Part shown: positions 1 through 47,197 of the stretch, one piece after another
Layout: each line of letters begins with the position of its first letter
Position numbering within the stretch: the stretch's first letter is position 1
Source of the DNA: Gemmatimonadales bacterium
GTDB lineage: Bacteria; Gemmatimonadota; Gemmatimonadetes; Palauibacterales; Palauibacteraceae
DNA: 47,197 nucleotides
Direction of reading: 5' to 3'
NCBI GenBank assembly: GCA_009838765.1
Contig: VXQX01000045.1
Coordinates: 1-47,197 of the forward strand
Made by a program: the position numbers and the translations under genes
Notes under the pieces: generated by a model
What the model was told of the DNA's origin: nothing
Database searches by the model: none
What the model saw: only the letters and a program-made list of their open reading frames with translations

Positions 1-1380
1 ACCTACCCGCCCGACCCGGGTTTCAATCCGGGACCCATTGTGGGCCCCGCCCACGACCATGCCCCTCCCGCCTCTGCTCCTGCCCCTGCCCCTGGCTCTC
101 CCCGAAGCCGCGGAGAGTTCGACGTAGTTCGTGTAGTCGCCCACGGCCTGCGTGCGTACCCGCACGATCTCCAGGCCCCGCTCCGCCGCGATCGAGAGGG
201 CGTTCACGACGTTGAGCGGGGGATCGACGCGGCGTTCGAGGAAACCGACGGCCACGCTCGCCGCGAGGGGTCCGAGCACGCCGTCCCGGGGTCCTCCGTA
301 GCGCACGTCTATCCGGCTCGGCGGTGCGTCCTCGAGTCCGGCGAGGAGGCGTCCCAGACGGTACCCGAGATCCATGATGGGTCCCGCCCCGTCGCGGTCC
401 TCCGCCTCGAAGGGAGCGTTCAGCGCGGCGCTGTAGTCGCCGTCGACGAGCGCGTCGCGCACGGAGATGGCGATCTGCCGGGAGACCTGACGCTGGGCTT
501 CATACGTGGACGCGCCCAGATGCGGGCTGAACACGAGTTGCGGGGCATCCCGCAGCGGGCTGTCGGCGGGGAGCGGTTCCGTCTCGAACACGTCGAGGCC
601 GGCGGCTCCCAGATGGCCGCTGCCGAGCGCCTCCGCCAACGCCGCCTCGTCCACGAGTCCGCCCCGCGCCGCGTTCACCAGGATCGAGCCCTGGCGCATG
701 GCCGCGAGCTCCTTGCGGCCGATGAACCCGCGGTTCTCCTCGGAGAGGGGAACGTGCAGCGTGATCGCGTGGCAGGCCGGGAGGAGTTCGTCCAGGCTTG
801 CGAGTTCCACGCCCAGATCGCTCGCACGATCGGCGCTCACGAAGGGATCGTGGGCCACGACGCGCATCCCGAACGCCCGCGCCCGCCACACGACCTCCGC
901 CCCGATCCGCCCGAGTCCGATCACGCCGAGCGTCTTCCCGCTCAACTGGATCCCGCGCAACTCCTTGCGCCTCCACTCTCCGGCGCGGATGCTCGCGTCC
1001 GCCTCCGTGATCCGGCGGGCCGCGGCGAGGAGCAGGGCGAAGGCGAGTTCGGCCGTGGACTGCGTGTTCGCCGCGGGCGCGTTGAGCACGGCGATTCCGC
1101 GACGCGTGGCGGCGGGGATGTCGATGTTGTCCACACCCACGCCCGCGCGCCCCACGACCCTCAGCCGGTCGGCGGACTCGATGAGGTCGGGGGTCACCTT
1201 GGTGCGGGATCTCACGATGAGCGCCGATGCGCCTTCGAGCGCGCTGCGGAGCGCCTCGCGATCCGATTCCGTGTGATCCTCGACCGCGAGCCCGGGGGCG
1301 GCCCGCAGCGTCTCGATCCCGTCCGGGAGGAGGGGATCCGCAAGGATGACGCGAAGGTCGCCGCCCTTCGACTCGCTCAC
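1..1380 (-). CDS. serA: D-3-phosphoglycerate dehydrogenase, C-terminus cut off by window edge
   Basis: This enzyme catalyses the first step of serine synthesis, oxidising 3-phosphoglycerate to 3-phosphohydroxypyruvate with NAD. From a GTG at 1380 the frame stays open to the window edge (460 codons). Visible are the Rossmann motif GLGRIG (about residues 155-160), the catalytic Arg in VNAARGG (about 239), the Glu in FETEPLP and the His in FSPHLGAST (about 287). An intervening (ASB-type) domain ends near ...GDYTNYVELS. An ACT domain should follow. Between the two lies an Arg/Gly-rich stretch of about 17 residues encoded by a short tandem repeat. The frame then looks ACT-like again (GGAHNGSRIETRVGRV). 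The start lies 10 bases after the aminotransferase stop, so the two form an operon. The start has only a weak ribosome site, so it could be slightly different. The family call is firm; the reading past the repeat is inference. Confidence 0.93.
   Translation of the reverse strand, partial: MSESKGGDLRVILADPLLPDGIETLRAAPGLAVEDHTESDREALRSALEGASALIVRSRTKVTPDLIESADRLRVVGRAGVGVDNIDIPAATRRGIAVLNAPAANTQSTAELAFALLLAAARRITEADASIRAGEWRRKELRGIQLSGKTLGVIGLGRIGAEVVWRARAFGMRVVAHDPFVSADRASDLGVELASLDELLPACHAITLHVPLSEENRGFIGRKELAAMRQGSILVNAARGGLVDEAALAEALGSGHLGAAGLDVFETEPLPADSPLRDAPQLVFSPHLGASTYEAQRQVSRQIAISVRDALVDGDYSAALNAPFEAEDRDGAGPIMDLGYRLGRLLAGLEDAPPSRIDVRYGGPRDGVLGPLAASVAVGFLERRVDPPLNVVNALSIAAERGLEIVRVRTQAVGDYTNYVELSAASGRARGRGRSRGGRGMVVGGAHNGSRIETRVGRVG
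75..98. repeat. 6-bp tandem repeat inside serA
   Basis: Four imperfect hexamers (TGCTCC, TGCCCC, TGCCCC, TGGCTC) lie inside serA. They encode the Arg/Gly-rich linker between the intervening domain and the expected ACT domain. The period is a multiple of three, so changes in copy number keep the frame. Confidence 0.6.
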
Positions 1381-1390
1381 GGGATTCCGC

Positions 1391-2491
1391 TCACAGGACT
1401 TCGTCGAGGACGGCCAGTAGCGCTTCCAGTTCGTCGAGAGTGTGTTCGCCCATGTGTCCGATCCGGAACGACGACTGTTTCAGGGGCCCGTACCCCGCCG
1501 CCACCGTGTATCCGTGCGCCAACGCGCGGGAGACGACCTCGGGGCCCGTCAGACCGTCCGGAAGCATGATGACCGTTACGCACGGCGAACGGTAGCCTTC
1601 CGGCGCGAGCACGCGCCACGGGCGGCCCGTGCGCGCGGCCGTCCGATCCACCCACTCGTACGTCCGGCGCGCCATCGCATCGTGCCGTTCCCAGCGCGCC
1701 TCCAGCCCTTCCTCCATCATCCGCTTCAACTGCCGATCGAGAGCGAAGAAGAGCGAGACCGCCGGGGTGTTCGGCGTCTGCCAGCGCTCGAGGTTCTTCT
1801 CGAACTTGAGGATGTCAAAGTAGAAGCCGCGGTGTTCTACCTCCTTCGCGCGGGCGAGCGCCCTCTCGGACGCGACGGCCAGCGCGAGCCCCGGCGGCAG
1901 CGCCACCGCCTTCTGCGACCCGGTGAGGACGAAGTCCAGCCCCCACTCGTCGGTCTCGACCGGTGCTCCGGCCAGAGATGAGACCGTATCGACGGCGATC
2001 AGCACGTCGTCGAACTCGTGCACGACGGCGGCGAGCTCCTGCAGCGGATTGAGGACGCCGGTCGAACTCTCCGAGTGGACGACCGTCACGAGGTCGTACC
2101 GTCCGGGCGCCGCGGCGAGCGCGTCGCGCAGCCGCTCCGGCAGGTTCGGCTCGCCCCACTCCGCCTCGAGCGCGTCCGCGGGGCGCCCCGTCGCTTCGGC
2201 GATCGCGTGGAACCGCTTGCTGAACGACCCGTTCGTGAGGCAGAGGACGCGGCGGCGCGTGAGGTTCGTGATCGCCGCTTCCATCATGCCGGTGGCGGAC
2301 GACGTCGACAGGTACACGGGCCGCGATGTCCGGAAGAGTCGCGACGCGGACGGCTGCATCGCTTCGATCAGGCCCGAGACCTCGGCGCTCCGGTGCCCGA
2401 CGACGGGTCGCCGCATGGCGTCGAACAGGTCCGGAGGGACTTCGGTCGGGCCGGGCAGAAAGAAGCGGCCGAACGAAATTGGCGGGTTCAT
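1391..2491 (-). CDS. class V aminotransferase, probable phosphoserine aminotransferase
   Basis: This is a PLP-dependent aminotransferase of 366 residues. The PLP lysine is in TGSQKA (K194), the cofactor-ring Asp in AVDTVSS (D168), and the substrate pocket starts FLPGPTEVPP. The sequence style is that of the alanine-glyoxylate/serine-pyruvate branch of class V enzymes rather than the classical E. coli SerC. Several lineages use such proteins for the second step of serine synthesis. The position just upstream of serA (10-base gap, same strand) argues for 3-phosphohydroxypyruvate plus glutamate to phosphoserine. The alternative is a serine- or alanine-glyoxylate aminotransferase. The fold is certain; the substrate is inferred from the neighbour. 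Confidence 0.88.
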   Translation of the reverse strand: MNPPISFGRFFLPGPTEVPPDLFDAMRRPVVGHRSAEVSGLIEAMQPSASRLFRTSRPVYLSTSSATGMMEAAITNLTRRRVLCLTNGSFSKRFHAIAEATGRPADALEAEWGEPNLPERLRDALAAAPGRYDLVTVVHSESSTGVLNPLQELAAVVHEFDDVLIAVDTVSSLAGAPVETDEWGLDFVLTGSQKAVALPPGLALAVASERALARAKEVEHRGFYFDILKFEKNLERWQTPNTPAVSLFFALDRQLKRMMEEGLEARWERHDAMARRTYEWVDRTAARTGRPWRVLAPEGYRSPCVTVIMLPDGLTGPEVVSRALAHGYTVAAGYGPLKQSSFRIGHMGEHTLDELEALLAVLDEVL

Positions 2492-2559
2492 GGCGGGAGA
2501 TGGTATCGCCCTCGGACCCCCGTGGCCAATCGATCGCCCGCGGTCGTCGCGCGGTCCGG

Positions 2560-2588
2560 TTGACGGGCCGTGGAGGCGGCAAGATTTT
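2560..2588 (+). promoter_or_regulatory. possible sigma-70 promoter for the 2614 gene
   Basis: TTGACG (2560-2565) is a 5/6 match to the -35 consensus. A 17-base spacer leads to GATTTT (2583-2588), a poor -10. It lies in the divergent gap between the aminotransferase and the small gene at 2614. The -10 is weak, so this is tentative. Confidence 0.3.
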
Positions 2589-2613
2589 GCGCCCCGACCA
2601 GGGGGTTCTCCAC

Positions 2614-2877
2614 ATGCGATACGTCACGATCACCGACCTGTCCCCGGAAGATGTCCTCGACCGCGCGAAGAGCTTCTTCGGGGAGCACTCCAGGCTTGAG
2701 GTTCACGAGGAGACCGACGCATCGGTCACCTTCGCCGGCGAGATCGGCCTCGCCCACTTCGCCGTCGACCGGGCCGGCGGCCACACGAACGTCCGCGTGG
2801 AGACGGACCGCGTGGTGGGCCTCGACGTGACCGACCTCGCGAAGCGTTTCCTCTACACTCTCCGCAACGTCCACTGA
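2614..2877 (+). CDS. conserved small protein of unknown function
   Basis: An 87-residue soluble protein starting MRYVTITDLSPEDVLDRAK. I do not recognise the family. It looks like an alternating beta/alpha domain: a helix at residues 10-22 and strands around LEVHEETDASVTF, LAHFAVDR and TNVRVETDR, ending with a helix (DVTDLAKRFLYTLRNV). It has no signal peptide or membrane segment. It ends 44 bases before the favoured start of the next small gene, so the two are probably cotranscribed. A short steroidogenic-acute-like or immunity-like fold cannot be told from this alone. Coding status is supported by clean composition and by the divergent gap with a promoter-like sequence. Confidence 0.7.
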   Translation: MRYVTITDLSPEDVLDRAKSFFGEHSRLEVHEETDASVTFAGEIGLAHFAVDRAGGHTNVRVETDRVVGLDVTDLAKRFLYTLRNVH

Positions 2878-2921
2878 GAATGACCGCTGAAACCGGCGCT
2901 GAAACCGTCACGGGGAGCCGC

Positions 2922-3197
2922 ATGAACGCCATCACGGTGCGCCTCATCATGCCCGATCGCTGGCTCGAGCACGTGGCCGAACTTCCGGCCGACACGACCG
3001 TCGCCGACGCCAAGGCCTTCGGAATCCGCGCCATGCTCCAGCGCTCCTCGGACGACCCCGGCGACTTCTACACAGAGTTCACCGAGCGCCGCATCCGCGA
3101 TGAGACGCGCACCCTCGCCGACGTGGGGATCGAGTCGCGCGGCGTCCTCTCCATCCGGGCCTACGACCTCGGCCACTATCCACCCTTCCGGGGCTAG
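2922..3197 (+). CDS. small ubiquitin-like (beta-grasp) protein
   Basis: A 91-residue protein. The ATG at 2922 is preferred over the upstream in-frame ATG at 2880 because GGGGAG sits at 2912-2917, four bases before it. The layout follows ubiquitin: a first strand ITVRLIMPD, a second strand WLEHVAELPADTTVADAK running into the helix, and a C-terminal part RTLADVGIESRGVLSIR that parallels ubiquitin's RTLSDYNIQKESTLHLV. The protein ends YPPFRG. This is a pattern-based fold call with no search behind it. No E1-, E2- or JAB-peptidase-like gene is nearby, so conjugation is not implied. Sulfur-carrier or EsaB/YukD-type roles are other beta-grasp options. It follows the 2614 gene closely. Confidence 0.6.
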   Translation: MNAITVRLIMPDRWLEHVAELPADTTVADAKAFGIRAMLQRSSDDPGDFYTEFTERRIRDETRTLADVGIESRGVLSIRAYDLGHYPPFRG

Positions 3198-3212
3198 TGT
3201 TGGGACACCGGG

Positions 3213-4565
3213 CTAGCGGCTGAAGTAGCTTCGCGTTTCCCGCCATACGACGCCGGAGAGGAGCAGGAGTCCCACCAGGTTCGGCGCCGCCATGAGGCCG
3301 TTGAGGATGTCGGAGATGAGCCACACGATATCCAGTTCCACGACGGCGGCGAGCCCGACCACGATCACGAACACGAGACGATAGGGACGGATCACGCGCT
3401 CGCCGAACAGGTAGGCGAAGCTCCGTTCTCCGTAGTAGGACCACCCGAGCATCGTGCTGAAGGCGAAGGTCGCGAGGCCGAGCGCGACGACGATGTCCCC
3501 GGCGCCCGCGAGCAGGCTCGTGTCGAAGGCGAGTTGCGTCATGTTCGCGCCCTCGGCACCCGACTGCCACGCCCCCGTCGTGAGGATCGCGAGTCCCGTG
3601 AGGGTGCAGACGACGATGGTGTCGATGAACGTCTGTGTCATGGAGACGAGGGCCTGCCGCACCGGCTCGCGCGTCTGCGCCGCGGCGGCGGCGATCGCGC
3701 CCGTGCCCAGCCCGGATTCGTTCGAGAAGATCCCGCGCGCGACGCCGAACCGCATCGCCTGGAGGACGGTGTAGCCGAGGGCCCCGCCGGCCACCGCCTG
3801 CCCCCCGAACGCGTGCTCGAACACGAGTCGGAGGGCCGCGGGGATCTCCGCCGCGTTGGAGATGAGGACGATGGCGGCGACGCCCATGTAGAGGACGATC
3901 ATCGCGGGCACGATGACGCTCGCCACCCGCCCGATGGACCGGATCCCCCCGACGATGACGAGGCCGACGGCCGCCGCCGTGACGGGTCCCATGACCCAGT
4001 GCGGCACGCGGAACGACTCGTTCATCGCGTCCGCCACCGCCTGCGACTGGACGCCGTTGCCGATCCCGAAGGCCGCGAGGGTCGCGAAGAGCGCGAAGGC
4101 GATCGCGAGGCCCCGGCCGAGGGTGCCCCGTCCGAGACCGTGCTCGAGGTAGTACATGGGGCCGCCCGCCTTCTCGCCCCGGGCATCCGTCTCCCGGTAG
4201 CGGACGCCGAGCACCGCCTCCGCATACTTCGTCGCCATGCCGAGGAGTCCCGTCACCCACATCCAGAAGAGTGCGCCCGGGCCGCCCGCACCGATGGCCG
4301 TCGCGACGCCCACGATGTTCCCGGTGCCGACCGTTGCGGCCAGCGCGGTCATGAGCGCCTGGAAGTGCGAGATGTCGCCCTCGCCGCCCGGTTCGCGCCG
4401 CTTGACGAGCGCCAGCCAGAGGGCGTGCCCCAGCCGGCGGAACTGGAGACCGCGAAGCAGGAGCGTGTAGACGAGGCCGGTGGTGAGGAGGAGGAGGATG
4501 AGGGGGATGCCCCACACCCAGGACTGAATCGCCTCCAGCGGTCCGACTGCGGAAATTGCTGTCAC
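3213..4565 (-). CDS. sodium:alanine/glycine symporter (AGCS family)
   Basis: A secondary transporter of about 450 residues that imports alanine or glycine with Na+. It has roughly ten hydrophobic segments and the family signatures: [18 protein letters not shown] in the first third, [12 protein letters not shown], the segment [21 protein letters not shown], and [16 protein letters not shown] near the end. The GTG at 4565 gives a normal family length. The open frame runs on upstream to 4907 but that extension is Arg/Pro-rich and unlike the family. The ribosome site is weak, so the start could shift by a few codons. It faces the 2922 gene tail to tail with 15 bases between the stops. Confidence 0.9.
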
Positions 4566-4708
4566 CTCGTACCGGAGGTCATCGGGGGAGAGCGCGCCGG
4601 ACGGCCGCGCCGGGCGGCCATGGCGAGCGGAGCGTGACGTTAGACGTGCGTCCGAGCCGCCGTCAACGTGACGGCCCCGGCACGGGGCTTCCGGCGGCGG
4701 GTCGCACT

Positions 4709-4736
4709 TTGGACGGACGGACGGCTTGCGTACCTT
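4709..4736 (+). promoter_or_regulatory. possible promoter for the helicase-like gene
   Basis: TTGGAC (4709-4714), a 16-base spacer and TACCTT (4731-4736) lie in the divergent gap 4566-4833. The -35 is good and the -10 poor. The rest of this gap shows nothing recognisable. Confidence 0.27.
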
Positions 4737-4833
4737 CCCTGCCGCTGGGCGAAGGCCCGCGCACGACCCCTTGTCCACTTCGTTTCCCGGGATCCCGCGC
4801 TTGAACCAGGACCAGTCGGAGCCCGCGGCGGGA

Positions 4834-6423
4834 ATGGCCCCACCGCGGCTGGAAGCGCTCGAGGCCCTCTCGGGCGCGATTGAGCGGGGGCGCCACCTCG
4901 CGCTCATCGCCGCCGAGGGAGCGGGCCTCGCCCCGCTCTACGCGGCCGCCGCCTTGCGGGATCTTGCCGCCGGCGAGGCGGGGGGACGCGCCTTCGTGCT
5001 TACCGCCACCGCGGACCGCGCGCGGCGCTGCGCGGCGCGCATGCATGCCGCCGCGCGGGACGCCGGGTACGAGGTCGTCGTCGTGCCGGGCGCCGCGGGC
5101 GGGGCGGTTGGGCGGGCTCCGATCCTCGTGGGGCCTCCGGCCGTCCTGCTGGAGGGGGTGCGAAAGGGCGACATCCCGGCCGCGGCGCTGTGCTCCCTGG
5201 TCCTCGACGACGTGCGTGCGCTCGAGCCGGCGCGGGCGGCCGTCGAGGCCGTCGTGCAGGCCTCTGGCGAGGGGGCTCGGCGGATCGCGACGACTCACGC
5301 CCGGGATGCGGCGTTCGACGAGCTGATCGAGCGCTGGTTGCCGCGCGCGCGCCGGTGGCCGAAGGAACTGTTCGCCGAGGCGCGGGCCGGGGAGTCGGAG
5401 GCGGGCCGGGTGGCGGGCACTGCGGTCGCCGTCGCGAGCCGGGCGACGCGCGAGGGCCGGCTGGCCCGCCTGGCCGAGTTGCTCCGCGACCTCACTGGGG
5501 TCGGCGCGGCGGCCTCCGTCAGCGTCGAGACGGCCCCCGACGCCGTCGCCGACGTGCAAGCCGCGCTCTCGCTCGCCGGGCTGCACGTCGCCCGGGCCGA
5601 GGGAGCCGAAGCGGCCGAAACCGACGGCAGCGCGGGCGAAGCCAACGGCAGCGCGGGCGAAGCCAACGACGGCGGCGCGGCGCTGCGGGTCGGGGCATGG
5701 GGCGAGGTCGACCCGGCCGCCCACGCCGTCGCGTTCGAGCTGCCGCCGGGGCCGGAGCCCCTCGCCCGCGCGGCGGCCGCCGCCGAGCGCTGCTATGCCA
5801 TCGTCGACTCCCTGCACGAACGGCAGTTCGAGCTGACGGCGTTGCGGGCCGGGCTGCGGGCCGCTCCCCTGGCCGAGCCCGCCGACCCCGCGCTCATGGA
5901 CGACGTGGCCGCCTTCCGCGCCCGCGTCGCCGGCGCGCTCGAGCAGCAGGATCTCGCGGCCGGCGCGCTCCTCCTCGCGCCTCTCATCCGGGAGCACGGG
6001 TCCGCGCGCGTGGCGGCCGCCCTCGCCGGACTCCTCCGCGCGGCGGAGCGGCCGGCCCCCGGGGCGCGGGAGGCGGCGCCCGGCGACGCACCGTCCGGCG
6101 ACGCACGGCCCGGCGACGCACGGCCCGGCGACACCGCGGCCGCGCCGCCCGACAGGAGCGCCCGGCGCGCCACTCGCCCCACGTGGACCAAGGTCTTCGT
6201 CGGCGTCGGCAAGCGCGACGGCGCGGGCCCGGGCGACCTCGTCGGCGCGATCACCGGCGAAACCTCCGTTGCGGGCGGACAGATCGGGCGCATCGACATC
6301 CGGCAGAACTTCACCCTCGTCGACATCGATTCGCTGGCCGCCGACGCGGTGGTCCGCGGCCTCGATGGCAGCCGGATCAAGGGGCGCCAGGTCGTCGCGC
6401 GCCTCGACCGCGGGGCGCGATGA
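4834..6423 (+). CDS. degenerate DEAD-box helicase with intact DbpA RNA-binding tail
   Basis: A 529-residue protein from ATG 4834; a TTG at 4801 is an alternative start. The C-terminus (about residues 450-525, [10 protein letters not shown] to [11 protein letters not shown]) is a clear DbpA/CsdA-type RNA-binding domain, the module that in DbpA docks on 23S rRNA. The front half has the rhythm of a DEAD-box RecA domain, but the nucleotide motifs are lost. The Walker A position reads [11 protein letters not shown] with no GKT, the DEAD position reads LVLDDV, and the SAT position reads IATTH. The middle has no clear second RecA domain and contains a 21-bp repeat (x2) and a 15-bp repeat (x4) in Ala/Gly/Asp linkers. 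I infer an RNA- or ribosome-binding protein without ATPase activity. Its stop overlaps the start of the K+ channel gene (ATGA). The tail call is firm; the ancestry of the front is inference. Confidence 0.75.
5626..5667. repeat. 21-bp exact tandem repeat (x2) in coding sequence
   Basis: Two identical 21-base units, beginning GGCAGCGCGGGC, lie in frame in the helicase-like gene and encode a repeated GSAGEAN linker. Confidence 0.8.
6080..6139. repeat. 15-bp tandem repeat (x4) in coding sequence
   Basis: Four 15-base units based on CCGGCGACGCACGGC encode a PGDAR-like linker just before the DbpA-type domain. The two middle units are identical and the outer two differ slightly. Confidence 0.8.
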
Positions 6424-7484
6424 GTCGGATGGGCCTCGTGCGGCGCCTGTTCGACTTCAGCCGGTTCGAAGGCCGCCTCCTCGGCGCCACCGTCTTCACG
6501 GTGAGTCTCACGATCATCGGGACGATCGGCTTCGCCGCCATGCCCGACTACAACCTGTCCGACGCATTCTTCATGACCGTGATCACGGTCTCGGCGGTCG
6601 GGTACGGCGAGATCCGGACGCTCACGGACGGCGGCCGCATCTTCGCGAGTTTCATGATCGCGGGCGGCATCGTCACGCTCGCGATCTGGTTCGCCCTCAT
6701 CACCGCCACCCTCGTCGAGATGGACCTGACCCAGTCACTCAAGAGACGAAGAACGATGAAGAGGATCGACCGCCGCAGGGACCATGTGATCCTGTGCGGT
6801 GCGGGCCGCACCGGCCTGGCCGCGCTCAAGAGGCTCGCCACGCGCGGGACTCCGTACGTCACCATCGAACGCGACCCCGCGCAGATCGAGGAGGCACGCC
6901 GGATCGACCCCGACGCGCTGGTCATCGAGGGGGATGCGACCGATGACGACACGCTCGTTGCGGCCGGGATCGAGCGGGCGCGCGGGCTCATCGCCTCGCT
7001 GAGCGCGGACACCGACAACGCGTTCGTGTGTCTGGCGGCGCGCGAACTGAACCCGGACCTGACGATCGTGGGGCGGGCGCGTTCCGAGGACGCGGTGAGC
7101 AAGCTCAGGAAGGCCGGCGCCGACCGCGTCGTCACCCCGAACTCGACCGGCGGCATCCAGATGGCCTCGCTCGTCCTGCGGCCCGACGTCACGCTCTTCG
7201 TCGACTTCGATACCCCGGGCGACGCCGGCGGCATGGGGCTGCTGCTGGAGCAGGTGTCCGTGCCGGAGTCCTCCGAGGTCGCCGGACTCACCCTGGCCGA
7301 AGCGAAGATCCAGGCCAAGACGGGCCTGCTCGTCGTCGCGATCCAGCGCGGAAGCGAAGGGGGCGGCGACGCCGATGGCTTCGTCTACAACCCGGGACCG
7401 GATGAGAAGCTGCGGGCCGGCGACGATCTCGTGGTGCTCGGACCCCGGTCCAGCTTCGCCGAACTGCGCGATTTCCTGAGCTGA
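6420..7484 (+). CDS. K+ channel with TrkA-N (RCK) regulatory domain
   Basis: A 354-residue two-helix potassium channel fused to a cytoplasmic RCK gate. Transmembrane helices are at about residues 20-40 and 75-98. The pore loop between them carries the selectivity filter AVGYGE (59-64). The RCK Rossmann domain starts DHVILCGAGRTG (121-132), and a TrkA-C-like domain follows (VPESSEVAGLTLAEAK). The ATG at 6420 overlaps the upstream stop by four bases, so translation is probably coupled to the helicase-like gene. The domain order matches MthK/Kch-type channels that open or close on Ca2+, nucleotide or pH signals; the ligand is not readable here. It converges on the SSS symporter with one base between the stops. 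Confidence 0.9.
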   Translation: MSRMGLVRRLFDFSRFEGRLLGATVFTVSLTIIGTIGFAAMPDYNLSDAFFMTVITVSAVGYGEIRTLTDGGRIFASFMIAGGIVTLAIWFALITATLVEMDLTQSLKRRRTMKRIDRRRDHVILCGAGRTGLAALKRLATRGTPYVTIERDPAQIEEARRIDPDALVIEGDATDDDTLVAAGIERARGLIASLSADTDNAFVCLAARELNPDLTIVGRARSEDAVSKLRKAGADRVVTPNSTGGIQMASLVLRPDVTLFVDFDTPGDAGGMGLLLEQVSVPESSEVAGLTLAEAKIQAKTGLLVVAIQRGSEGGGDADGFVYNPGPDEKLRAGDDLVVLGPRSSFAELRDFLS

Positions 7485-7485
7485 C

Positions 7486-8985
7486 TCAGAGCCGCTCGGG
7501 ATTCTCCTGGAAGAAGGGCCGCCACTTCTCCTCGGGCGAGGGCGGCGTGAGGAGGCTCACGACGATCAGCAGTCCGAGCGAGATGAGGACGCCGGGGATC
7601 ACGATGTAGTCGCTCGAAGCGAAATCGAACGCGGTCCCTCCGATCGTGGCGGTGAAGTTCACGCCCAGCCGCGACAGGGCCGCGATCCCCACGATGCTCC
7701 CGAGTCCGCCCGCGATACACGCCACCCCGCCCTGCGGCGTTACGCGGCGCCACAGGAAGGCCGCAAGGAGCGCCGGCGTGAGACTGGCCCCGACGAGCGA
7801 GTACGCGTAGAGCGCCATCGCGAGCACGGTGTCGAACTGCGTCAGCAACACGAGCCCCAGTCCGCCGAACAGGACGACGCAGAGGCGCTGCAACCCCAGC
7901 TTCCGCCCTTCGCTCGCATCCGGATCCACGAAGCGTTCGTAGAGGTCCCGGCTCACGTTCGTCGAGGGCACGAGCAGGAAGGTGTTGCCCGTCGAGAGCA
8001 CGATGGCGACCGCCGCGGCGAGGAGAATCGCGCCCCCGATGATCGGCAGGCCGTTGGCGGCGATGTGAAGGATGATCGTCTCCGACGCGGCGCGGCCGAC
8101 CAGCGACATCTGCGCCGGGTCCGCGAGCTCCGGGAAGACCGACCGGCCCACGATCGCCATCAGCGCCAGCGTCGTCTCGATGAAGACGACCCCGAGAAAC
8201 ATGCCGACGACGGCCTTCTTGGCCGACCCCGCGTCCTTGGCCGAGAAGAACTTCTGGTACATCCCGCTCTCGCCCAGGATGAGCAGGAAGGTGGGCATCG
8301 CGACGCCGATGACCCAGAGCACGTTGTGCCCTCCGAGCACCGTGAGGTGCTCCTCCGGCAGCCCGGTCGCGATGGCGCTCACGCCGCCGTTGGAGAGGAC
8401 GAGATAGGGGAGGCCGATGATGATGCCGAGCGTGATGATGATCCCGTTCAGGAGATCGACGGAGACGATGGACACCATCCCGGCGAGCGCCGTGAACGCC
8501 ACGATCGTGACGCAGGTGATGATCATCCCGGTCGTCGGCGAGATCGCGCCGTCGGTGACGATGCTGAGGATCCAGCCTCCGCCCCGGAACTGGTAGGCGG
8601 CGATCGTGACGTAGGCGAGGATGATCGCGACCGTGCCGAGGACGCGGGCCGCCGCGTTGTAGCGCTGCTCGAGGAGGTCCGGGACGGTGTACTTCGCGAT
8701 CGAGCGCACGCGGGGCGCAAGGTAGAAGGCGACGAGGAGACCCACCCAGGCGCCGAAGGAGAACCACAGCTCCGCAATCCCCGTGCGGTAGGCCAGCCCG
8801 GCCCCGCCGAAGAGCGACCCCGACCCGATCCAGGTGCAGATGAGCGTCCCCACGAGGAGCGCCACCGGCACGTTCCGGCCCGCCACCATGAAGTCCGCGT
8901 GGCTCTTGATCTGCCGGGAGCGCCACACGCCGATCCCGATGAGGACGAGCGGGTAGCCGAAGACGGCGATCGTCAGCAGGTCCAT
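7486..8985 (-). CDS. sodium:solute symporter (SSS family)
   Basis: A 499-residue membrane transporter with about thirteen hydrophobic segments. It has the SSS hallmarks: SHADFMVAGRNVP after helix 1, an early glycine-rich TWIGSGSLFGGAGLAY stretch, KYTVPDLLEQRYN, and the Ser/Asn-rich LSTGNTFLLVPSTNVSRDLY region around helix 8 that forms the sodium site in related proteins. The substrate cannot be read from the sequence; proline, pantothenate, sugars and short acids are all known for the family. The start is ATG at 8985, just 3 bases past the PspA-like stop, so it is likely cotranscribed with that gene. Confidence 0.9.
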   Translation of the reverse strand: MDLLTIAVFGYPLVLIGIGVWRSRQIKSHADFMVAGRNVPVALLVGTLICTWIGSGSLFGGAGLAYRTGIAELWFSFGAWVGLLVAFYLAPRVRSIAKYTVPDLLEQRYNAAARVLGTVAIILAYVTIAAYQFRGGGWILSIVTDGAISPTTGMIITCVTIVAFTALAGMVSIVSVDLLNGIIITLGIIIGLPYLVLSNGGVSAIATGLPEEHLTVLGGHNVLWVIGVAMPTFLLILGESGMYQKFFSAKDAGSAKKAVVGMFLGVVFIETTLALMAIVGRSVFPELADPAQMSLVGRAASETIILHIAANGLPIIGGAILLAAAVAIVLSTGNTFLLVPSTNVSRDLYERFVDPDASEGRKLGLQRLCVVLFGGLGLVLLTQFDTVLAMALYAYSLVGASLTPALLAAFLWRRVTPQGGVACIAGGLGSIVGIAALSRLGVNFTATIGGTAFDFASSDYIVIPGVLISLGLLIVVSLLTPPSPEEKWRPFFQENPERL

Positions 8986-8988
8986 CCG

Positions 8989-9657
8989 TTACTCCCCTTT
9001 CGACATGCGGCGCTTCAGCTCCTCGAGCATCGCGTCGGCCCGCGCCTCCCGCAGGTCCCGCTCGGCCACGAAGTCCCGCTCGGGCGCGCCGGCCAGCGGA
9101 TCGAGCGCCTCGTCCACCTGGCGGCGGGCGTCGTCGAGGTCGCTGCTTCCCTCCATCTTCTCGGCCATGCGGTCGAACGCATCCACCGAGTCGAGCCGGT
9201 CGGTCGAGTGCCGGATCGCCTGCGCGCGCCGCTGCTGCACGCTGAGCGAGTCCCGCCGCGCCATGGCGCTCTTCAACTGTTCCACGCCCTGCGCCGCCTC
9301 GGCCTTCTGCTGCTGGAGTTCGGCCTGCGTCCCCTCGGCCTTGAGGACGAGCACCTCGAGCCGCTGGCGGTGCCGCGCCGCGAACCGGTTCGCGACCTCG
9401 ACCGTCTCGGCGTCCCCGATCTCGGCGGCCTTCGCCGCGCGCCGTTCGGCGACCCGGGCCGCCTCCGTCTCCCGGTCGGCCTGGCGCACCTGCGACTCCA
9501 GCAACCCCTCGAGTTCGGAGATCCGCGCCCGCGTATCGACGAGTTCCTGGCGCATGGCGCGGATGACGCGGTCGATGTCGTCCTCGGACGCGCCGGGCTG
9601 CTTCGCCTCCATCCGGTCCAGCGCCTCGTCGACCATCTGCCTCAGTTTTCTGAACAT
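8989..9657 (-). CDS. PspA/IM30-like coiled-coil protein
   Basis: A 222-residue, almost wholly helical, highly charged protein. The start MFRKLRQMVDEALDRMEAK is amphipathic, as in PspA, whose first helix binds stressed membranes. RVIRAMRQELVDTRARISEL and later heptads give a long coiled coil to about residue 160, and the tail ends MLEELKRRMS, again PspA-like. ESCRT-III/PspA proteins form membrane-stabilising rods. The similarity is in layout more than in fixed motifs, so a generic coiled-coil protein remains possible. An in-frame extension to 9756 exists, but ATG 9657 fits the family better. It sits upstream of the SSS symporter and divergent from the copper regulator. Confidence 0.65.
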   Translation of the reverse strand: MFRKLRQMVDEALDRMEAKQPGASEDDIDRVIRAMRQELVDTRARISELEGLLESQVRQADRETEAARVAERRAAKAAEIGDAETVEVANRFAARHRQRLEVLVLKAEGTQAELQQQKAEAAQGVEQLKSAMARRDSLSVQQRRAQAIRHSTDRLDSVDAFDRMAEKMEGSSDLDDARRQVDEALDPLAGAPERDFVAERDLREARADAMLEELKRRMSKGE

Positions 9658-9741
9658 GGCTCTGAGTCTAGCAGCCCCCGGCGAAACGCCGCCACCGTTC
9701 GCATCCGATTTCGCGATGCGGTTCGGCTCGGGTTTCGCGGC

Positions 9742-9770
9742 TTGTCGTGGATACAATACTCCTGTATAGT
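9742..9770 (+). promoter_or_regulatory. sigma-70 promoter for the copper operon
   Basis: TTGTCG (9742-9747), a 17-base spacer and TATAGT (9765-9770, 5/6 match) form the best promoter seen in the window. It sits in an AT-rich island within GC-rich sequence. The predicted start is near 9777, leaving a leader of about 55-85 bases before the regulator gene. Confidence 0.7.
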
Positions 9771-9772
9771 AT
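9756..9772. promoter_or_regulatory. putative CsoR operator
   Basis: The inverted repeat ATACT-N7-AGTAT (9756-9772) lies across the spacer and -10 of the promoter. Its shape resembles the ATAC...GTAT palindromes bound by CsoR-type copper sensors. A bound repressor here would block polymerase directly. Confidence 0.55.
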
Positions 9773-9830
9773 ATCCAATGTCAGGACGACCGCGGACCGA
9801 CTCGACGGATCGAAGTCGGATGGCCGGTCG

Positions 9831-10166
9831 ATGATGGACGCGAGCGCGGAGGGAATGGCGGTGAGCCACGCGGGGCCGCATGCGATGGGGATCGCGGAGG
9901 GGACGAAGCACGACCTCGGCCGTCGGTTGGCCCGTATCCGGGGACAGGTCGGGGGCATCGCCCGCATGGTGGAGGATGAGCGGTACTGCCCGGACATCCT
10001 GCAGCAGTTCGCCGCCGTTCACTCCGCGCTGCGCGCGGCCGAGAAGGAACTCCTGCTGAACCACCTTGAGCGCTGCGCCACCCACGCCATCGAGGAGGGC
10101 GGCGACGACGCGGCGCGGGTGAGAGCGGAGATCGCGGATCTCTTCATGCGCTTCGCCGGCAGGTAA
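9831..10166 (+). CDS. csoR: CsoR-family copper-sensing repressor
   Basis: A member of the all-helical CsoR/RcnR/FrmR (DUF156) repressor family. The signature RRLARIRGQVGGIARMVE opens the core. The Cu(I) ligand set Cys-His-Cys is present: C53 in RYCPDIL, and H78 and C82 in NHLERC (numbered from ATG 9831). This separates it from nickel (RcnR) and formaldehyde (FrmR) members, which differ in these ligands. Cu(I) binding should release DNA and derepress the operon. The start is uncertain: 9831 and 9834 are ATGs without a good ribosome site, while a GTG at 9861 has GGAGGG seven bases upstream. It lies 20-25 bases before the copper ATPase gene, behind a promoter with an overlapping palindrome. Confidence 0.88.
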   Translation: MMDASAEGMAVSHAGPHAMGIAEGTKHDLGRRLARIRGQVGGIARMVEDERYCPDILQQFAAVHSALRAAEKELLLNHLERCATHAIEEGGDDAARVRAEIADLFMRFAGR

Positions 10167-10191
10167 CGCAGATAACACTGGAAGGATGATG

Positions 10192-12477
10192 ATGGACCCT
10201 TCGACCCCCGCCCCGGCCCTCGCCAGGAAGACCTATCGGATCGCCGGCATGCACTGTGCCGGCTGCGTCGGCTCCGTGGAGAGGAGCCTCAATGCGGTCG
10301 ACGGCGTGGAGGCGTCGGTGAGCCTGCCGGCCGAGTCCGCGACGCTGACGCTCACCCGGGATGTGGGTTTCGAGGAACTCGCCGCGGCCGTCGAAGGGGC
10401 CGGCTACGAGATCGAGCCCATCGCGGACGTGGACCGCGGAGAGGCCGAGCGCTCGCGCCTTGCCGAGGCGGAAGCCCGCTCGCGCGAGGCGCGGAAAAAC
10501 ATGTGGACGGCGTGGGCGCTCACGGTCCCGGCCATGGTGTGGATGCTTCCGGAGATGTTCGCCGGCGTGCGCTGGCCATCGCCCCTCGTCTTCGACCTCG
10601 GCGTCACGCTGCTCGGGGCCGCCGTCCTCGCCGGGCCGGGGGGAGCGACGCTGCGCAGCGCGTGGCGTTCGGCGCGCGGCCGCACGCCGAACATGGATGT
10701 CCTCATCGCGCTCGGGGCCGGCGTCTCCGTGCTCACGGGGGCTTGGGCGGTTCTGCACGTCCTCGGGTTTGCGCCGATGATCATGAACTTCGCGCCGGTG
10801 GGCGCGATGATCGCCGCCATCCACCTCACGGGCCGCTACGTGGAGGCGAAGGCGCGCGGACGCTCCTCGTCCGCGATCCAGGCGCTGCTCTCGCTCGAGG
10901 CGCCCACGGCCCGCGTCGAGCGCGAGGGCGCCGAACTCGAGGTCCCGACCCGCGACGTCGCGGTGGGCGACGTGATGATCATCCGCCCGGGCGAGAAGAT
11001 CCCCACGGACGGCGTCGTCCTCGAGGGACGGAGCGCGGTCGACGAGTCGCTCGCGACGGGCGAGTCGATCCCGGTCGAGAAGGAACCGGGGTCCTCCGTC
11101 CTCGGTTCGACCGTCAATCACTCCGGCGCGCTCCGGGTGCGGGCGACGGGCGTGGGCGAGGACACGTTCCTGTCCAACGTCATCCGCCTCGTGGAGGAGG
11201 CGCAGGCGAGCAAGGTCCCGATCCAGGAGTTCGCGGACCGGGTGACCGCCATCTTCGTGCCCGTCATCCTCGTCGTCGCGCTGGCGGCCTTCGCGGGCTG
11301 GTTCGTCGTGCCCGGAGTCTTCACGGAGGCCGCGCGCTGGGCGTCGGGGTTCATCCCGTGGGTGAACCCGGAACTGGGCCGCCTCTCGCTCGCGCTCTAC
11401 GCGGCGGTCGCGGTGCTCGTCATCGCCTGCCCCTGCGCGCTCGGGCTCGCCACCCCCACGGCGCTCATGGTCGGGACCGGCCTCGGAGCCACGCGCGGCG
11501 TCCTCATCCGTGACGGGGCGGCCGTGCAGACGCTGGACCGGGCGGACACGCTCGTCTTCGACAAGACGGGCACCCTCACCCGCGGCGCGCCACGCGTGGT
11601 CGAGGTCTTCGCGACCGACGAAGCCGCCGAGGGGCGCGTACTCGCACTCGCCGCCGCGGTGGAGGACGCCTCGGAGCACCCCCTCGCCCGCGCTGTCGTC
11701 GAGGAGGCGCGCGGGCGCGGCATCCCCTTCTCCCGGGCGGGCGGCGTGGAGGCGCGGGTCGGGATGGGCATCGTCGGCGAGGTCGATGGCCAGCGGGTCG
11801 CCGTGGGGAGCGCGCGGCTGCTGCGCGAGGAGAGCATCCCGGACGAGGACATCGCCGAGGTGGAGCGGCGTTTCCGCGACGCCGCGCGCACGGTCGCCTG
11901 GGTGGCCGCCGGCGGGCGGCTGCTCGGCGCGATCGCGATCGCCGACCCGGTGAAGGACGACGCGCGGGAAACCCTCCTCGAGCTGAGCCGCCGCGGCTTC
12001 CGCACCGTGATGCTCACCGGCGATCATGAAGCCGTGGCGGCCGCCGTCGCCGAGCACCTCGGCATCGACGACTTCCGGGCCGGGCTGCTCCCCGCCGACA
12101 AGGTCGACGCGGTGCGGCAACTCCGCGCCGAGGGCCGCACCGTGGCCTTCGTCGGCGACGGCATCAACGACGCCCCCGCGCTCAAGGCGGCCGATGTCGG
12201 CATCGCCGTGGGGACCGGCACCGACATCGCGATCGAAGCCGCGGACATCACCCTCGTGCAGGGAGATCTGCGCTCCGTGCTTCGCGCGACGAAGCTCGCC
12301 CGCGCCACCTTCCGCAAGATCCGCGAGAACCTCTTCTGGGCCTACGTCTACAACGTCGTCGCGATCCCCGTCGCCTTCCTCGGCCTCCTCCACCCCGTCC
12401 TCGCGGAGGCCGCGATGGCGCTGAGTTCGATCTCCGTCGTCACGAACGCGAACCGCCTCCGCCGCGCCCGCCTGTAG
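10192..12477 (+). CDS. copA: Cu(I)-exporting P1B-type ATPase
   Basis: A 761-residue copper efflux pump of the inner membrane. It has one N-terminal heavy-metal domain with GMHCAGC (C22, C25), the transmembrane metal site CPC (about residues 413-415, ACPCALGLATPTA), the phosphatase loop ATGES, the phosphorylation site DKTGTLT (about 457), the HP motif SEHPLARAV and the hinge GDGINDAP. The last helices carry YNVVAIP and MALSSISVVTNANRLRR, the pattern of Cu+ rather than Zn/Cd pumps. Three ATGs in a row (10186, 10189, 10192) follow GGAAGG at 10180-10185. The third has the best spacing. The regulator just upstream shares its promoter. Confidence 0.95.
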   Translation: MDPSTPAPALARKTYRIAGMHCAGCVGSVERSLNAVDGVEASVSLPAESATLTLTRDVGFEELAAAVEGAGYEIEPIADVDRGEAERSRLAEAEARSREARKNMWTAWALTVPAMVWMLPEMFAGVRWPSPLVFDLGVTLLGAAVLAGPGGATLRSAWRSARGRTPNMDVLIALGAGVSVLTGAWAVLHVLGFAPMIMNFAPVGAMIAAIHLTGRYVEAKARGRSSSAIQALLSLEAPTARVEREGAELEVPTRDVAVGDVMIIRPGEKIPTDGVVLEGRSAVDESLATGESIPVEKEPGSSVLGSTVNHSGALRVRATGVGEDTFLSNVIRLVEEAQASKVPIQEFADRVTAIFVPVILVVALAAFAGWFVVPGVFTEAARWASGFIPWVNPELGRLSLALYAAVAVLVIACPCALGLATPTALMVGTGLGATRGVLIRDGAAVQTLDRADTLVFDKTGTLTRGAPRVVEVFATDEAAEGRVLALAAAVEDASEHPLARAVVEEARGRGIPFSRAGGVEARVGMGIVGEVDGQRVAVGSARLLREESIPDEDIAEVERRFRDAARTVAWVAAGGRLLGAIAIADPVKDDARETLLELSRRGFRTVMLTGDHEAVAAAVAEHLGIDDFRAGLLPADKVDAVRQLRAEGRTVAFVGDGINDAPALKAADVGIAVGTGTDIAIEAADITLVQGDLRSVLRATKLARATFRKIRENLFWAYVYNVVAIPVAFLGLLHPVLAEAAMALSSISVVTNANRLRRARL

Positions 12478-12484
12478 CCGACCT

Positions 12485-12504
12485 CGGCCGAAGCTTCGCG
12501 GCCG
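12485..12504. terminator. possible hairpin after copA
   Basis: CGGCCG, an 8-base loop AAGCTTCG and CGGCCG again can fold into a 6-bp GC stem just past the copA stop. There is no T-run, so it is at best a weak intrinsic terminator or attenuator. Confidence 0.3.
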
Positions 12505-12590
12505 GCAGCCCGACGTTGCCTTTGCCCCTGCCGGCGCGCATCATAGGCGCCGGTTCGACGGTTCATCCGGTTTCTTCCGAGAGAGGTTCG

Positions 12591-12932
12591 ATGGCCTCAC
12601 GCTGGGTCGGTCTCGCGCTGGGACTCTGGTTCCTGGGCGCTCCGTTCATCTGGGGATACCCGTTCGGTTTCTTGTGGTGGCACAGCGTGGTGCTCGGCGG
12701 TTCCATCCTCGTCGTCACCATCACCTTCAACCTCGGCATCAACCGGATCAGCGGCTGGGGCCTCATCGCCCTCGGCGCCTACAGCATGCTGTCGCCCTTC
12801 ATCCACGGGTATCTCGCCAACGCACAGGCCCTGTTCAACGACCTCATCTTCGGCGTCATCACCGTGGGCACCGGCACCGCGATGGGCGGGGCGGGAATCG
12901 AACACTCCGACGAGGCGCCCAGCGCCGCCTGA
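12591..12932 (+). CDS. SPW-repeat membrane protein
   Basis: A 113-residue integral membrane protein with four hydrophobic helices. It begins MASRWVGLALGLWFLGAPFIWGY, the W...LGLWF..APF pattern of SPW-repeat proteins, and NRISGWGLIALGAYSMLSPFIHGY gives a second, weaker copy. Family members are small and of unknown role. GAGAGG at 12581-12586 places the start at 12591 rather than at 12516, where the open frame begins. It follows copA by about 110 bases on the same strand and may be read through or have its own promoter; a copper link is not shown. Confidence 0.75.
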   Translation: MASRWVGLALGLWFLGAPFIWGYPFGFLWWHSVVLGGSILVVTITFNLGINRISGWGLIALGAYSMLSPFIHGYLANAQALFNDLIFGVITVGTGTAMGGAGIEHSDEAPSAA

Positions 12933-12967
12933 CCCCGAGGACGTTCCCGCGGGCACTTCACCTCCGC

Positions 12968-14170
12968 CTAGCAGCCCGCGGACCCGGTCCATTCCTCCAC
13001 CACGAAGCCTTCGATGGTGTGGATTCCCAGTTCGTTGAGCCGCACACCCCAGATCGTGTCCCGCAGGACTTCGCTTGGGGTGAACAGGCGCGGTAGGAGA
13101 ACGTCGGAGGGTGGAGGGATCTCCACGGCGTCGTCGACCCTCCGGAGCGTCCATACTCTCCAGCGGCTGTGCTCCCGCCGATCCGCTTCGAGCAGTATGG
13201 ACTCCGGATCCAACCGTGCCCACACGCGGCCATCCGACATGAACTGAAGGTCATGCACGGCTGGATGCCGCTCCGGTACGGGCAGGAGGTTTCTGAGATC
13301 GAACTCCTCCTGACGTGCCTCCGGGAAGAACCTCGAGAAGAACGCATCCACCTCCTGCTCCGTGATTCTCGGCCCACGCAGGGAGTCCCGGATCGCACCG
13401 ACCACGTCGCCGACTCCGTCGAGCAGGACGATCTCTAGCCGCCTTCCTCCGACCGACACCGCCGCCAGCCCTCCGCAGGCCGCACTCACATCCGCGTGTG
13501 GAGGCGCATCGAACGGTCGGATGAACGCGGACACGCTCATCGACCTTCCATCGCCCGACCACACTCCAACGGGACCCCACGGCGGCACGTGGCGGACGGT
13601 GTCGATCGCATCGGAGTCGAAGTGCTCGAGTTCGATGGCGGTCGGCGGTTCAGCATCCTCTGCCGGTGGGTTCATCGCACCCAGGGCGACTCCGGAGATC
13701 ACGAGCCGCCGATGGCCCAGGTCAAACACGTCGCGCGCCATCCTGCCGGGCCGCTGCTCCACCGCGATGGTCTCCCCTACTTCGGCGTCCGGTCGAAACC
13801 GCGTCAGGCGTCGCGCGATCCGATCCCACACCGTCGCGCCGCCCGTGATGTTCGGGGACAGACTCAGCGGCAGCCGAAACTCCCCGGGGCCATCGCCCTC
13901 CCGTCCAACCGCGTACACGCTGTCGGGTGTGCGAATCACGATACGTAAGTTGCCCGCGTCGAGAATCCAGAGATCATCGCCGACACGACTCACATGTTCC
14001 GGCCGGAACAACGGCCCCGCGGTTTCGGCCTCCGTCAATTGCCGCACACGAGTCGCAGTCACGACCGGAAGCGTTCTCGCCGTCCCGACGGCCTCGGCGC
14101 CGCCGTCACAGCCCGCGACCCCGAACGTGACCGTGCAGACGAGCCCAATAGGTCCACTCTTCGTGAACAC
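12968..14170 (-). CDS. six-bladed beta-propeller lipoprotein
   Basis: A 400-residue exported lipoprotein. The N-terminus has a short hydrophobic segment ending in the lipobox FGVAGC. The rest is beta-rich with NHL/6-bladed propeller spacing. Blade signatures include VGDDLWILDAGNLRIVIR followed by GREGDGPGEFRLP, the GxGPGEF turn typical of this family. The last blade carries IWGVRLNELGIHTIEGF. Such proteins are very common in Gemmatimonadota and Bacteroidota; their ligands are mostly unknown. It is the last intact member of a same-strand run of propeller genes and pieces. It starts 35 bases after the stop of a carboxypeptidase-regulatory-like fragment. Confidence 0.82.
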   Translation of the reverse strand: MFTKSGPIGLVCTVTFGVAGCDGGAEAVGTARTLPVVTATRVRQLTEAETAGPLFRPEHVSRVGDDLWILDAGNLRIVIRTPDSVYAVGREGDGPGEFRLPLSLSPNITGGATVWDRIARRLTRFRPDAEVGETIAVEQRPGRMARDVFDLGHRRLVISGVALGAMNPPAEDAEPPTAIELEHFDSDAIDTVRHVPPWGPVGVWSGDGRSMSVSAFIRPFDAPPHADVSAACGGLAAVSVGGRRLEIVLLDGVGDVVGAIRDSLRGPRITEQEVDAFFSRFFPEARQEEFDLRNLLPVPERHPAVHDLQFMSDGRVWARLDPESILLEADRREHSRWRVWTLRRVDDAVEIPPPSDVLLPRLFTPSEVLRDTIWGVRLNELGIHTIEGFVVEEWTGSAGC

Positions 14171-14205
14171 TCCGACGAGGCGCTCGGCGCCACCCGACTG
14201 GGCGG

Positions 14206-14520
14206 TCAGTTGTCGCAGCGGCGTAGATCGCGACCGGAGCGGTCTTCTTGCTCGAGGACGAGGAGGACGCGGGCCTGTCGCGTCTCCGAGACGACGACCC
14301 TCGGCGTCGGCGACCCGAAGCCGCCGCAGTCGGCCCGCACCTGGTACGCGCCGGGCGGCAGGTCCTCCATCGCGAAGCGGCCGGCAGCATCGGTCACGAC
14401 TCGGACGTCGGTGCCGACCAGGATGACGGGCACGGCCGGGAACCCCCGCCCCGTGTTTCCGTTCACGACCCGCCCGGCGACCGATCCCGGCATCGTGACG
14501 GGGACGACCAGACGCGCCAC
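14206..14520 (-). CDS. carboxypeptidase-regulatory-like domain, N-terminally truncated
   Basis: A 104-residue piece holding one complete beta-sandwich of the carboxypeptidase-regulatory/CnaB type: GSVAGRVVNGNTGRGFPAVP, then VTDAAGRFAMEDLPPGAYQV, then a last strand and the tail LEQEDRSGRDLRRCDN. The domain-like sequence continues in frame upstream of the ATG (AEPGEVARLVVPV), into the coding region of the truncated propeller in another frame. It has no signal peptide of its own. It therefore looks like the 3' end of a longer gene whose front was lost. It could still be translated by reinitiation. The same tail recurs as a relic at 16165. Confidence 0.55.
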   Translation of the reverse strand: MARLVVPVTMPGSVAGRVVNGNTGRGFPAVPVILVGTDVRVVTDAAGRFAMEDLPPGAYQVRADCGGFGSPTPRVVVSETRQARVLLVLEQEDRSGRDLRRCDN

Positions 14521-14924
14521 CTCACCGGGTTCGGCACGGAGAGTATGCGATCGTCGGAGACCGCCATCGCCAACGGAGACTCAGCCTCGCCCGGCCCCTC
14601 TCCGTGAGGCACGAATGCGGCTTCCAGCGAACCGGATGTCGTGAAGACGCGCACGTACGGCGGTGCCTGGTCGAGCACGACGACGAAACGTCCATCCGGG
14701 GTGAGATGGGCGTCACGGATTCGGGTGAAACCTTCCCCCTCCGAGGCGGGGTTTATCGCCGCGCCGATACGAACAGCCGAGTCGAGCAGGCGCGCCATGG
14801 ACACGGAGACATCGACTGCATCCCGGTCGGCCGCGAGCTCAGACCCGTCGGGCGCGCGGTCGCCGCCACACGCCAGAAGGCCAACAAGCGCGGCGATCCT
14901 GCAGCGTACGTACGCATCGCCCAA
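14463..14924 (-). pseudogene. truncated propeller lipoprotein fused out of frame to a regulatory-like domain
   Basis: The start is a TTG at 14924 with AAGGAG about 8 bases upstream, giving a lipoprotein signal (IAALVGLLACGG). A first propeller blade follows (FTRIRDAHLTPDGRFVVVLDQA, PHGEGPGEAESPLAMAVSDDRI). The propeller then stops abruptly. After VPNPVRWRVWSSP the frame ends at 14463, while the neighbouring frame becomes the carboxypeptidase-regulatory-like domain. Five blades are missing, so the simplest reading is an internal deletion joining two genes with a frame change. The 153 residues might still be exported, but a single blade cannot close a propeller. Confidence 0.6.
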
Positions 14925-16163
14925 TCGCTGCTCTCCTTGCCAGACGTTCCCGCGGGAACGCGTGCTACTCCGGCTCGAGGCCCAGTGCGACCTGATCCTA
15001 TCGGATGATTCGGAGACGCACGACGTACTGGAGGTCAAGCGCATCCCGTGAGACGCCGATGACCGTCTCTTCCCCGAACACCGGCGGGGGTTTCGTGTCG
15101 AGGAGAACCGGAGAGGCGATCTTGCCGATGTAGACCCCGTACTCGTCAAAGACGTCCCATTCCCGCACGGCTCCCGTTTCCGTAGCGACCCAGATCCACC
15201 CATTCGCACCGGAGTGAATGGAGCGGAGCGAGAGCTTGTGGTCCGGCAGTCTGTCCGGCGGCACGCCGGTCGCGGCGGCGATCTGTTGCCGATCATGACC
15301 AACAAGCGGGGCCGGGGGGCGACGCAACCGTATGGTCTTTGTGGTGTCACCCCGATACGTGACTCTGTGCAAGTCGAAGACCGCCTGGTTCGCCAACCAA
15401 ACGTCCCCATCGGCAGCCACGTCGAGCGTAACGGCTGGCGAATGGGGGACGGGGGATATCTCCGTAAGGTTACCGGCAGTGCGCGAATACGTCTCGACCC
15501 GCCGGTCGAGGTGTGGGATCCGGAACGTATCGGCAGCGGCGAGTGCCTCGCCGCTGCCGTGTCGGACCAGGAATGTCGAGGGCGAGGTCGGCAGCGTCCC
15601 GTCCGGCACCCTGAACGGCACGGCCCAGCGATGCACGCGCCCGCCGTTGTCGACCCAGAGCGGCCACGGGAACCGCGCGCTCGTGGCGGGTCCCAGAGAG
15701 AGCGATGCCCGAACCGCACCGGTCGAGTCGAACAGCGTCAACCGGTGCGCGAGGGCATCCATGGCCCTAGAGGGAGTGCCGCGACCGCGCGATGCCAGCC
15801 AGCATGGCGAACTCCCCGGGCCCGCTCCCGTCCCGACCGAGGGTCTGCAGACATGCACCGCTGGGCGAAAAGATGCGAATAGTGTTCGCACCCAGATCGG
15901 CCACATAGATCCGTCCCGGACCGTCAACAAAAAGGGAGACTACACTGGCGAAGGCGTCGCAGTCGCCCTCCACCGATCCGATGCGCAACTCCTCGACCAG
16001 CGTCGGGGCGCGGGCTGCGCGCGACGAAGGCGAGTCGGGACTGGAGATGACGACCCGTCCGCCGCGGAGCGTGTCCACCCACACGCCGTCCGCACGGGCC
16101 GACGCCTCCTCGCAACCCGAGACGGAGACGGCCCCACAGATCACACCGACCCAACAGCGGAGT

Positions 16164-16182
16164 GTCAGTTGTCGCAGCGGCG
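16164..16182. repeat. 19-bp repeat, second copy at 14205-14223
   Basis: GTCAGTTGTCGCAGCGGCG occurs exactly at 14205-14223 and 16164-16182. Similarity continues for about 40 more bases into both tails at a lower level. It marks the duplicated 3' ends described above. Confidence 0.75.
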
Positions 16183-16237
16183 CACCTCGCGGCCGGATCG
16201 ATCTTCGGGCTCCAGGACCCGGCTCCTGCCCCCCCAC
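16165..16237 (-). pseudogene. relic of a regulatory-like domain tail
   Basis: In the frame ending with the stop at 16167-16165 the translation reads RVLEPEDRSGREVRRCDN. This is nearly the same as the tail EQEDRSGRDLRRCDN of the fragment at 14206. Upstream of this tail the frame is only Arg/Gly-rich and shows no domain. It lies between two propeller genes, just as the other copy does, and suggests an old tandem duplication of a [regulatory-domain gene + propeller gene] unit. Confidence 0.5.
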
Positions 16238-16297
16238 CGCCGCCGGCGGCCCGCCAGTCCCAGGGAACGGAAGCCGCGCGCCGACAGCCGCGCGCGT

Positions 16298-17323
16298 CTA
16301 CCTCGCACAGGGAGAGCCGCCCGCTGGACGCAGCGGCCGCAAGGCGATCATGAACGCTTCGGGTTCGATTACGCGGGTGCGGCGACCGTTGATTTGGCGG
16401 ACGCTGACACCGCGTTCGTACACGATGGCGCTATCACCGTGCACACCCATGATGGATCGGTGACGCTCACGGCTTTCGTCCACCAGGAGCGAGTAGCAAC
16501 CCGTGGCCGGATCGATGATGGCGGCGGCGAACTCGAGGCGCATGTGGTTGACGAACGTAAGCACCAAGTGGCCCTGGCCGTCGTGTGAAAGGCTCCTGTA
16601 GGAACTCGTGTAGCGCCCGCCATCGGGTCTGGACGCCCGCCACTCCGTCACGGCCTCGGCGACCTCCGGGGGGACGGGCACGGTGATCGACTCACCCGCG
16701 GTCGAATGACCGACGATGGTCCCTTCCGCGATGAAGTACGCCATGTCGTCGAAGCAGACCCCGTCGGCGGCGAGTAAAGATCTTGAGCGGCCGGCGTCCT
16801 GCAGGGGACGCTGACCAGCGCCGAGGCGCGCTCCACCGGGCCCCCGAAGCGCCCCGTGCAGGAGCGGAACGACCGGGTCGTCACCCATGGCGCATACGTA
16901 TTTTGCGAAATTCAAGCCCGGATTCCAGGTCCAGGCCGAATCGGCGGCCACGGTCCAATAATTGACGCGCAAACCATCGGACACGAGCAGGCCACCATTG
17001 GCCGCCGCCACATCCTGGACCATGTTGCGCACCTCGCCCGGGCCGTCGCCGCGTCCCCTGCCGTACGTGCCGACGACGGTTCCGTCCGCGATCGAGAACG
17101 CGACCACGAGCCCAGGCTCACCGACCTCGGCGACGTAGATCCGCCTTCGTTCATGATCCACCTCGAACACATGCGTCAGAAAGGCGCGCGTCCAGTCGTT
17201 CACCACCTCCCGTCCCGCCTGGTGGTCCACTGACAACCGCTGCTGCCCCGCCAGGGGTAGCGAGGAAAGGCATAACCAGAGGGCGACGAGGAGTCGAAGG
17301 GCTCTCCCCTTGTCGGTGCCCAT
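16298..17323 (-). CDS. exported beta-propeller protein
   Basis: A 341-residue protein with a normal type I signal peptide (LLVALWLCLSSLPLAGQQ) and no lipobox, unlike its neighbours. Blades are visible at VFEVDHERRRIYVAEVGEPG with GRGRGDGPGEVRNMV, at ANGGLLVSDGLRVNYWTV, and at SLSHDGQGHLVLTFVNHMRLE. The C-terminus is short and Arg-rich. Length and blade spacing suggest a six-bladed propeller, though the central part is divergent. It starts 4 bases after the stop of the small secreted gene, so the two are cotranscribed. Ligand unknown; possible roles are substrate binding at the envelope or a scaffold. Confidence 0.75.
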   Translation of the reverse strand: MGTDKGRALRLLVALWLCLSSLPLAGQQRLSVDHQAGREVVNDWTRAFLTHVFEVDHERRRIYVAEVGEPGLVVAFSIADGTVVGTYGRGRGDGPGEVRNMVQDVAAANGGLLVSDGLRVNYWTVAADSAWTWNPGLNFAKYVCAMGDDPVVPLLHGALRGPGGARLGAGQRPLQDAGRSRSLLAADGVCFDDMAYFIAEGTIVGHSTAGESITVPVPPEVAEAVTEWRASRPDGGRYTSSYRSLSHDGQGHLVLTFVNHMRLEFAAAIIDPATGCYSLLVDESRERHRSIMGVHGDSAIVYERGVSVRQINGRRTRVIEPEAFMIALRPLRPAGGSPCAR

Positions 17324-17327
17324 CGAT

Positions 17328-17846
17328 CTAGTAGACGAAGGAATGGGAATCGCCTGCTGCTACTCCGTTTTGCCCGCACCCGGAGTAGTCGCAAAGAACC
17401 GTTACACTGCCCAGTGGACCAACATCGTACCATTGTTCCGTCAGGCGACAGGCTTCTATAGCCGAGGGGGCTCCGGCGTTCGCCGCGCCATTCGGATCCG
17501 GGATGCGTGACTGAGCCGGCGCCGCCGGCTCGGCCAGGAGCGTGGTGCAGAGGAGCACCTCCTCTGTCGTAAGCAGCGAAGGCGCCGAGGGGTGGCCAGA
17601 TTTGACGGTTCGGGACGGCGCGTTCTCGATGAACCCGGACATCGACGCTCCCTGGATTTCTCCGACCGGGGCCTGACCGGCTACCGCATCGGGGAGTACC
17701 GTAAGCACTACTCCGAGCGACAGCACCAACACGCTACGCCAGCTCGATCCTGCGTGGGCGGCCCTATGCGGCACAAGCGAAGCTACGAGCGCTGCGACCA
17801 GAGCGCACGGAACAGGCCTGTAGCGTCGTGTTCTTACGTTCGACAT
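17328..17846 (-). CDS. small secreted protein of unknown function
   Basis: A 172-residue protein. The ATG at 17846 is chosen because GGAGG lies six bases upstream; the open frame runs on to 17945. It has a signal peptide (CALVAALVASLVPHRAAHA) and a second hydrophobic stretch (VLVLSLGVVLTVLP), so it may be anchored. The mature part is Pro/Ala/Ser-rich and ends with a cysteine-containing region, GSVTVLCDYSGCGQNG, and a hydrophobic tail SHSFVY. I do not recognise the family. It sits 65 bases downstream of the AraC-like regulator and 4 bases before a propeller gene, so it may belong to a unit controlled by that regulator. Confidence 0.6.
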   Translation of the reverse strand: MSNVRTRRYRPVPCALVAALVASLVPHRAAHAGSSWRSVLVLSLGVVLTVLPDAVAGQAPVGEIQGASMSGFIENAPSRTVKSGHPSAPSLLTTEEVLLCTTLLAEPAAPAQSRIPDPNGAANAGAPSAIEACRLTEQWYDVGPLGSVTVLCDYSGCGQNGVAAGDSHSFVY

Positions 17847-17911
17847 CTCTGCCTCCCGGACCCAGAGGGACGCTCGCCCCGGAACTCGTTCCCGAGGCTC
17901 GTACATGGACG

Positions 17912-18793
17912 CTACGGGGCAGCAACCGGCGTCGGGTAGATGCAATATCGGTGAATCTTTGACGAAATCGGTGTAGTGCTGGCCGCATGTGGTTTCAGGC
18001 GTTCCGTGAACCGAAGTCCGCTACCGGTCTTGGGGTCGCCGGGCCGCGTCGGCCGCAAGTACTGCTCCACGAGCGCTTTCAGCAGGCGGTCAGGAGGGAC
18101 CTTCTCCAGTTGCACCAGCGTGCACCCGCGCCAGCGTTTCGACTTGCGCTGAAGCGTCTCGCGGGCGAAGCCGAGGTGCATGCTGACGCTGTTCCAGTTC
18201 AGGCCCGAGGAACGAAGTTGCCTGGCTCTCAGGATCACCAGGGCCGCCAAGAATCGGCTCAGGGTCGTCCTCCGATCGTGCCATGTACTGAACGCCTTCG
18301 AGAGTGTGATCGGCGAGTAGCGAACGGCGGCGGCCAACTCGTTCACGCTACGCACGGGCCGGTCGGTGGCGGCGCGGAGGCTGTACGGCAGCGCGGTTCG
18401 AAGGGCGGGGGGCAGCGTCGCTTCCCCGGCTTGCTCGGCCAGGCGCAGCAGCGGGACCGACCCGCGGGCCGCTTCGATCTCGAGCGGGAGTTCGGTCTGC
18501 AGGTCCGCGAACCAGGCGACGGCGGACGCTTTGACGTCGCTCAGCCGGCGAACGGCTTCGGGCTCGCGATCCGTGACGAGGATGAGGGGAATCCACAGCC
18601 TCTTCCGTTCGATGTCCCCCAGGAGTTCGATCGTCTCCGCCGGGATGGGATGGCGGCAACCGAGAATCAGACACTCCACCGGGTCATCGCCATTCACAAA
18701 CTGAGCGGCATTCGTCACGATCCGCGCGGCGCTGCCGGCCGCTCGCGCGATCAGTGCCGCGTCGTTCTTCGAGCCCGCCAGAACGTTGATCAT
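17912..18793 (-). CDS. AraC-like regulator with receiver-like N-terminal domain
   Basis: A 293-residue transcription factor. The ATG at 18793 has a strong ribosome site (GGAGGAGG, five bases upstream). Residues 1-120 look like a response-regulator fold without a clear phosphoacceptor Asp: alternating strands such as CLILGCRHP and WIPLILVTD with helices between. The C-terminal half has the two helix-turn-helix units of AraC proteins: SVNELAAAVRYSPITLSKAFSTW, then SGLNWNSVSMHLGFARETLQRKSKRWRG. It heads a same-strand run of secreted and propeller genes and is a natural candidate to control them. The region upstream has an AT patch (TTGATG at 18856-18851, TAATAG near 18836) that may hold its promoter. 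The ligand or partner is unknown. Confidence 0.68.
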   Translation of the reverse strand: MINVLAGSKNDAALIARAAGSAARIVTNAAQFVNGDDPVECLILGCRHPIPAETIELLGDIERKRLWIPLILVTDREPEAVRRLSDVKASAVAWFADLQTELPLEIEAARGSVPLLRLAEQAGEATLPPALRTALPYSLRAATDRPVRSVNELAAAVRYSPITLSKAFSTWHDRRTTLSRFLAALVILRARQLRSSGLNWNSVSMHLGFARETLQRKSKRWRGCTLVQLEKVPPDRLLKALVEQYLRPTRPGDPKTGSGLRFTERLKPHAASTTPISSKIHRYCIYPTPVAAP

Positions 18794-18947
18794 CCGATCC
18801 TCCTCCGAGCGTTTCTGATGCACCCCCCTACTATTAATGGTCCTCCCGAGCATCAAACTTCGTTCGGGCTCGTTGGGCGTTGGGGCCGGATGGGGGCGTC
18901 GGAATCGCCGAAAACCCGCTTGGGCTGTACGGATTCGGGGGTTGCTG

Positions 18948-20153
18948 CTAGGCTCCGAACTTCGCGAGGCGACCGGCGCTGGCCATCGCGAGGCGCATGA
19001 GATCGCAGCCTCGGACGCGGCCGTGGGCTCCGGCGCGGCACGCGGTCTCGCCGAAGGTGGTGGCGTCGTCGCTGCGGGCCGGGGGGCCGTGGAGGAGGAA
19101 GGGCACTGGGTGCCAACTGTGGCTGCTCATGACGGAGGGGGTCGAGTGGTCGCCGGTCACGAGGATGACGTCGGGACCCGCATCGACGAGGTCGGGCACG
19201 ATGGCGTCCGCTTCCTCGATGGCGGCTACCTTGCGGTCGAAGTCGCCGTCTTCTCCGGCCTTGTCGGGAGGCTTGAAGTGGAGGAAGAAGAAATCGTAGT
19301 CGGCGAACCGCGCCTTGAGGGCGTCGACGAGCGGGGGGGCGCCCGCGGGCACCGTGCGCGCGTCCATGCCGACGAGCCGCGCGACGCCGCGGTACATGGG
19401 GTACGCGGCGGCGGCGGCGGCCCGCATGCCGAATACGTCGGGGAAGCGGGGCCAGCCGGGCTGGCTGGAGACGCCGCGCAGGAGCGCCATGTTCGCCTGC
19501 GTCCGGCCGGCGAGCCGTTCGGCGGCGGCTTCGAGCCACGCGGCGAGGAGCCGGGCGGTCGGCTCGGATGCCGCGTTCCGCGCGACGGGGGCCCGGATCG
19601 GCAGGCCCGGCCGGCCGGGATCGGTGTCGTTGACCGCGTCGCCCGCGGGGGCCTCGGGGTGCAGGACGAGGACGAAGCGGTGTTCCTTCACGTGACGCAC
19701 GGTACAGCGGGCGCCGTCGAGTTCGATGGCGTTGAGCCGGGCGGCAAGGGGGGCGGCTTCCGCGCACGGGATGCGGCCCGCGCGGCGGTCGGCCACCCGG
19801 CCCCGGGCGTCGAGGGTACAGAAGTTGGCGCGCACGGCGATGTCGCCCGGTCCGAGCGGGAATTCGATGCCGAGGGCCTCGAGCACGCCGCGGCCGGTCT
19901 CGTACACGAGGGGATCGTAGCCGAACAGGGCCAGGTGGCCGGGACCGCTGCCCGGGGTGATGCCCGGCGCAACGGGGTCGTGGAGGCCGCACGTCCCGGC
20001 GCGGGCGAGTTCGTCGAGGTGCGGCGTGCGGGCGGCCTCGAGTTCGGTCGGCCCCCCGGGCTCGCGCGGCAGCCCGCCCAGCCCGTCGAGCACGTAGAGC
20101 AGCACCTTGCCGCCCCCGCCTCCGGCGAGACGGGCGATCCGGTTGAGTTCCAT
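18948..20153 (-). CDS. apgM: 2,3-bisphosphoglycerate-independent phosphoglycerate mutase, archaeal type
   Basis: A 401-residue glycolytic enzyme of the alkaline-phosphatase superfamily that interconverts 3- and 2-phosphoglycerate. Metal and active-site landmarks are LYVLDGLGG (D23), the phosphoacceptor Ser in ITPGSGPGHLALFGYDP (S69), FFFLHFKPPDKAGEDGDFD (metal-binding HxKxxD), and the late VTGDHSTPSVMSSHSWHPVPFLLHG metal ligands. The length and order match the short archaeal/bacterial ApgM branch rather than GpmI (about 510 residues). The ATG at 20153 starts the conserved part; the frame upstream of it is Arg-rich spill-over. It diverges from the ccm genes. Confidence 0.92.
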   Translation of the reverse strand: MELNRIARLAGGGGGKVLLYVLDGLGGLPREPGGPTELEAARTPHLDELARAGTCGLHDPVAPGITPGSGPGHLALFGYDPLVYETGRGVLEALGIEFPLGPGDIAVRANFCTLDARGRVADRRAGRIPCAEAAPLAARLNAIELDGARCTVRHVKEHRFVLVLHPEAPAGDAVNDTDPGRPGLPIRAPVARNAASEPTARLLAAWLEAAAERLAGRTQANMALLRGVSSQPGWPRFPDVFGMRAAAAAAYPMYRGVARLVGMDARTVPAGAPPLVDALKARFADYDFFFLHFKPPDKAGEDGDFDRKVAAIEEADAIVPDLVDAGPDVILVTGDHSTPSVMSSHSWHPVPFLLHGPPARSDDATTFGETACRAGAHGRVRGCDLMRLAMASAGRLAKFGA

Positions 20154-20260
20154 GCGGCGGAACGTATGAGCGCCCCCCGCGCTCAGCCAACAGCGCGCGC
20201 GTGGGTAGCGCGGGCGCAGCGGGTGCGCGGACCGGCTGCGCACGGGTCGGGAGTCGGCCG

Positions 20261-20911
20261 GTGAACCTGGCGGTTGTAGCCGAAGGGGTCACCCGTCGCT
20301 TCGGGCGCCGCTGGGCGCTGCGCGGGGTCGACCTCGCCGTGCCGCGCGGGGCGGTCGTCGCGCTGCTCGGCGCCAACGGGACGGGCAAGACGACGCTGCT
20401 CCGCGTGGTCTCGACGCTGCTCAGGCCGACGGCGGGCCGGGTGCAGGTCCTCGGGCACGCCCTCCCCGCGGGCGAGGACGAGATCCGGGCGCGCGCCGCG
20501 TTCATGACGGCGGGCGGGCACGCCTACGAAGAGTTGACGGGGGTCGAGAACCTGCGTTTCGCGGCCCGCATGTCGGGGAAGACGGCCTCCGACGATGACC
20601 TGCGGGGCGCGCTGGCCGCCGTGGATCTCGGCGGCGCGGCGGACGTCCCGGTGCGCGCGTGGTCGACCGGGATGCGCCAGCGCCTCGAACTGGCGCGGCT
20701 CCGGCTCCGTCCCCTGGAACTCGTGCTGCTCGACGAGCCCTTCGTGAGCCTGGACGAGGACGGCGTGGGGCTCGTGCACGAGGCGGTCCGCGGTTGGCGC
20801 GAGGCCGGCGCGGCCGTGGTCATCGCCTCGCACCGCGTCGACGACGCGACCCGACACGCCGACGAGGTCGTGCGGCTGGTGGGCGGCCGGGTGGCCGCGG
20901 GGACCGCATGA
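20261..20911 (+). CDS. ccmA: heme exporter ATP-binding protein CcmA
   Basis: A 216-residue ABC ATPase: Walker A GANGTGKTT, signature WSTGMRQRLELA, Walker B ELVLLDEPF, switch His in VIASHRVDD. The STGMRQR form of the signature is typical of CcmA-like proteins. With CcmB it makes the CcmABCD machine that releases heme-loaded CcmE during cytochrome c maturation. The start is GTG at 20261, about eight bases after GGGAG. Its stop overlaps the ccmB start (ATGA), so the two are coupled. The three genes downstream support the specific assignment over a generic ABC ATPase. Confidence 0.9.
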   Translation: MNLAVVAEGVTRRFGRRWALRGVDLAVPRGAVVALLGANGTGKTTLLRVVSTLLRPTAGRVQVLGHALPAGEDEIRARAAFMTAGGHAYEELTGVENLRFAARMSGKTASDDDLRGALAAVDLGGAADVPVRAWSTGMRQRLELARLRLRPLELVLLDEPFVSLDEDGVGLVHEAVRGWREAGAAVVIASHRVDDATRHADEVVRLVGGRVAAGTA

Positions 20912-21588
20912 GCGCGCTCGCGCGGCGAGCCGCCGCCATCCTGTGGAAGGACATCCTCTCGGAGACCCGCACGCGGCAGGGCTTCACGGCGATGCTCTCC
21001 TTCGCCGCGCTCGTCCTCTTCATGTTCAGCTTCGCCATCGGGGTGGACAACGACCTGCTCGGACGGCTGGCCGGCGGCCTCCTCTGGGTGGCGATCGTCT
21101 TCACCGGGACCCTGTCGCTGGGCCGCACCTTCCAGAACGAGGAACTCGCGGGCGGGACCCGCCTGCTCCGGCTCTATCCGGGCGACGTGCGCGCGATCTA
21201 CCTGGGGAAGCTGGCCGGCAACCTCGTCGTGCTCGCCGCGCTCGAGGTCGTCCTCTTCCCCGCCGCCGCGATCCTGTACGGGGTCGACTTCGCGGCGCAG
21301 GCGGGACCGCTCCTCCTCGTCGCCGCCCTCGGCACCTTCGGCTTCTCCGTCATCGGGACCTTCTTCTCCGCCCTCACGGTCCACCTGCGGGCGCGCGAAC
21401 TCCTGCTGCCGCTCCTCCTCTTCCCCGCCCTCGTCCCCGTCGTCCTCGCGAGCGTCGGCGCCACGGAAGCGTTCCTCGCCGGCGACCCGCTCGGGCGGGC
21501 GACGGGGTGGCTGAGGTTACTCGCGTCCTACGACGTGATATTGTTCGTCGTCTGCGTGTGGATCTTCCCCGTCGTCCTCGAGGAGTGA
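20908..21588 (+). CDS. ccmB: heme exporter membrane protein CcmB
   Basis: A 226-residue inner-membrane protein with six hydrophobic segments. It opens with the cytoplasmic coupling stretch AAAILWKDILSETRTRQ, typical of CcmB, and carries the FQNEELAGGTRLLRLYPGD loop after helix 2. It is the permease partner of CcmA. It starts inside the ccmA stop (4-bp overlap), and 10 bases separate it from ccmC. Confidence 0.92.
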   Translation: MSALARRAAAILWKDILSETRTRQGFTAMLSFAALVLFMFSFAIGVDNDLLGRLAGGLLWVAIVFTGTLSLGRTFQNEELAGGTRLLRLYPGDVRAIYLGKLAGNLVVLAALEVVLFPAAAILYGVDFAAQAGPLLLVAALGTFGFSVIGTFFSALTVHLRARELLLPLLLFPALVPVVLASVGATEAFLAGDPLGRATGWLRLLASYDVILFVVCVWIFPVVLEE

Positions 21589-21598
21589 TGCGGGTTTC

Positions 21599-22258
21599 AT
21601 GAATCGACTGACCATGCTGGGGTGGCTGGCGATCGCCCTCATCGCCGTCGGCAGCGTGCTCGGGCTCGTCGTCCTGCCCGCCGACGCGCTGCAGGGCGAG
21701 GTCCAGCGCCTCCTCTACGTCCATGTGCCGGTCGCGTGGGTGATGATGCTCGCGTTCTTCGTCGTCTTCCTGATGAGCATCCTCTACCTCGTGCAGCGCC
21801 GGCTGAAATGGGACCTCCTCGCGGTCTCCGCCGCGGAACTCGGGGTGGTCGCCGCCGTCCTCACCCTCATCCTCGGCACGCTGTGGGGCCGGCCCACGTG
21901 GGGGATCTGGTGGGCGTGGGATCCGCGAATCACGACCACGGCGCTCCTCGTACCCATCTACACGGGCTACCTCGTCGTGCGCTCGATGGCGGAGGATCCG
22001 GACCGGCGGGCGCGCTGGGCGGCCGTGATCGGCCTCATCGCGTTCGTCCAGGTCCCGATCGTGTACCTGTCGGTGTTCTGGTGGCGGAGCCTGCACCAGC
22101 CCCCGTCGTCCCCGCAGTCGATGTGGAGCGCGTACGGGCTCGTGATGCTGCTCGGATTCGTCGCGTACACGCTCGCGTTCGCGTACCTGTGGCTGCGGCG
22201 CTACCGGCTGGCTGCAACGGAACTCGAACTCGAACTGTCGGGACCGGAGGAGGGATGA
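21599..22258 (+). CDS. ccmC: heme transporter membrane protein CcmC
   Basis: A 219-residue membrane protein with six helices and the tryptophan-rich heme-handling motif WGIWWAWD (about residues 101-108) between helices 3 and 4. Conserved histidines flank it in YVHVPVAW (H42) and in SLHQPPSS. CcmC loads heme onto CcmE in the periplasm. The motif and length are those of CcmC rather than CcmF or CcsA, which are larger. No ccmE, ccmF or ccmH lies in the window; they must be elsewhere. Confidence 0.93.
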   Translation: MNRLTMLGWLAIALIAVGSVLGLVVLPADALQGEVQRLLYVHVPVAWVMMLAFFVVFLMSILYLVQRRLKWDLLAVSAAELGVVAAVLTLILGTLWGRPTWGIWWAWDPRITTTALLVPIYTGYLVVRSMAEDPDRRARWAAVIGLIAFVQVPIVYLSVFWWRSLHQPPSSPQSMWSAYGLVMLLGFVAYTLAFAYLWLRRYRLAATELELELSGPEEG

Positions 22259-22265
22259 ACCGGTT

Positions 22266-22418
22266 ATGAACGATCACTGGCTGTTCATCGGAGCCGGATA
22301 CGGCATCACGTGGGTCGCGCTGTGCTGGTATCTCCTCCGCCTGCGACGCCGGGAACGCGCGGTCGCCGCGGCTTCCGGCCGGGGCGGCGAGGGAGCCCGA
22401 GCGGGGGGTCCGGGGTAG
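22266..22418 (+). CDS. ccmD: short CcmD-like heme exporter subunit
   Basis: A 50-residue ORF beginning MNDHWLFIGAGYGITWVALC. It has one transmembrane helix followed by a positively charged cytoplasmic tail (LRLRRRERAVAAASGR). This is the shape of CcmD, the small subunit that joins CcmABC, and it lies at the usual place, 7 bases after ccmC. Such short genes are easily missed. The sequence is too short for a firm motif-based call, so the assignment leans on position, size and topology. Confidence 0.72.
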   Translation: MNDHWLFIGAGYGITWVALCWYLLRLRRRERAVAAASGRGGEGARAGGPG

Positions 22419-22437
22419 AAGCAGTCGGGAAAACGTG

Positions 22438-22498
22438 CGGTTCGCTCCGATTTTCTCTATTATTTCAAGTTTGTATCAAGAGCGATCGGATCGAACCG
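22438..22498. promoter_or_regulatory. 14-bp inverted repeat around an AT-rich core upstream of the sigma gene
   Basis: CGGTTCGCTCCGAT (22438-22451) and ATCGGATCGAACCG (22485-22498) are inverted copies with one mismatch. The 33-base centre is AT-rich and holds TATTAT (22458-22463), a possible -10, but no good -35. It could be the ccm terminator, a double-site operator for the sigma gene, or a leader hairpin. Confidence 0.5.
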
Positions 22499-22577
22499 TG
22501 GCGGGGCGGAGTTCCGGTTGGCCCACCCCGCGGCGATGGTTTTCAACAACCGACCCGGGTCAGGATTCGGATCTAAT

Positions 22578-23468
22578 ATGGCGAAGACGGCTACCGGCCG
22601 ACGCATGTTCTTCGACACGCACGCGCTCGACTCATTCGACCAGTACCTGCAGGATGTCGAGCGCTATCCGCTCATCGAGAACCCGCAGATCGAGCGGGAG
22701 ATCGCGCGCAAGGCGCGGGCCGGCGACCGTCACGCGGCGGAGCGCCTGGTCACCGCGAACCTGCGCTTCGTGATCTCGTATGTGAAGAAGTACCAGGGCC
22801 GGGGGCTCAACCTGGCCGAACTCGTCTGCATCGGGAACGAAGGCCTGCTCAAGGCCGTCAAGAAGTTCGATCCCGACAAGGGCGTGAAGTTCATCTCCTA
22901 CGCGGTGTGGTGGATTCGGCAGACGGTGCTGCAGGCGCTGGCCGAGCAGACCCGCTCCGTGCGCATCCCGCTGAATCAGAACTCCAATCTCGTGAAGCTC
23001 TCCCGGACGGAGACGGCGCTCACGCAGAAGCTGGGGCGCTCGCCGACGGACCGTGAGATCGCCGAGGAGATGGAGGAGCCGGTGGAGACGGTGCGCGCGC
23101 TGCGGCGCGTGGCCTCGGCCGAACTCAGTCTCGACGCGCCGCTCGACAAGTCCGACCGCGACAGCGCGTCCTTCGGGGAGCGCTTCTCGGGCATGGACGA
23201 CGCGGACATCGAGGAGGATGTCGAGGACCAGGCGCGCCGGGAGTTCCTCGAGAAGATGTTCGAGCGCTACCTCACCGAGCGCGAGCGGAAGATCCTCGTC
23301 CTCTACTACGGCCTCGACGACGGCGAGGAGATGACGCTGGAGGAGATCGGGTCGCTCCTCGGCGTGACCCGCGAGCGCATCCGACAGATCCGGAACCGGG
23401 CCTTCGACAAGCTGCGCGCCTCGCCGGACGGAGAGGCGCTGGAAGGGTTCTGGCGCGCCACCGCCTGA
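22578..23468 (+). CDS. sigma-70 family RNA polymerase sigma factor (RpoD/RpoS-like)
   Basis: A 296-residue sigma factor with regions 1.2 to 4.2 and no long region 1.1. Region 1.2 is DSFDQYLQDVERYPLI. Region 2 runs RLVTANLRFVISYVKKYQGRG to KFISYAVWWIRQTV, including the -10 melting residues. Region 3 is KLGRSPTDREIAEEM. Region 4.2 ends MTLEEIGSLLGVTRERIRQIRNRA, which binds the -35. Length and order fit a group 1 or 2 (primary or stationary-phase) sigma without the large N-terminal domain. The ATG at 22578 is adopted; the frame is open to 22518 with ATGs or GTGs upstream and the ribosome site is poor. The leader contains a long inverted repeat. Confidence 0.9.
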   Translation: MAKTATGRRMFFDTHALDSFDQYLQDVERYPLIENPQIEREIARKARAGDRHAAERLVTANLRFVISYVKKYQGRGLNLAELVCIGNEGLLKAVKKFDPDKGVKFISYAVWWIRQTVLQALAEQTRSVRIPLNQNSNLVKLSRTETALTQKLGRSPTDREIAEEMEEPVETVRALRRVASAELSLDAPLDKSDRDSASFGERFSGMDDADIEEDVEDQARREFLEKMFERYLTERERKILVLYYGLDDGEEMTLEEIGSLLGVTRERIRQIRNRAFDKLRASPDGEALEGFWRATA

Positions 23469-23508
23469 GACCCTCCGGGGGGCCCGCCAGCACGACAGGA
23501 GAGGTCCC

Positions 23509-24450
23509 ATGCGACGATCCCCGCCCGTCTCGCCGCTTTCGCTGGTTCTCCTCTTCTCCCTCGCTCCGACGGCGGCCGCTCAGACGAATCCGCTGTGGAC
23601 GCAGGAGAAGGTGAAGAACTACCTGCCGCACATGACCGTGCCGGAGGTGCGGGACTTTCTCGCGCGCAGCGACATGGTCCTGATCCCGGTCGCGGCGCTG
23701 GAACAGCACGGCAACCACCTGCCGATCGGCACCGACTACCTGAACGGGGTCGAGCAGGCGAAGCTCGTGGCGCAGCGGGCCGACGTCCTCGTGGCGCCGA
23801 TCCTGCTGCCGGGGCAGTCCCCCTATCACATGGGGTTCGAGGGGACGATCACGCTGCCCTCGACGCTGATCCAGGAGGTGTACGTCGAGGCGGTGAAGAG
23901 CCTGATCGCGCACGGCTTCAAGCGTTTCCTGATGCTGAACGCGCACGGAGGGAACCGGGCCATCACGACCTTCATCGTGGACCGCGTCAACCAGGAGACG
24001 TCGGGGATCGCGGTCGACCTGGGCGCGGTGGCGGGGCCGTTCCGGGATCGAGACCGGATGGCCTCCATCCCGACGCCGCCGCCGGACGAACTCGACCGTC
24101 ACGGCGGGACGCCCGAGACCTCGAGTTCGCTCTACCTCATGCCGACGCTGGTGGACATCGACGCGGCGGTCCCGGCGGAGGTCACGATGCCGGCCCACCT
24201 GGAGGCGATGCTCCCGGACGTGCTGGCCGGCGACCCGACGGCGCTCGCCGTGTTCCTCGCCGAGGGGCTCAAGGACGAATCGACGGGCAAGGGCACGTCG
24301 TCCGCGGAGATGTCCTCCACCGGCGTGTGGGGCACGCGCCATCCGGCCGAAGCCACGGCGGAACGCGGCCGCATTGCCACCGAGATCTTCGTTGACGCCG
24401 CCGTCGCCTTCATCGAACGCTGGAACGAACTCCGCCCGCCGGGTTCCTGA
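23509..24450 (+). CDS. exported creatininase-family amidohydrolase
   Basis: A 313-residue protein with a signal peptide (LSLVLLFSLAPTAAAQ) and a creatininase domain. Metal ligands are visible in ALEQHGNHLPIGTD (E65, H67, H70, D76) and FLMLNAHGGN (about residues 143-150), and a late Glu in HGGTPETSSSLYL. Cytoplasmic relatives cleave creatinine or a formamide in coenzyme and RiPP pathways (MftE type). An exported form is seen in several environmental phyla, with substrate unknown. The ribosome site GGAGAGG lies just before ATG 23509. It follows the sigma gene by 40 bases and converges on the VKOR gene. Confidence 0.87.
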   Translation: MRRSPPVSPLSLVLLFSLAPTAAAQTNPLWTQEKVKNYLPHMTVPEVRDFLARSDMVLIPVAALEQHGNHLPIGTDYLNGVEQAKLVAQRADVLVAPILLPGQSPYHMGFEGTITLPSTLIQEVYVEAVKSLIAHGFKRFLMLNAHGGNRAITTFIVDRVNQETSGIAVDLGAVAGPFRDRDRMASIPTPPPDELDRHGGTPETSSSLYLMPTLVDIDAAVPAEVTMPAHLEAMLPDVLAGDPTALAVFLAEGLKDESTGKGTSSAEMSSTGVWGTRHPAEATAERGRIATEIFVDAAVAFIERWNELRPPGS

Positions 24451-24515
24451 CCTTGTGGGGGCAACGTGGCCCCGAACGCAGGGTGGACGCAGGCGCGGAT
24501 CCGGCGGGCCAGCTG

Positions 24516-24956
24516 CTAGACGCGTCGAGCGAGAGCGCGGAACTCGGGGAGGGTGAGGAGGAAGATTCCGAGGGTGATGACGGCGCTCCCCACGCACCAG
24601 CGGCAGATGGCGTGGATGACCCAGAGTTCGAGGGCCGTCAGGTAGATGGTGAAGGCGAGTCCCCCCAGGGCGAGCACCGCCAGCACACGCGGGATCCAGC
24701 GGGCGGCGCCGATGCCGGCCCGGGTCCCCAGCATCGAGACGCCGAACACGGCCACGTACCAGCCCACACCCCAGCCGGCCACGGGGAACCCGAGGAAGCG
24801 GGCCCAGCGCGACCCCTGTACGAGATCGCAGCCGCCGCCCGCGCCGCATACGAGTTCGCCGTAGTAGCCGAGCGCGTAAAGGAAGAGGTAGGTGGAGAGG
24901 AAGGCGCCGGCCAGCGCCAGGAGCGCGATCCCCCGGCGCCGGTTCAGTTCGCTCAT
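24516..24956 (-). CDS. vitamin K epoxide reductase (VKOR) family protein
   Basis: A 146-residue four-helix membrane protein. The active CxxC is in ICRWC (C118, C121) and the loop cysteines are C37 and C43 in ELVCGAGGGCDLVQGS, followed by FLGFPVAGWGVGWY. Bacterial VKOR replaces DsbB: it takes electrons from a DsbA-like thiol oxidase and passes them to quinone. The DsbA-like gene ends 4 bases upstream on the same strand, an ideal functional pair. This gene ends the long gyrA-led unit. Confidence 0.92.
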   Translation of the reverse strand: MSELNRRRGIALLALAGAFLSTYLFLYALGYYGELVCGAGGGCDLVQGSRWARFLGFPVAGWGVGWYVAVFGVSMLGTRAGIGAARWIPRVLAVLALGGLAFTIYLTALELWVIHAICRWCVGSAVITLGIFLLTLPEFRALARRV

Positions 24957-24960
24957 GGCT

Positions 24961-25716
24961 TTACGGCGTTCCCCCGGAAGAAGCGTCGGCGGACGACAAC
25001 TCCTCCAACCGGGTCTGGATCATCCCCTCCAGGAACGTATACGGGTCCGCGCCCTGCCAGTTCACGCGCTGGCCGTCCACAAAGATCGTGGGGGTGGAGT
25101 TCACGCCGCGCGACTCGGCGACCCTCTGGGACTTGGCAACGTCGTCCAGATAGCGGCGCTCGCGCATGCACTCGTTGAAGGCGTCGGAATCGACGCCCGC
25201 GTCCCGGGCGATTTCGGCGATCGCACCGGCGGGATCCTGTTCCAGGTACCAGCGCGTCTGGCGAGCGAGCAGGAGGTCGTGCACGGGCCAGTACAGGCCC
25301 TGTTCGTTCGCGCAGCGCTCCGCCAGCGCCGCGGCGACCGAGTTGGGGAAGGTGCCGAGAATGATGGTGTACGAAACCCAGCGCACCGGGCCGTTCGCCG
25401 GCTCGACGTAGTTCTGCCGGATGAGTTTCCCGTGGAAGCCCGAGAACTGCGCGCAGGCGGGACAAGAGGGGTCGTAGAACTCCTCGATCGTGACCGGAGC
25501 CGATTCCGCGAGTTCGTAACCGACCGCGGGGTCCGCTTCCGCCGCGGCAAGCGCTTCGGCCAACTCGGCGGGGGTCGGCGGCGGACCCGATCCGCTCTGT
25601 CCGCCCCCCACGAAAAGCCAGTACCCGCCAGCGGCCACGATGACGACCACGGCGATCGGGAACCACCGGTTCTTGCGCGCGGGAGCGCTCGTCTGCTGTG
25701 CCATCTTCCTTGCCAT
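24961..25716 (-). CDS. membrane-anchored DsbA-like thioredoxin-fold oxidase
   Basis: A 251-residue protein with an N-terminal anchor helix (about residues 19-36), a Pro/Gly linker and a DsbA-type thioredoxin domain. The active site is DPSCPACAQF (C85, C88) and the cis-proline loop is NSTPTIFVDGQRV. The insert between them is helical, as in DsbA. It should form disulfides in exported proteins and be reoxidised by the VKOR encoded next. ATG 25716 has AGGGGA upstream; ATG 25704 is an alternative. The open frame extends to 25881 inside the upstream gene. The gap to that gene is 17 bases. Confidence 0.88.
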   Translation of the reverse strand: MARKMAQQTSAPARKNRWFPIAVVVIVAAGGYWLFVGGGQSGSGPPPTPAELAEALAAAEADPAVGYELAESAPVTIEEFYDPSCPACAQFSGFHGKLIRQNYVEPANGPVRWVSYTIILGTFPNSVAAALAERCANEQGLYWPVHDLLLARQTRWYLEQDPAGAIAEIARDAGVDSDAFNECMRERRYLDDVAKSQRVAESRGVNSTPTIFVDGQRVNWQGADPYTFLEGMIQTRLEELSSADASSGGTP

Positions 25717-25733
25717 CCGTCTTTTCCCCTGTG

Positions 25734-27149
25734 CTAAATCAGATCGCGGGCCAGCCAGGCCAGCGCGGCGGCGACGAAGAACGCCACTATCGCGAGAATC
25801 GCCCATCGGCTCCGCTTCGACAAGCGTCGGGCGCGAAGGGCTGCCAGCGCGCGGAGGCCGGGGATCATGCGATCGGACCACAGGGCCCCGATTTCGAGGA
25901 GCGCCGCGGCCGCCGCGGAGACGTATCCCCGGTCGAGCTTCGTGACCTCCTCCGTCCAGGCCCGGATCGCCTCCTCGACGCTCGCTTCCTCCGCTTCCGG
26001 CGGGGCGAGATCGCGCGCGTGCAACTGCTGCAGGAGGAGCTGCTGCCGGGCCAGCGCGGCGTCGAAGGCGGGGCCCAGGGCGTCGATGTGCTTCGACATC
26101 GCCTCCCGCAGGGCCGGTTCCTGCGCCGCGGCCAGCGCTTTCTCGCCCTTGTCCCGGTCGAGACGCCTGGTCCTGACGACCGCCTGCACTTCGGCCCTAT
26201 ACACTCGTACCAGCTCTTCCGCGGCGCCGCGAAACGCGGCCGTGGCGTCCTGTCGCATCTGCTCCGCATCCATGGCCTGAACGGCGCCGACGACGGAGTC
26301 GGCTTCCAGCGCGGCGGAACGCCGCAGCATGAGCGGGCCCAGCGCGATCTCGCCGAGCGTGCGGAAGTGTCGCTCGAAGTAGCGTTGATCGAAGCTCTCG
26401 CCGATCGAGAGGTCGATGCGCACGCGCTCGACCGCCGCCTCGGTCACGCGTTGCAGCGTGTCCGCGCCCACGGAGAAATCGGGCAGGCGCGCCCGGAGCG
26501 GACGCGCGACCTCCCCCTTGTCGAACATCTCGAGGGCACCGTCGGTGTCCGGAGGCGCCGGGACGGTGCGGGCGACCTTGAGGACGGCGCGGATTTCCTC
26601 CGGGAAGAGATAGCGAATCTCGAAGGACGCATCCCCCTTGGCGAGTTCGAGGACCGGGCGTCCATCCCCATGCGCGTCGGCGACCGTCTCGGCCGCGTGC
26701 TCGGTCGGCCAGCGCAGGGTGTACTCGTGTTCTTCGGCGAAGAGATGCAGCCCTCGCCTCGTAAACACGGCGAGGTAGAGCCCCTCGAGGGGCGCTTCGC
26801 CGATCCTCCCCGCGATTTCGGTGCCGGCGGTACACACGACGACATCGGCGGCCAGCGGCCTCAGGAGGGACCGGCGGCCGGCCACGTCGCTGCCCCGCTC
26901 CACGTTGCGGGCGAAGTCCTCCAGATCTCCGCTGTCCCCGAAGAAGGCGACGGTGTGCCGCCGGGCGAAGACGAGAATGAGGCCGGCCCGCCTCGAGACC
27001 CAGAAGACGGAGGCGAGCGGGATCTGCCGGTCTTCGAAGTGGATTCCGGCCGGCGTGCAGACGACCGGGACCCGCGGCTGCACCTGCTCGCCCGCGAGGT
27101 GGATGTCGAAGCGATACGCCTTCGGGTCGCGTTCCGGATTCCGGTTCAT
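25734..27149 (-). CDS. PH-like domain protein with C-terminal membrane anchor, function unknown
   Basis: A 471-residue protein of a family I do not recognise. Residues 20-85 and 125-195 look like two copies of a small beta-rich domain of PH or GRAM style (for example VVCTPAGIHFEDRQIPLASVFWV and LYLAVFTRRGLHLFAEEHEY). Residues 220-440 are mainly helical and probably coiled. A single membrane helix closes the protein (WAILAIVAFFVAAALAWL), with a short DLI tail, as in tail-anchored proteins. The ATG overlaps the HAD gene stop by four bases. The neighbours (HAD phosphatase upstream, DsbA-like gene downstream) do not point to a role. The domain reading is by eye only. Confidence 0.72.
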   Translation of the reverse strand: MNRNPERDPKAYRFDIHLAGEQVQPRVPVVCTPAGIHFEDRQIPLASVFWVSRRAGLILVFARRHTVAFFGDSGDLEDFARNVERGSDVAGRRSLLRPLAADVVVCTAGTEIAGRIGEAPLEGLYLAVFTRRGLHLFAEEHEYTLRWPTEHAAETVADAHGDGRPVLELAKGDASFEIRYLFPEEIRAVLKVARTVPAPPDTDGALEMFDKGEVARPLRARLPDFSVGADTLQRVTEAAVERVRIDLSIGESFDQRYFERHFRTLGEIALGPLMLRRSAALEADSVVGAVQAMDAEQMRQDATAAFRGAAEELVRVYRAEVQAVVRTRRLDRDKGEKALAAAQEPALREAMSKHIDALGPAFDAALARQQLLLQQLHARDLAPPEAEEASVEEAIRAWTEEVTKLDRGYVSAAAAALLEIGALWSDRMIPGLRALAALRARRLSKRSRWAILAIVAFFVAAALAWLARDLI

Positions 27150-27868
27150 GCGCTCGCGAGGATCGACATCACGCGGCCGGTGTCCCGGAGAGACGGAAGG
27201 GCTTCATCGGCGCCGGCGCGCCGGAGGTCGTCCACCGAGAAGCGTCCGGTGGCCACGCCGAGCACGGACAGGCCGGACCCGCGGGCACACTCGATGTCGT
27301 GCGGGGTGTCCCCGATGATCCAGGTGCGGCCGGGGCCGTAGCGGGTTCCCGTGTGACGAAAGGCGCGCTGGAGCGCGATGGGCGGCAGGCGGTTCCGGTC
27401 CGCATCGTCGCACCCGAAGGCGCCGAACGAAAAGCGGCCCCAGAGCCCGACCGCCGAGAGCTTGCCCTCGGCGCCGGCGACGATGTTGCCCGTCAGGAGC
27501 CCGAGCGTCGTCCCTTCCGCTTCGAGCGCATCGAGGATTTCGGGGACTCCGGGCGTCGGGCGCATCCGGTCGCGCCGCTCGTCGATTTCGCCCTCCAGCC
27601 GGGCCGCGTAGGCGGGCCACAGCCGGTCGAACCCCGGCGCGATCTCGCCCTCGGACAGGCCTTCGGCGCGGAGGAGCGTGCGCACGATCTGAGGGTCCGT
27701 CATGCCGTCGAAAGGGAGGTCGTCGATGGGGCCGGGCGTCCCGTACACTTCGATCATCGCGCCCTCGATGGCCGCGCGGCCGACCCCCGCCGCATGTAGC
27801 AGCGTTCCGTCGATGTCGAACAGTACGAGCCTCCCAGCCAATCCCGGAGCCCCGTTGGAGACGGTCAA
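27146..27868 (-). CDS. HAD-superfamily hydrolase (phosphoglycolate-phosphatase-like)
   Basis: A 240-residue HAD phosphatase. Motif I is LFDIDGTLL (nucleophile Asp and acid Asp), motif II is GLLTGN, and motif IV is WIIGDTPHDIECARG. A helical cap lies between motifs I and II, as in Gph/PGMB-like members. Substrate unknown; phosphoglycolate and other small phosphoesters are usual. The best start is a TTG at 27868 that overlaps the threonine dehydratase stop (TTGA). The frame also continues upstream, but only as a shadow of that gene. Its stop overlaps the next ATG (ATGA). Confidence 0.85.
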   Translation of the reverse strand: MTVSNGAPGLAGRLVLFDIDGTLLHAAGVGRAAIEGAMIEVYGTPGPIDDLPFDGMTDPQIVRTLLRAEGLSEGEIAPGFDRLWPAYAARLEGEIDERRDRMRPTPGVPEILDALEAEGTTLGLLTGNIVAGAEGKLSAVGLWGRFSFGAFGCDDADRNRLPPIALQRAFRHTGTRYGPGRTWIIGDTPHDIECARGSGLSVLGVATGRFSVDDLRRAGADEALPSLRDTGRVMSILASA

Positions 27869-28863
27869 CCGCCGATCCAGTCCGCGAGGAGCGCGGGCTC
27901 GATGTTGCCGCCGGACAGGATCGCCACGGTCGCGCCCCGCTCGGCGGGCGCAACGGCGCCACCGAGGAGCGCGGCCACCGTGGCCGCCCCCGACGGCTCC
28001 ACGACGAGCCGCAGGCCGAAGAGCCAGCGCACGGCGTCCCGAATCGCCTCGTCGTCGACCGTGATGACGCGATCCACGAGGTCGCGGCAGTGGGCGAAGG
28101 TGAGGTCGCCGGGGCGGACCGGCTTGAGGCCGTCGGCCACCGTGGTCACGCGGTCGAGCGTGACGGGCGCCCCGTGCTCGAGCGAACGCAGCATCGAGGC
28201 CGCCCCCTCGGGCTCGACGCCGATGACCTCGGCCTCCGGACACCGCCGCCGCACCGCGGCCGCGACGCCCGACAGTTGTCCGCCACCGCCGATCGGAGCC
28301 AGCACCATCCCGGGCTCCCGGGAGCCGAGCTGCTCGATGATCTCGAGCGCCACGGTCCCCTGCCCCGCGATGATGTCGGGGTCGTCGAACGGCGGCACCA
28401 TCGTGCCGCCGAGTTCCCGCTGAATCTGCTCGGCGCGCGCCTTGCGCTCGGCCGACGTCGTGCCCTCGAGTTCGACCTCCGCCCCGAGGGCGATCGTCGC
28501 CTCGCGCTTCACGTCGGGGGCATCGACCGGCATCACGATCCGCGCCGGCACGCCGAACGCGCGGGCGGCCCACGCCACGGCCTGCGCGTGATTGCCCGAC
28601 GAGTAGGTGAGGAGCCCGGCGGCCCGCTCCTCCGGCGAGAGCCGGCTCACAAAGTTGTACGCGCCGCGCGCCTTGAAGGCGGAGACGCGCTGGAGGTTCT
28701 CGCACTTGAGCCACACGCCGTCCGGGGCGTCGGTCGCCCCGCGCCCGCCTGCCCGCGGAAACGGGGCGGGGATCAGGGGCGTGCGCCGAACCGCTCCGCG
28801 AATCCGCTCGTGCGCGGCCTCGACGTCGGCGAGGGAAACGAGGGTCGCGGTCGCGCCGGTCAC
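27865..28863 (-). CDS. threonine/serine dehydratase (PLP-dependent)
   Basis: A 332-residue fold-type II PLP enzyme. The Schiff-base Lys is in [13 protein letters not shown], the substrate loop is SSGNHAQ, and the phosphate-binding loop is GGGGQLSG. There is no C-terminal ACT domain, so this is the short catabolic or racemase-like form rather than the feedback-controlled IlvA. It deaminates threonine to 2-oxobutyrate, or serine to pyruvate; a serine racemase is a possible alternative. ATG 28863 overlaps the gyrA stop by four bases, and the stop overlaps the HAD start, so it is locked into the gyrA unit. Confidence 0.9.
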
Positions 28864-31376
28864 TCGGCGTCCCCGCCGGCGCCGGCCTCGACGTCGGCGC
28901 CGTCAGGGGCGTCGGCTTCCGCGCGATCGTCCTCCGCGGGATCCGTTCCGATCGGATCGATCAGACTCGCGACGTCCATGAGTTCGTCTCCTTCATCGAG
29001 GGAAACGAGCCGCACGCCCTTCGTATTGCGCCCGATCACGCGGATTCCCTCGGCCGGTTGCCGGTTGATGACGCCGTTGCGCGTCACGAACATCAGCTCG
29101 TCGTCGTCCGTCACCTCCCGCACCGCGGCGACGAGACCCGACTTCTCGGTGGGCTTGAGGTTGATGAGGCCCTTGCCGCCGCGCTTCTGGATCCGATAGT
29201 CGTCGACGTCGCTCCGCTTCCCCATCCCCAGTTCCGACGCGGTGAGGAGGGAGCCGCCGCGCCGGGAGACCACCAGTCCGATCACGGTATCGTCGTTCGA
29301 GAGCCGGATGCCGCGCACGCCCTGGGCCACGCGTCCCATCTCCCGGGCGTCGCTCTCCGCGAAACGGATCGCCATCCCGCGCCGCGTGGCGAGAATCACA
29401 TCGTTCGAGCCATCGCTCAGCTTGACGTCGATGAGCCGGTCGTCCTCGCGGATGTTGATGGCCCGCAGCCCGCCGGCGTGCACGTTCCGGTACGCGGCGA
29501 GGCTCGTTCGTTTCACGAGTCCGTGCCGGCTCGCGAAGATGAGGAAGCGGTCATCGGAGAACTCTCGCACGCGCACGATGGAGGCGACCTCATCGCCCTT
29601 GTTCATCCGGAGCAGGTTCACGATGGGCTTGCCGCGGGCCGTTCGGCGCGCCGGAGGGATCTGATACACCTTGAGCCGGTACAGCCGCCCATCCCGCGTG
29701 AAGATGAGGAGATAGTCGTGGGTCGAGGCGAGGAAGAGGTGCTCCACCCAGTCTTCTTCCTTCGTCCCCATGCCCGCGATCCCGCGCCCGCCGCGCCGCT
29801 GCGCCCGGTAGACCGCAGGCTCGATGCGCTTGATGTAGCCGGAGTGCGAGACGGTGATGACCATCCGCTCTTCGGCGATGAGGTCCTCGTCCGTGAGGTC
29901 CGAGGTGTCGGGCACGATCTTGGTTCGCCGTTCGTCGCCGAACTTGTCGACGAGGACCGACAGCTCCTCCCCGACGATCTCCATCCGCCGGTCGCGCGAG
30001 GCGAGGATGGCCTCGAGTTCCTGCCGGCGCGCGCGGACCTTCTCCAGTTCTTCCTCGAGTTTCTCGATCTCGAGGCCCGTCAGGCGCGCGAGCCGCATGT
30101 TCAGGATCGCGTCGGCCTGGCGCTCGCTGAGATCGAAGGCCGAGCGGAGTTCCGCGCTCGCGACCTCCGTCTCGGAGGAGGCGCGGATGATGCGGATGAC
30201 TTCGTCGATGTTATCGACCGCGACCTTGAGCCCCTCGAGGACGTGTTCCCGGTCCTTCGCCACGCCGTACTCGAAGCGCGTCCGCCGCTCCACGACCTCG
30301 TGCCGGTGCTCGAGGAAGTGCCCGAGCATCGTCTTGAGGTCCATCACCTGCGGCTCGCCGCCCACGAGCGCGAGCATGATGACGCCGAAGGTCGATTGAA
30401 GCTGCGTGCCCTTGAAGAGCTGGTTCAGAACGATCTGCGGCACCGCATCGCGTTTCAGTTCGATGACGAGCCGGATCCCGTCGCGGTCCGACTCGTCGCG
30501 GAGGTCGGCGATGTCCGTGACCCTCTTGTCGCGCACGAGACCCGCGATCTGCTCGATGAGGCGGGTCTTGTTCACCATGAAGGGGATCTCGCGGACGATG
30601 ATGCGGTCGCGGCCGTCGCGTCCCTCCTCGATGTCCGCCTTCGCGCGCATCACGACCCGGCCGCGGCCCTGCCGATACGCTTCGCGGATCCCGGCCCCGC
30701 CGAAGATCGTGCCCCCGGTGGGGAAGTCGGGGCCCCGGACGATCTCCATCAACTCGTCGAGCGTCGTGTCGGGCGCCTCGATGAGGCGGTGACAGGCGGC
30801 GGCCACTTCGCGGAGGTTGTGCGGCGGGATGTTCGTGGCCATGCCGACCGCGATGCCGGACGAGCCGTTGACGAGGAGGTTGGGGAGCGCCGAGGGAAGG
30901 ACGGTCGGCTCCTGCAGCCGATCGTCGAAGTTCGGCGTGTGGTCGACGGTGTCCTTGTCGATGTCGCCGAGAAGCTCGCTCGCGAAGCCGGCGAGCCGAG
31001 CCTCCGTGTACCGGTAGGCCGCGGCGGAGTCGCCGTCCACCGACCCGAAGTTGCCCTGTCCGTCGACGAGCGGGTAGCGGAGCGAGAACTCCTGCGCCAT
31101 CCGGACGAGCGAATCGTAGACGGCCGAATCGCCGTGCGGGTGGTATTTGCCGATCACGTCGCCGACGACGGTGGCGCTCTTTCGGTAGGGCCGGGTCGGG
31201 CCAAGGCCGGCCTCGTGCATCGCGTACAGGATCCGCCGGTGGACCGGCTTCAGCCCGTCGCGCACATCGGGCAGGGCGCGCTGCACGATGACGCTCATCG
31301 AGTAGTCGATGAACGATTCGCGCATCTCTTCTTCGAGCGGTCTCTGCTCGACGCGTTCTATGCTCTCGGTGGTCAT
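28860..31376 (-). CDS. gyrA: DNA gyrase subunit A
   Basis: An 838-residue type IIA topoisomerase subunit that, with GyrB, adds negative supercoils. The catalytic tyrosine is in YRYTEARLA (Y123). The quinolone-resistance region reads [17 protein letters not shown] with the sensitive-type Ser (S84) and Asp (D88). The GyrA box QRRGGRG (about residue 526) marks it as gyrase rather than topoisomerase IV. The C-terminal pinwheel repeats are present and end in an acidic tail. gyrB is not adjacent. The leader 31377-31467 holds no strong promoter. It heads a six-gene unit with overlapping stops and starts. Confidence 0.96.
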
Positions 31377-31467
31377 GGATTCCCGCTGGAACTGGCGTGT
31401 TCGAAGTCCTCAAGGACGCGGCGGCCGCGGGTTTCGGCAGGAGCCCGGCCGCACTCGGTGAGACCCG

Positions 31468-32100
31468 CTAATCTACAGGGTTTCCGGGCATTCCGCGACT
31501 TTTCAGACGCCACTCCACGCCTCGGGGGCCGGCGTTCACGATCGGGGTGTCTCCGGCCTGGGAGCGGACGCCCCATGAGTCGTGGATATGGCCGCAGACT
31601 ACGAGGCGGGGGCGGGTCCGTTCGATGGTCTCGAGGACGGCGGTGCTGCCCATGTGGCGACCCGAGGCGTCGGCGTCGGCGTGGCCGAGCGGGGGAGAGT
31701 GGGACACGAGCACGGCTCCCTCGGGGCACGGCGCGAGGAGGCCGCGCGCCTCGTCTTCCGTGAAGTCGTAGCTCCAGGAGCCGAACGGGGTCACCGGCAC
31801 GCCGCCGCCGAGTCCGAAGAAGGGCACACCGTCGATGTCGACGCCCTCTCCGTGCAGGACGTGAGCCGCCGGCCAGTTGCGGCACGCCGCGGAGAGTTCC
31901 TCGGCGGACTCGCCGTTACCGGGCACCAGGACGGTGGGGGTCTCGATCGCGGCCAGGACTCCGACGATCCCAGTCAGGCCGCGCCGCTTCACCGCGAAGT
32001 CGCCGGCCCCGATGGCCGCGTCGAAGCCGGCGGCCCGTTCGACGATCGACGCGGCGGCCGCGAGATCGGTGTGAAGATCGCTGAACAGCAGCAGACGCAT
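31468..32100 (-). CDS. metallophosphoesterase
   Basis: A 210-residue calcineurin-like phosphoesterase of the small YfcE/YmdB style. The metal and active-site blocks appear in order: FSDLHTD, GAGDF, VPGNGES (GNxE variant of GNHD), VSHSPP and CGHIHDSWG. The GNGE variant is shared with the group of archaeal and bacterial proteins that act on phosphodiesters. The product is unknown. It is divergent from the saccharopine-dehydrogenase-like gene (26 bases between starts), so promoters for the two must overlap. Confidence 0.88.
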   Translation of the reverse strand: MRLLLFSDLHTDLAAAASIVERAAGFDAAIGAGDFAVKRRGLTGIVGVLAAIETPTVLVPGNGESAEELSAACRNWPAAHVLHGEGVDIDGVPFFGLGGGVPVTPFGSWSYDFTEDEARGLLAPCPEGAVLVSHSPPLGHADADASGRHMGSTAVLETIERTRPRLVVCGHIHDSWGVRSQAGDTPIVNAGPRGVEWRLKSRGMPGNPVD

Positions 32101-32126
32101 GGCGAGTCGCTCCGTAGTTTGGGGAC

Positions 32127-33260
32127 ATGCGTGAACCGAAACTGCTCATCTACGGCGCCACGGGATATACCGGGCGGCTCGCGGTGGCCGAGGCGGTGCG
32201 ATCCGGGCTGCGGCCCGTCGCCGCCGGCCGGGACCCGGAGAAGCTCGCCGCGCTGGCGTCGCCGGGGGCCGCGGCGCACGGCCTGGAGACCCGGGCCTTC
32301 GGGCTGGACGACCCGGCCGCGCTTGCGGGCGCGCTGGGGGACGTTTCGGTCGTCCTTCATTGCGCGGGACCGTTCTCGCGCACCGCCCTCCCGATGTACG
32401 ACACCTGCCTCGCGACGGGCGCGCACTACCTCGACATCACCGGGGAAATCGACGTGTTCGAGGCGCTGGCGGCGCGCGGGGCGGAGGCCGCGGGGGCGGG
32501 CATCATGGTTCTGCCGGGCGTCGGGTTCGATGTCGTACCGAGCGACTGCCTCATCGCGGACCTCGCCGCACGGCACCCGGGCGGCCGCACCTTGCGGCTC
32601 GGCCTCGCGGCCCGCAGCGGCGCCTCCCGCGGCACCATGCGCACGGTCGCACAGGCGATCGGGCAGTTCCGGATCCGGCGCGATGGAGCGATCGCGACCG
32701 TGCGACCCGGCCAACTGCGTCACGCGTTCGATTTCGGCCCGCCGCCGGACGCCGCGCTGGTCGGGGTCCTGGGAGATGTGACGACGGCCTTTCATTCCAC
32801 GGGAATACCGAACATCGAGACGTACCTGCAGGCGACCCGGAGCTTCACGCGCCTCACGCGGATCCTGCGCGGCTTCGGGCCGCTGCTGGCCACGCGAACG
32901 GGACAGGCGCTACTGAACCGCCTGCTCGACCGCGGGCCGGAGGGGCCGAGCGAATCGGCGCGCCGGACGGCGCACGCGATCCTGGTCGCGGAGATCGAAG
33001 ACGCGGAGGGGAGGCGGGCGGCGGCGCGCGTGCGGACGCCGGATCCCTACGGCTTCACCGCCACGGTGGCCGTCGCCATCGCGTCACGCGCGCTCGCCGG
33101 CGACGTCAAGGCGGGCTACCAGACGCCGTCCTCCGCGTACGGCGCGGACCTGCTGCGGGAGTTCGATGGAGTGACGTGGGAAGTGCTCGACGATGAGCGA
33201 GGACTTGCCGAGCGGGCGCAACCCGAGGTCGCCGTAGGGCATCGTTGGAGGTCCCTGTGA
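32127..33260 (+). CDS. saccharopine dehydrogenase-like oxidoreductase
   Basis: A 377-residue NAD(P)-binding protein. The Rossmann motif is LIYGATGYTGRLAVAEA, then VVLHCAGPFSRTALPMYDTC and GAHYLDITGEIDVFE, a pattern shared by saccharopine-dehydrogenase-like and trans-acting enoyl-reductase proteins. MVLPGVGFDVVPSDCL marks the start of the second domain. Related proteins in actinobacteria act on lipid enoyl groups, but most are uncharacterised, so the substrate is open. It ends just before a bidirectional terminator. Confidence 0.85.
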   Translation: MREPKLLIYGATGYTGRLAVAEAVRSGLRPVAAGRDPEKLAALASPGAAAHGLETRAFGLDDPAALAGALGDVSVVLHCAGPFSRTALPMYDTCLATGAHYLDITGEIDVFEALAARGAEAAGAGIMVLPGVGFDVVPSDCLIADLAARHPGGRTLRLGLAARSGASRGTMRTVAQAIGQFRIRRDGAIATVRPGQLRHAFDFGPPPDAALVGVLGDVTTAFHSTGIPNIETYLQATRSFTRLTRILRGFGPLLATRTGQALLNRLLDRGPEGPSESARRTAHAILVAEIEDAEGRRAAARVRTPDPYGFTATVAVAIASRALAGDVKAGYQTPSSAYGADLLREFDGVTWEVLDDERGLAERAQPEVAVGHRWRSL

Positions 33261-33265
33261 AGCAT

Positions 33266-33300
33266 TAGGCCAACTGAAAATCGGATTTTGAATTGGCTTA
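33266..33300. terminator. bidirectional intrinsic terminator
   Basis: TAGGCCAACTGAAAA, loop TCGGA, TTTTGAATTGGCTTA. The arms pair over 15 positions with two mismatches, flanked by A and T runs on the two strands. It sits between the convergent genes ending at 33260 and 33348 and can serve both. Confidence 0.72.
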
Positions 33301-33347
33301 AGCGGATGCAGGGACACCGAAGCTCCCATGATCGCTGCTACTAGCAG

Positions 33348-34478
33348 CTAGGCCACGGCGCGGTAGTCCTCGATCTCCCGAAACCCCAGCCCCCCCAGCG
33401 CCTCCCGGATCTCGCGGCGGGCTCCGGGCGTGCCGACGGCGAGGAGCACGTACGGGCGGGCGGGGGCGGCGAACCCCGGGAGGTCCTCTGGGCGGAGGAC
33501 GATGGCGCCGTGGATGTTCTGGCCGATCTTGCGCGGGTCCAGGTCCACGAACGCCTCCACCGGGCGGGCGCGACTCGCGGCGCCTCCCTGCTCGAGCCAG
33601 CCGCGCGCGAAGGCCTTGCCGACCTTGCCCGCGCCCCAGATGACGAGCGGCCGTCCAGCCGGCAGGCAACCGGCCGAGAGGTGCGCGACCTTCAGACGCC
33701 GGAACGCATCGCGGCCGTAGCGGTCCGACCGCTCCGAGAGCCGATGCGGGCCCAGGCGCCACTCGTGGAGCACCCGCGGCACGTTCGTCATGCGGCAGCC
33801 CGCCGCGGACAGCCGCAGGATGAGGTCGTAGTCCTCCGGTCCCCCTGAGTCGCGATAGCCGCCGACCGCCTCGAAGGCGTCGCGCCGCACCATCAGCGTG
33901 GGGTGGGCGATCGGACACTCGACGAACAGGTCCCGCTCGATCGCGGCGGGTTCGGTAAGCCCGTTGATCCAGCGCTCGTAGCGGAGGTAGCCCGAGCCGC
34001 GCCGCGGCCGCGGGAAGTAGCGGACGCCCGTGCCACACGCCGCGACACCGGGGCGCCGGGCAAGGAGACGGAGTTGCGCGGCCAGCCGGCCCGGGCGCGC
34101 GATGTCGTCGGCGTCCATGCGGGCGAGGAGCGGCGACCGCGCCTCACCCGACAGCCGGCGCAGGGCCGCGACGATCCCTGAACCGTCTCGATCGATGAGG
34201 CGGACGCGGGGGTCCCGGTCCGCCCACGCCTGCAGCAGCGGCCCGGTGCCGTCTCTCGACCCATCATCGAGCGCGAGCACCTCGAAGCGCGGCTCGGACT
34301 GGGCGGCGAGGCTCTCGATGCACGCGCCCAGGAAGGGTTCGGCGTCCCGGCACGGCAGCAGGATGGAGACGCGCCGCGCGTCCACCGGGTTCACGCCCGG
34401 GTTCACGCCCTGGTTCTCGCCCGGGTTCACGCCTGCTGTGTCCGGGTCACGCCGACTCGGCTCCGGTGACGGCCGCAT
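33348..34478 (-). CDS. family 2 glycosyltransferase with C-terminal nucleotide-binding-like domain
   Basis: A 376-residue GT-A enzyme. [20 protein letters not shown] opens the fold, [11 protein letters not shown] binds the sugar nucleotide, ARMDADDIA is the metal DxD, and [12 protein letters not shown] holds the likely catalytic acid. After about residue 265 a second part, [22 protein letters not shown], looks like the Rossmann front of PglD-like acyltransferases or a sugar-modifying unit, an uncommon fusion. The first 31 residues are a run of GVNP repeats from a 12-bp minisatellite, so the true start may be GTG 34430 or 34385. With ATG 34478 it overlaps the uvrA end by 32 bases. Likely role: surface polysaccharide synthesis. 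Confidence 0.85.
34385..34432. repeat. 12-bp tandem repeat (x4) at the glycosyltransferase start
   Basis: Four units of CCGGGTTCACGC; the third is altered to CCTGGTTCTCGC. On the coding strand each gives GVNP (the third GENQ). GTG codons in the array are possible start codons, so copy number could move the start. Confidence 0.85.
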
Positions 34479-37392
34479 CGCGCCCGAGCCGCTGCGCCCG
34501 CGCGCGGAGGAAGAGGCCCGTGAGCGAGGCCTCGGACTCCGCGATTACGTCGGGCGGGCCCGCCGCCACGATGCGGCCGCCGTCCTCCGCGGCCCCGGGC
34601 CCCATGTCGATGACCCAGTCCGCTTCCGCAACCACGTCGAGGTTGTGTTCGACGACGACGACGGCGTGCCCCTCCTTCACGAGTTCCCGCAGCACCGCGA
34701 CCAGCGTGCCGACTTCCGCCACCCCGAGGCCGACGGTGGGCTCGTCGAGAATGTACAGCCTGCGGCCCGCACCTCCCCGGCGCGCGAGTTCCCGGGCGAT
34801 CTTGAGGCGCTGCGCCTCGCCTCCGGAGAGCGTCGTGGCCGGCTGGCCGAGTCGAAGATACCCGAGACCCACTCGTTGCAGTTGCCACAGCCGGGCGCCG
34901 AGCCGGTCGTGCCGGATGAAGAAGCGAATCGCCTCGTCGACGGTCATGTCGAGGGCGTCACGGATCGAGCGGCCGCGGATCCCGATCTCCAGCACCTCCG
35001 GACGGTAGCGCGACCCTCCGCACGCTTCGCACGGTACGGAAACGTCGGCCAGGAAGACCATCTCCACCGTCTCCTCTCCCGCGCCCTTGCAGCGCTCGCA
35101 GCGTCCGCCCGGGCGGTTGAAGGAGAAGTACCCTGCCTCATAGCCGCGCGCGCGAGCCTCCGGGAGGGCGGCGTACGCGTTCCTCAGCGCGGTGAAGGCT
35201 CCGATGTAGGTCGCGGGATTCGAGCGCGGAGTGCGGCCGATCGGTCGCTGGTCGACGAGCACGACATCCTCCAGGAGTTCGGCGCCCTCGAGCCGGTCCC
35301 AGGCGCCGGCGGGCTCGCCCAGATGCGGCTTGGCGGAGGACCGGTCCGTGATCTCCCGCTCAAGGGCGTGGTACAGCACGCCGCGTACGAGCGTCGACTT
35401 CCCGGAGCCGGAGACTCCGGTGACGAGCGTGAGCGACCCCAGCGGAATGGTCACGTCCACGTCCCGCACGTTGTGCAGGCGGGCCCCGCGCAGGACGAGT
35501 CCGGGACCGCCGCCCCCCTGCGAACCGTCCCGCCGCGAACCGTCCCGCCGCGAATCGTCCCGCCGCGAATCGTCCCGCCGCGAACCGTCCTGCCCGGCGG
35601 CGGCCGCCCGCCGCGCGAGGGCCTGTCCCGTGCCGGTCTCCGCCGCGAGGAGGTCGTCCCAGCCGCCCTCGAACACGATCTCGCCCCCCTGTTCTCCCGC
35701 TCGGGGCCCCAGTTCCACGATGCGGTCGGCCCGTTCCAGCACCGCGGGCTCGTGCTCCACGACGAGGACGGTGTTCCCGCGGTCCGCGAGACGCTCGAGG
35801 ACGCCGGTGAAGGCGTGGATGTCGTGCGGGTGAAGGCCGATCGTGGGTTCGTCGAGGACGTAGAGCGTGCCGACCAGCCGACTCCCGAGACAGCTGGCGA
35901 GGCGGATCCTCTGCATCTCCCCCCCGGAGAGGGACCGGGCCTGCCGATCCAGCGTCAGGTATCCGAGCCCGACCTCCGCGAGAAACGAGGTCCGGTGCTC
36001 GAGTTCGCGAAGGATCGTCGACGCCACCTTGCCTTCAAAGGGCGTGAGGTCGAGTCCCCTCGCGAGCCAGGCGGAGATCTCCGTCACCGTCCAGCGGGCC
36101 ACCTCGGCGATGTGCCGCCCCGTGACGCGCACGTTCAGCGCCTCCGGCTTCAGGCGGTAGCCTTCGCAGTCGGAACACCGCTCGGGAAGCTGATACTGGC
36201 GCAGAAAGACGCGGATGTACGCCTTGTACCGCTTCTTTTCCTTCGAGCGGAGGAAGGGGATCACGCCCCGGAAGCGCTCCCCCGCGTACCTCCCTCCGTT
36301 CAGGAGGACGTCACGGCCTTCCTCGGGAAGCGCCTCCCACGGAAGGGCAGGGTCGAGCCCGGAGGCGGCGGCGAACTGTCTGAGGCGCCCGCGCTCGCGC
36401 CGGTAGCGGGGCTTCGACCACGGATCGAGGGCCCCCTCGTCCAGCGAACGGCCCGGATCCGGAACGATGAGTTCAGGGGCGTACTCCAGCACGGCGCCGA
36501 ATCCCGTGCAGGTGTCACACGCTCCGGCGGGGCTGTTGAAGCTGAACAACTGCGGCGTGGGCCGCGGAAACGCGCAGCCGCAGGCTCCACAACGATGGGC
36601 CTCATCGAAGTCGCGGCGCTCGGGGGTCGAGGCACCGCGGGGCCACACGAGCGCGACGGCGGCGCCCCTCCCCTCGGCGAAGGCGGCCGCGAGCGAATCC
36701 GCGATGCGTTCCCGGTCCCCGGGACGGGACGCGACCCGGTCCACGACCACGAGCGCCTCGGGCGCTCCCGTCAACGCCCGCACATCGTCCCCCACTCCCT
36801 CTTCTTCCTCCACCTCCAGATCGATGTCCGGCAGGTAGAGCTCGCGGCCGTCGGCGAGGACGCGGACATACCCCCGCGCCCTGAGGTTCTGCACCAGCCT
36901 CGGGCCGTCCCCGCGCTCTTCAGGGGGGACGGGGAAGGCGATGGCGAGCCGCGCGTCGGGACCGGAATCGAGGAGCGCGTCGGTGGCCGACGTCACGGTG
37001 TCCGGCACGACGGCACGCCCGCACTCCGGACACACGGTCGTCCCCACGCGCGCCCACAGCAGTCGCAGGTAGTCGTAGATTTCCGTGATCGTGCCCACCG
37101 TGGAGCGGCTCGACTGCACCCGGTTGCTCTGGTCGATGGCGACGGAGGGGCTCACACCCTCGACGAGATCGACGGCGGGCTTCGGCATGCGCTCGAGGAA
37201 CTGCTTGGCGTAGGTGGAGAGCGACTCGATGTACCGCCGCTGTCCTTCGGCGTAGATCGTGTCGAAGGCGAGGCTGGATTTCCCCGAGCCGGAAGGCCCC
37301 GTGAGGACGGTGAGGGCCCCGCGCTCGATGTCGATGTCGATGCCCTTGAGGTTGTGCTGCCGGGCGCCCCGGACCCGGATTCGCTCGCTCAT
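34447..37392 (-). CDS. uvrA: excinuclease ABC subunit A
   Basis: A 981-residue nucleotide-excision-repair damage sensor with two ABC ATPase modules. Walker A copies are GPSGSGKSS (residues 32-40) and GVSGSGKST (about 659-667). Signatures are [12 protein letters not shown] and [12 protein letters not shown]. Zinc-finger cysteines are at CPECGR, CGACGC and CERCKGAG...CEACGG. The family is usually about 940 residues. The excess is in the linker before the second module, where a 15-bp minisatellite encodes a run of SRRD units. The ATG at 37392 starts the conserved [16 protein letters not shown]. It is divergent from the ABC exporter, 75 bases between starts. Confidence 0.96.
35521..35595. repeat. 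15-bp minisatellite (x5) inside uvrA
   Basis: Five units of CGAACCGTCCCGCCG (two exact, two with one change, the last with two). On the coding strand they give [10 protein letters not shown] repeats at about residues 599-624, between the two ATPase halves. The frame is kept at any copy number. Confidence 0.9.
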
Positions 37393-37433
37393 GGAAGCAT
37401 GATGGCCGGCGGCGACGGGGCGCGCCAACGTGA

Positions 37434-37462
37434 TTGGACCGAAGGCTGCGAGTTCGTAGTAT
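37434..37462 (+). promoter_or_regulatory. promoter for the ABC exporter, possibly leaderless
   Basis: TTGGAC (37434-37439), a 17-base spacer and TAGTAT (37457-37462). The expected transcription start is at or within two bases of ATG 37468, which has no ribosome site. Either the message is leaderless or translation starts further in, for example at ATG 37534. Confidence 0.5.
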
Positions 37463-37467
37463 GGGGC

Positions 37468-39360
37468 ATGCAAGCGCCGGACGGTCCCCTCCAGGAAGAA
37501 GAAGCGCTCGGGAAGGCGTACGACGCCCGTCTCATGAAGCGTCTGCTCGGGTACCTGAAACCGTACCGGGGCAGAGTCGCGATCGCGGTGCTGATGCTCG
37601 TGGCCGCCTCGGGTCTCGCGCTCGTGGGCCCCTGGCTGACGATGGAGGTCATCGACCACGCGATTCCGGACGGCGATTTCGGCGCCATCCGCACCCTTGC
37701 GATCCTCTTCTTCATCTCCCTCCTCCTCTCCGGGCTGCTGGAGTACGGGCGCACGATCCTGACCACGTGGATCGGGCAGAACGTGATGCTCGACCTGCGG
37801 CAGGAGATCTTCCGGCACCTGCAGCGCCTGCGGCTCGCCTACTTCGACCGCAACCCGGTCGGACGCCTGATGACGCGGCTCACGAGCGACGTCGAGGTCC
37901 TGAACGAGATGTTCACCTCCGGGGTCGTGACGATCTTCGGGGACGTGTTCACGGTCGCCTTCATCATGATCGCCATGCTGGTCATGGACTGGCGGCTCGC
38001 CCTCGTGACGTTCGCGGTCCTCCCCCTCGTGTTCGTGGCCGCCTGGCTCTTCCGGAAGAAGGTGCGCGAGGCGTACCGCGACATCCGGATCCGGCTCGCG
38101 CGCATCAACGCCTTCCTGCAGGAACGGATCACGGGGGTGCGCGTCGTGCAGTTGTTCCGGCAGGAGCGGGCGGCGACGCGCTGGTTCGGCGAGATCAACG
38201 ATGACCACCTCGAGGCCCACCTGCGCTCGATCACGTATTACGCGCTCTTCTTTCCGGTCGTCGAAGTGCTCGCGTCCGTCGCGCTCGCGCTGATCGTCTG
38301 GTACGGCGGCAACCAGGCCCTCCAGGGGACGCTCACGATCGGGGTCATCGCGGCCTTCCTGCAGTACGCGAGACGGTTCTTCCGCCCCATCCAGGACCTG
38401 TCCGAGAAGTACAACATCCTGCAGGGCGCGATGGCGAGTTCGGAGCGGATCTTCCGGCTCCTGGACGAGGCGCCGGGGATCGAGGACCCGGAGAACCCGA
38501 CGGAGCTTCCGGCGCGCGTGAGAGGCCGCATCGAGTTCGAGGATGTCTGGTTCCGGTACCTGTCGCCGGAGGAGGACGCGGCGGGGGTCACGACGCCCGC
38601 CCTGGCCCATGCGGCAGCCTGGGAGGGGGCGGAGGGACGGCTCGACGAGGACGCGCCGGACGACGGCTGGGTGCTGCGCGGCATCAGCTTCACGGCGGAG
38701 CCGGGACAGCGGCTCGCGGTCGTCGGAGCGACCGGCGCGGGCAAGACGACGCTGTTCAGCCTCCTCATGCGCTTCTACGAGCCTCAGCGCGGCCGCATCA
38801 CGCTCGACGGGGTCGATATCCGGGACCTCCGGCTCGCGGACCTCCGGCACCGGATGGGCCTCGTGCTGCAGGACGTCTATCTCTTCTCGGGCTCCGCCGC
38901 GAACAACATCGCGCTCGACCGCGAGGCGGTAGGGCGGGACGAGATCCGCGAGGCGGCCCGTCAGGTCGGGGTCGACCGGCACCTCGCGCGACTGCCGAAG
39001 AAGTACGACGAGCCACTGAGCGAGCGGGGCGGGAACCTGTCGGTCGGCGAGCGCCAACTTGTGTCCTTTGCCCGCGCGCTCGCGGGCGATCCGCCCATCC
39101 TGCTCCTGGACGAGGCGACGAGTTCGGTGGACTCCGAGATCGAGGCGGAGATCCAGGCGGCGTTGGAACGCCTGATGGAGGGGCGGACGAGTCTCGTCAT
39201 CGCGCACCGGCTCTCCACCATCCAGGGGGCCGACCGCATCCTCGTGCTCCACCACGGACGCATCGGTGAATCCGGCACGCACGACACGCTGCTCGAGAGC
39301 GGCGGCCTCTACGCGCAGCTCCACCGCCTCCAGTTCCAGAAGCCGACGGCCGCCGCATGA
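37468..39360 (+). CDS. ABC exporter, fused permease-ATPase (MsbA/multidrug type)
   Basis: A 630-residue half-transporter that works as a homodimer. Six transmembrane helices lie in residues 30-330 with the family loop LRLAYFDRNPVGRLMTRLTSDVE. The ATPase domain has Walker A GATGAGKTT, Q-loop LVLQDVYLFSG, signature LSVGERQLVSFARAL (LSVGE in place of LSGGQ), Walker B ILLLDEATSSVD and H-loop VIAHRLST. An acidic insert of about 35 residues (EEDAAGV...DEDAPDDG) interrupts the start of the ATPase domain. Lipid A/lipid flipping or drug export are both possible. It overlaps the small downstream gene by four bases. Confidence 0.92.
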   Translation: MQAPDGPLQEEEALGKAYDARLMKRLLGYLKPYRGRVAIAVLMLVAASGLALVGPWLTMEVIDHAIPDGDFGAIRTLAILFFISLLLSGLLEYGRTILTTWIGQNVMLDLRQEIFRHLQRLRLAYFDRNPVGRLMTRLTSDVEVLNEMFTSGVVTIFGDVFTVAFIMIAMLVMDWRLALVTFAVLPLVFVAAWLFRKKVREAYRDIRIRLARINAFLQERITGVRVVQLFRQERAATRWFGEINDDHLEAHLRSITYYALFFPVVEVLASVALALIVWYGGNQALQGTLTIGVIAAFLQYARRFFRPIQDLSEKYNILQGAMASSERIFRLLDEAPGIEDPENPTELPARVRGRIEFEDVWFRYLSPEEDAAGVTTPALAHAAAWEGAEGRLDEDAPDDGWVLRGISFTAEPGQRLAVVGATGAGKTTLFSLLMRFYEPQRGRITLDGVDIRDLRLADLRHRMGLVLQDVYLFSGSAANNIALDREAVGRDEIREAARQVGVDRHLARLPKKYDEPLSERGGNLSVGERQLVSFARALAGDPPILLLDEATSSVDSEIEAEIQAALERLMEGRTSLVIAHRLSTIQGADRILVLHHGRIGESGTHDTLLESGGLYAQLHRLQFQKPTAAA

Positions 39361-39575
39361 ACGCCGCGCTGGACTGGGCGGCGGCGCTGGACCCGCGCCT
39401 CGTGCTCCTGGCCCTTCTCGCGGCGCTGAACCTCTGGGCGACCGGCATCACCGCGCTTTCCACGGCGCCGAGGCGGGAGAAGGTGCTGTGGGTCGCGGTG
39501 ATCTTCCTCTGCCCCATCGTCGGCAGCGTGCTCTGGTTCGTGTTCGGCCCGAAACTCTGGGCGGAGAGGCGCTAA
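39357..39575 (+). CDS. PLDc_N-like two-helix membrane peptide
   Basis: A 72-residue protein with two membrane helices (LVLLALLAALNLWATGITAL and VLWVAVIFLCPIVGSVLWFVFG) and a short basic end. The second helix with CPIVGSVLWFVFGPK matches the N-terminal module of cardiolipin synthases, here free-standing. ATGA overlap couples it to the ABC exporter, hinting at a role in lipid handling or as a transporter accessory. Confidence 0.75.
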   Translation: MNAALDWAAALDPRLVLLALLAALNLWATGITALSTAPRREKVLWVAVIFLCPIVGSVLWFVFGPKLWAERR

Positions 39576-39612
39576 CGGGTCACAGGCCGACGGCTGCGTC
39601 TCGGGCCGCGGG

Positions 39613-40932
39613 TCAGGACGGCCAGAGCGGGCGCAGGAGGTCCGCCGTGCGGTCGGCGGCGCCGGCGCCCGCCGCGACGAACGCGCGGGCCGCCCGGGCG
39701 TGGCGCCGGCGGCGAGGCGGGCGGGCCAGCCCGGCCAGGGTGTCCGCGAGCGCGCCGGCCGGGGAGACGAGCCCGCCGGCGGCGGACGCGAGGGCGCGGG
39801 CGTCGGCCCGGTCGTGACGCGGGCCGAAGACGACCGGCAGCCCGGCCGCGGCGGGCTCGAGGACGTTGTGGAGCCCGGTGCCCCCGAGGCCGCCGCCGAC
39901 GTAGGCCACATCGCCCGCCGCGTACAGCTCGGCCAGCCGGCCGACCTCGTCGAAGACGATGACGGAGGCGTCGGGCCCCGCGGCGGCATCGCCGATCTCG
40001 CTCCAGCGGATGACGCGGTGCCCGCGGGCCGTGCACGACGCGACGAGGGCGTCGACGTGCGCGGCGGTCGGCTCGTGCGGCGCGATCACGAGCTGCCAGC
40101 CCGGGCCGCCGTCCCGCCGCACGGCCGACACGGCATCGAGCAACGCCCGCTCGTCCACGGGCCACGTCGAGCCGGCCACGAGTCGCGGGACCGCCCCGTG
40201 CGTGGCTCCGAGCGCAGCGCGGAAGGACGCCGCCGTGCCAGCCGCGCGAGCGCGGTCCGCCCGTTCGAGCGCCAGGTCGAACGCCGCGTCCCCCGTCACC
40301 GCCAGCGCCTCGGACCGGGCGCCGAGCGCTCCGAGTCGCCGCGCGTCCTCCAGGGTCGCGGCACCGACCGCGGCCAGCCCTGCATACGAGGCACGGAAGA
40401 GCCGGCGGGCGAGGGCGCCGGAGCGGCGGCTCCCATCGCGGACGGTGCCGTTGATGAGCGCGGCCGGCACTCCGGCCCGTGAGGCCGCCGCCACGAGTCC
40501 GGGCCATACGTCCAGCTTCGCGAACACGAGCAGGGCGGGCCGCACGGCGGCGAGCGCCGCATCGCAGTCGCGGGCCCGGTCGAGCGGCGGCGGGCCCGCA
40601 TGATCCGGGTCGAGCCACGCGAGCGCCGCGCGGCCCGACGGCGAGCCGTGGGTAACGACGAGCTGCGCCCGCGCGCCGGCCGACGATCCGGACCGCGCAC
40701 CCCGCAGATCCCGGATGGCCGGCACGGCGCCGAGCAGTTCCCCGGCGGAAGCGCCATGCAGCCACACGAGCGGCCCGGGCTCCCGCCCCCGTCCCCACGA
40801 GGCCAACTCCGCGGTGGCGAGCCGCCGTGCCACCACCGCCCGCGCGATGTCCGGCCGGGCGCGGCGGAGCAGGGGCGCCGCGGCGAGCGCGACCCCCGTC
40901 GCGGCCTCCGTAAACCGCGCCCCGGCGTTCAC
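39613..40932 (-). CDS. waaA: 3-deoxy-D-manno-octulosonic acid (Kdo) transferase
   Basis: A 439-residue inner-membrane-associated glycosyltransferase that adds Kdo to lipid A precursor. The N-terminal half has LVWLHGASAGELLGA with the catalytic-base Glu (E65). The acceptor-side motif is FAKLDVWPGLV, where the usual ETE-type sequence is changed. The C-terminal half has AGSTWPVDERALL, VIVFDEVGRLAELYAAGDVAYVGGGLGGTGLHNVLEPAAAGLPVVFGP, the CMP-Kdo binding core. The composition is extremely Ala/Arg-rich. Presence of this gene says the organism makes LPS. It converges on the PLDc_N-like gene. Confidence 0.9.
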   Translation of the reverse strand: MNAGARFTEAATGVALAAAPLLRRARPDIARAVVARRLATAELASWGRGREPGPLVWLHGASAGELLGAVPAIRDLRGARSGSSAGARAQLVVTHGSPSGRAALAWLDPDHAGPPPLDRARDCDAALAAVRPALLVFAKLDVWPGLVAAASRAGVPAALINGTVRDGSRRSGALARRLFRASYAGLAAVGAATLEDARRLGALGARSEALAVTGDAAFDLALERADRARAAGTAASFRAALGATHGAVPRLVAGSTWPVDERALLDAVSAVRRDGGPGWQLVIAPHEPTAAHVDALVASCTARGHRVIRWSEIGDAAAGPDASVIVFDEVGRLAELYAAGDVAYVGGGLGGTGLHNVLEPAAAGLPVVFGPRHDRADARALASAAGGLVSPAGALADTLAGLARPPRRRRHARAARAFVAAGAGAADRTADLLRPLWPS

Positions 40933-40982
40933 GGCCGCACCCCGGAGCTTTTCGCCCGCATCCCGTCTCCATATTCTCTCGC

Positions 40983-42122
40983 GTGCGCTATCTCGGGAAC
41001 AAAACGAAGCTCGTCCCCTTCCTGCTGGAGACCGTGAACCGGTTCCAGGAGGCGCCCGGCGTCGCCTGCGACCCGTTCGCCGGCACCGCCAGCGTATCGT
41101 CGGCGCTCAAGGAGAATGGCTGGCAGGTCCATGCGGGCGACCTGATGGCGTCCTCCTACGCCCTCCAGGTCGCCCGCGTCCAGCTCGACGCGGCCCCGCG
41201 GTATCCCGCCTCGCTCCTCCCGGCGGCGGCCCGCAACGGAAAGCGGGAGATCGGCTACCACGCACTGCTCGAAGGGCTGGCCGAAGTCGATGACCGCGAC
41301 GGCAACGGTGCCGGCGATCTCCGGGATGGCGAGGAGCCGGACGGCCGCGGGTTCATCGCCGAGCACTATACGAGCGACGGAACCGCGGGGCGGGAGCACG
41401 GGCGCATGTACTTCTCCGCGGAGAACGGACGGAAGATCGACGCGGTCCGGACGCGGATCGAAAGCTGGACGCGCGGGGCCTCCCACAGCGAAGCCGCGGC
41501 CCAGCTCCTGATCGCGACGCTCATCGAGGCCGCCGACCGCGTGGCGAACACGACGGGCGTGTACGCCTCCTTCGTGAAGAAGATGCAGCCGAACGCCCTG
41601 CGCCCGCTCGAACTTCGCCCCATCGATCCGACCCCGCGCCGGGAGGGAGCCGGCGCCTGCAGCGCGTTTCGCGGCCCCGCCGCCCACCTCCTCGAATCCA
41701 TCGGTCCCGTCGATCTCATCTATCTCGACCCCCCGTACAACGGCCGGCAATACCCCGCGTATTATCACATCCCGGAACTCCTCGCGCTCGGCTGGGCGAC
41801 GCCGCCGGAGATTCGGGGGAAGACGGGGCTCATACCCGACGAGGCGCAGCGCTCGGACTGGTGCCGGAAGCACCGGGCTGCGAACGCGCTGCGAGAGGTG
41901 CTCGAATCCGCGGACGGACGCCACATCCTGTTCAGCTACAATGACGAGGGGCATCTGGACCGCGCTGCCATCGAAGCGGCGTTGCGAGAACGCGGCCTGT
42001 CCGATACCTACGCGTTCCATCACCGGCCTTACCGCCGCTACCGGAGCGACGCCGACGGTCCGCGTCGGAGCTACCTGCGCGACGACGTGCGGGAACACCT
42101 CCACTACGTGAGGTGCGCGTGA
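40983..42122 (+). CDS. orphan DPPY DNA adenine methyltransferase (D12-like)
   Basis: A 379-residue S-adenosylmethionine-dependent methyltransferase. It opens RYLGNKTKLVPFL, as do D12-class N6-adenine enzymes. The SAM motif is CDPFAGTASVSSAL (about residues 29-42) and the catalytic motif is YLDPPYNGRQYPAYYH (about 249-262). The specificity region between them is long and has no known pattern. No restriction endonuclease lies next to it. The start is GTG at 40983 with no strong ribosome site; it is 50 bases from the divergent waaA start. Its stop overlaps the GTG of the next gene. It could mark DNA for regulation or be part of a split defence system. Confidence 0.88.
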   Translation: MRYLGNKTKLVPFLLETVNRFQEAPGVACDPFAGTASVSSALKENGWQVHAGDLMASSYALQVARVQLDAAPRYPASLLPAAARNGKREIGYHALLEGLAEVDDRDGNGAGDLRDGEEPDGRGFIAEHYTSDGTAGREHGRMYFSAENGRKIDAVRTRIESWTRGASHSEAAAQLLIATLIEAADRVANTTGVYASFVKKMQPNALRPLELRPIDPTPRREGAGACSAFRGPAAHLLESIGPVDLIYLDPPYNGRQYPAYYHIPELLALGWATPPEIRGKTGLIPDEAQRSDWCRKHRAANALREVLESADGRHILFSYNDEGHLDRAAIEAALRERGLSDTYAFHHRPYRRYRSDADGPRRSYLRDDVREHLHYVRCA

Positions 42123-43243
42123 GCGCCGTGCGCCGGGGGCGCGCGAGCCTCCCCGTCTTCCGCGCGCGCGCCGGCCTCGTGCTGCTCCTGCTGAGCGCGG
42201 GCGGCTGCTCGCCGGCCTACGTCCTGCGCGCGGGCTGGGAAGAGGCCCGCATCCTCTCGGCGCGCCGTCCCATCCGGGCCGTGATTCACGACACGACCGT
42301 GGCCCGCGAGACCCGCGACAAGCTGCGGCTCGTGCTCGACGCGAGAGACTTCGCCGAACGCGATCTGGGGCTGCGCGCGGGGGCGAGCTACGAGTCGTTC
42401 ACGCAACTCCACCGCGACACGCTGGTCCTGATCGTGCTCGCCGCCCCGGAGTTCGACCTGCGCTGGAAGACGTGGTGGTTCCCCATCGTCGGCCACGTTC
42501 CCTACAAGGGATACTTCGACTTCGACGACGCCCGCGCGGAGGCGGCCGGCCTGGCCGAGGAAGGCTACGACGTCTCGGTGCGGCCGGTCTCCGCCTTCTC
42601 GACGCTGGGCTGGTTCCCCGACCCGATCATGTCGACGACGCTGCGCCTCGACAGCCTCGGGATCGTCGAGACGGTGATCCACGAGATCACGCACAGCACG
42701 TACTTCCCCACGGGCCAGGCGGACTTCAACGAGAGCTTCGCGAACTTCGTCGGGTACCGCGGCGCCATCGAGTTCTTCTGCGAGGCGGTGGCGGAGGAGA
42801 GCGCCTGCGTGCGGGCGCGGTGGAGGTGGGAGGACACGCGCCTGTTCGGCGACTTCTTCCATTCCATCCTCGCGCCGCTGGAGGAGGTGTACGCCTCCAC
42901 CCTGCCCGACGACGCGAAGCGGGCCGCCAAGCGCGAGGTGTTCGAGGCGGCGGCCCAACGCTTCGAGACGGAGTACAAGCCGCGGCTGCACGCGCAGTAT
43001 GGCTCGATCGACCCGGACGGTCTCGACAACGCGTGGATGATCTCGCGCCTGCTCTACTACACGAGGCTGGATGACTTCGAGCGCGTGTACGAGTCGCACG
43101 GCGCCCTGGTGCCCTCGGTCGCGGCGCTGATGCGGGAGACCGCGGACGGCGATCCGTGGGAGGCCCTGACGCGCCTTGTGGGTCCTGCGGACACGGATCC
43201 CGCCGAAACCGACGACTCCGCGACCACGGAAGGTTCGAGATGA
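42119..43243 (+). CDS. lipoprotein metallo-aminopeptidase (COG4324-like)
   Basis: A 374-residue exported lipoprotein with a signal ending LLLSAGGC. The zinc motif HEITH (residues 188-192, in VIHEITHSTYF) is followed by FNESFANFVGYRGA, with a third ligand Glu likely. The pattern matches the predicted aminopeptidases of the PF10023 family: VPYKGYFDFDDARAEAAGL before the HExxH. Substrates are unknown. GTG 42119 overlaps the methyltransferase stop (GTGA), and its own stop overlaps the next ATG, giving a three-gene coupled unit. GTG 42113 is an alternative start. Confidence 0.85.
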   Translation: MSAVRRGRASLPVFRARAGLVLLLLSAGGCSPAYVLRAGWEEARILSARRPIRAVIHDTTVARETRDKLRLVLDARDFAERDLGLRAGASYESFTQLHRDTLVLIVLAAPEFDLRWKTWWFPIVGHVPYKGYFDFDDARAEAAGLAEEGYDVSVRPVSAFSTLGWFPDPIMSTTLRLDSLGIVETVIHEITHSTYFPTGQADFNESFANFVGYRGAIEFFCEAVAEESACVRARWRWEDTRLFGDFFHSILAPLEEVYASTLPDDAKRAAKREVFEAAAQRFETEYKPRLHAQYGSIDPDGLDNAWMISRLLYYTRLDDFERVYESHGALVPSVAALMRETADGDPWEALTRLVGPADTDPAETDDSATTEGSR

Positions 43244-43527
43244 CGGAACCGTTCGCCTGCGTACGCTGCGATCGCGACGACGGGGCCCGGATCGAGCGTG
43301 TCCCGTTCCCGAGCGCACTCGGCGAGCGGATCGTGGCCGAGATCTGCGCCGCCTGCTGGGAGGAGTGGAAGCAGCGGCAGATGCTCCTCATCAACCACTA
43401 CGGGCTCAAGCTCCACGAGGCGGCGGCGCGCGAATTCCTCTACAAGAACCTGAGGATCCACCTCTTCGGCGAGGAGGGCACCGCCGCCCCCATCGACACC
43501 GGCGCGGAAGGCTCCGTCGACTGGTAG
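43240..43527 (+). CDS. YggX-like Fe(II)-trafficking protein with four cysteines
   Basis: A 95-residue protein. The core LGERIVAEICAACWEEWKQRQMLLINHYGLKL follows YggX, which protects Fe-S clusters and is thought to move iron. YggX has one reactive Cys near its start; this protein has two CxxC pairs (C7/C10 in ACVRC, C36/C39 in CAAC), enough for a zinc or iron site of rubredoxin type. The tail IHLFGEEGTAAP matches the family's end. ATG 43240 overlaps the peptidase stop. The family call is by eye and the metal site is inference. Confidence 0.78.
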   Translation: MTEPFACVRCDRDDGARIERVPFPSALGERIVAEICAACWEEWKQRQMLLINHYGLKLHEAAAREFLYKNLRIHLFGEEGTAAPIDTGAEGSVDW

Positions 43528-43540
43528 GGCGCGCTCGCCC
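43527..43540. terminator. possible short hairpin between convergent genes
   Basis: GGGCG, CGCT, CGCCC (43527-43540) fold into a 5-bp stem over the YggX-like stop, 12 bases before the next convergent stop. No T-run follows, so this is weak. Confidence 0.3.
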
Positions 43541-43552
43541 GGCAGCATCGAT

Positions 43553-46129
43553 TCAGTGACGCCAGCGGCGCCATGCGGGAGGAGCGGGGAGGCCACGGCT
43601 GAACAGGGCTTCGAGGCCGGACTCCGACGTCAGGGCGCCGACATCCACGGCGCCCCCGGCGAGGGCGGACGGCGGAGGGTCGCGCAGGAGAGCGCGCACC
43701 TGCCCGCTCCCCGGCTCGCGCAGGATCACCATCGGCCGGTCCGTGTCCGCGTCGAGCGTGGCGGTGCCGGCCGGGCCCGACAGCGTGATGGAGGCAAGTT
43801 CCGCGGCCCAGCCCGTCTCGACGGGGAGCGAGAACGCGAAGGATGAAGAACCGTCGCCGTCGGCGACCTTCGGCATGTCGAAGCGATGCGAGAAGAGCGC
43901 GCCGCCATCGGCGGCCCATCCGTCGAGCCGGAACGCGCCGCCGCCGGGCCCCGGGAGCGAGGGCGGGGCATCGACTACGAAGGCGGGTTCGAGGAAGGGC
44001 GCGCCCTCCGCGCTCATCCCGCCCCAGAGCAGAAGCGACGCGACGGTCCCGCCGTCCGCCGCTGCCGCAGTTGCGGCCATCTCGTCGGACAGGCGGTGGT
44101 GGAGCGCCTTGGAGACGCCATAGTCGCCGATCCAGCGCAGATCGCCATGGCAATAGGACATCACGTCGGGACGGCTCGGAGCAATCAGGCGTCCGTTGCG
44201 GAAGTCGTATCCCCAGGCCCCGATGGATCCATCCGCGTAGGGATAGTCCGGGTCAAGGTCCGCCGTGACGCCGCAGGGCGCATGTCCGAGATTCATGTTG
44301 TGGCCGAGTTCATGCGCCATCGTCGTCGACCGGAGAATGGAGAAGCTGACCCGGCCGGGCCAGAAGGCTTTGCCGGCGACTCGAGACCCGCTCCTGGGCC
44401 CCGTGAGCATGCCCATGTAGTGGCCGCTCTCGCCCTCCATGGTCCAGATCGCCCGGGTCTCGTGGAGCAGTTCCCGGGGATCGTTGGTCGAGGTCGTCAC
44501 GGGCGCATGGGCGTTCAACGCCATGCCCTGGACGGGGAGCAGCGTGCGGACGTGATGGAGCAGGTCGTGGTTGCCGGGGTCGGCCGCGATCTCGCCGACG
44601 GTCGCCACGACGGCCGAGTCCGGCGACTCGCTCCACAGGAACGGCACCAGCGTGAGTTCCAGCACGGGTATCTCCCGCACGTCCAGCGCCAGCCGGCCCG
44701 TCTCCGGAATCCGCCGCTCCACGCCCAGCCCCGCATCGAGCGTACCGTCCGGATCGATCTCCACCACCAACTCCAGTCCGGGCTCGAGGACCGCCCCCGG
44801 GATCTCCGCGTTGGCCGACTGCGCCAGATCGCCTTCCCGCACCGCCGTGGGAATGGGGGTGCTCCGGGCCGGGATCTCCGCCGTGTGCGTCTCGGCCCCA
44901 TCCAGGTAGAAGGTGGCCCGGACCAGGGGCATGCCATGGTCCGTTTCGCTCGCGGCCGTCACGAACGCCCGCAGCAGCGCGCGCCTGCCGGCGACCAGCG
45001 GCACGGGAGACGCACGCGACTGCACGGCCTGCGCCAGGTACACGGCCGAGGAAGCCCGACCATCGAGGCACTGGCGCAGCCACTGCCTCGGGAGCCGCTC
45101 GCGCCATGTTTGGAAGTCCTCCGGCAATATGCAGAGATCCGTACCGGCGATGCCGAATGTCTCGAGATGGCGGAGTCCGGCCAGCGCCGGAGGGACGGGC
45201 CCGAAGAGGCCGGGATTGTGCGACAGGCGCAACTCGGTCAGTTCTGCCAGTCCGCCGAGTTCAGGCGGGATGGGGCCGCTGAGTTCGTTGTGGTCGAGTT
45301 GCAGACGCTTCAGGCTGACGAGATCTCCGATCTCTCGCGGGATCGAGCCCTCAAGGCCATTGCGCGAGAGGAACAGGAGCTCCACGTGTCCATCCGCGTC
45401 GACTCCGACGCCATGCCACTCCGCCACCGGAGCGTCGGTCAGCCAGTTGCTGTTCCGGGACCAGTTGGATCCGTTCGTCGCGTTGTAGAATTCCACCAGA
45501 GCGGGCACGTCGCGGCTCACGACGCGGAGTTCCATGACCCCGGCCGCGTCGCCGGACGTCGCGGTGATGACCGCGGTCCCCGGACCGACCCCCGTGACCA
45601 GGCCGGACGTGTCGACCGCCGCGATGCCGGGGTCGCTCGAGGACCATGAGATATCCGCCCGCGCTACCTCGTGGCCGTTCCCATCCAGCGCGGAAGCCGA
45701 CAGCCGCAGCGTGTCGCCAGCCGCCAGGATGTCCGCAGTCGGCGAGACCGATACCGTCGTTGCCTCTTGCGCCACCGTGACCGCCGCCGTCCCCGACACC
45801 GACGCTCCCGCAGACGCCGTAATCGTGCTCCGGCCGTTGCCGATGGCGCGAACCAGTCCGGTAGCGCTCACTGACACGACAGAGGCATCGCTGACCGCCC
45901 ATGTCACCGTCGCCCCCGGGATAAGGCGCCCGCGCGGGTCCCGGACCTCAGCCGTCAACTGTACGCTGTCGTTCAGAGCAACGAGGGTCGTCGTCGCGGG
46001 CGAGAGCGAGACTGATGCCGGGAGGGGGGCGTCTGTGGGCCCGGGCGATGACCCGGCCGGGTCATCGCCGCACGACGGGAAGATGGCCAGGACCAGGGCA
46101 AGCAGAGCCCCCAGCCGCGCCCCCCTCAC
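43553..46129 (-). CDS. Ig-like/leucine-rich-repeat lipoprotein with metallopeptidase domain
   Basis: An 858-residue exported lipoprotein (lipobox AIFPSCG). Order: two BIG_2-type Ig domains (about residues 38-120 and 125-210, each ending TGLVRAIGNG.. or TSGLVTGVGPG..); an LRR block (LVEFYNATNGSNWSRNSNWL cap, then repeats like LKRLQLDHNELSGPIPPELGGL) to about 340; then a large peptidase domain with HELGHNMNLGH (about 604-614) and the Met-turn VMSYCHGD, as in metzincins; then a beta-rich end. The combination suggests a surface protease that binds a partner by its LRR. It is 35 bases downstream of the next Ig protein on the same strand. Confidence 0.87.
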   Translation of the reverse strand: MRGARLGALLALVLAIFPSCGDDPAGSSPGPTDAPLPASVSLSPATTTLVALNDSVQLTAEVRDPRGRLIPGATVTWAVSDASVVSVSATGLVRAIGNGRSTITASAGASVSGTAAVTVAQEATTVSVSPTADILAAGDTLRLSASALDGNGHEVARADISWSSSDPGIAAVDTSGLVTGVGPGTAVITATSGDAAGVMELRVVSRDVPALVEFYNATNGSNWSRNSNWLTDAPVAEWHGVGVDADGHVELLFLSRNGLEGSIPREIGDLVSLKRLQLDHNELSGPIPPELGGLAELTELRLSHNPGLFGPVPPALAGLRHLETFGIAGTDLCILPEDFQTWRERLPRQWLRQCLDGRASSAVYLAQAVQSRASPVPLVAGRRALLRAFVTAASETDHGMPLVRATFYLDGAETHTAEIPARSTPIPTAVREGDLAQSANAEIPGAVLEPGLELVVEIDPDGTLDAGLGVERRIPETGRLALDVREIPVLELTLVPFLWSESPDSAVVATVGEIAADPGNHDLLHHVRTLLPVQGMALNAHAPVTTSTNDPRELLHETRAIWTMEGESGHYMGMLTGPRSGSRVAGKAFWPGRVSFSILRSTTMAHELGHNMNLGHAPCGVTADLDPDYPYADGSIGAWGYDFRNGRLIAPSRPDVMSYCHGDLRWIGDYGVSKALHHRLSDEMAATAAAADGGTVASLLLWGGMSAEGAPFLEPAFVVDAPPSLPGPGGGAFRLDGWAADGGALFSHRFDMPKVADGDGSSSFAFSLPVETGWAAELASITLSGPAGTATLDADTDRPMVILREPGSGQVRALLRDPPPSALAGGAVDVGALTSESGLEALFSRGLPAPPAWRRWRH

Positions 46130-46164
46130 GGCTCTCGGCGGGCGGGCCGGCGTTCCGGAGGCAG

Positions 46165-47197
46165 TCAGGGCTTGCTCGTGTTCCTGGACGCTCCCCGGGT
46201 GGGAGCGGGTCGCTCCGGATTTTCGATGGCCTCGTCGACGAGGTCTTTCGCCGAAGAATCGGCTGCGGGCCGGGCTCCCGGCGCCTGCGTCGTCGAGGCG
46301 CTGCTCTCGATACCGAACAGCTCCACCCAGTCGAAGATGGCCGAGGTGTTGTCGGAGCCCCGCGACAACAGCCGAATCCTCGTCACGCGGTCGAGGATGG
46401 GGTGCAACGGAGTTCCGTTGATGCTGGCTTCGGAAATCGGCGTTCGGAACAGTTCCGTATCTCCCGCCACGCCGATGAAGTCCTCTCCATCGTAGCCGAG
46501 GGTGAAGTCGGTTAACTCACCCGCCCCGTCGTGGATAGCGCCGGAGTAACCGGACCAGTCACTGATGACAACGAAATTCTCCTGCTGAGAATCGAAGACT
46601 CGGAGTCTGTAGTCGTAGCTCTGAATGCCGATGCTGAGATCGAGGATGGAGTACCGGTCGTCCTCGGTGTCCAGGTACACGGATACGACGCCCAAAGACT
46701 CGGCCCGGCCCAGGCGCGTCCGCAGAGTCCAGGACGTAAGGTCGAACCAGCGCTCCGCAACTGCGACCTGGCCCGCCTCACTTCTGGTCACGTACAGAAT
46801 GCCGCCGACGATCGCGACGGTGCCGCCTCGCACGTTCCAGTCGGCGAGACTGGCGCGGGTGGCGAAGTCGTCCCGGAACCCGGCGCGGTCGTCGTCCTCC
46901 GGCTCCACGGTGATCTGGACGCTCTGTGTCGCGGCCAGCCCGTCCGGGTCGGTTGCCGTGACGGTGACGGTCGCGGTTCCTGCCGCTACCGCCGTCATCG
47001 TCAGGTCGCTGCCCGCGAGCGCGACGCTGACCACCGCGTCGTCCGACGATGCCGCCGCGTAGGTCAGCGTGCCTCCATCGGGATCACGGAAGAAGGGAGT
47101 CACATCAACCGTGATGGTCAGTCCGGCGGTGACGACCTGTGCCGGGATCGTGCCCGCCGGCACCGGAGCCACCGGCGGGGGCGGCGGGGGCGGCGGC
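46165..47197 (-). CDS. secreted Ig-like/laminin-G-like protein, N-terminus beyond the window
   Basis: At least 343 codons, open at the right edge. It starts in the window with a poly-proline linker (seven Pro, then VAPVPAG). An Ig or cadherin-like domain follows (TIPAQVVTAGLTITVDVTPF, FRDPDGGTLTYAAASSDDAV, ending ATDPDGLAATQSVQITV). Then comes a beta-sandwich of laminin-G/concanavalin type (DDFATRASLADWNVRGGTVA to SAIFDWVELFG), and a Ser/Ala/Pro tail. The Ig domain type is often repeated many times in Gemmatimonadota surface proteins, so more copies may lie beyond the edge. No signal peptide can be seen because the front is missing. Confidence 0.8.
   Translation of the reverse strand, partial: PPPPPPPPVAPVPAGTIPAQVVTAGLTITVDVTPFFRDPDGGTLTYAAASSDDAVVSVALAGSDLTMTAVAAGTATVTVTATDPDGLAATQSVQITVEPEDDDRAGFRDDFATRASLADWNVRGGTVAIVGGILYVTRSEAGQVAVAERWFDLTSWTLRTRLGRAESLGVVSVYLDTEDDRYSILDLSIGIQSYDYRLRVFDSQQENFVVISDWSGYSGAIHDGAGELTDFTLGYDGEDFIGVAGDTELFRTPISEASINGTPLHPILDRVTRIRLLSRGSDNTSAIFDWVELFGIESSASTTQAPGARPAADSSAKDLVDEAIENPERPAPTRGASRNTSKP

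Follow-up and report, generated by a model that had tools for sequence, protein, structure and literature searches.

A probable DEAD-box pseudohelicase with a DbpA-type RNA-binding domain, retained across Gemmatimonadota

What role could a DEAD-box-like protein without ATPase motifs have in a bacterial genome, and is the potassium channel gene that touches its own gene part of the answer? This question is raised by a locus in the window analysed here, that is, the whole stretch of 47,197 nucleotides of contig VXQX01000045.1 from a Gemmatimonadales bacterium (features in Table 1). A preliminary description had read the product as a helicase-like protein that lost its ATPase motifs and its second RecA domain but kept a DbpA-type tail, and had tied it, as a speculation, to potassium flux. 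We consider it likely that the gene encodes a bacterial DEAD-box pseudohelicase, in which a dead two-lobed body and an RNA-anchoring tail are predicted, from sequence comparison and modelling, to work as an ATP-independent adaptor.

Table 1. Features of the locus, in coordinates of the window
Feature	Coordinates	Strand	Basis
Divergent sodium:alanine symporter ORF, conserved upstream neighbour in the window's family (f1)	3213..4907	-	ORF list, neighbourhood comparison
Predicted DEAD-box pseudohelicase gene, 529 aa (ATG start at 4834, stop codon at 6421-6423, 529 codons)	4834..6423	+	open frame; homologues throughout the class
RecA-like domain 1, residues ~7-180, catalytically dead	4852..5373	+	alignment, AlphaFold2, PF00270, profile-profile
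Motif I (Walker A) remnant: AAEGAGLA versus AATGTGKT of intact relatives; Lys and Thr gone	4909..4932	+	alignment
Motif II remnant: DDVR versus DEAD; Asp 125 retained, Glu and second Asp gone	5206..5217	+	alignment
RecA-like domain 2, residues ~195-350, shortened, without motifs IV to VI	5416..5883	+	alignment, AlphaFold2, Foldseek, profile-profile
Motif VI region remnant, HRIGRTGR stretch gone	5728..5805	+	alignment
Helical segment resembling the DeaD dimerization domain PF25399, residues 351-405	5884..6048	+	Pfam sub-threshold, AlphaFold2
Disordered linker rich in Ala, Pro and Gly	6049..6177	+	pLDDT <50 at residues 407-448; dN/dS 0.50
DbpA RNA-binding domain, most constrained part	6184..6411	+	Pfam match residues 454-523, AlphaFold2, dN/dS
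ATGA overlap of pseudohelicase stop and channel start	6420..6423	+	sequence
2-TM potassium channel with RCK (TrkA-N, TrkA-C), 354 aa	6420..7484	+	Pfam

Lost motifs and retained fold

DbpA and YxiN are bacterial DEAD-box helicases specific for hairpin 92 of 23S rRNA, whereas DeaD/CsdA and Hera are dimeric DEAD-box helicases with a DbpA-like domain. Pfam analysis of the window protein recovered the DbpA domain (PF03880; E = 2.5e-21, 75.9 bits against a cut-off of 25.6), and a PDB sequence search returned DbpA, the E. coli protein being the best match for the RNA-binding domain; residues 14-131 faintly matched the first RecA domain of DbpA and DeaD. The helicase core domain PF00270 was found in 20 of the 27 degenerate family members (best E = 1.3e-17) and PF25399 in 13 of the 27 (E of 0.01 or better); in the window protein itself the latter match is weak (residues 358-404, 15 bits) and lies below the cut-off of 23.

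When homologues from 60 related genomes were aligned in the same columns as intact helicases, motifs I, II, III and VI proved to be all gone from the window protein: around motif II it reads LDDVR where intact relatives have LDEAD, and motif III is IATTH rather than LFSAT, with SAT replaced by TTH. Its nearest relatives (80-90% identical, down to 25%) do not carry GKT and DEAD in these columns but lack the same motifs, and a sequencing artefact is ruled out by identical losses in dozens of independent assemblies. Thus, the DbpA-type tail, the helicase-like front and the loss of the ATPase motifs were all correctly recognized in the preliminary description.

The same cannot be said of its claim that a second RecA domain is absent. 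A profile built from degenerate sequences only matched that of intact helicases over its whole length (E = 9e-67, probability 100%, 484 columns). The AlphaFold2 model, for which the degenerate sequences alone served as input (27 rows), has a mean pLDDT of 80; in it, two RecA-like lobes are followed by a segment of three helices, a disordered linker and the RNA-binding domain. Foldseek search with this model resulted in a top match to E. coli DbpA (E = 2.6e-16 over 564 columns) with low whole-chain TM-scores (0.3), which we attribute to how the lobes are placed relative to each other. Collectively, these profile-profile, modelling and fold comparisons indicate that the second RecA domain is present, in shortened and degenerate form.

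The window protein accordingly shares the domain order RecA1-RecA2-DbpA domain with DbpA and YxiN, E. coli DbpA being its best match in fold as well, but unlike them it lacks the Walker A Lys and Thr, the Glu and Asp of DEAD, SAT and HRIGR, and has in addition DeaD-dimerization-like helices and a disordered linker. Such helices, placed between the core and the RNA-binding domain, may correspond to the dimerization domain of DeaD/CsdA and Hera, the match being sub-threshold in the window protein; from these helicases the protein differs in its catalytically dead core. Although it has the two RecA-like domains of active DEAD-box helicases, it fails three of their defining motifs (I, II and VI) and therefore should not be annotated as an ATP-dependent helicase; a helicase fold with the catalytic residues gone is what characterizes a pseudohelicase. 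A cryptic mode of nucleotide binding is possible as far as the sequence goes.

Selection and RNA-contact residues

Within the window's genus, the lowest median dN/dS, 0.046, was obtained for the RNA-binding domain; RecA1 (0.23) and the dimerization segment (0.26) come next, and the values are highest for RecA2 (0.46) and the linker (0.50). These ratios are approximate because they come from Nei-Gojobori counts on DNA of high G+C content. All are below 1, as expected of a pseudohelicase retained under selection; the RNA-binding domain is the part under the strongest selection, and the moderate constraint on RecA2 may mean that part of the body is drifting. It is very improbable that the gene is a decaying relic of a helicase on its way to being lost. 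The complete loss of catalytic motifs, the higher ratios in RecA2 and the linker, and the lack of the degenerate gene in family f4 and in one further genome (G013) would fit such decay, but the frame is open in nearly all genomes, the fold is confidently predicted and the gene is present throughout the class in a vertical pattern. In view of this distribution, and with dN/dS at about 0.05 for the RNA-binding domain and at 0.23-0.46 for the remaining folded parts, we rejected pseudogene decay.

Which RNA the tail would bind is suggested by its relatives. Hera (V461-G462-V464) and YxiN (I436-G437-I439) share a main-chain recognition of guanine (PMC3695512), and the stretch I484-G485-R486-I487 of the window protein aligns with these contacts (I-G-x-I), G485 being invariant across the family. 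A point against the comparison is that K427 of YxiN, which contacts a base (PMC3695512), corresponds to Gly in the window protein, although E. coli DbpA has Gly in this column too. Binding of 23S rRNA by the window protein is inferred from its domain. One might argue instead that the body is dispensable and that the protein amounts to a DbpA-type RNA-binding domain on a dimeric spacer, directed at an mRNA or small RNA rather than rRNA. The concentration of constraint in the RNA-binding domain and the partial retention of the DeaD-type dimerization helices are compatible with this, as is the fact that the like domain of Hera binds general GGGPyr sites and not one rRNA hairpin (PMC3695512), but purifying selection acts on RecA1 and the dimerization segment too, and we regard this explanation as unlikely.

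Distribution, origin and predicted role

The window itself belongs to Gemmatimonadota and may come from a sponge-type MAG lineage close to Candidatus Palauibacterales. A DbpA-domain protein was found in 139 of the 149 sampled genomes of the class. Motifs I, II and VI were read in 179 such proteins after removal of duplicates, about 94 of which are degenerate and 84 intact: 83 retain all three motifs, another is intact but truncated at motif I, 87 have none of the three, seven (families f2 and f8) retain GKT only, and one reads DEAD without the rest. The latter, L025, lacks GKT and HRIGR and lies inside the degenerate clade, and was counted as degenerate; in L073 and L014 motif I is missing only because the available DNA ends there, and L094, a protein of 397 aa with an unalignable front that is among the 87, was excluded from the counts. 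For L094 (G147:C2:1947543-1947758), the core profile matches another frame of the same region (1945972-1947327), which may represent an intact copy that was frameshifted or misassembled.

All degenerate proteins in the survey come from Gemmatimonadota, the named carriers being MAG SB0661_bin_41, Longimicrobiales MAGs, a Gemmatimonas sp. MAG and Candidatus Kutchimonas, and other classes of the phylum gave weak matches only (family f11). The relatives sampled in Actinomycetota, Myxococcota, Planctomycetota and Bacteroidota proved intact without exception, although this comparison covered the best 80 loci of a pattern scan and does not prove that degenerate forms are absent elsewhere. Intact and degenerate copies coexist in genomes of f7 (G133, G104, G139, G070, G116), f8 (G049, G150, G063) and f6 (G077, G122, G126, G132, G144), whereas the degenerate copy is the sole one in the window's genome, where a domain search found no other DbpA domain. 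Profile matches confined to the core (columns ~19-408, E = 1e-38 to 1e-40) were obtained at G048:C1:2157775-2158896, G137:C1:2312909-2314006 and G161:C42:5987-7114, and these could represent either ordinary helicases or additional relatives that consist of the core alone.

In a tree of 130 rows, one branch sets apart all 80 degenerate rows (SH-aLRT 100), and inside this side the grouping largely follows taxonomic family; given that the tree was built by a quick method without bootstrap and that the degenerate rows sit on a long branch (1.09), several losses within one lineage are still conceivable. The proteins L038, L039, L044, L045 and L048 of f2 and L034 and L196 of f8 have a perfect GKT P-loop, with DGAS, DGVS, DGLS or DGAA in place of DEAD and without HRIGR. 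With the Glu of DEAD replaced by Gly, these proteins may mark a stage at which ATP is bound but not split.

The comparisons trace the family to an intact helicase of the DbpA/DeaD type, with RecA1, RecA2, dimerization helices and a DbpA domain. At a single point close to the base of the class, a copy of this helicase gave up ATP binding and hydrolysis, while retaining the two-lobed fold and an RNA-binding domain under very strong selection. The structured RNA on which the C-terminal domain would anchor the protein is most likely 23S rRNA or a precursor of rRNA, by analogy with DbpA and YxiN. The dead body would serve as an ATP-independent adaptor or placeholder, which could mask a site, guard against misfolding or recruit a partner. 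A candidate partner is the intact RhlE-like helicase (GTGKT, DEAD, SAT, HRVGR) that the same genome encodes.

Pseudoenzymes are well studied among kinases, but very few pseudohelicases have been described: the account in PMC9539457 names Utp25 and one PriA. Utp25/Def, a pseudohelicase of the eukaryotic small-subunit processome that acts in 18S rRNA assembly, is the first fully validated one and the second proposed after PriA of Deinococcus radiodurans (PMC9539457). Like the proteins analysed here, Utp25 combines a DEAD-box fold with vestigial motifs and conservation, and it needs no catalysis (PMC9539457); unlike them, it is eukaryotic, lacks a DbpA domain and has its role in 18S rRNA assembly, the bacterial family being of independent origin. 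If the proposed adaptor role is right, the bacterial family would work like Utp25 in a separate lineage. D. radiodurans PriA, as cited in PMC9539457, is a bacterial helicase-fold protein without helicase activity retained as a binding protein. It differs in being a helicase of DNA replication restart and does not belong to the DEAD-box RNA proteins. Our literature searches returned Utp25 alone for DEAD-box pseudohelicases and nothing relevant for DEAD-box helicases in Gemmatimonadota.

A bacterial case would be added beside the eukaryotic one in ribosome assembly, in the form of a phylum-spread clade with a graded series of forms, from those that lack DEAD but still carry GKT to those that have neither, and with active and dead copies side by side in some genomes; this clade and its two-copy genomes make an ATP-free role of a DEAD-box protein directly testable. 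More tentatively, and with somewhat less than even confidence, we suggest that a dead paralogue of DbpA/DeaD, with a single origin in Gemmatimonadota, constitutes the first phylum-wide bacterial DEAD-box pseudohelicase family, an ATP-independent rRNA-binding assembly factor that outlived the active enzyme in whole families, f2 and f8 representing living intermediates that may bind ATP as a static RNA clamp.

The potassium channel and other neighbours

The overlap of the stop codon with the start of a K+ channel/RCK gene, noted in the preliminary description, is genuine: the channel product matches PF07885, PF02254 and PF02080 above the cut-offs and has the selectivity filter AVGYG. Such an arrangement could signify a potassium-linked module, in which the channel is expressed together with the RNA-binding protein and cooperates with it, so that rRNA folding or translation is tied to potassium. 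Beyond the ATGA overlap, which recurs in several members of the window's genus, a channel gene follows in the same orientation in 26 of the 33 f1 loci and in 9 of the 32 loci of f6 and named Gemmatimonadota MAGs, including Longimicrobiales-like ones. However, none adjoins the degenerate gene in the loci of f2, f3, f5, f7, f8 and f10 or follows an intact helicase in the loci with enough flank, four genomes of the window's own family (G004, G006, G012, G034) have the pseudohelicase without a linked channel, and in G037, G040 and G041 of f2 about 45-50 kb of the same contig separate the pseudohelicase from the closest channel homologue. The claim of a conserved linkage therefore holds for most of f1 and part of f6 and fails in six other families; the linkage is real but weak.

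Furthermore, in the f1 genera g3, g5, g6 and g7 a convergent (antisense) HU gene (PF00216) separates the pseudohelicase from the channel, so there is no single simple operon there. Convergent HU is a common downstream neighbour in seven families (f1, f2, f3, f5, f6, f8 and f10), and its presence in the latter six, outside the window's family, marks it as an old neighbour. The window's genus lacks HU; in g1, g2 and g4, where it is missing, the channel directly abuts. The ATGA overlap is seen only where HU is gone, which suggests that the overlap in the window arose through the loss of HU from a region whose gene order is conserved. HU genes 3' of the pseudohelicase occur, for example, at L020:3000-3275, L045:4317-4604 and L046:4495-4776.

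Other neighbours also speak against a potassium module, which we consider improbable and rejected as the main reading: thymidine kinase, CoaE (dephospho-CoA kinase) and GcvH genes lie downstream on the same strand as the degenerate gene in f5 and f7, and the PspA-like and copper-ATPase genes past the channel hold their position in g2 and g4, as expected if gene order is conserved in general. The channel adjacency looks like a local accident of gene order, the pseudohelicase and its neighbour having come to touch after loss of the intervening HU gene, and the proposed adaptor role needs no functional link to the channel. Of the earlier interpretation, a DEAD-box-derived protein that lost its motifs and kept its DbpA domain stands, whereas the single RecA domain does not and the tie to potassium flux is not supported. 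The f5 and f7 downstream genes are found at L186:746-2625, L052:911-2803 and L051:1254-2918.

Upstream, the symporter gene is present in 29 of the 33 f1 loci; the true start of the window's symporter probably lies inside the ORF. Past the channel, the window encodes a PspA-like coiled-coil ORF, a small regulator-like ORF and a heavy-metal P-type ATPase (8989-9756 on the minus strand and 9747-12477 on the plus strand). Relatives of the PspA-like ORF and the ATPase follow the channel in L033, and a relative of the ATPase in L032, indicating that the region is syntenic.

Follow-up and report, generated by a model that had tools for sequence, protein, structure and literature searches.

Several described systems combine elements that recur in the locus analyzed here. 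In methylamine dehydrogenase (MauB/MauA), a propeller is associated with a small cysteine-rich cofactor subunit, in which two tryptophans form the cofactor and which is matured by MauE and MauD. The small secreted NVEALA proteins (PF14055) of Bacteroidota adjoin 6-bladed propellers. The PF17170 (DUF5128) propellers have a solved example in BF0058 of Bacteroides fragilis (4raa), and response regulators with an AraC-type output join a receiver domain of (beta-alpha)5 fold to AraC helices.

Our locus is a gene block in a window of 47,197 nucleotides (the whole stretch of DNA that was analyzed) from the genome of Candidatus Palauibacter (Gemmatimonadota), a sponge-associated bacterium. Some related sites share with mauB/mauA/mauE/mauD a propeller, a small exported Cys-rich protein, MauE, and a thioredoxin-like protein. 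However, the propellers are related to NHL and 6-bladed ones, Trp is not conserved, and no homology to the mauB/mauA subunits was found. As in the NVEALA case, a small exported Cys-bearing protein is paired with a propeller, whereas this genome has no PF14055 match (the control, Bacteroides ihuae, has one) and none was obtained among ten small proteins. The N-terminal piece of a frameshifted propeller gene passes the PF17170 cut-off (23.6 bits, cut-off 22.9), and the propeller encoded at 12968-14170 matches the fold of 4raa with E 1.1e-7; in contrast to that family, the two intact propellers of the window (16298-17323, 12968-14170) have no Pfam match and the propellers have small secreted proteins as partners, to which a regulator is added in this genus. 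This regulator has the receiver fold and predicted AraC-type helices like those of the response regulators named above, but its family lacks the phospho-acceptor Asp (residues 44-47) and the conserved Lys (92-96) in 23 of 23 aligned copies. In the open-access literature searched, no description of a module of regulator, Cys-rich protein, and propeller was found; nothing was retrieved on NVEALA, on "6-bladed beta-propeller" with Gemmatimonad, or on MauE+MauD+propeller+cysteine-rich, and queries for DUF5128/PF17170/BF3526 returned only unrelated work.

Organization of the block

All parts of the block were located on the minus strand between apgM and SPW-copA, and the inventory of the first-pass annotation was borne out: a single strand carries genes for a regulator, a small secreted protein, and propellers, of which two are intact and one is frameshifted, plus a chimera. 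On the right, the block is flanked by the phosphoglycerate mutase gene apgM (18948-20153, minus strand; PF10143, 2.5e-44), followed inwards by the regulator (17912-18793; 293 aa) and a small protein of 172 aa (17328-17846) with a hydrophobic signal segment and then 4 Cys. The left flank is formed by an SPW-repeat protein (12591-12932, plus strand; PF03779, 7.5e-12) after copA. A gap of a few bases, as had been described for the intact genes, occurs only between the small protein and the propeller at 16298-17323; the other gaps measure about 35-75 bp. Among the block ORFs examined in this genome there was no integrase or transposase Pfam match, and defence-system models did not match any of 7 proteins. 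A scan yielded 0 promoter-like sites and 3 terminator-like sites (3.4 expected).

Genome-wide, 71 propeller matches were counted, and a predicted N-terminal lipobox pattern occurs in 22 of 36 aligned propellers. The intact propeller at 16298-17323 (341 aa; propeller HMM 120 bits) has an export signal and no lipobox by eye; its nearest relative, 43% identical over 267 aa, lies at a different site in G009 (L025). The intact 6-bladed propeller at 12968-14170, a predicted lipoprotein (propeller HMM 243 bits), was modelled by AF2 with moderate confidence (pLDDT 68) and matches NHL-propeller folds with E 4.5e-9. It is under purifying selection, with a dN/dS of 0.19-0.23 compared to 0.18 for apgM.

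The frameshifted gene (14998-16237), a 6-bladed propeller and predicted lipoprotein gene, is split over two frames at 15767-16237 and 14998-15930. At L059 and L070 it is a single continuous ORF of about 449 aa with 77-79% identity, which supports a frameshift; an assembly error in the MAG may be the cause instead. The chimera (14206-14923) joins the first approximately 127 residues of a propeller (14535-14923; 95% over 127 aa to G003 L069:12587-12207) to the C-terminal 104 residues of a CarboxypepD_reg protein (14206-14520; PF13620, 4.6e-14). The latter is intact in relatives, with about 480 aa, and the chimeric part matches its end in L057 at 93%.

Short repeats accompany these genes. The 3' end of SPW (12900-12933, family D1) is repeated with 88% at 14165-14198, overlapping the start of the propeller at 12968-14170, and copies related to this second one are present in G003 and G011. 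A remnant of the CarboxypepD_reg gene tail (16164-16218, family D3) is 84% identical to 14205-14259. The 14-bp palindrome GTTCCCGCGGGAAC (14946-14959), which has 58 exact sites in the genome (0 for the reversed-pattern control), separates the chimera from the frameshifted propeller; a copy with one mismatch is found at 12943-12956, between the propeller at 12968-14170 and SPW. At 14946-14959 the flanking sequence switches between genomes, and some slot junctions coincide with the palindrome. Since it is widespread and intergenic in the genome, it may simply mark gene ends. A role as RNA terminator is not supported, as it folds no better than shuffles (z-scores -0.51, 0.49, -1.52, and 0.32).

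The impression that the block is less GC-rich than its surroundings proved correct (66.7% versus 70.7%); it ranks 4th lowest among 414 overlapping windows of equal length. GC3 amounts to 0.67-0.80 in six of seven block stretches and to 0.88 in the CarboxypepD_reg remnant, versus 0.899 +/- 0.037 in the flank genes (n=31). Low GC3 is not peculiar to the block, because the remaining propellers of the same genome are also low (0.798).

A variable slot between apgM and SPW

The gene apgM was found in 17 of 17 genomes of the genus. An accessory island between housekeeping flanks had been suggested, and comparison of these relatives upholds it: apgM and SPW are directly joined, without the block, in four genomes (G004, G006, G012, and G013), nine further ones readable end to end carry 1.7-12.2 kb of differing cargo, and in the remaining four the slot is broken by contig ends. 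The first two genes behind the regulator, those of the small protein and of the propeller at 16298-17323, are unmatched at this site in every other genome compared. In G003 and G009, unrelated small Cys proteins follow regulators that are 84-86% identical, and tandem propeller paralogues of G003 are about 49% identical. Individual genes are degraded by a frameshift and a deletion chimera, as the view of a decaying block had it, but the notion that the block is being lost is not supported in this form, since cargo is also gained and exchanged. Nor is the block simply decaying, because selection on the propeller at 12968-14170 is purifying, much as on apgM.

The regulator family

The regulator matches HTH_18 with E 8.7e-6 and 26.4 bits, below the Pfam cut-off of 33.6 bits. 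Its AF2 model (pLDDT 80) reveals a (beta-alpha)5 arrangement at residues 1-124 and HTH helices at 129-246. Superposition of the N-terminal part on a KdpE receiver (Z 14.2, 110 aligned residues, rmsd 2.2) identifies a receiver fold.

Within the genus the regulator occupies about 13 sites. In the genome of the window, all five full-length copies lie at most 1 kb from a same-strand propeller (rough p 2e-8). Genus-wide, the count covered 42 copies that are intact or nearly so, drawn from G000 and a further 12 genomes; fragments and distant relatives were set aside, and L027 and L048 are cut by contig ends. Of these copies, 24 have a same-strand propeller and 18 a small Cys-rich ORF at a distance of at most 3 kb. 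In 18 of the 42 there is no propeller within that distance, among them those at sites G and H, which have other genes as neighbours, and two near a contig end. A regulator dedicated to propellers, as originally envisaged, is therefore only partly confirmed: it recurs near them, but with 24 of 42 copies it is not exclusive, and others adjoin different genes. As judged from gene order, short same-strand groups, mostly with a propeller and in many cases with a small, putatively exported Cys-rich protein, are headed, directly or nearly so, by a regulator that combines a receiver fold lacking the phosphorylation residues with a predicted DNA-binding domain of AraC type.

The regulator is not exclusive to the genus, as distant relatives with E < 1e-15 occur in nine genomes of other families; among the nine inspected, a propeller is close by only in L163 (G120). 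A further match on contig 487 of G301 (L169) resembles a Palauibacter contig placed in another bin.

Small secreted proteins

The small protein at 17328-17846 has no match in its own genome and falls outside the A4 family of Cys-rich secreted proteins (E 0.04, 0.5 bits against the profile), which we defined in this analysis by a spaced Cys pattern and a C-terminal C-x-G motif. A small secreted Cys ORF was found upstream of 23 of 55 propellers at regulator loci and of 6 of 32 at other G000 loci, compared to 4 of 658 genes of other kinds. C-terminal fragments of propellers and loci L057-L068 at apgM did not enter this count, in which orthologous loci are not independent.

For the A4 family, 39 loci were tested, and 26 remained after 13 matching profile rows had been set aside. 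A same-strand propeller is present at 25 of these 26 loci outside the training set, including 13 of the 14 that belong to other genera. The sole exception is L189, which we take to resemble a different known family. L200 (G436) possibly represents a contaminating contig. A predicted secreted Cys-rich family is thus encoded beside propellers, and the pair also occurs in other Gemmatimonadota families, there without the regulator. Comparison of the family with known structures gave nothing significant (best E 2). One member, L182, has no Trp at all, so a Trp-derived cofactor is not a general property of the family.

Positive selection on the small proteins was rejected, with dN/dS below 0.45 in all six pairs; at site I, values of 0.25-0.43 reveal purifying selection. 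Oxidative partner genes occur at a minority of sites and not in the window: Thioredoxin_4 (9e-9) in L014, and MauE in L036 (8.6e-16), together with a thioredoxin-like protein gene, and in L210 (9.4e-17).

Proposed function and alternative explanations

We estimate a probability of about 0.5 that the block is a filled example of a variable slot that accommodates a recurring envelope module, whose function we infer from the genes. The regulator would switch downstream genes without a histidine kinase, its dead receiver sensing through binding of a ligand or partner. The small protein would be exported and disulphide-bonded, with DsbA-like or MauE/thioredoxin-like genes accompanying some copies, and would then form a ligand/receptor pair at the surface together with the propeller, which is often a predicted lipoprotein. 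Cargo genes may be swapped or deleted when paralogues or palindromes recombine, and we propose that the frameshift and the chimera are examples of broken genes left behind in this way.

A more far-reaching scenario is tentative and somewhat doubtful: an undescribed two-gene envelope system of Gemmatimonadota, composed of an exported disulphide-rich protein and a 6-bladed propeller receptor, to which Ca. Palauibacter might have added a multi-copy, phosphorylation-independent regulator and cassette exchange at fixed slots, yielding strain-specific surface ligands in sponge hosts. Little is known about what the large family of 6-bladed propellers does, and a conserved small exported partner offers a concrete, testable candidate for binding. 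With its regulator and variable slots, this uncultured marine group could serve as a model for the turnover and diversification of cassettes at fixed positions in the chromosome, perhaps where the bacteria meet animal hosts.

Ordinary paralogue expansion, i.e., a tandem cluster among the dozens of 6-bladed propellers of Gemmatimonadota with a hitch-hiking regulator and an incidental small protein, would agree with the number of propeller matches in the genome and with the tandem paralogues of G003. We consider it unlikely, given that regulator and Cys-rich proteins stand beside propellers far above chance, other families included. A polymorphic antagonism module, in which the small Cys-rich protein would be secreted as a toxin or bacteriocin, with the propeller as its immunity or delivery partner, is quite improbable. 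Near relatives do carry unrelated small proteins behind the same regulator, and one small protein has a defensin-like Pfam match (E 3.3e-4, below cut-off); yet the proteins searched did not match any described family of toxins, immunity proteins, or defence proteins, and the small proteins of site I evolve under purifying selection.

An amine-dehydrogenase-like enzyme, formed by the propeller and a small Cys-rich cofactor subunit, with MauE and a thioredoxin resembling MauD for its maturation, is suggested by the similar gene set, but the proteins searched lack a Pfam match to either subunit, and we regard this as very improbable. The slot for a recurring module must finally be weighed against plain decay, in which the block is a dead island in the process of loss. 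Frameshift, chimera, regulator fragments in relatives, and low GC3 would fit such an island; we nevertheless judge it distinctly unlikely, as the intact genes are under purifying selection and close relatives carry unique new cargo.

The Regulator and Its Distribution

Following up the question raised in the first-pass annotation, whether the propeller genes have a dedicated regulator, revealed a recurring module and a gene pair which also occurs beyond the genus. The window corresponds to contig C83 in a genome of 3.60 Mb and 96 contigs. Relatives of its regulator are encoded on named contigs, among them those of Candidatus Palauibacter denitrificans and of Ca. P. rhopaloidicola, and the genus is therefore Ca. 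Palauibacter, Gemmatimonadota. Sponges, corals and sediments are among the reported sources of the order's 16S sequences (PMC10469786).

A model built from 23 regulator copies comprises a (beta-alpha)5 domain (residues 1-124) and AraC-type helices (129-246). In fold, the first domain resembles receiver domains (best Z 14.2, 110 aligned, rmsd 2.2). All 23 copies lack both the phospho-acceptor Asp and the strand-5 Lys, so the regulator is not expected to act like an ordinary response regulator driven by a kinase. The window's genome carries it, as do 12 of the 16 other genomes of the genus, and none of 18 genomes from other genera of the family does; at E 1e-15, 22 of 395 phylum genomes match, 12 of which are same-genus.

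Within the genus, the regulator occupies approximately 13 chromosomal sites. A same-strand propeller is located less than 1 kb from all five full-length copies of the window's genome and within 3 kb of 24 of 42 regulators genus-wide, while no propeller was found at sites G, H, K1 and K2. Copies L042, L043, L044 and L045 lack a propeller, and their neighbours resemble P450 and FAD amine oxidase genes by eye. Near a distant relative, an ORF (L162:4628-4843) encodes a 71-aa Cys-containing peptide without signal, RiPP-like by eye. We propose a mechanism for the module with moderate confidence; no description of it was found in the open-access literature searched.

A Variable Slot between apgM and SPW

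The same-strand block observed at first pass (12968-18793) was confirmed gene by gene on the minus strand. From the apgM side, it consists of the regulator (17912-18793), a small exported protein (17328-17846), a beta-propeller protein (16298-17323), a frameshifted propeller (14998-16237), a chimera (14206-14923) and a further propeller (12968-14170), beyond which SPW and copA lie on the opposite strand. The regulator is about 37 residues longer at its C-terminus (17912-18025) than its same-site relatives, whose reading frame ends sooner or shifts. As had been perceived by eye, the block is less GC-rich than its surroundings (0.667 versus 0.707 outside). Six of the seven stretches in the block have a GC3 of 0.67-0.80 versus 0.899 in flank genes; the seventh, a CarboxypepD_reg remnant, reaches 0.88. 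Since the genome's remaining propellers average 0.798, the low GC3 is partly a trait of propeller genes.

apgM is present in all 17 same-genus genomes. In G004, G006, G012 and G013 the apgM and SPW matches end about 28-105 bp from each other, while nine genomes (G000, the window's own, G001, G003, G008, G010, G011, G014, G015 and G016) reveal gaps of 1.7 to 12.2 kb with differing gene sets; in G002, G005, G007 and G009 the slot is interrupted by contig ends. G006 has a propeller between SPW and copA instead (L066:2895-3935). The slot regulators of G000, G003 and G009 share 84-86% identity, yet each is followed by a different, unrelated small protein. Of the accessory island being lost that had been suggested, the accessory slot and the broken genes stand, but one-way loss gives way to active exchange.

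A 14-bp palindrome, GTTCCCGCGGGAAC (14946-14959), has 58 copies in the genome (reversed pattern, 0), mostly intergenic where inspected; at the slot, it separates cargo genes and precedes SPW. Two genomes may share the sequence on one side of it and differ on the other: propeller 2 and the palindrome are followed by propeller 3 in G003 and by a CarboxypepD_reg gene in G011. Such one-sided matches fit deletion or exchange via recombination near gene ends. Because unrelated gene ends carry the palindrome as well, the junctions do not prove an activity of its own. The chimera retains the first ~127 residues of a propeller and the last 104 of a CarboxypepD_reg protein; G003 has an intact CarboxypepD_reg gene preceded by a propeller, an order that explains the chimera.

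The SPW 3' end (12900-12933) is repeated (88%) at 14165-14198, at the start of propeller 12968-14170, which may therefore have entered at the SPW end of the slot. Two remnants of one CarboxypepD_reg gene's tail (16164-16218 and 14205-14259) are 84% alike, suggesting an old duplication within the block.

The Cys-Rich Protein and Propeller Pair

In a simple scan, 23 of the 55 propellers in regulator loci had a small exported Cys-rich ORF upstream, as did 6 of the 32 other propellers in the window's genome, compared with only 4 of 658 other genes. Thirteen of these proteins align as one family with six invariant Cys. The family profile matches 20 of 395 phylum and 21 of 394 class genomes. A same-strand propeller lies near 38 of 39 inspected matching loci, 25 of 26 once the 13 profile rows are set aside, and near 13 of 14 outside the genus, among which G436 may be contamination. 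L169 (G301, contig 487) and L200 (G436, contig 144), in bins of another family, resemble Palauibacter contamination. The window's small protein (17328-17846) was excluded from the family by the profile; consequently, only its position, its export signal and its Cys content assign it to the module.

A DsbA-like protein adjoins one pair and MauE-type proteins adjoin two, one of them in another family, which suggests that the pairs need disulphide formation. Apart from the two broken genes, the genes are, as judged from their sequences, functioning genes and not debris. dN/dS amounts to 0.19-0.23 for propeller 12968-14170, 0.25-0.43 for the small proteins at site I and 0.22-0.48 for the regulators.
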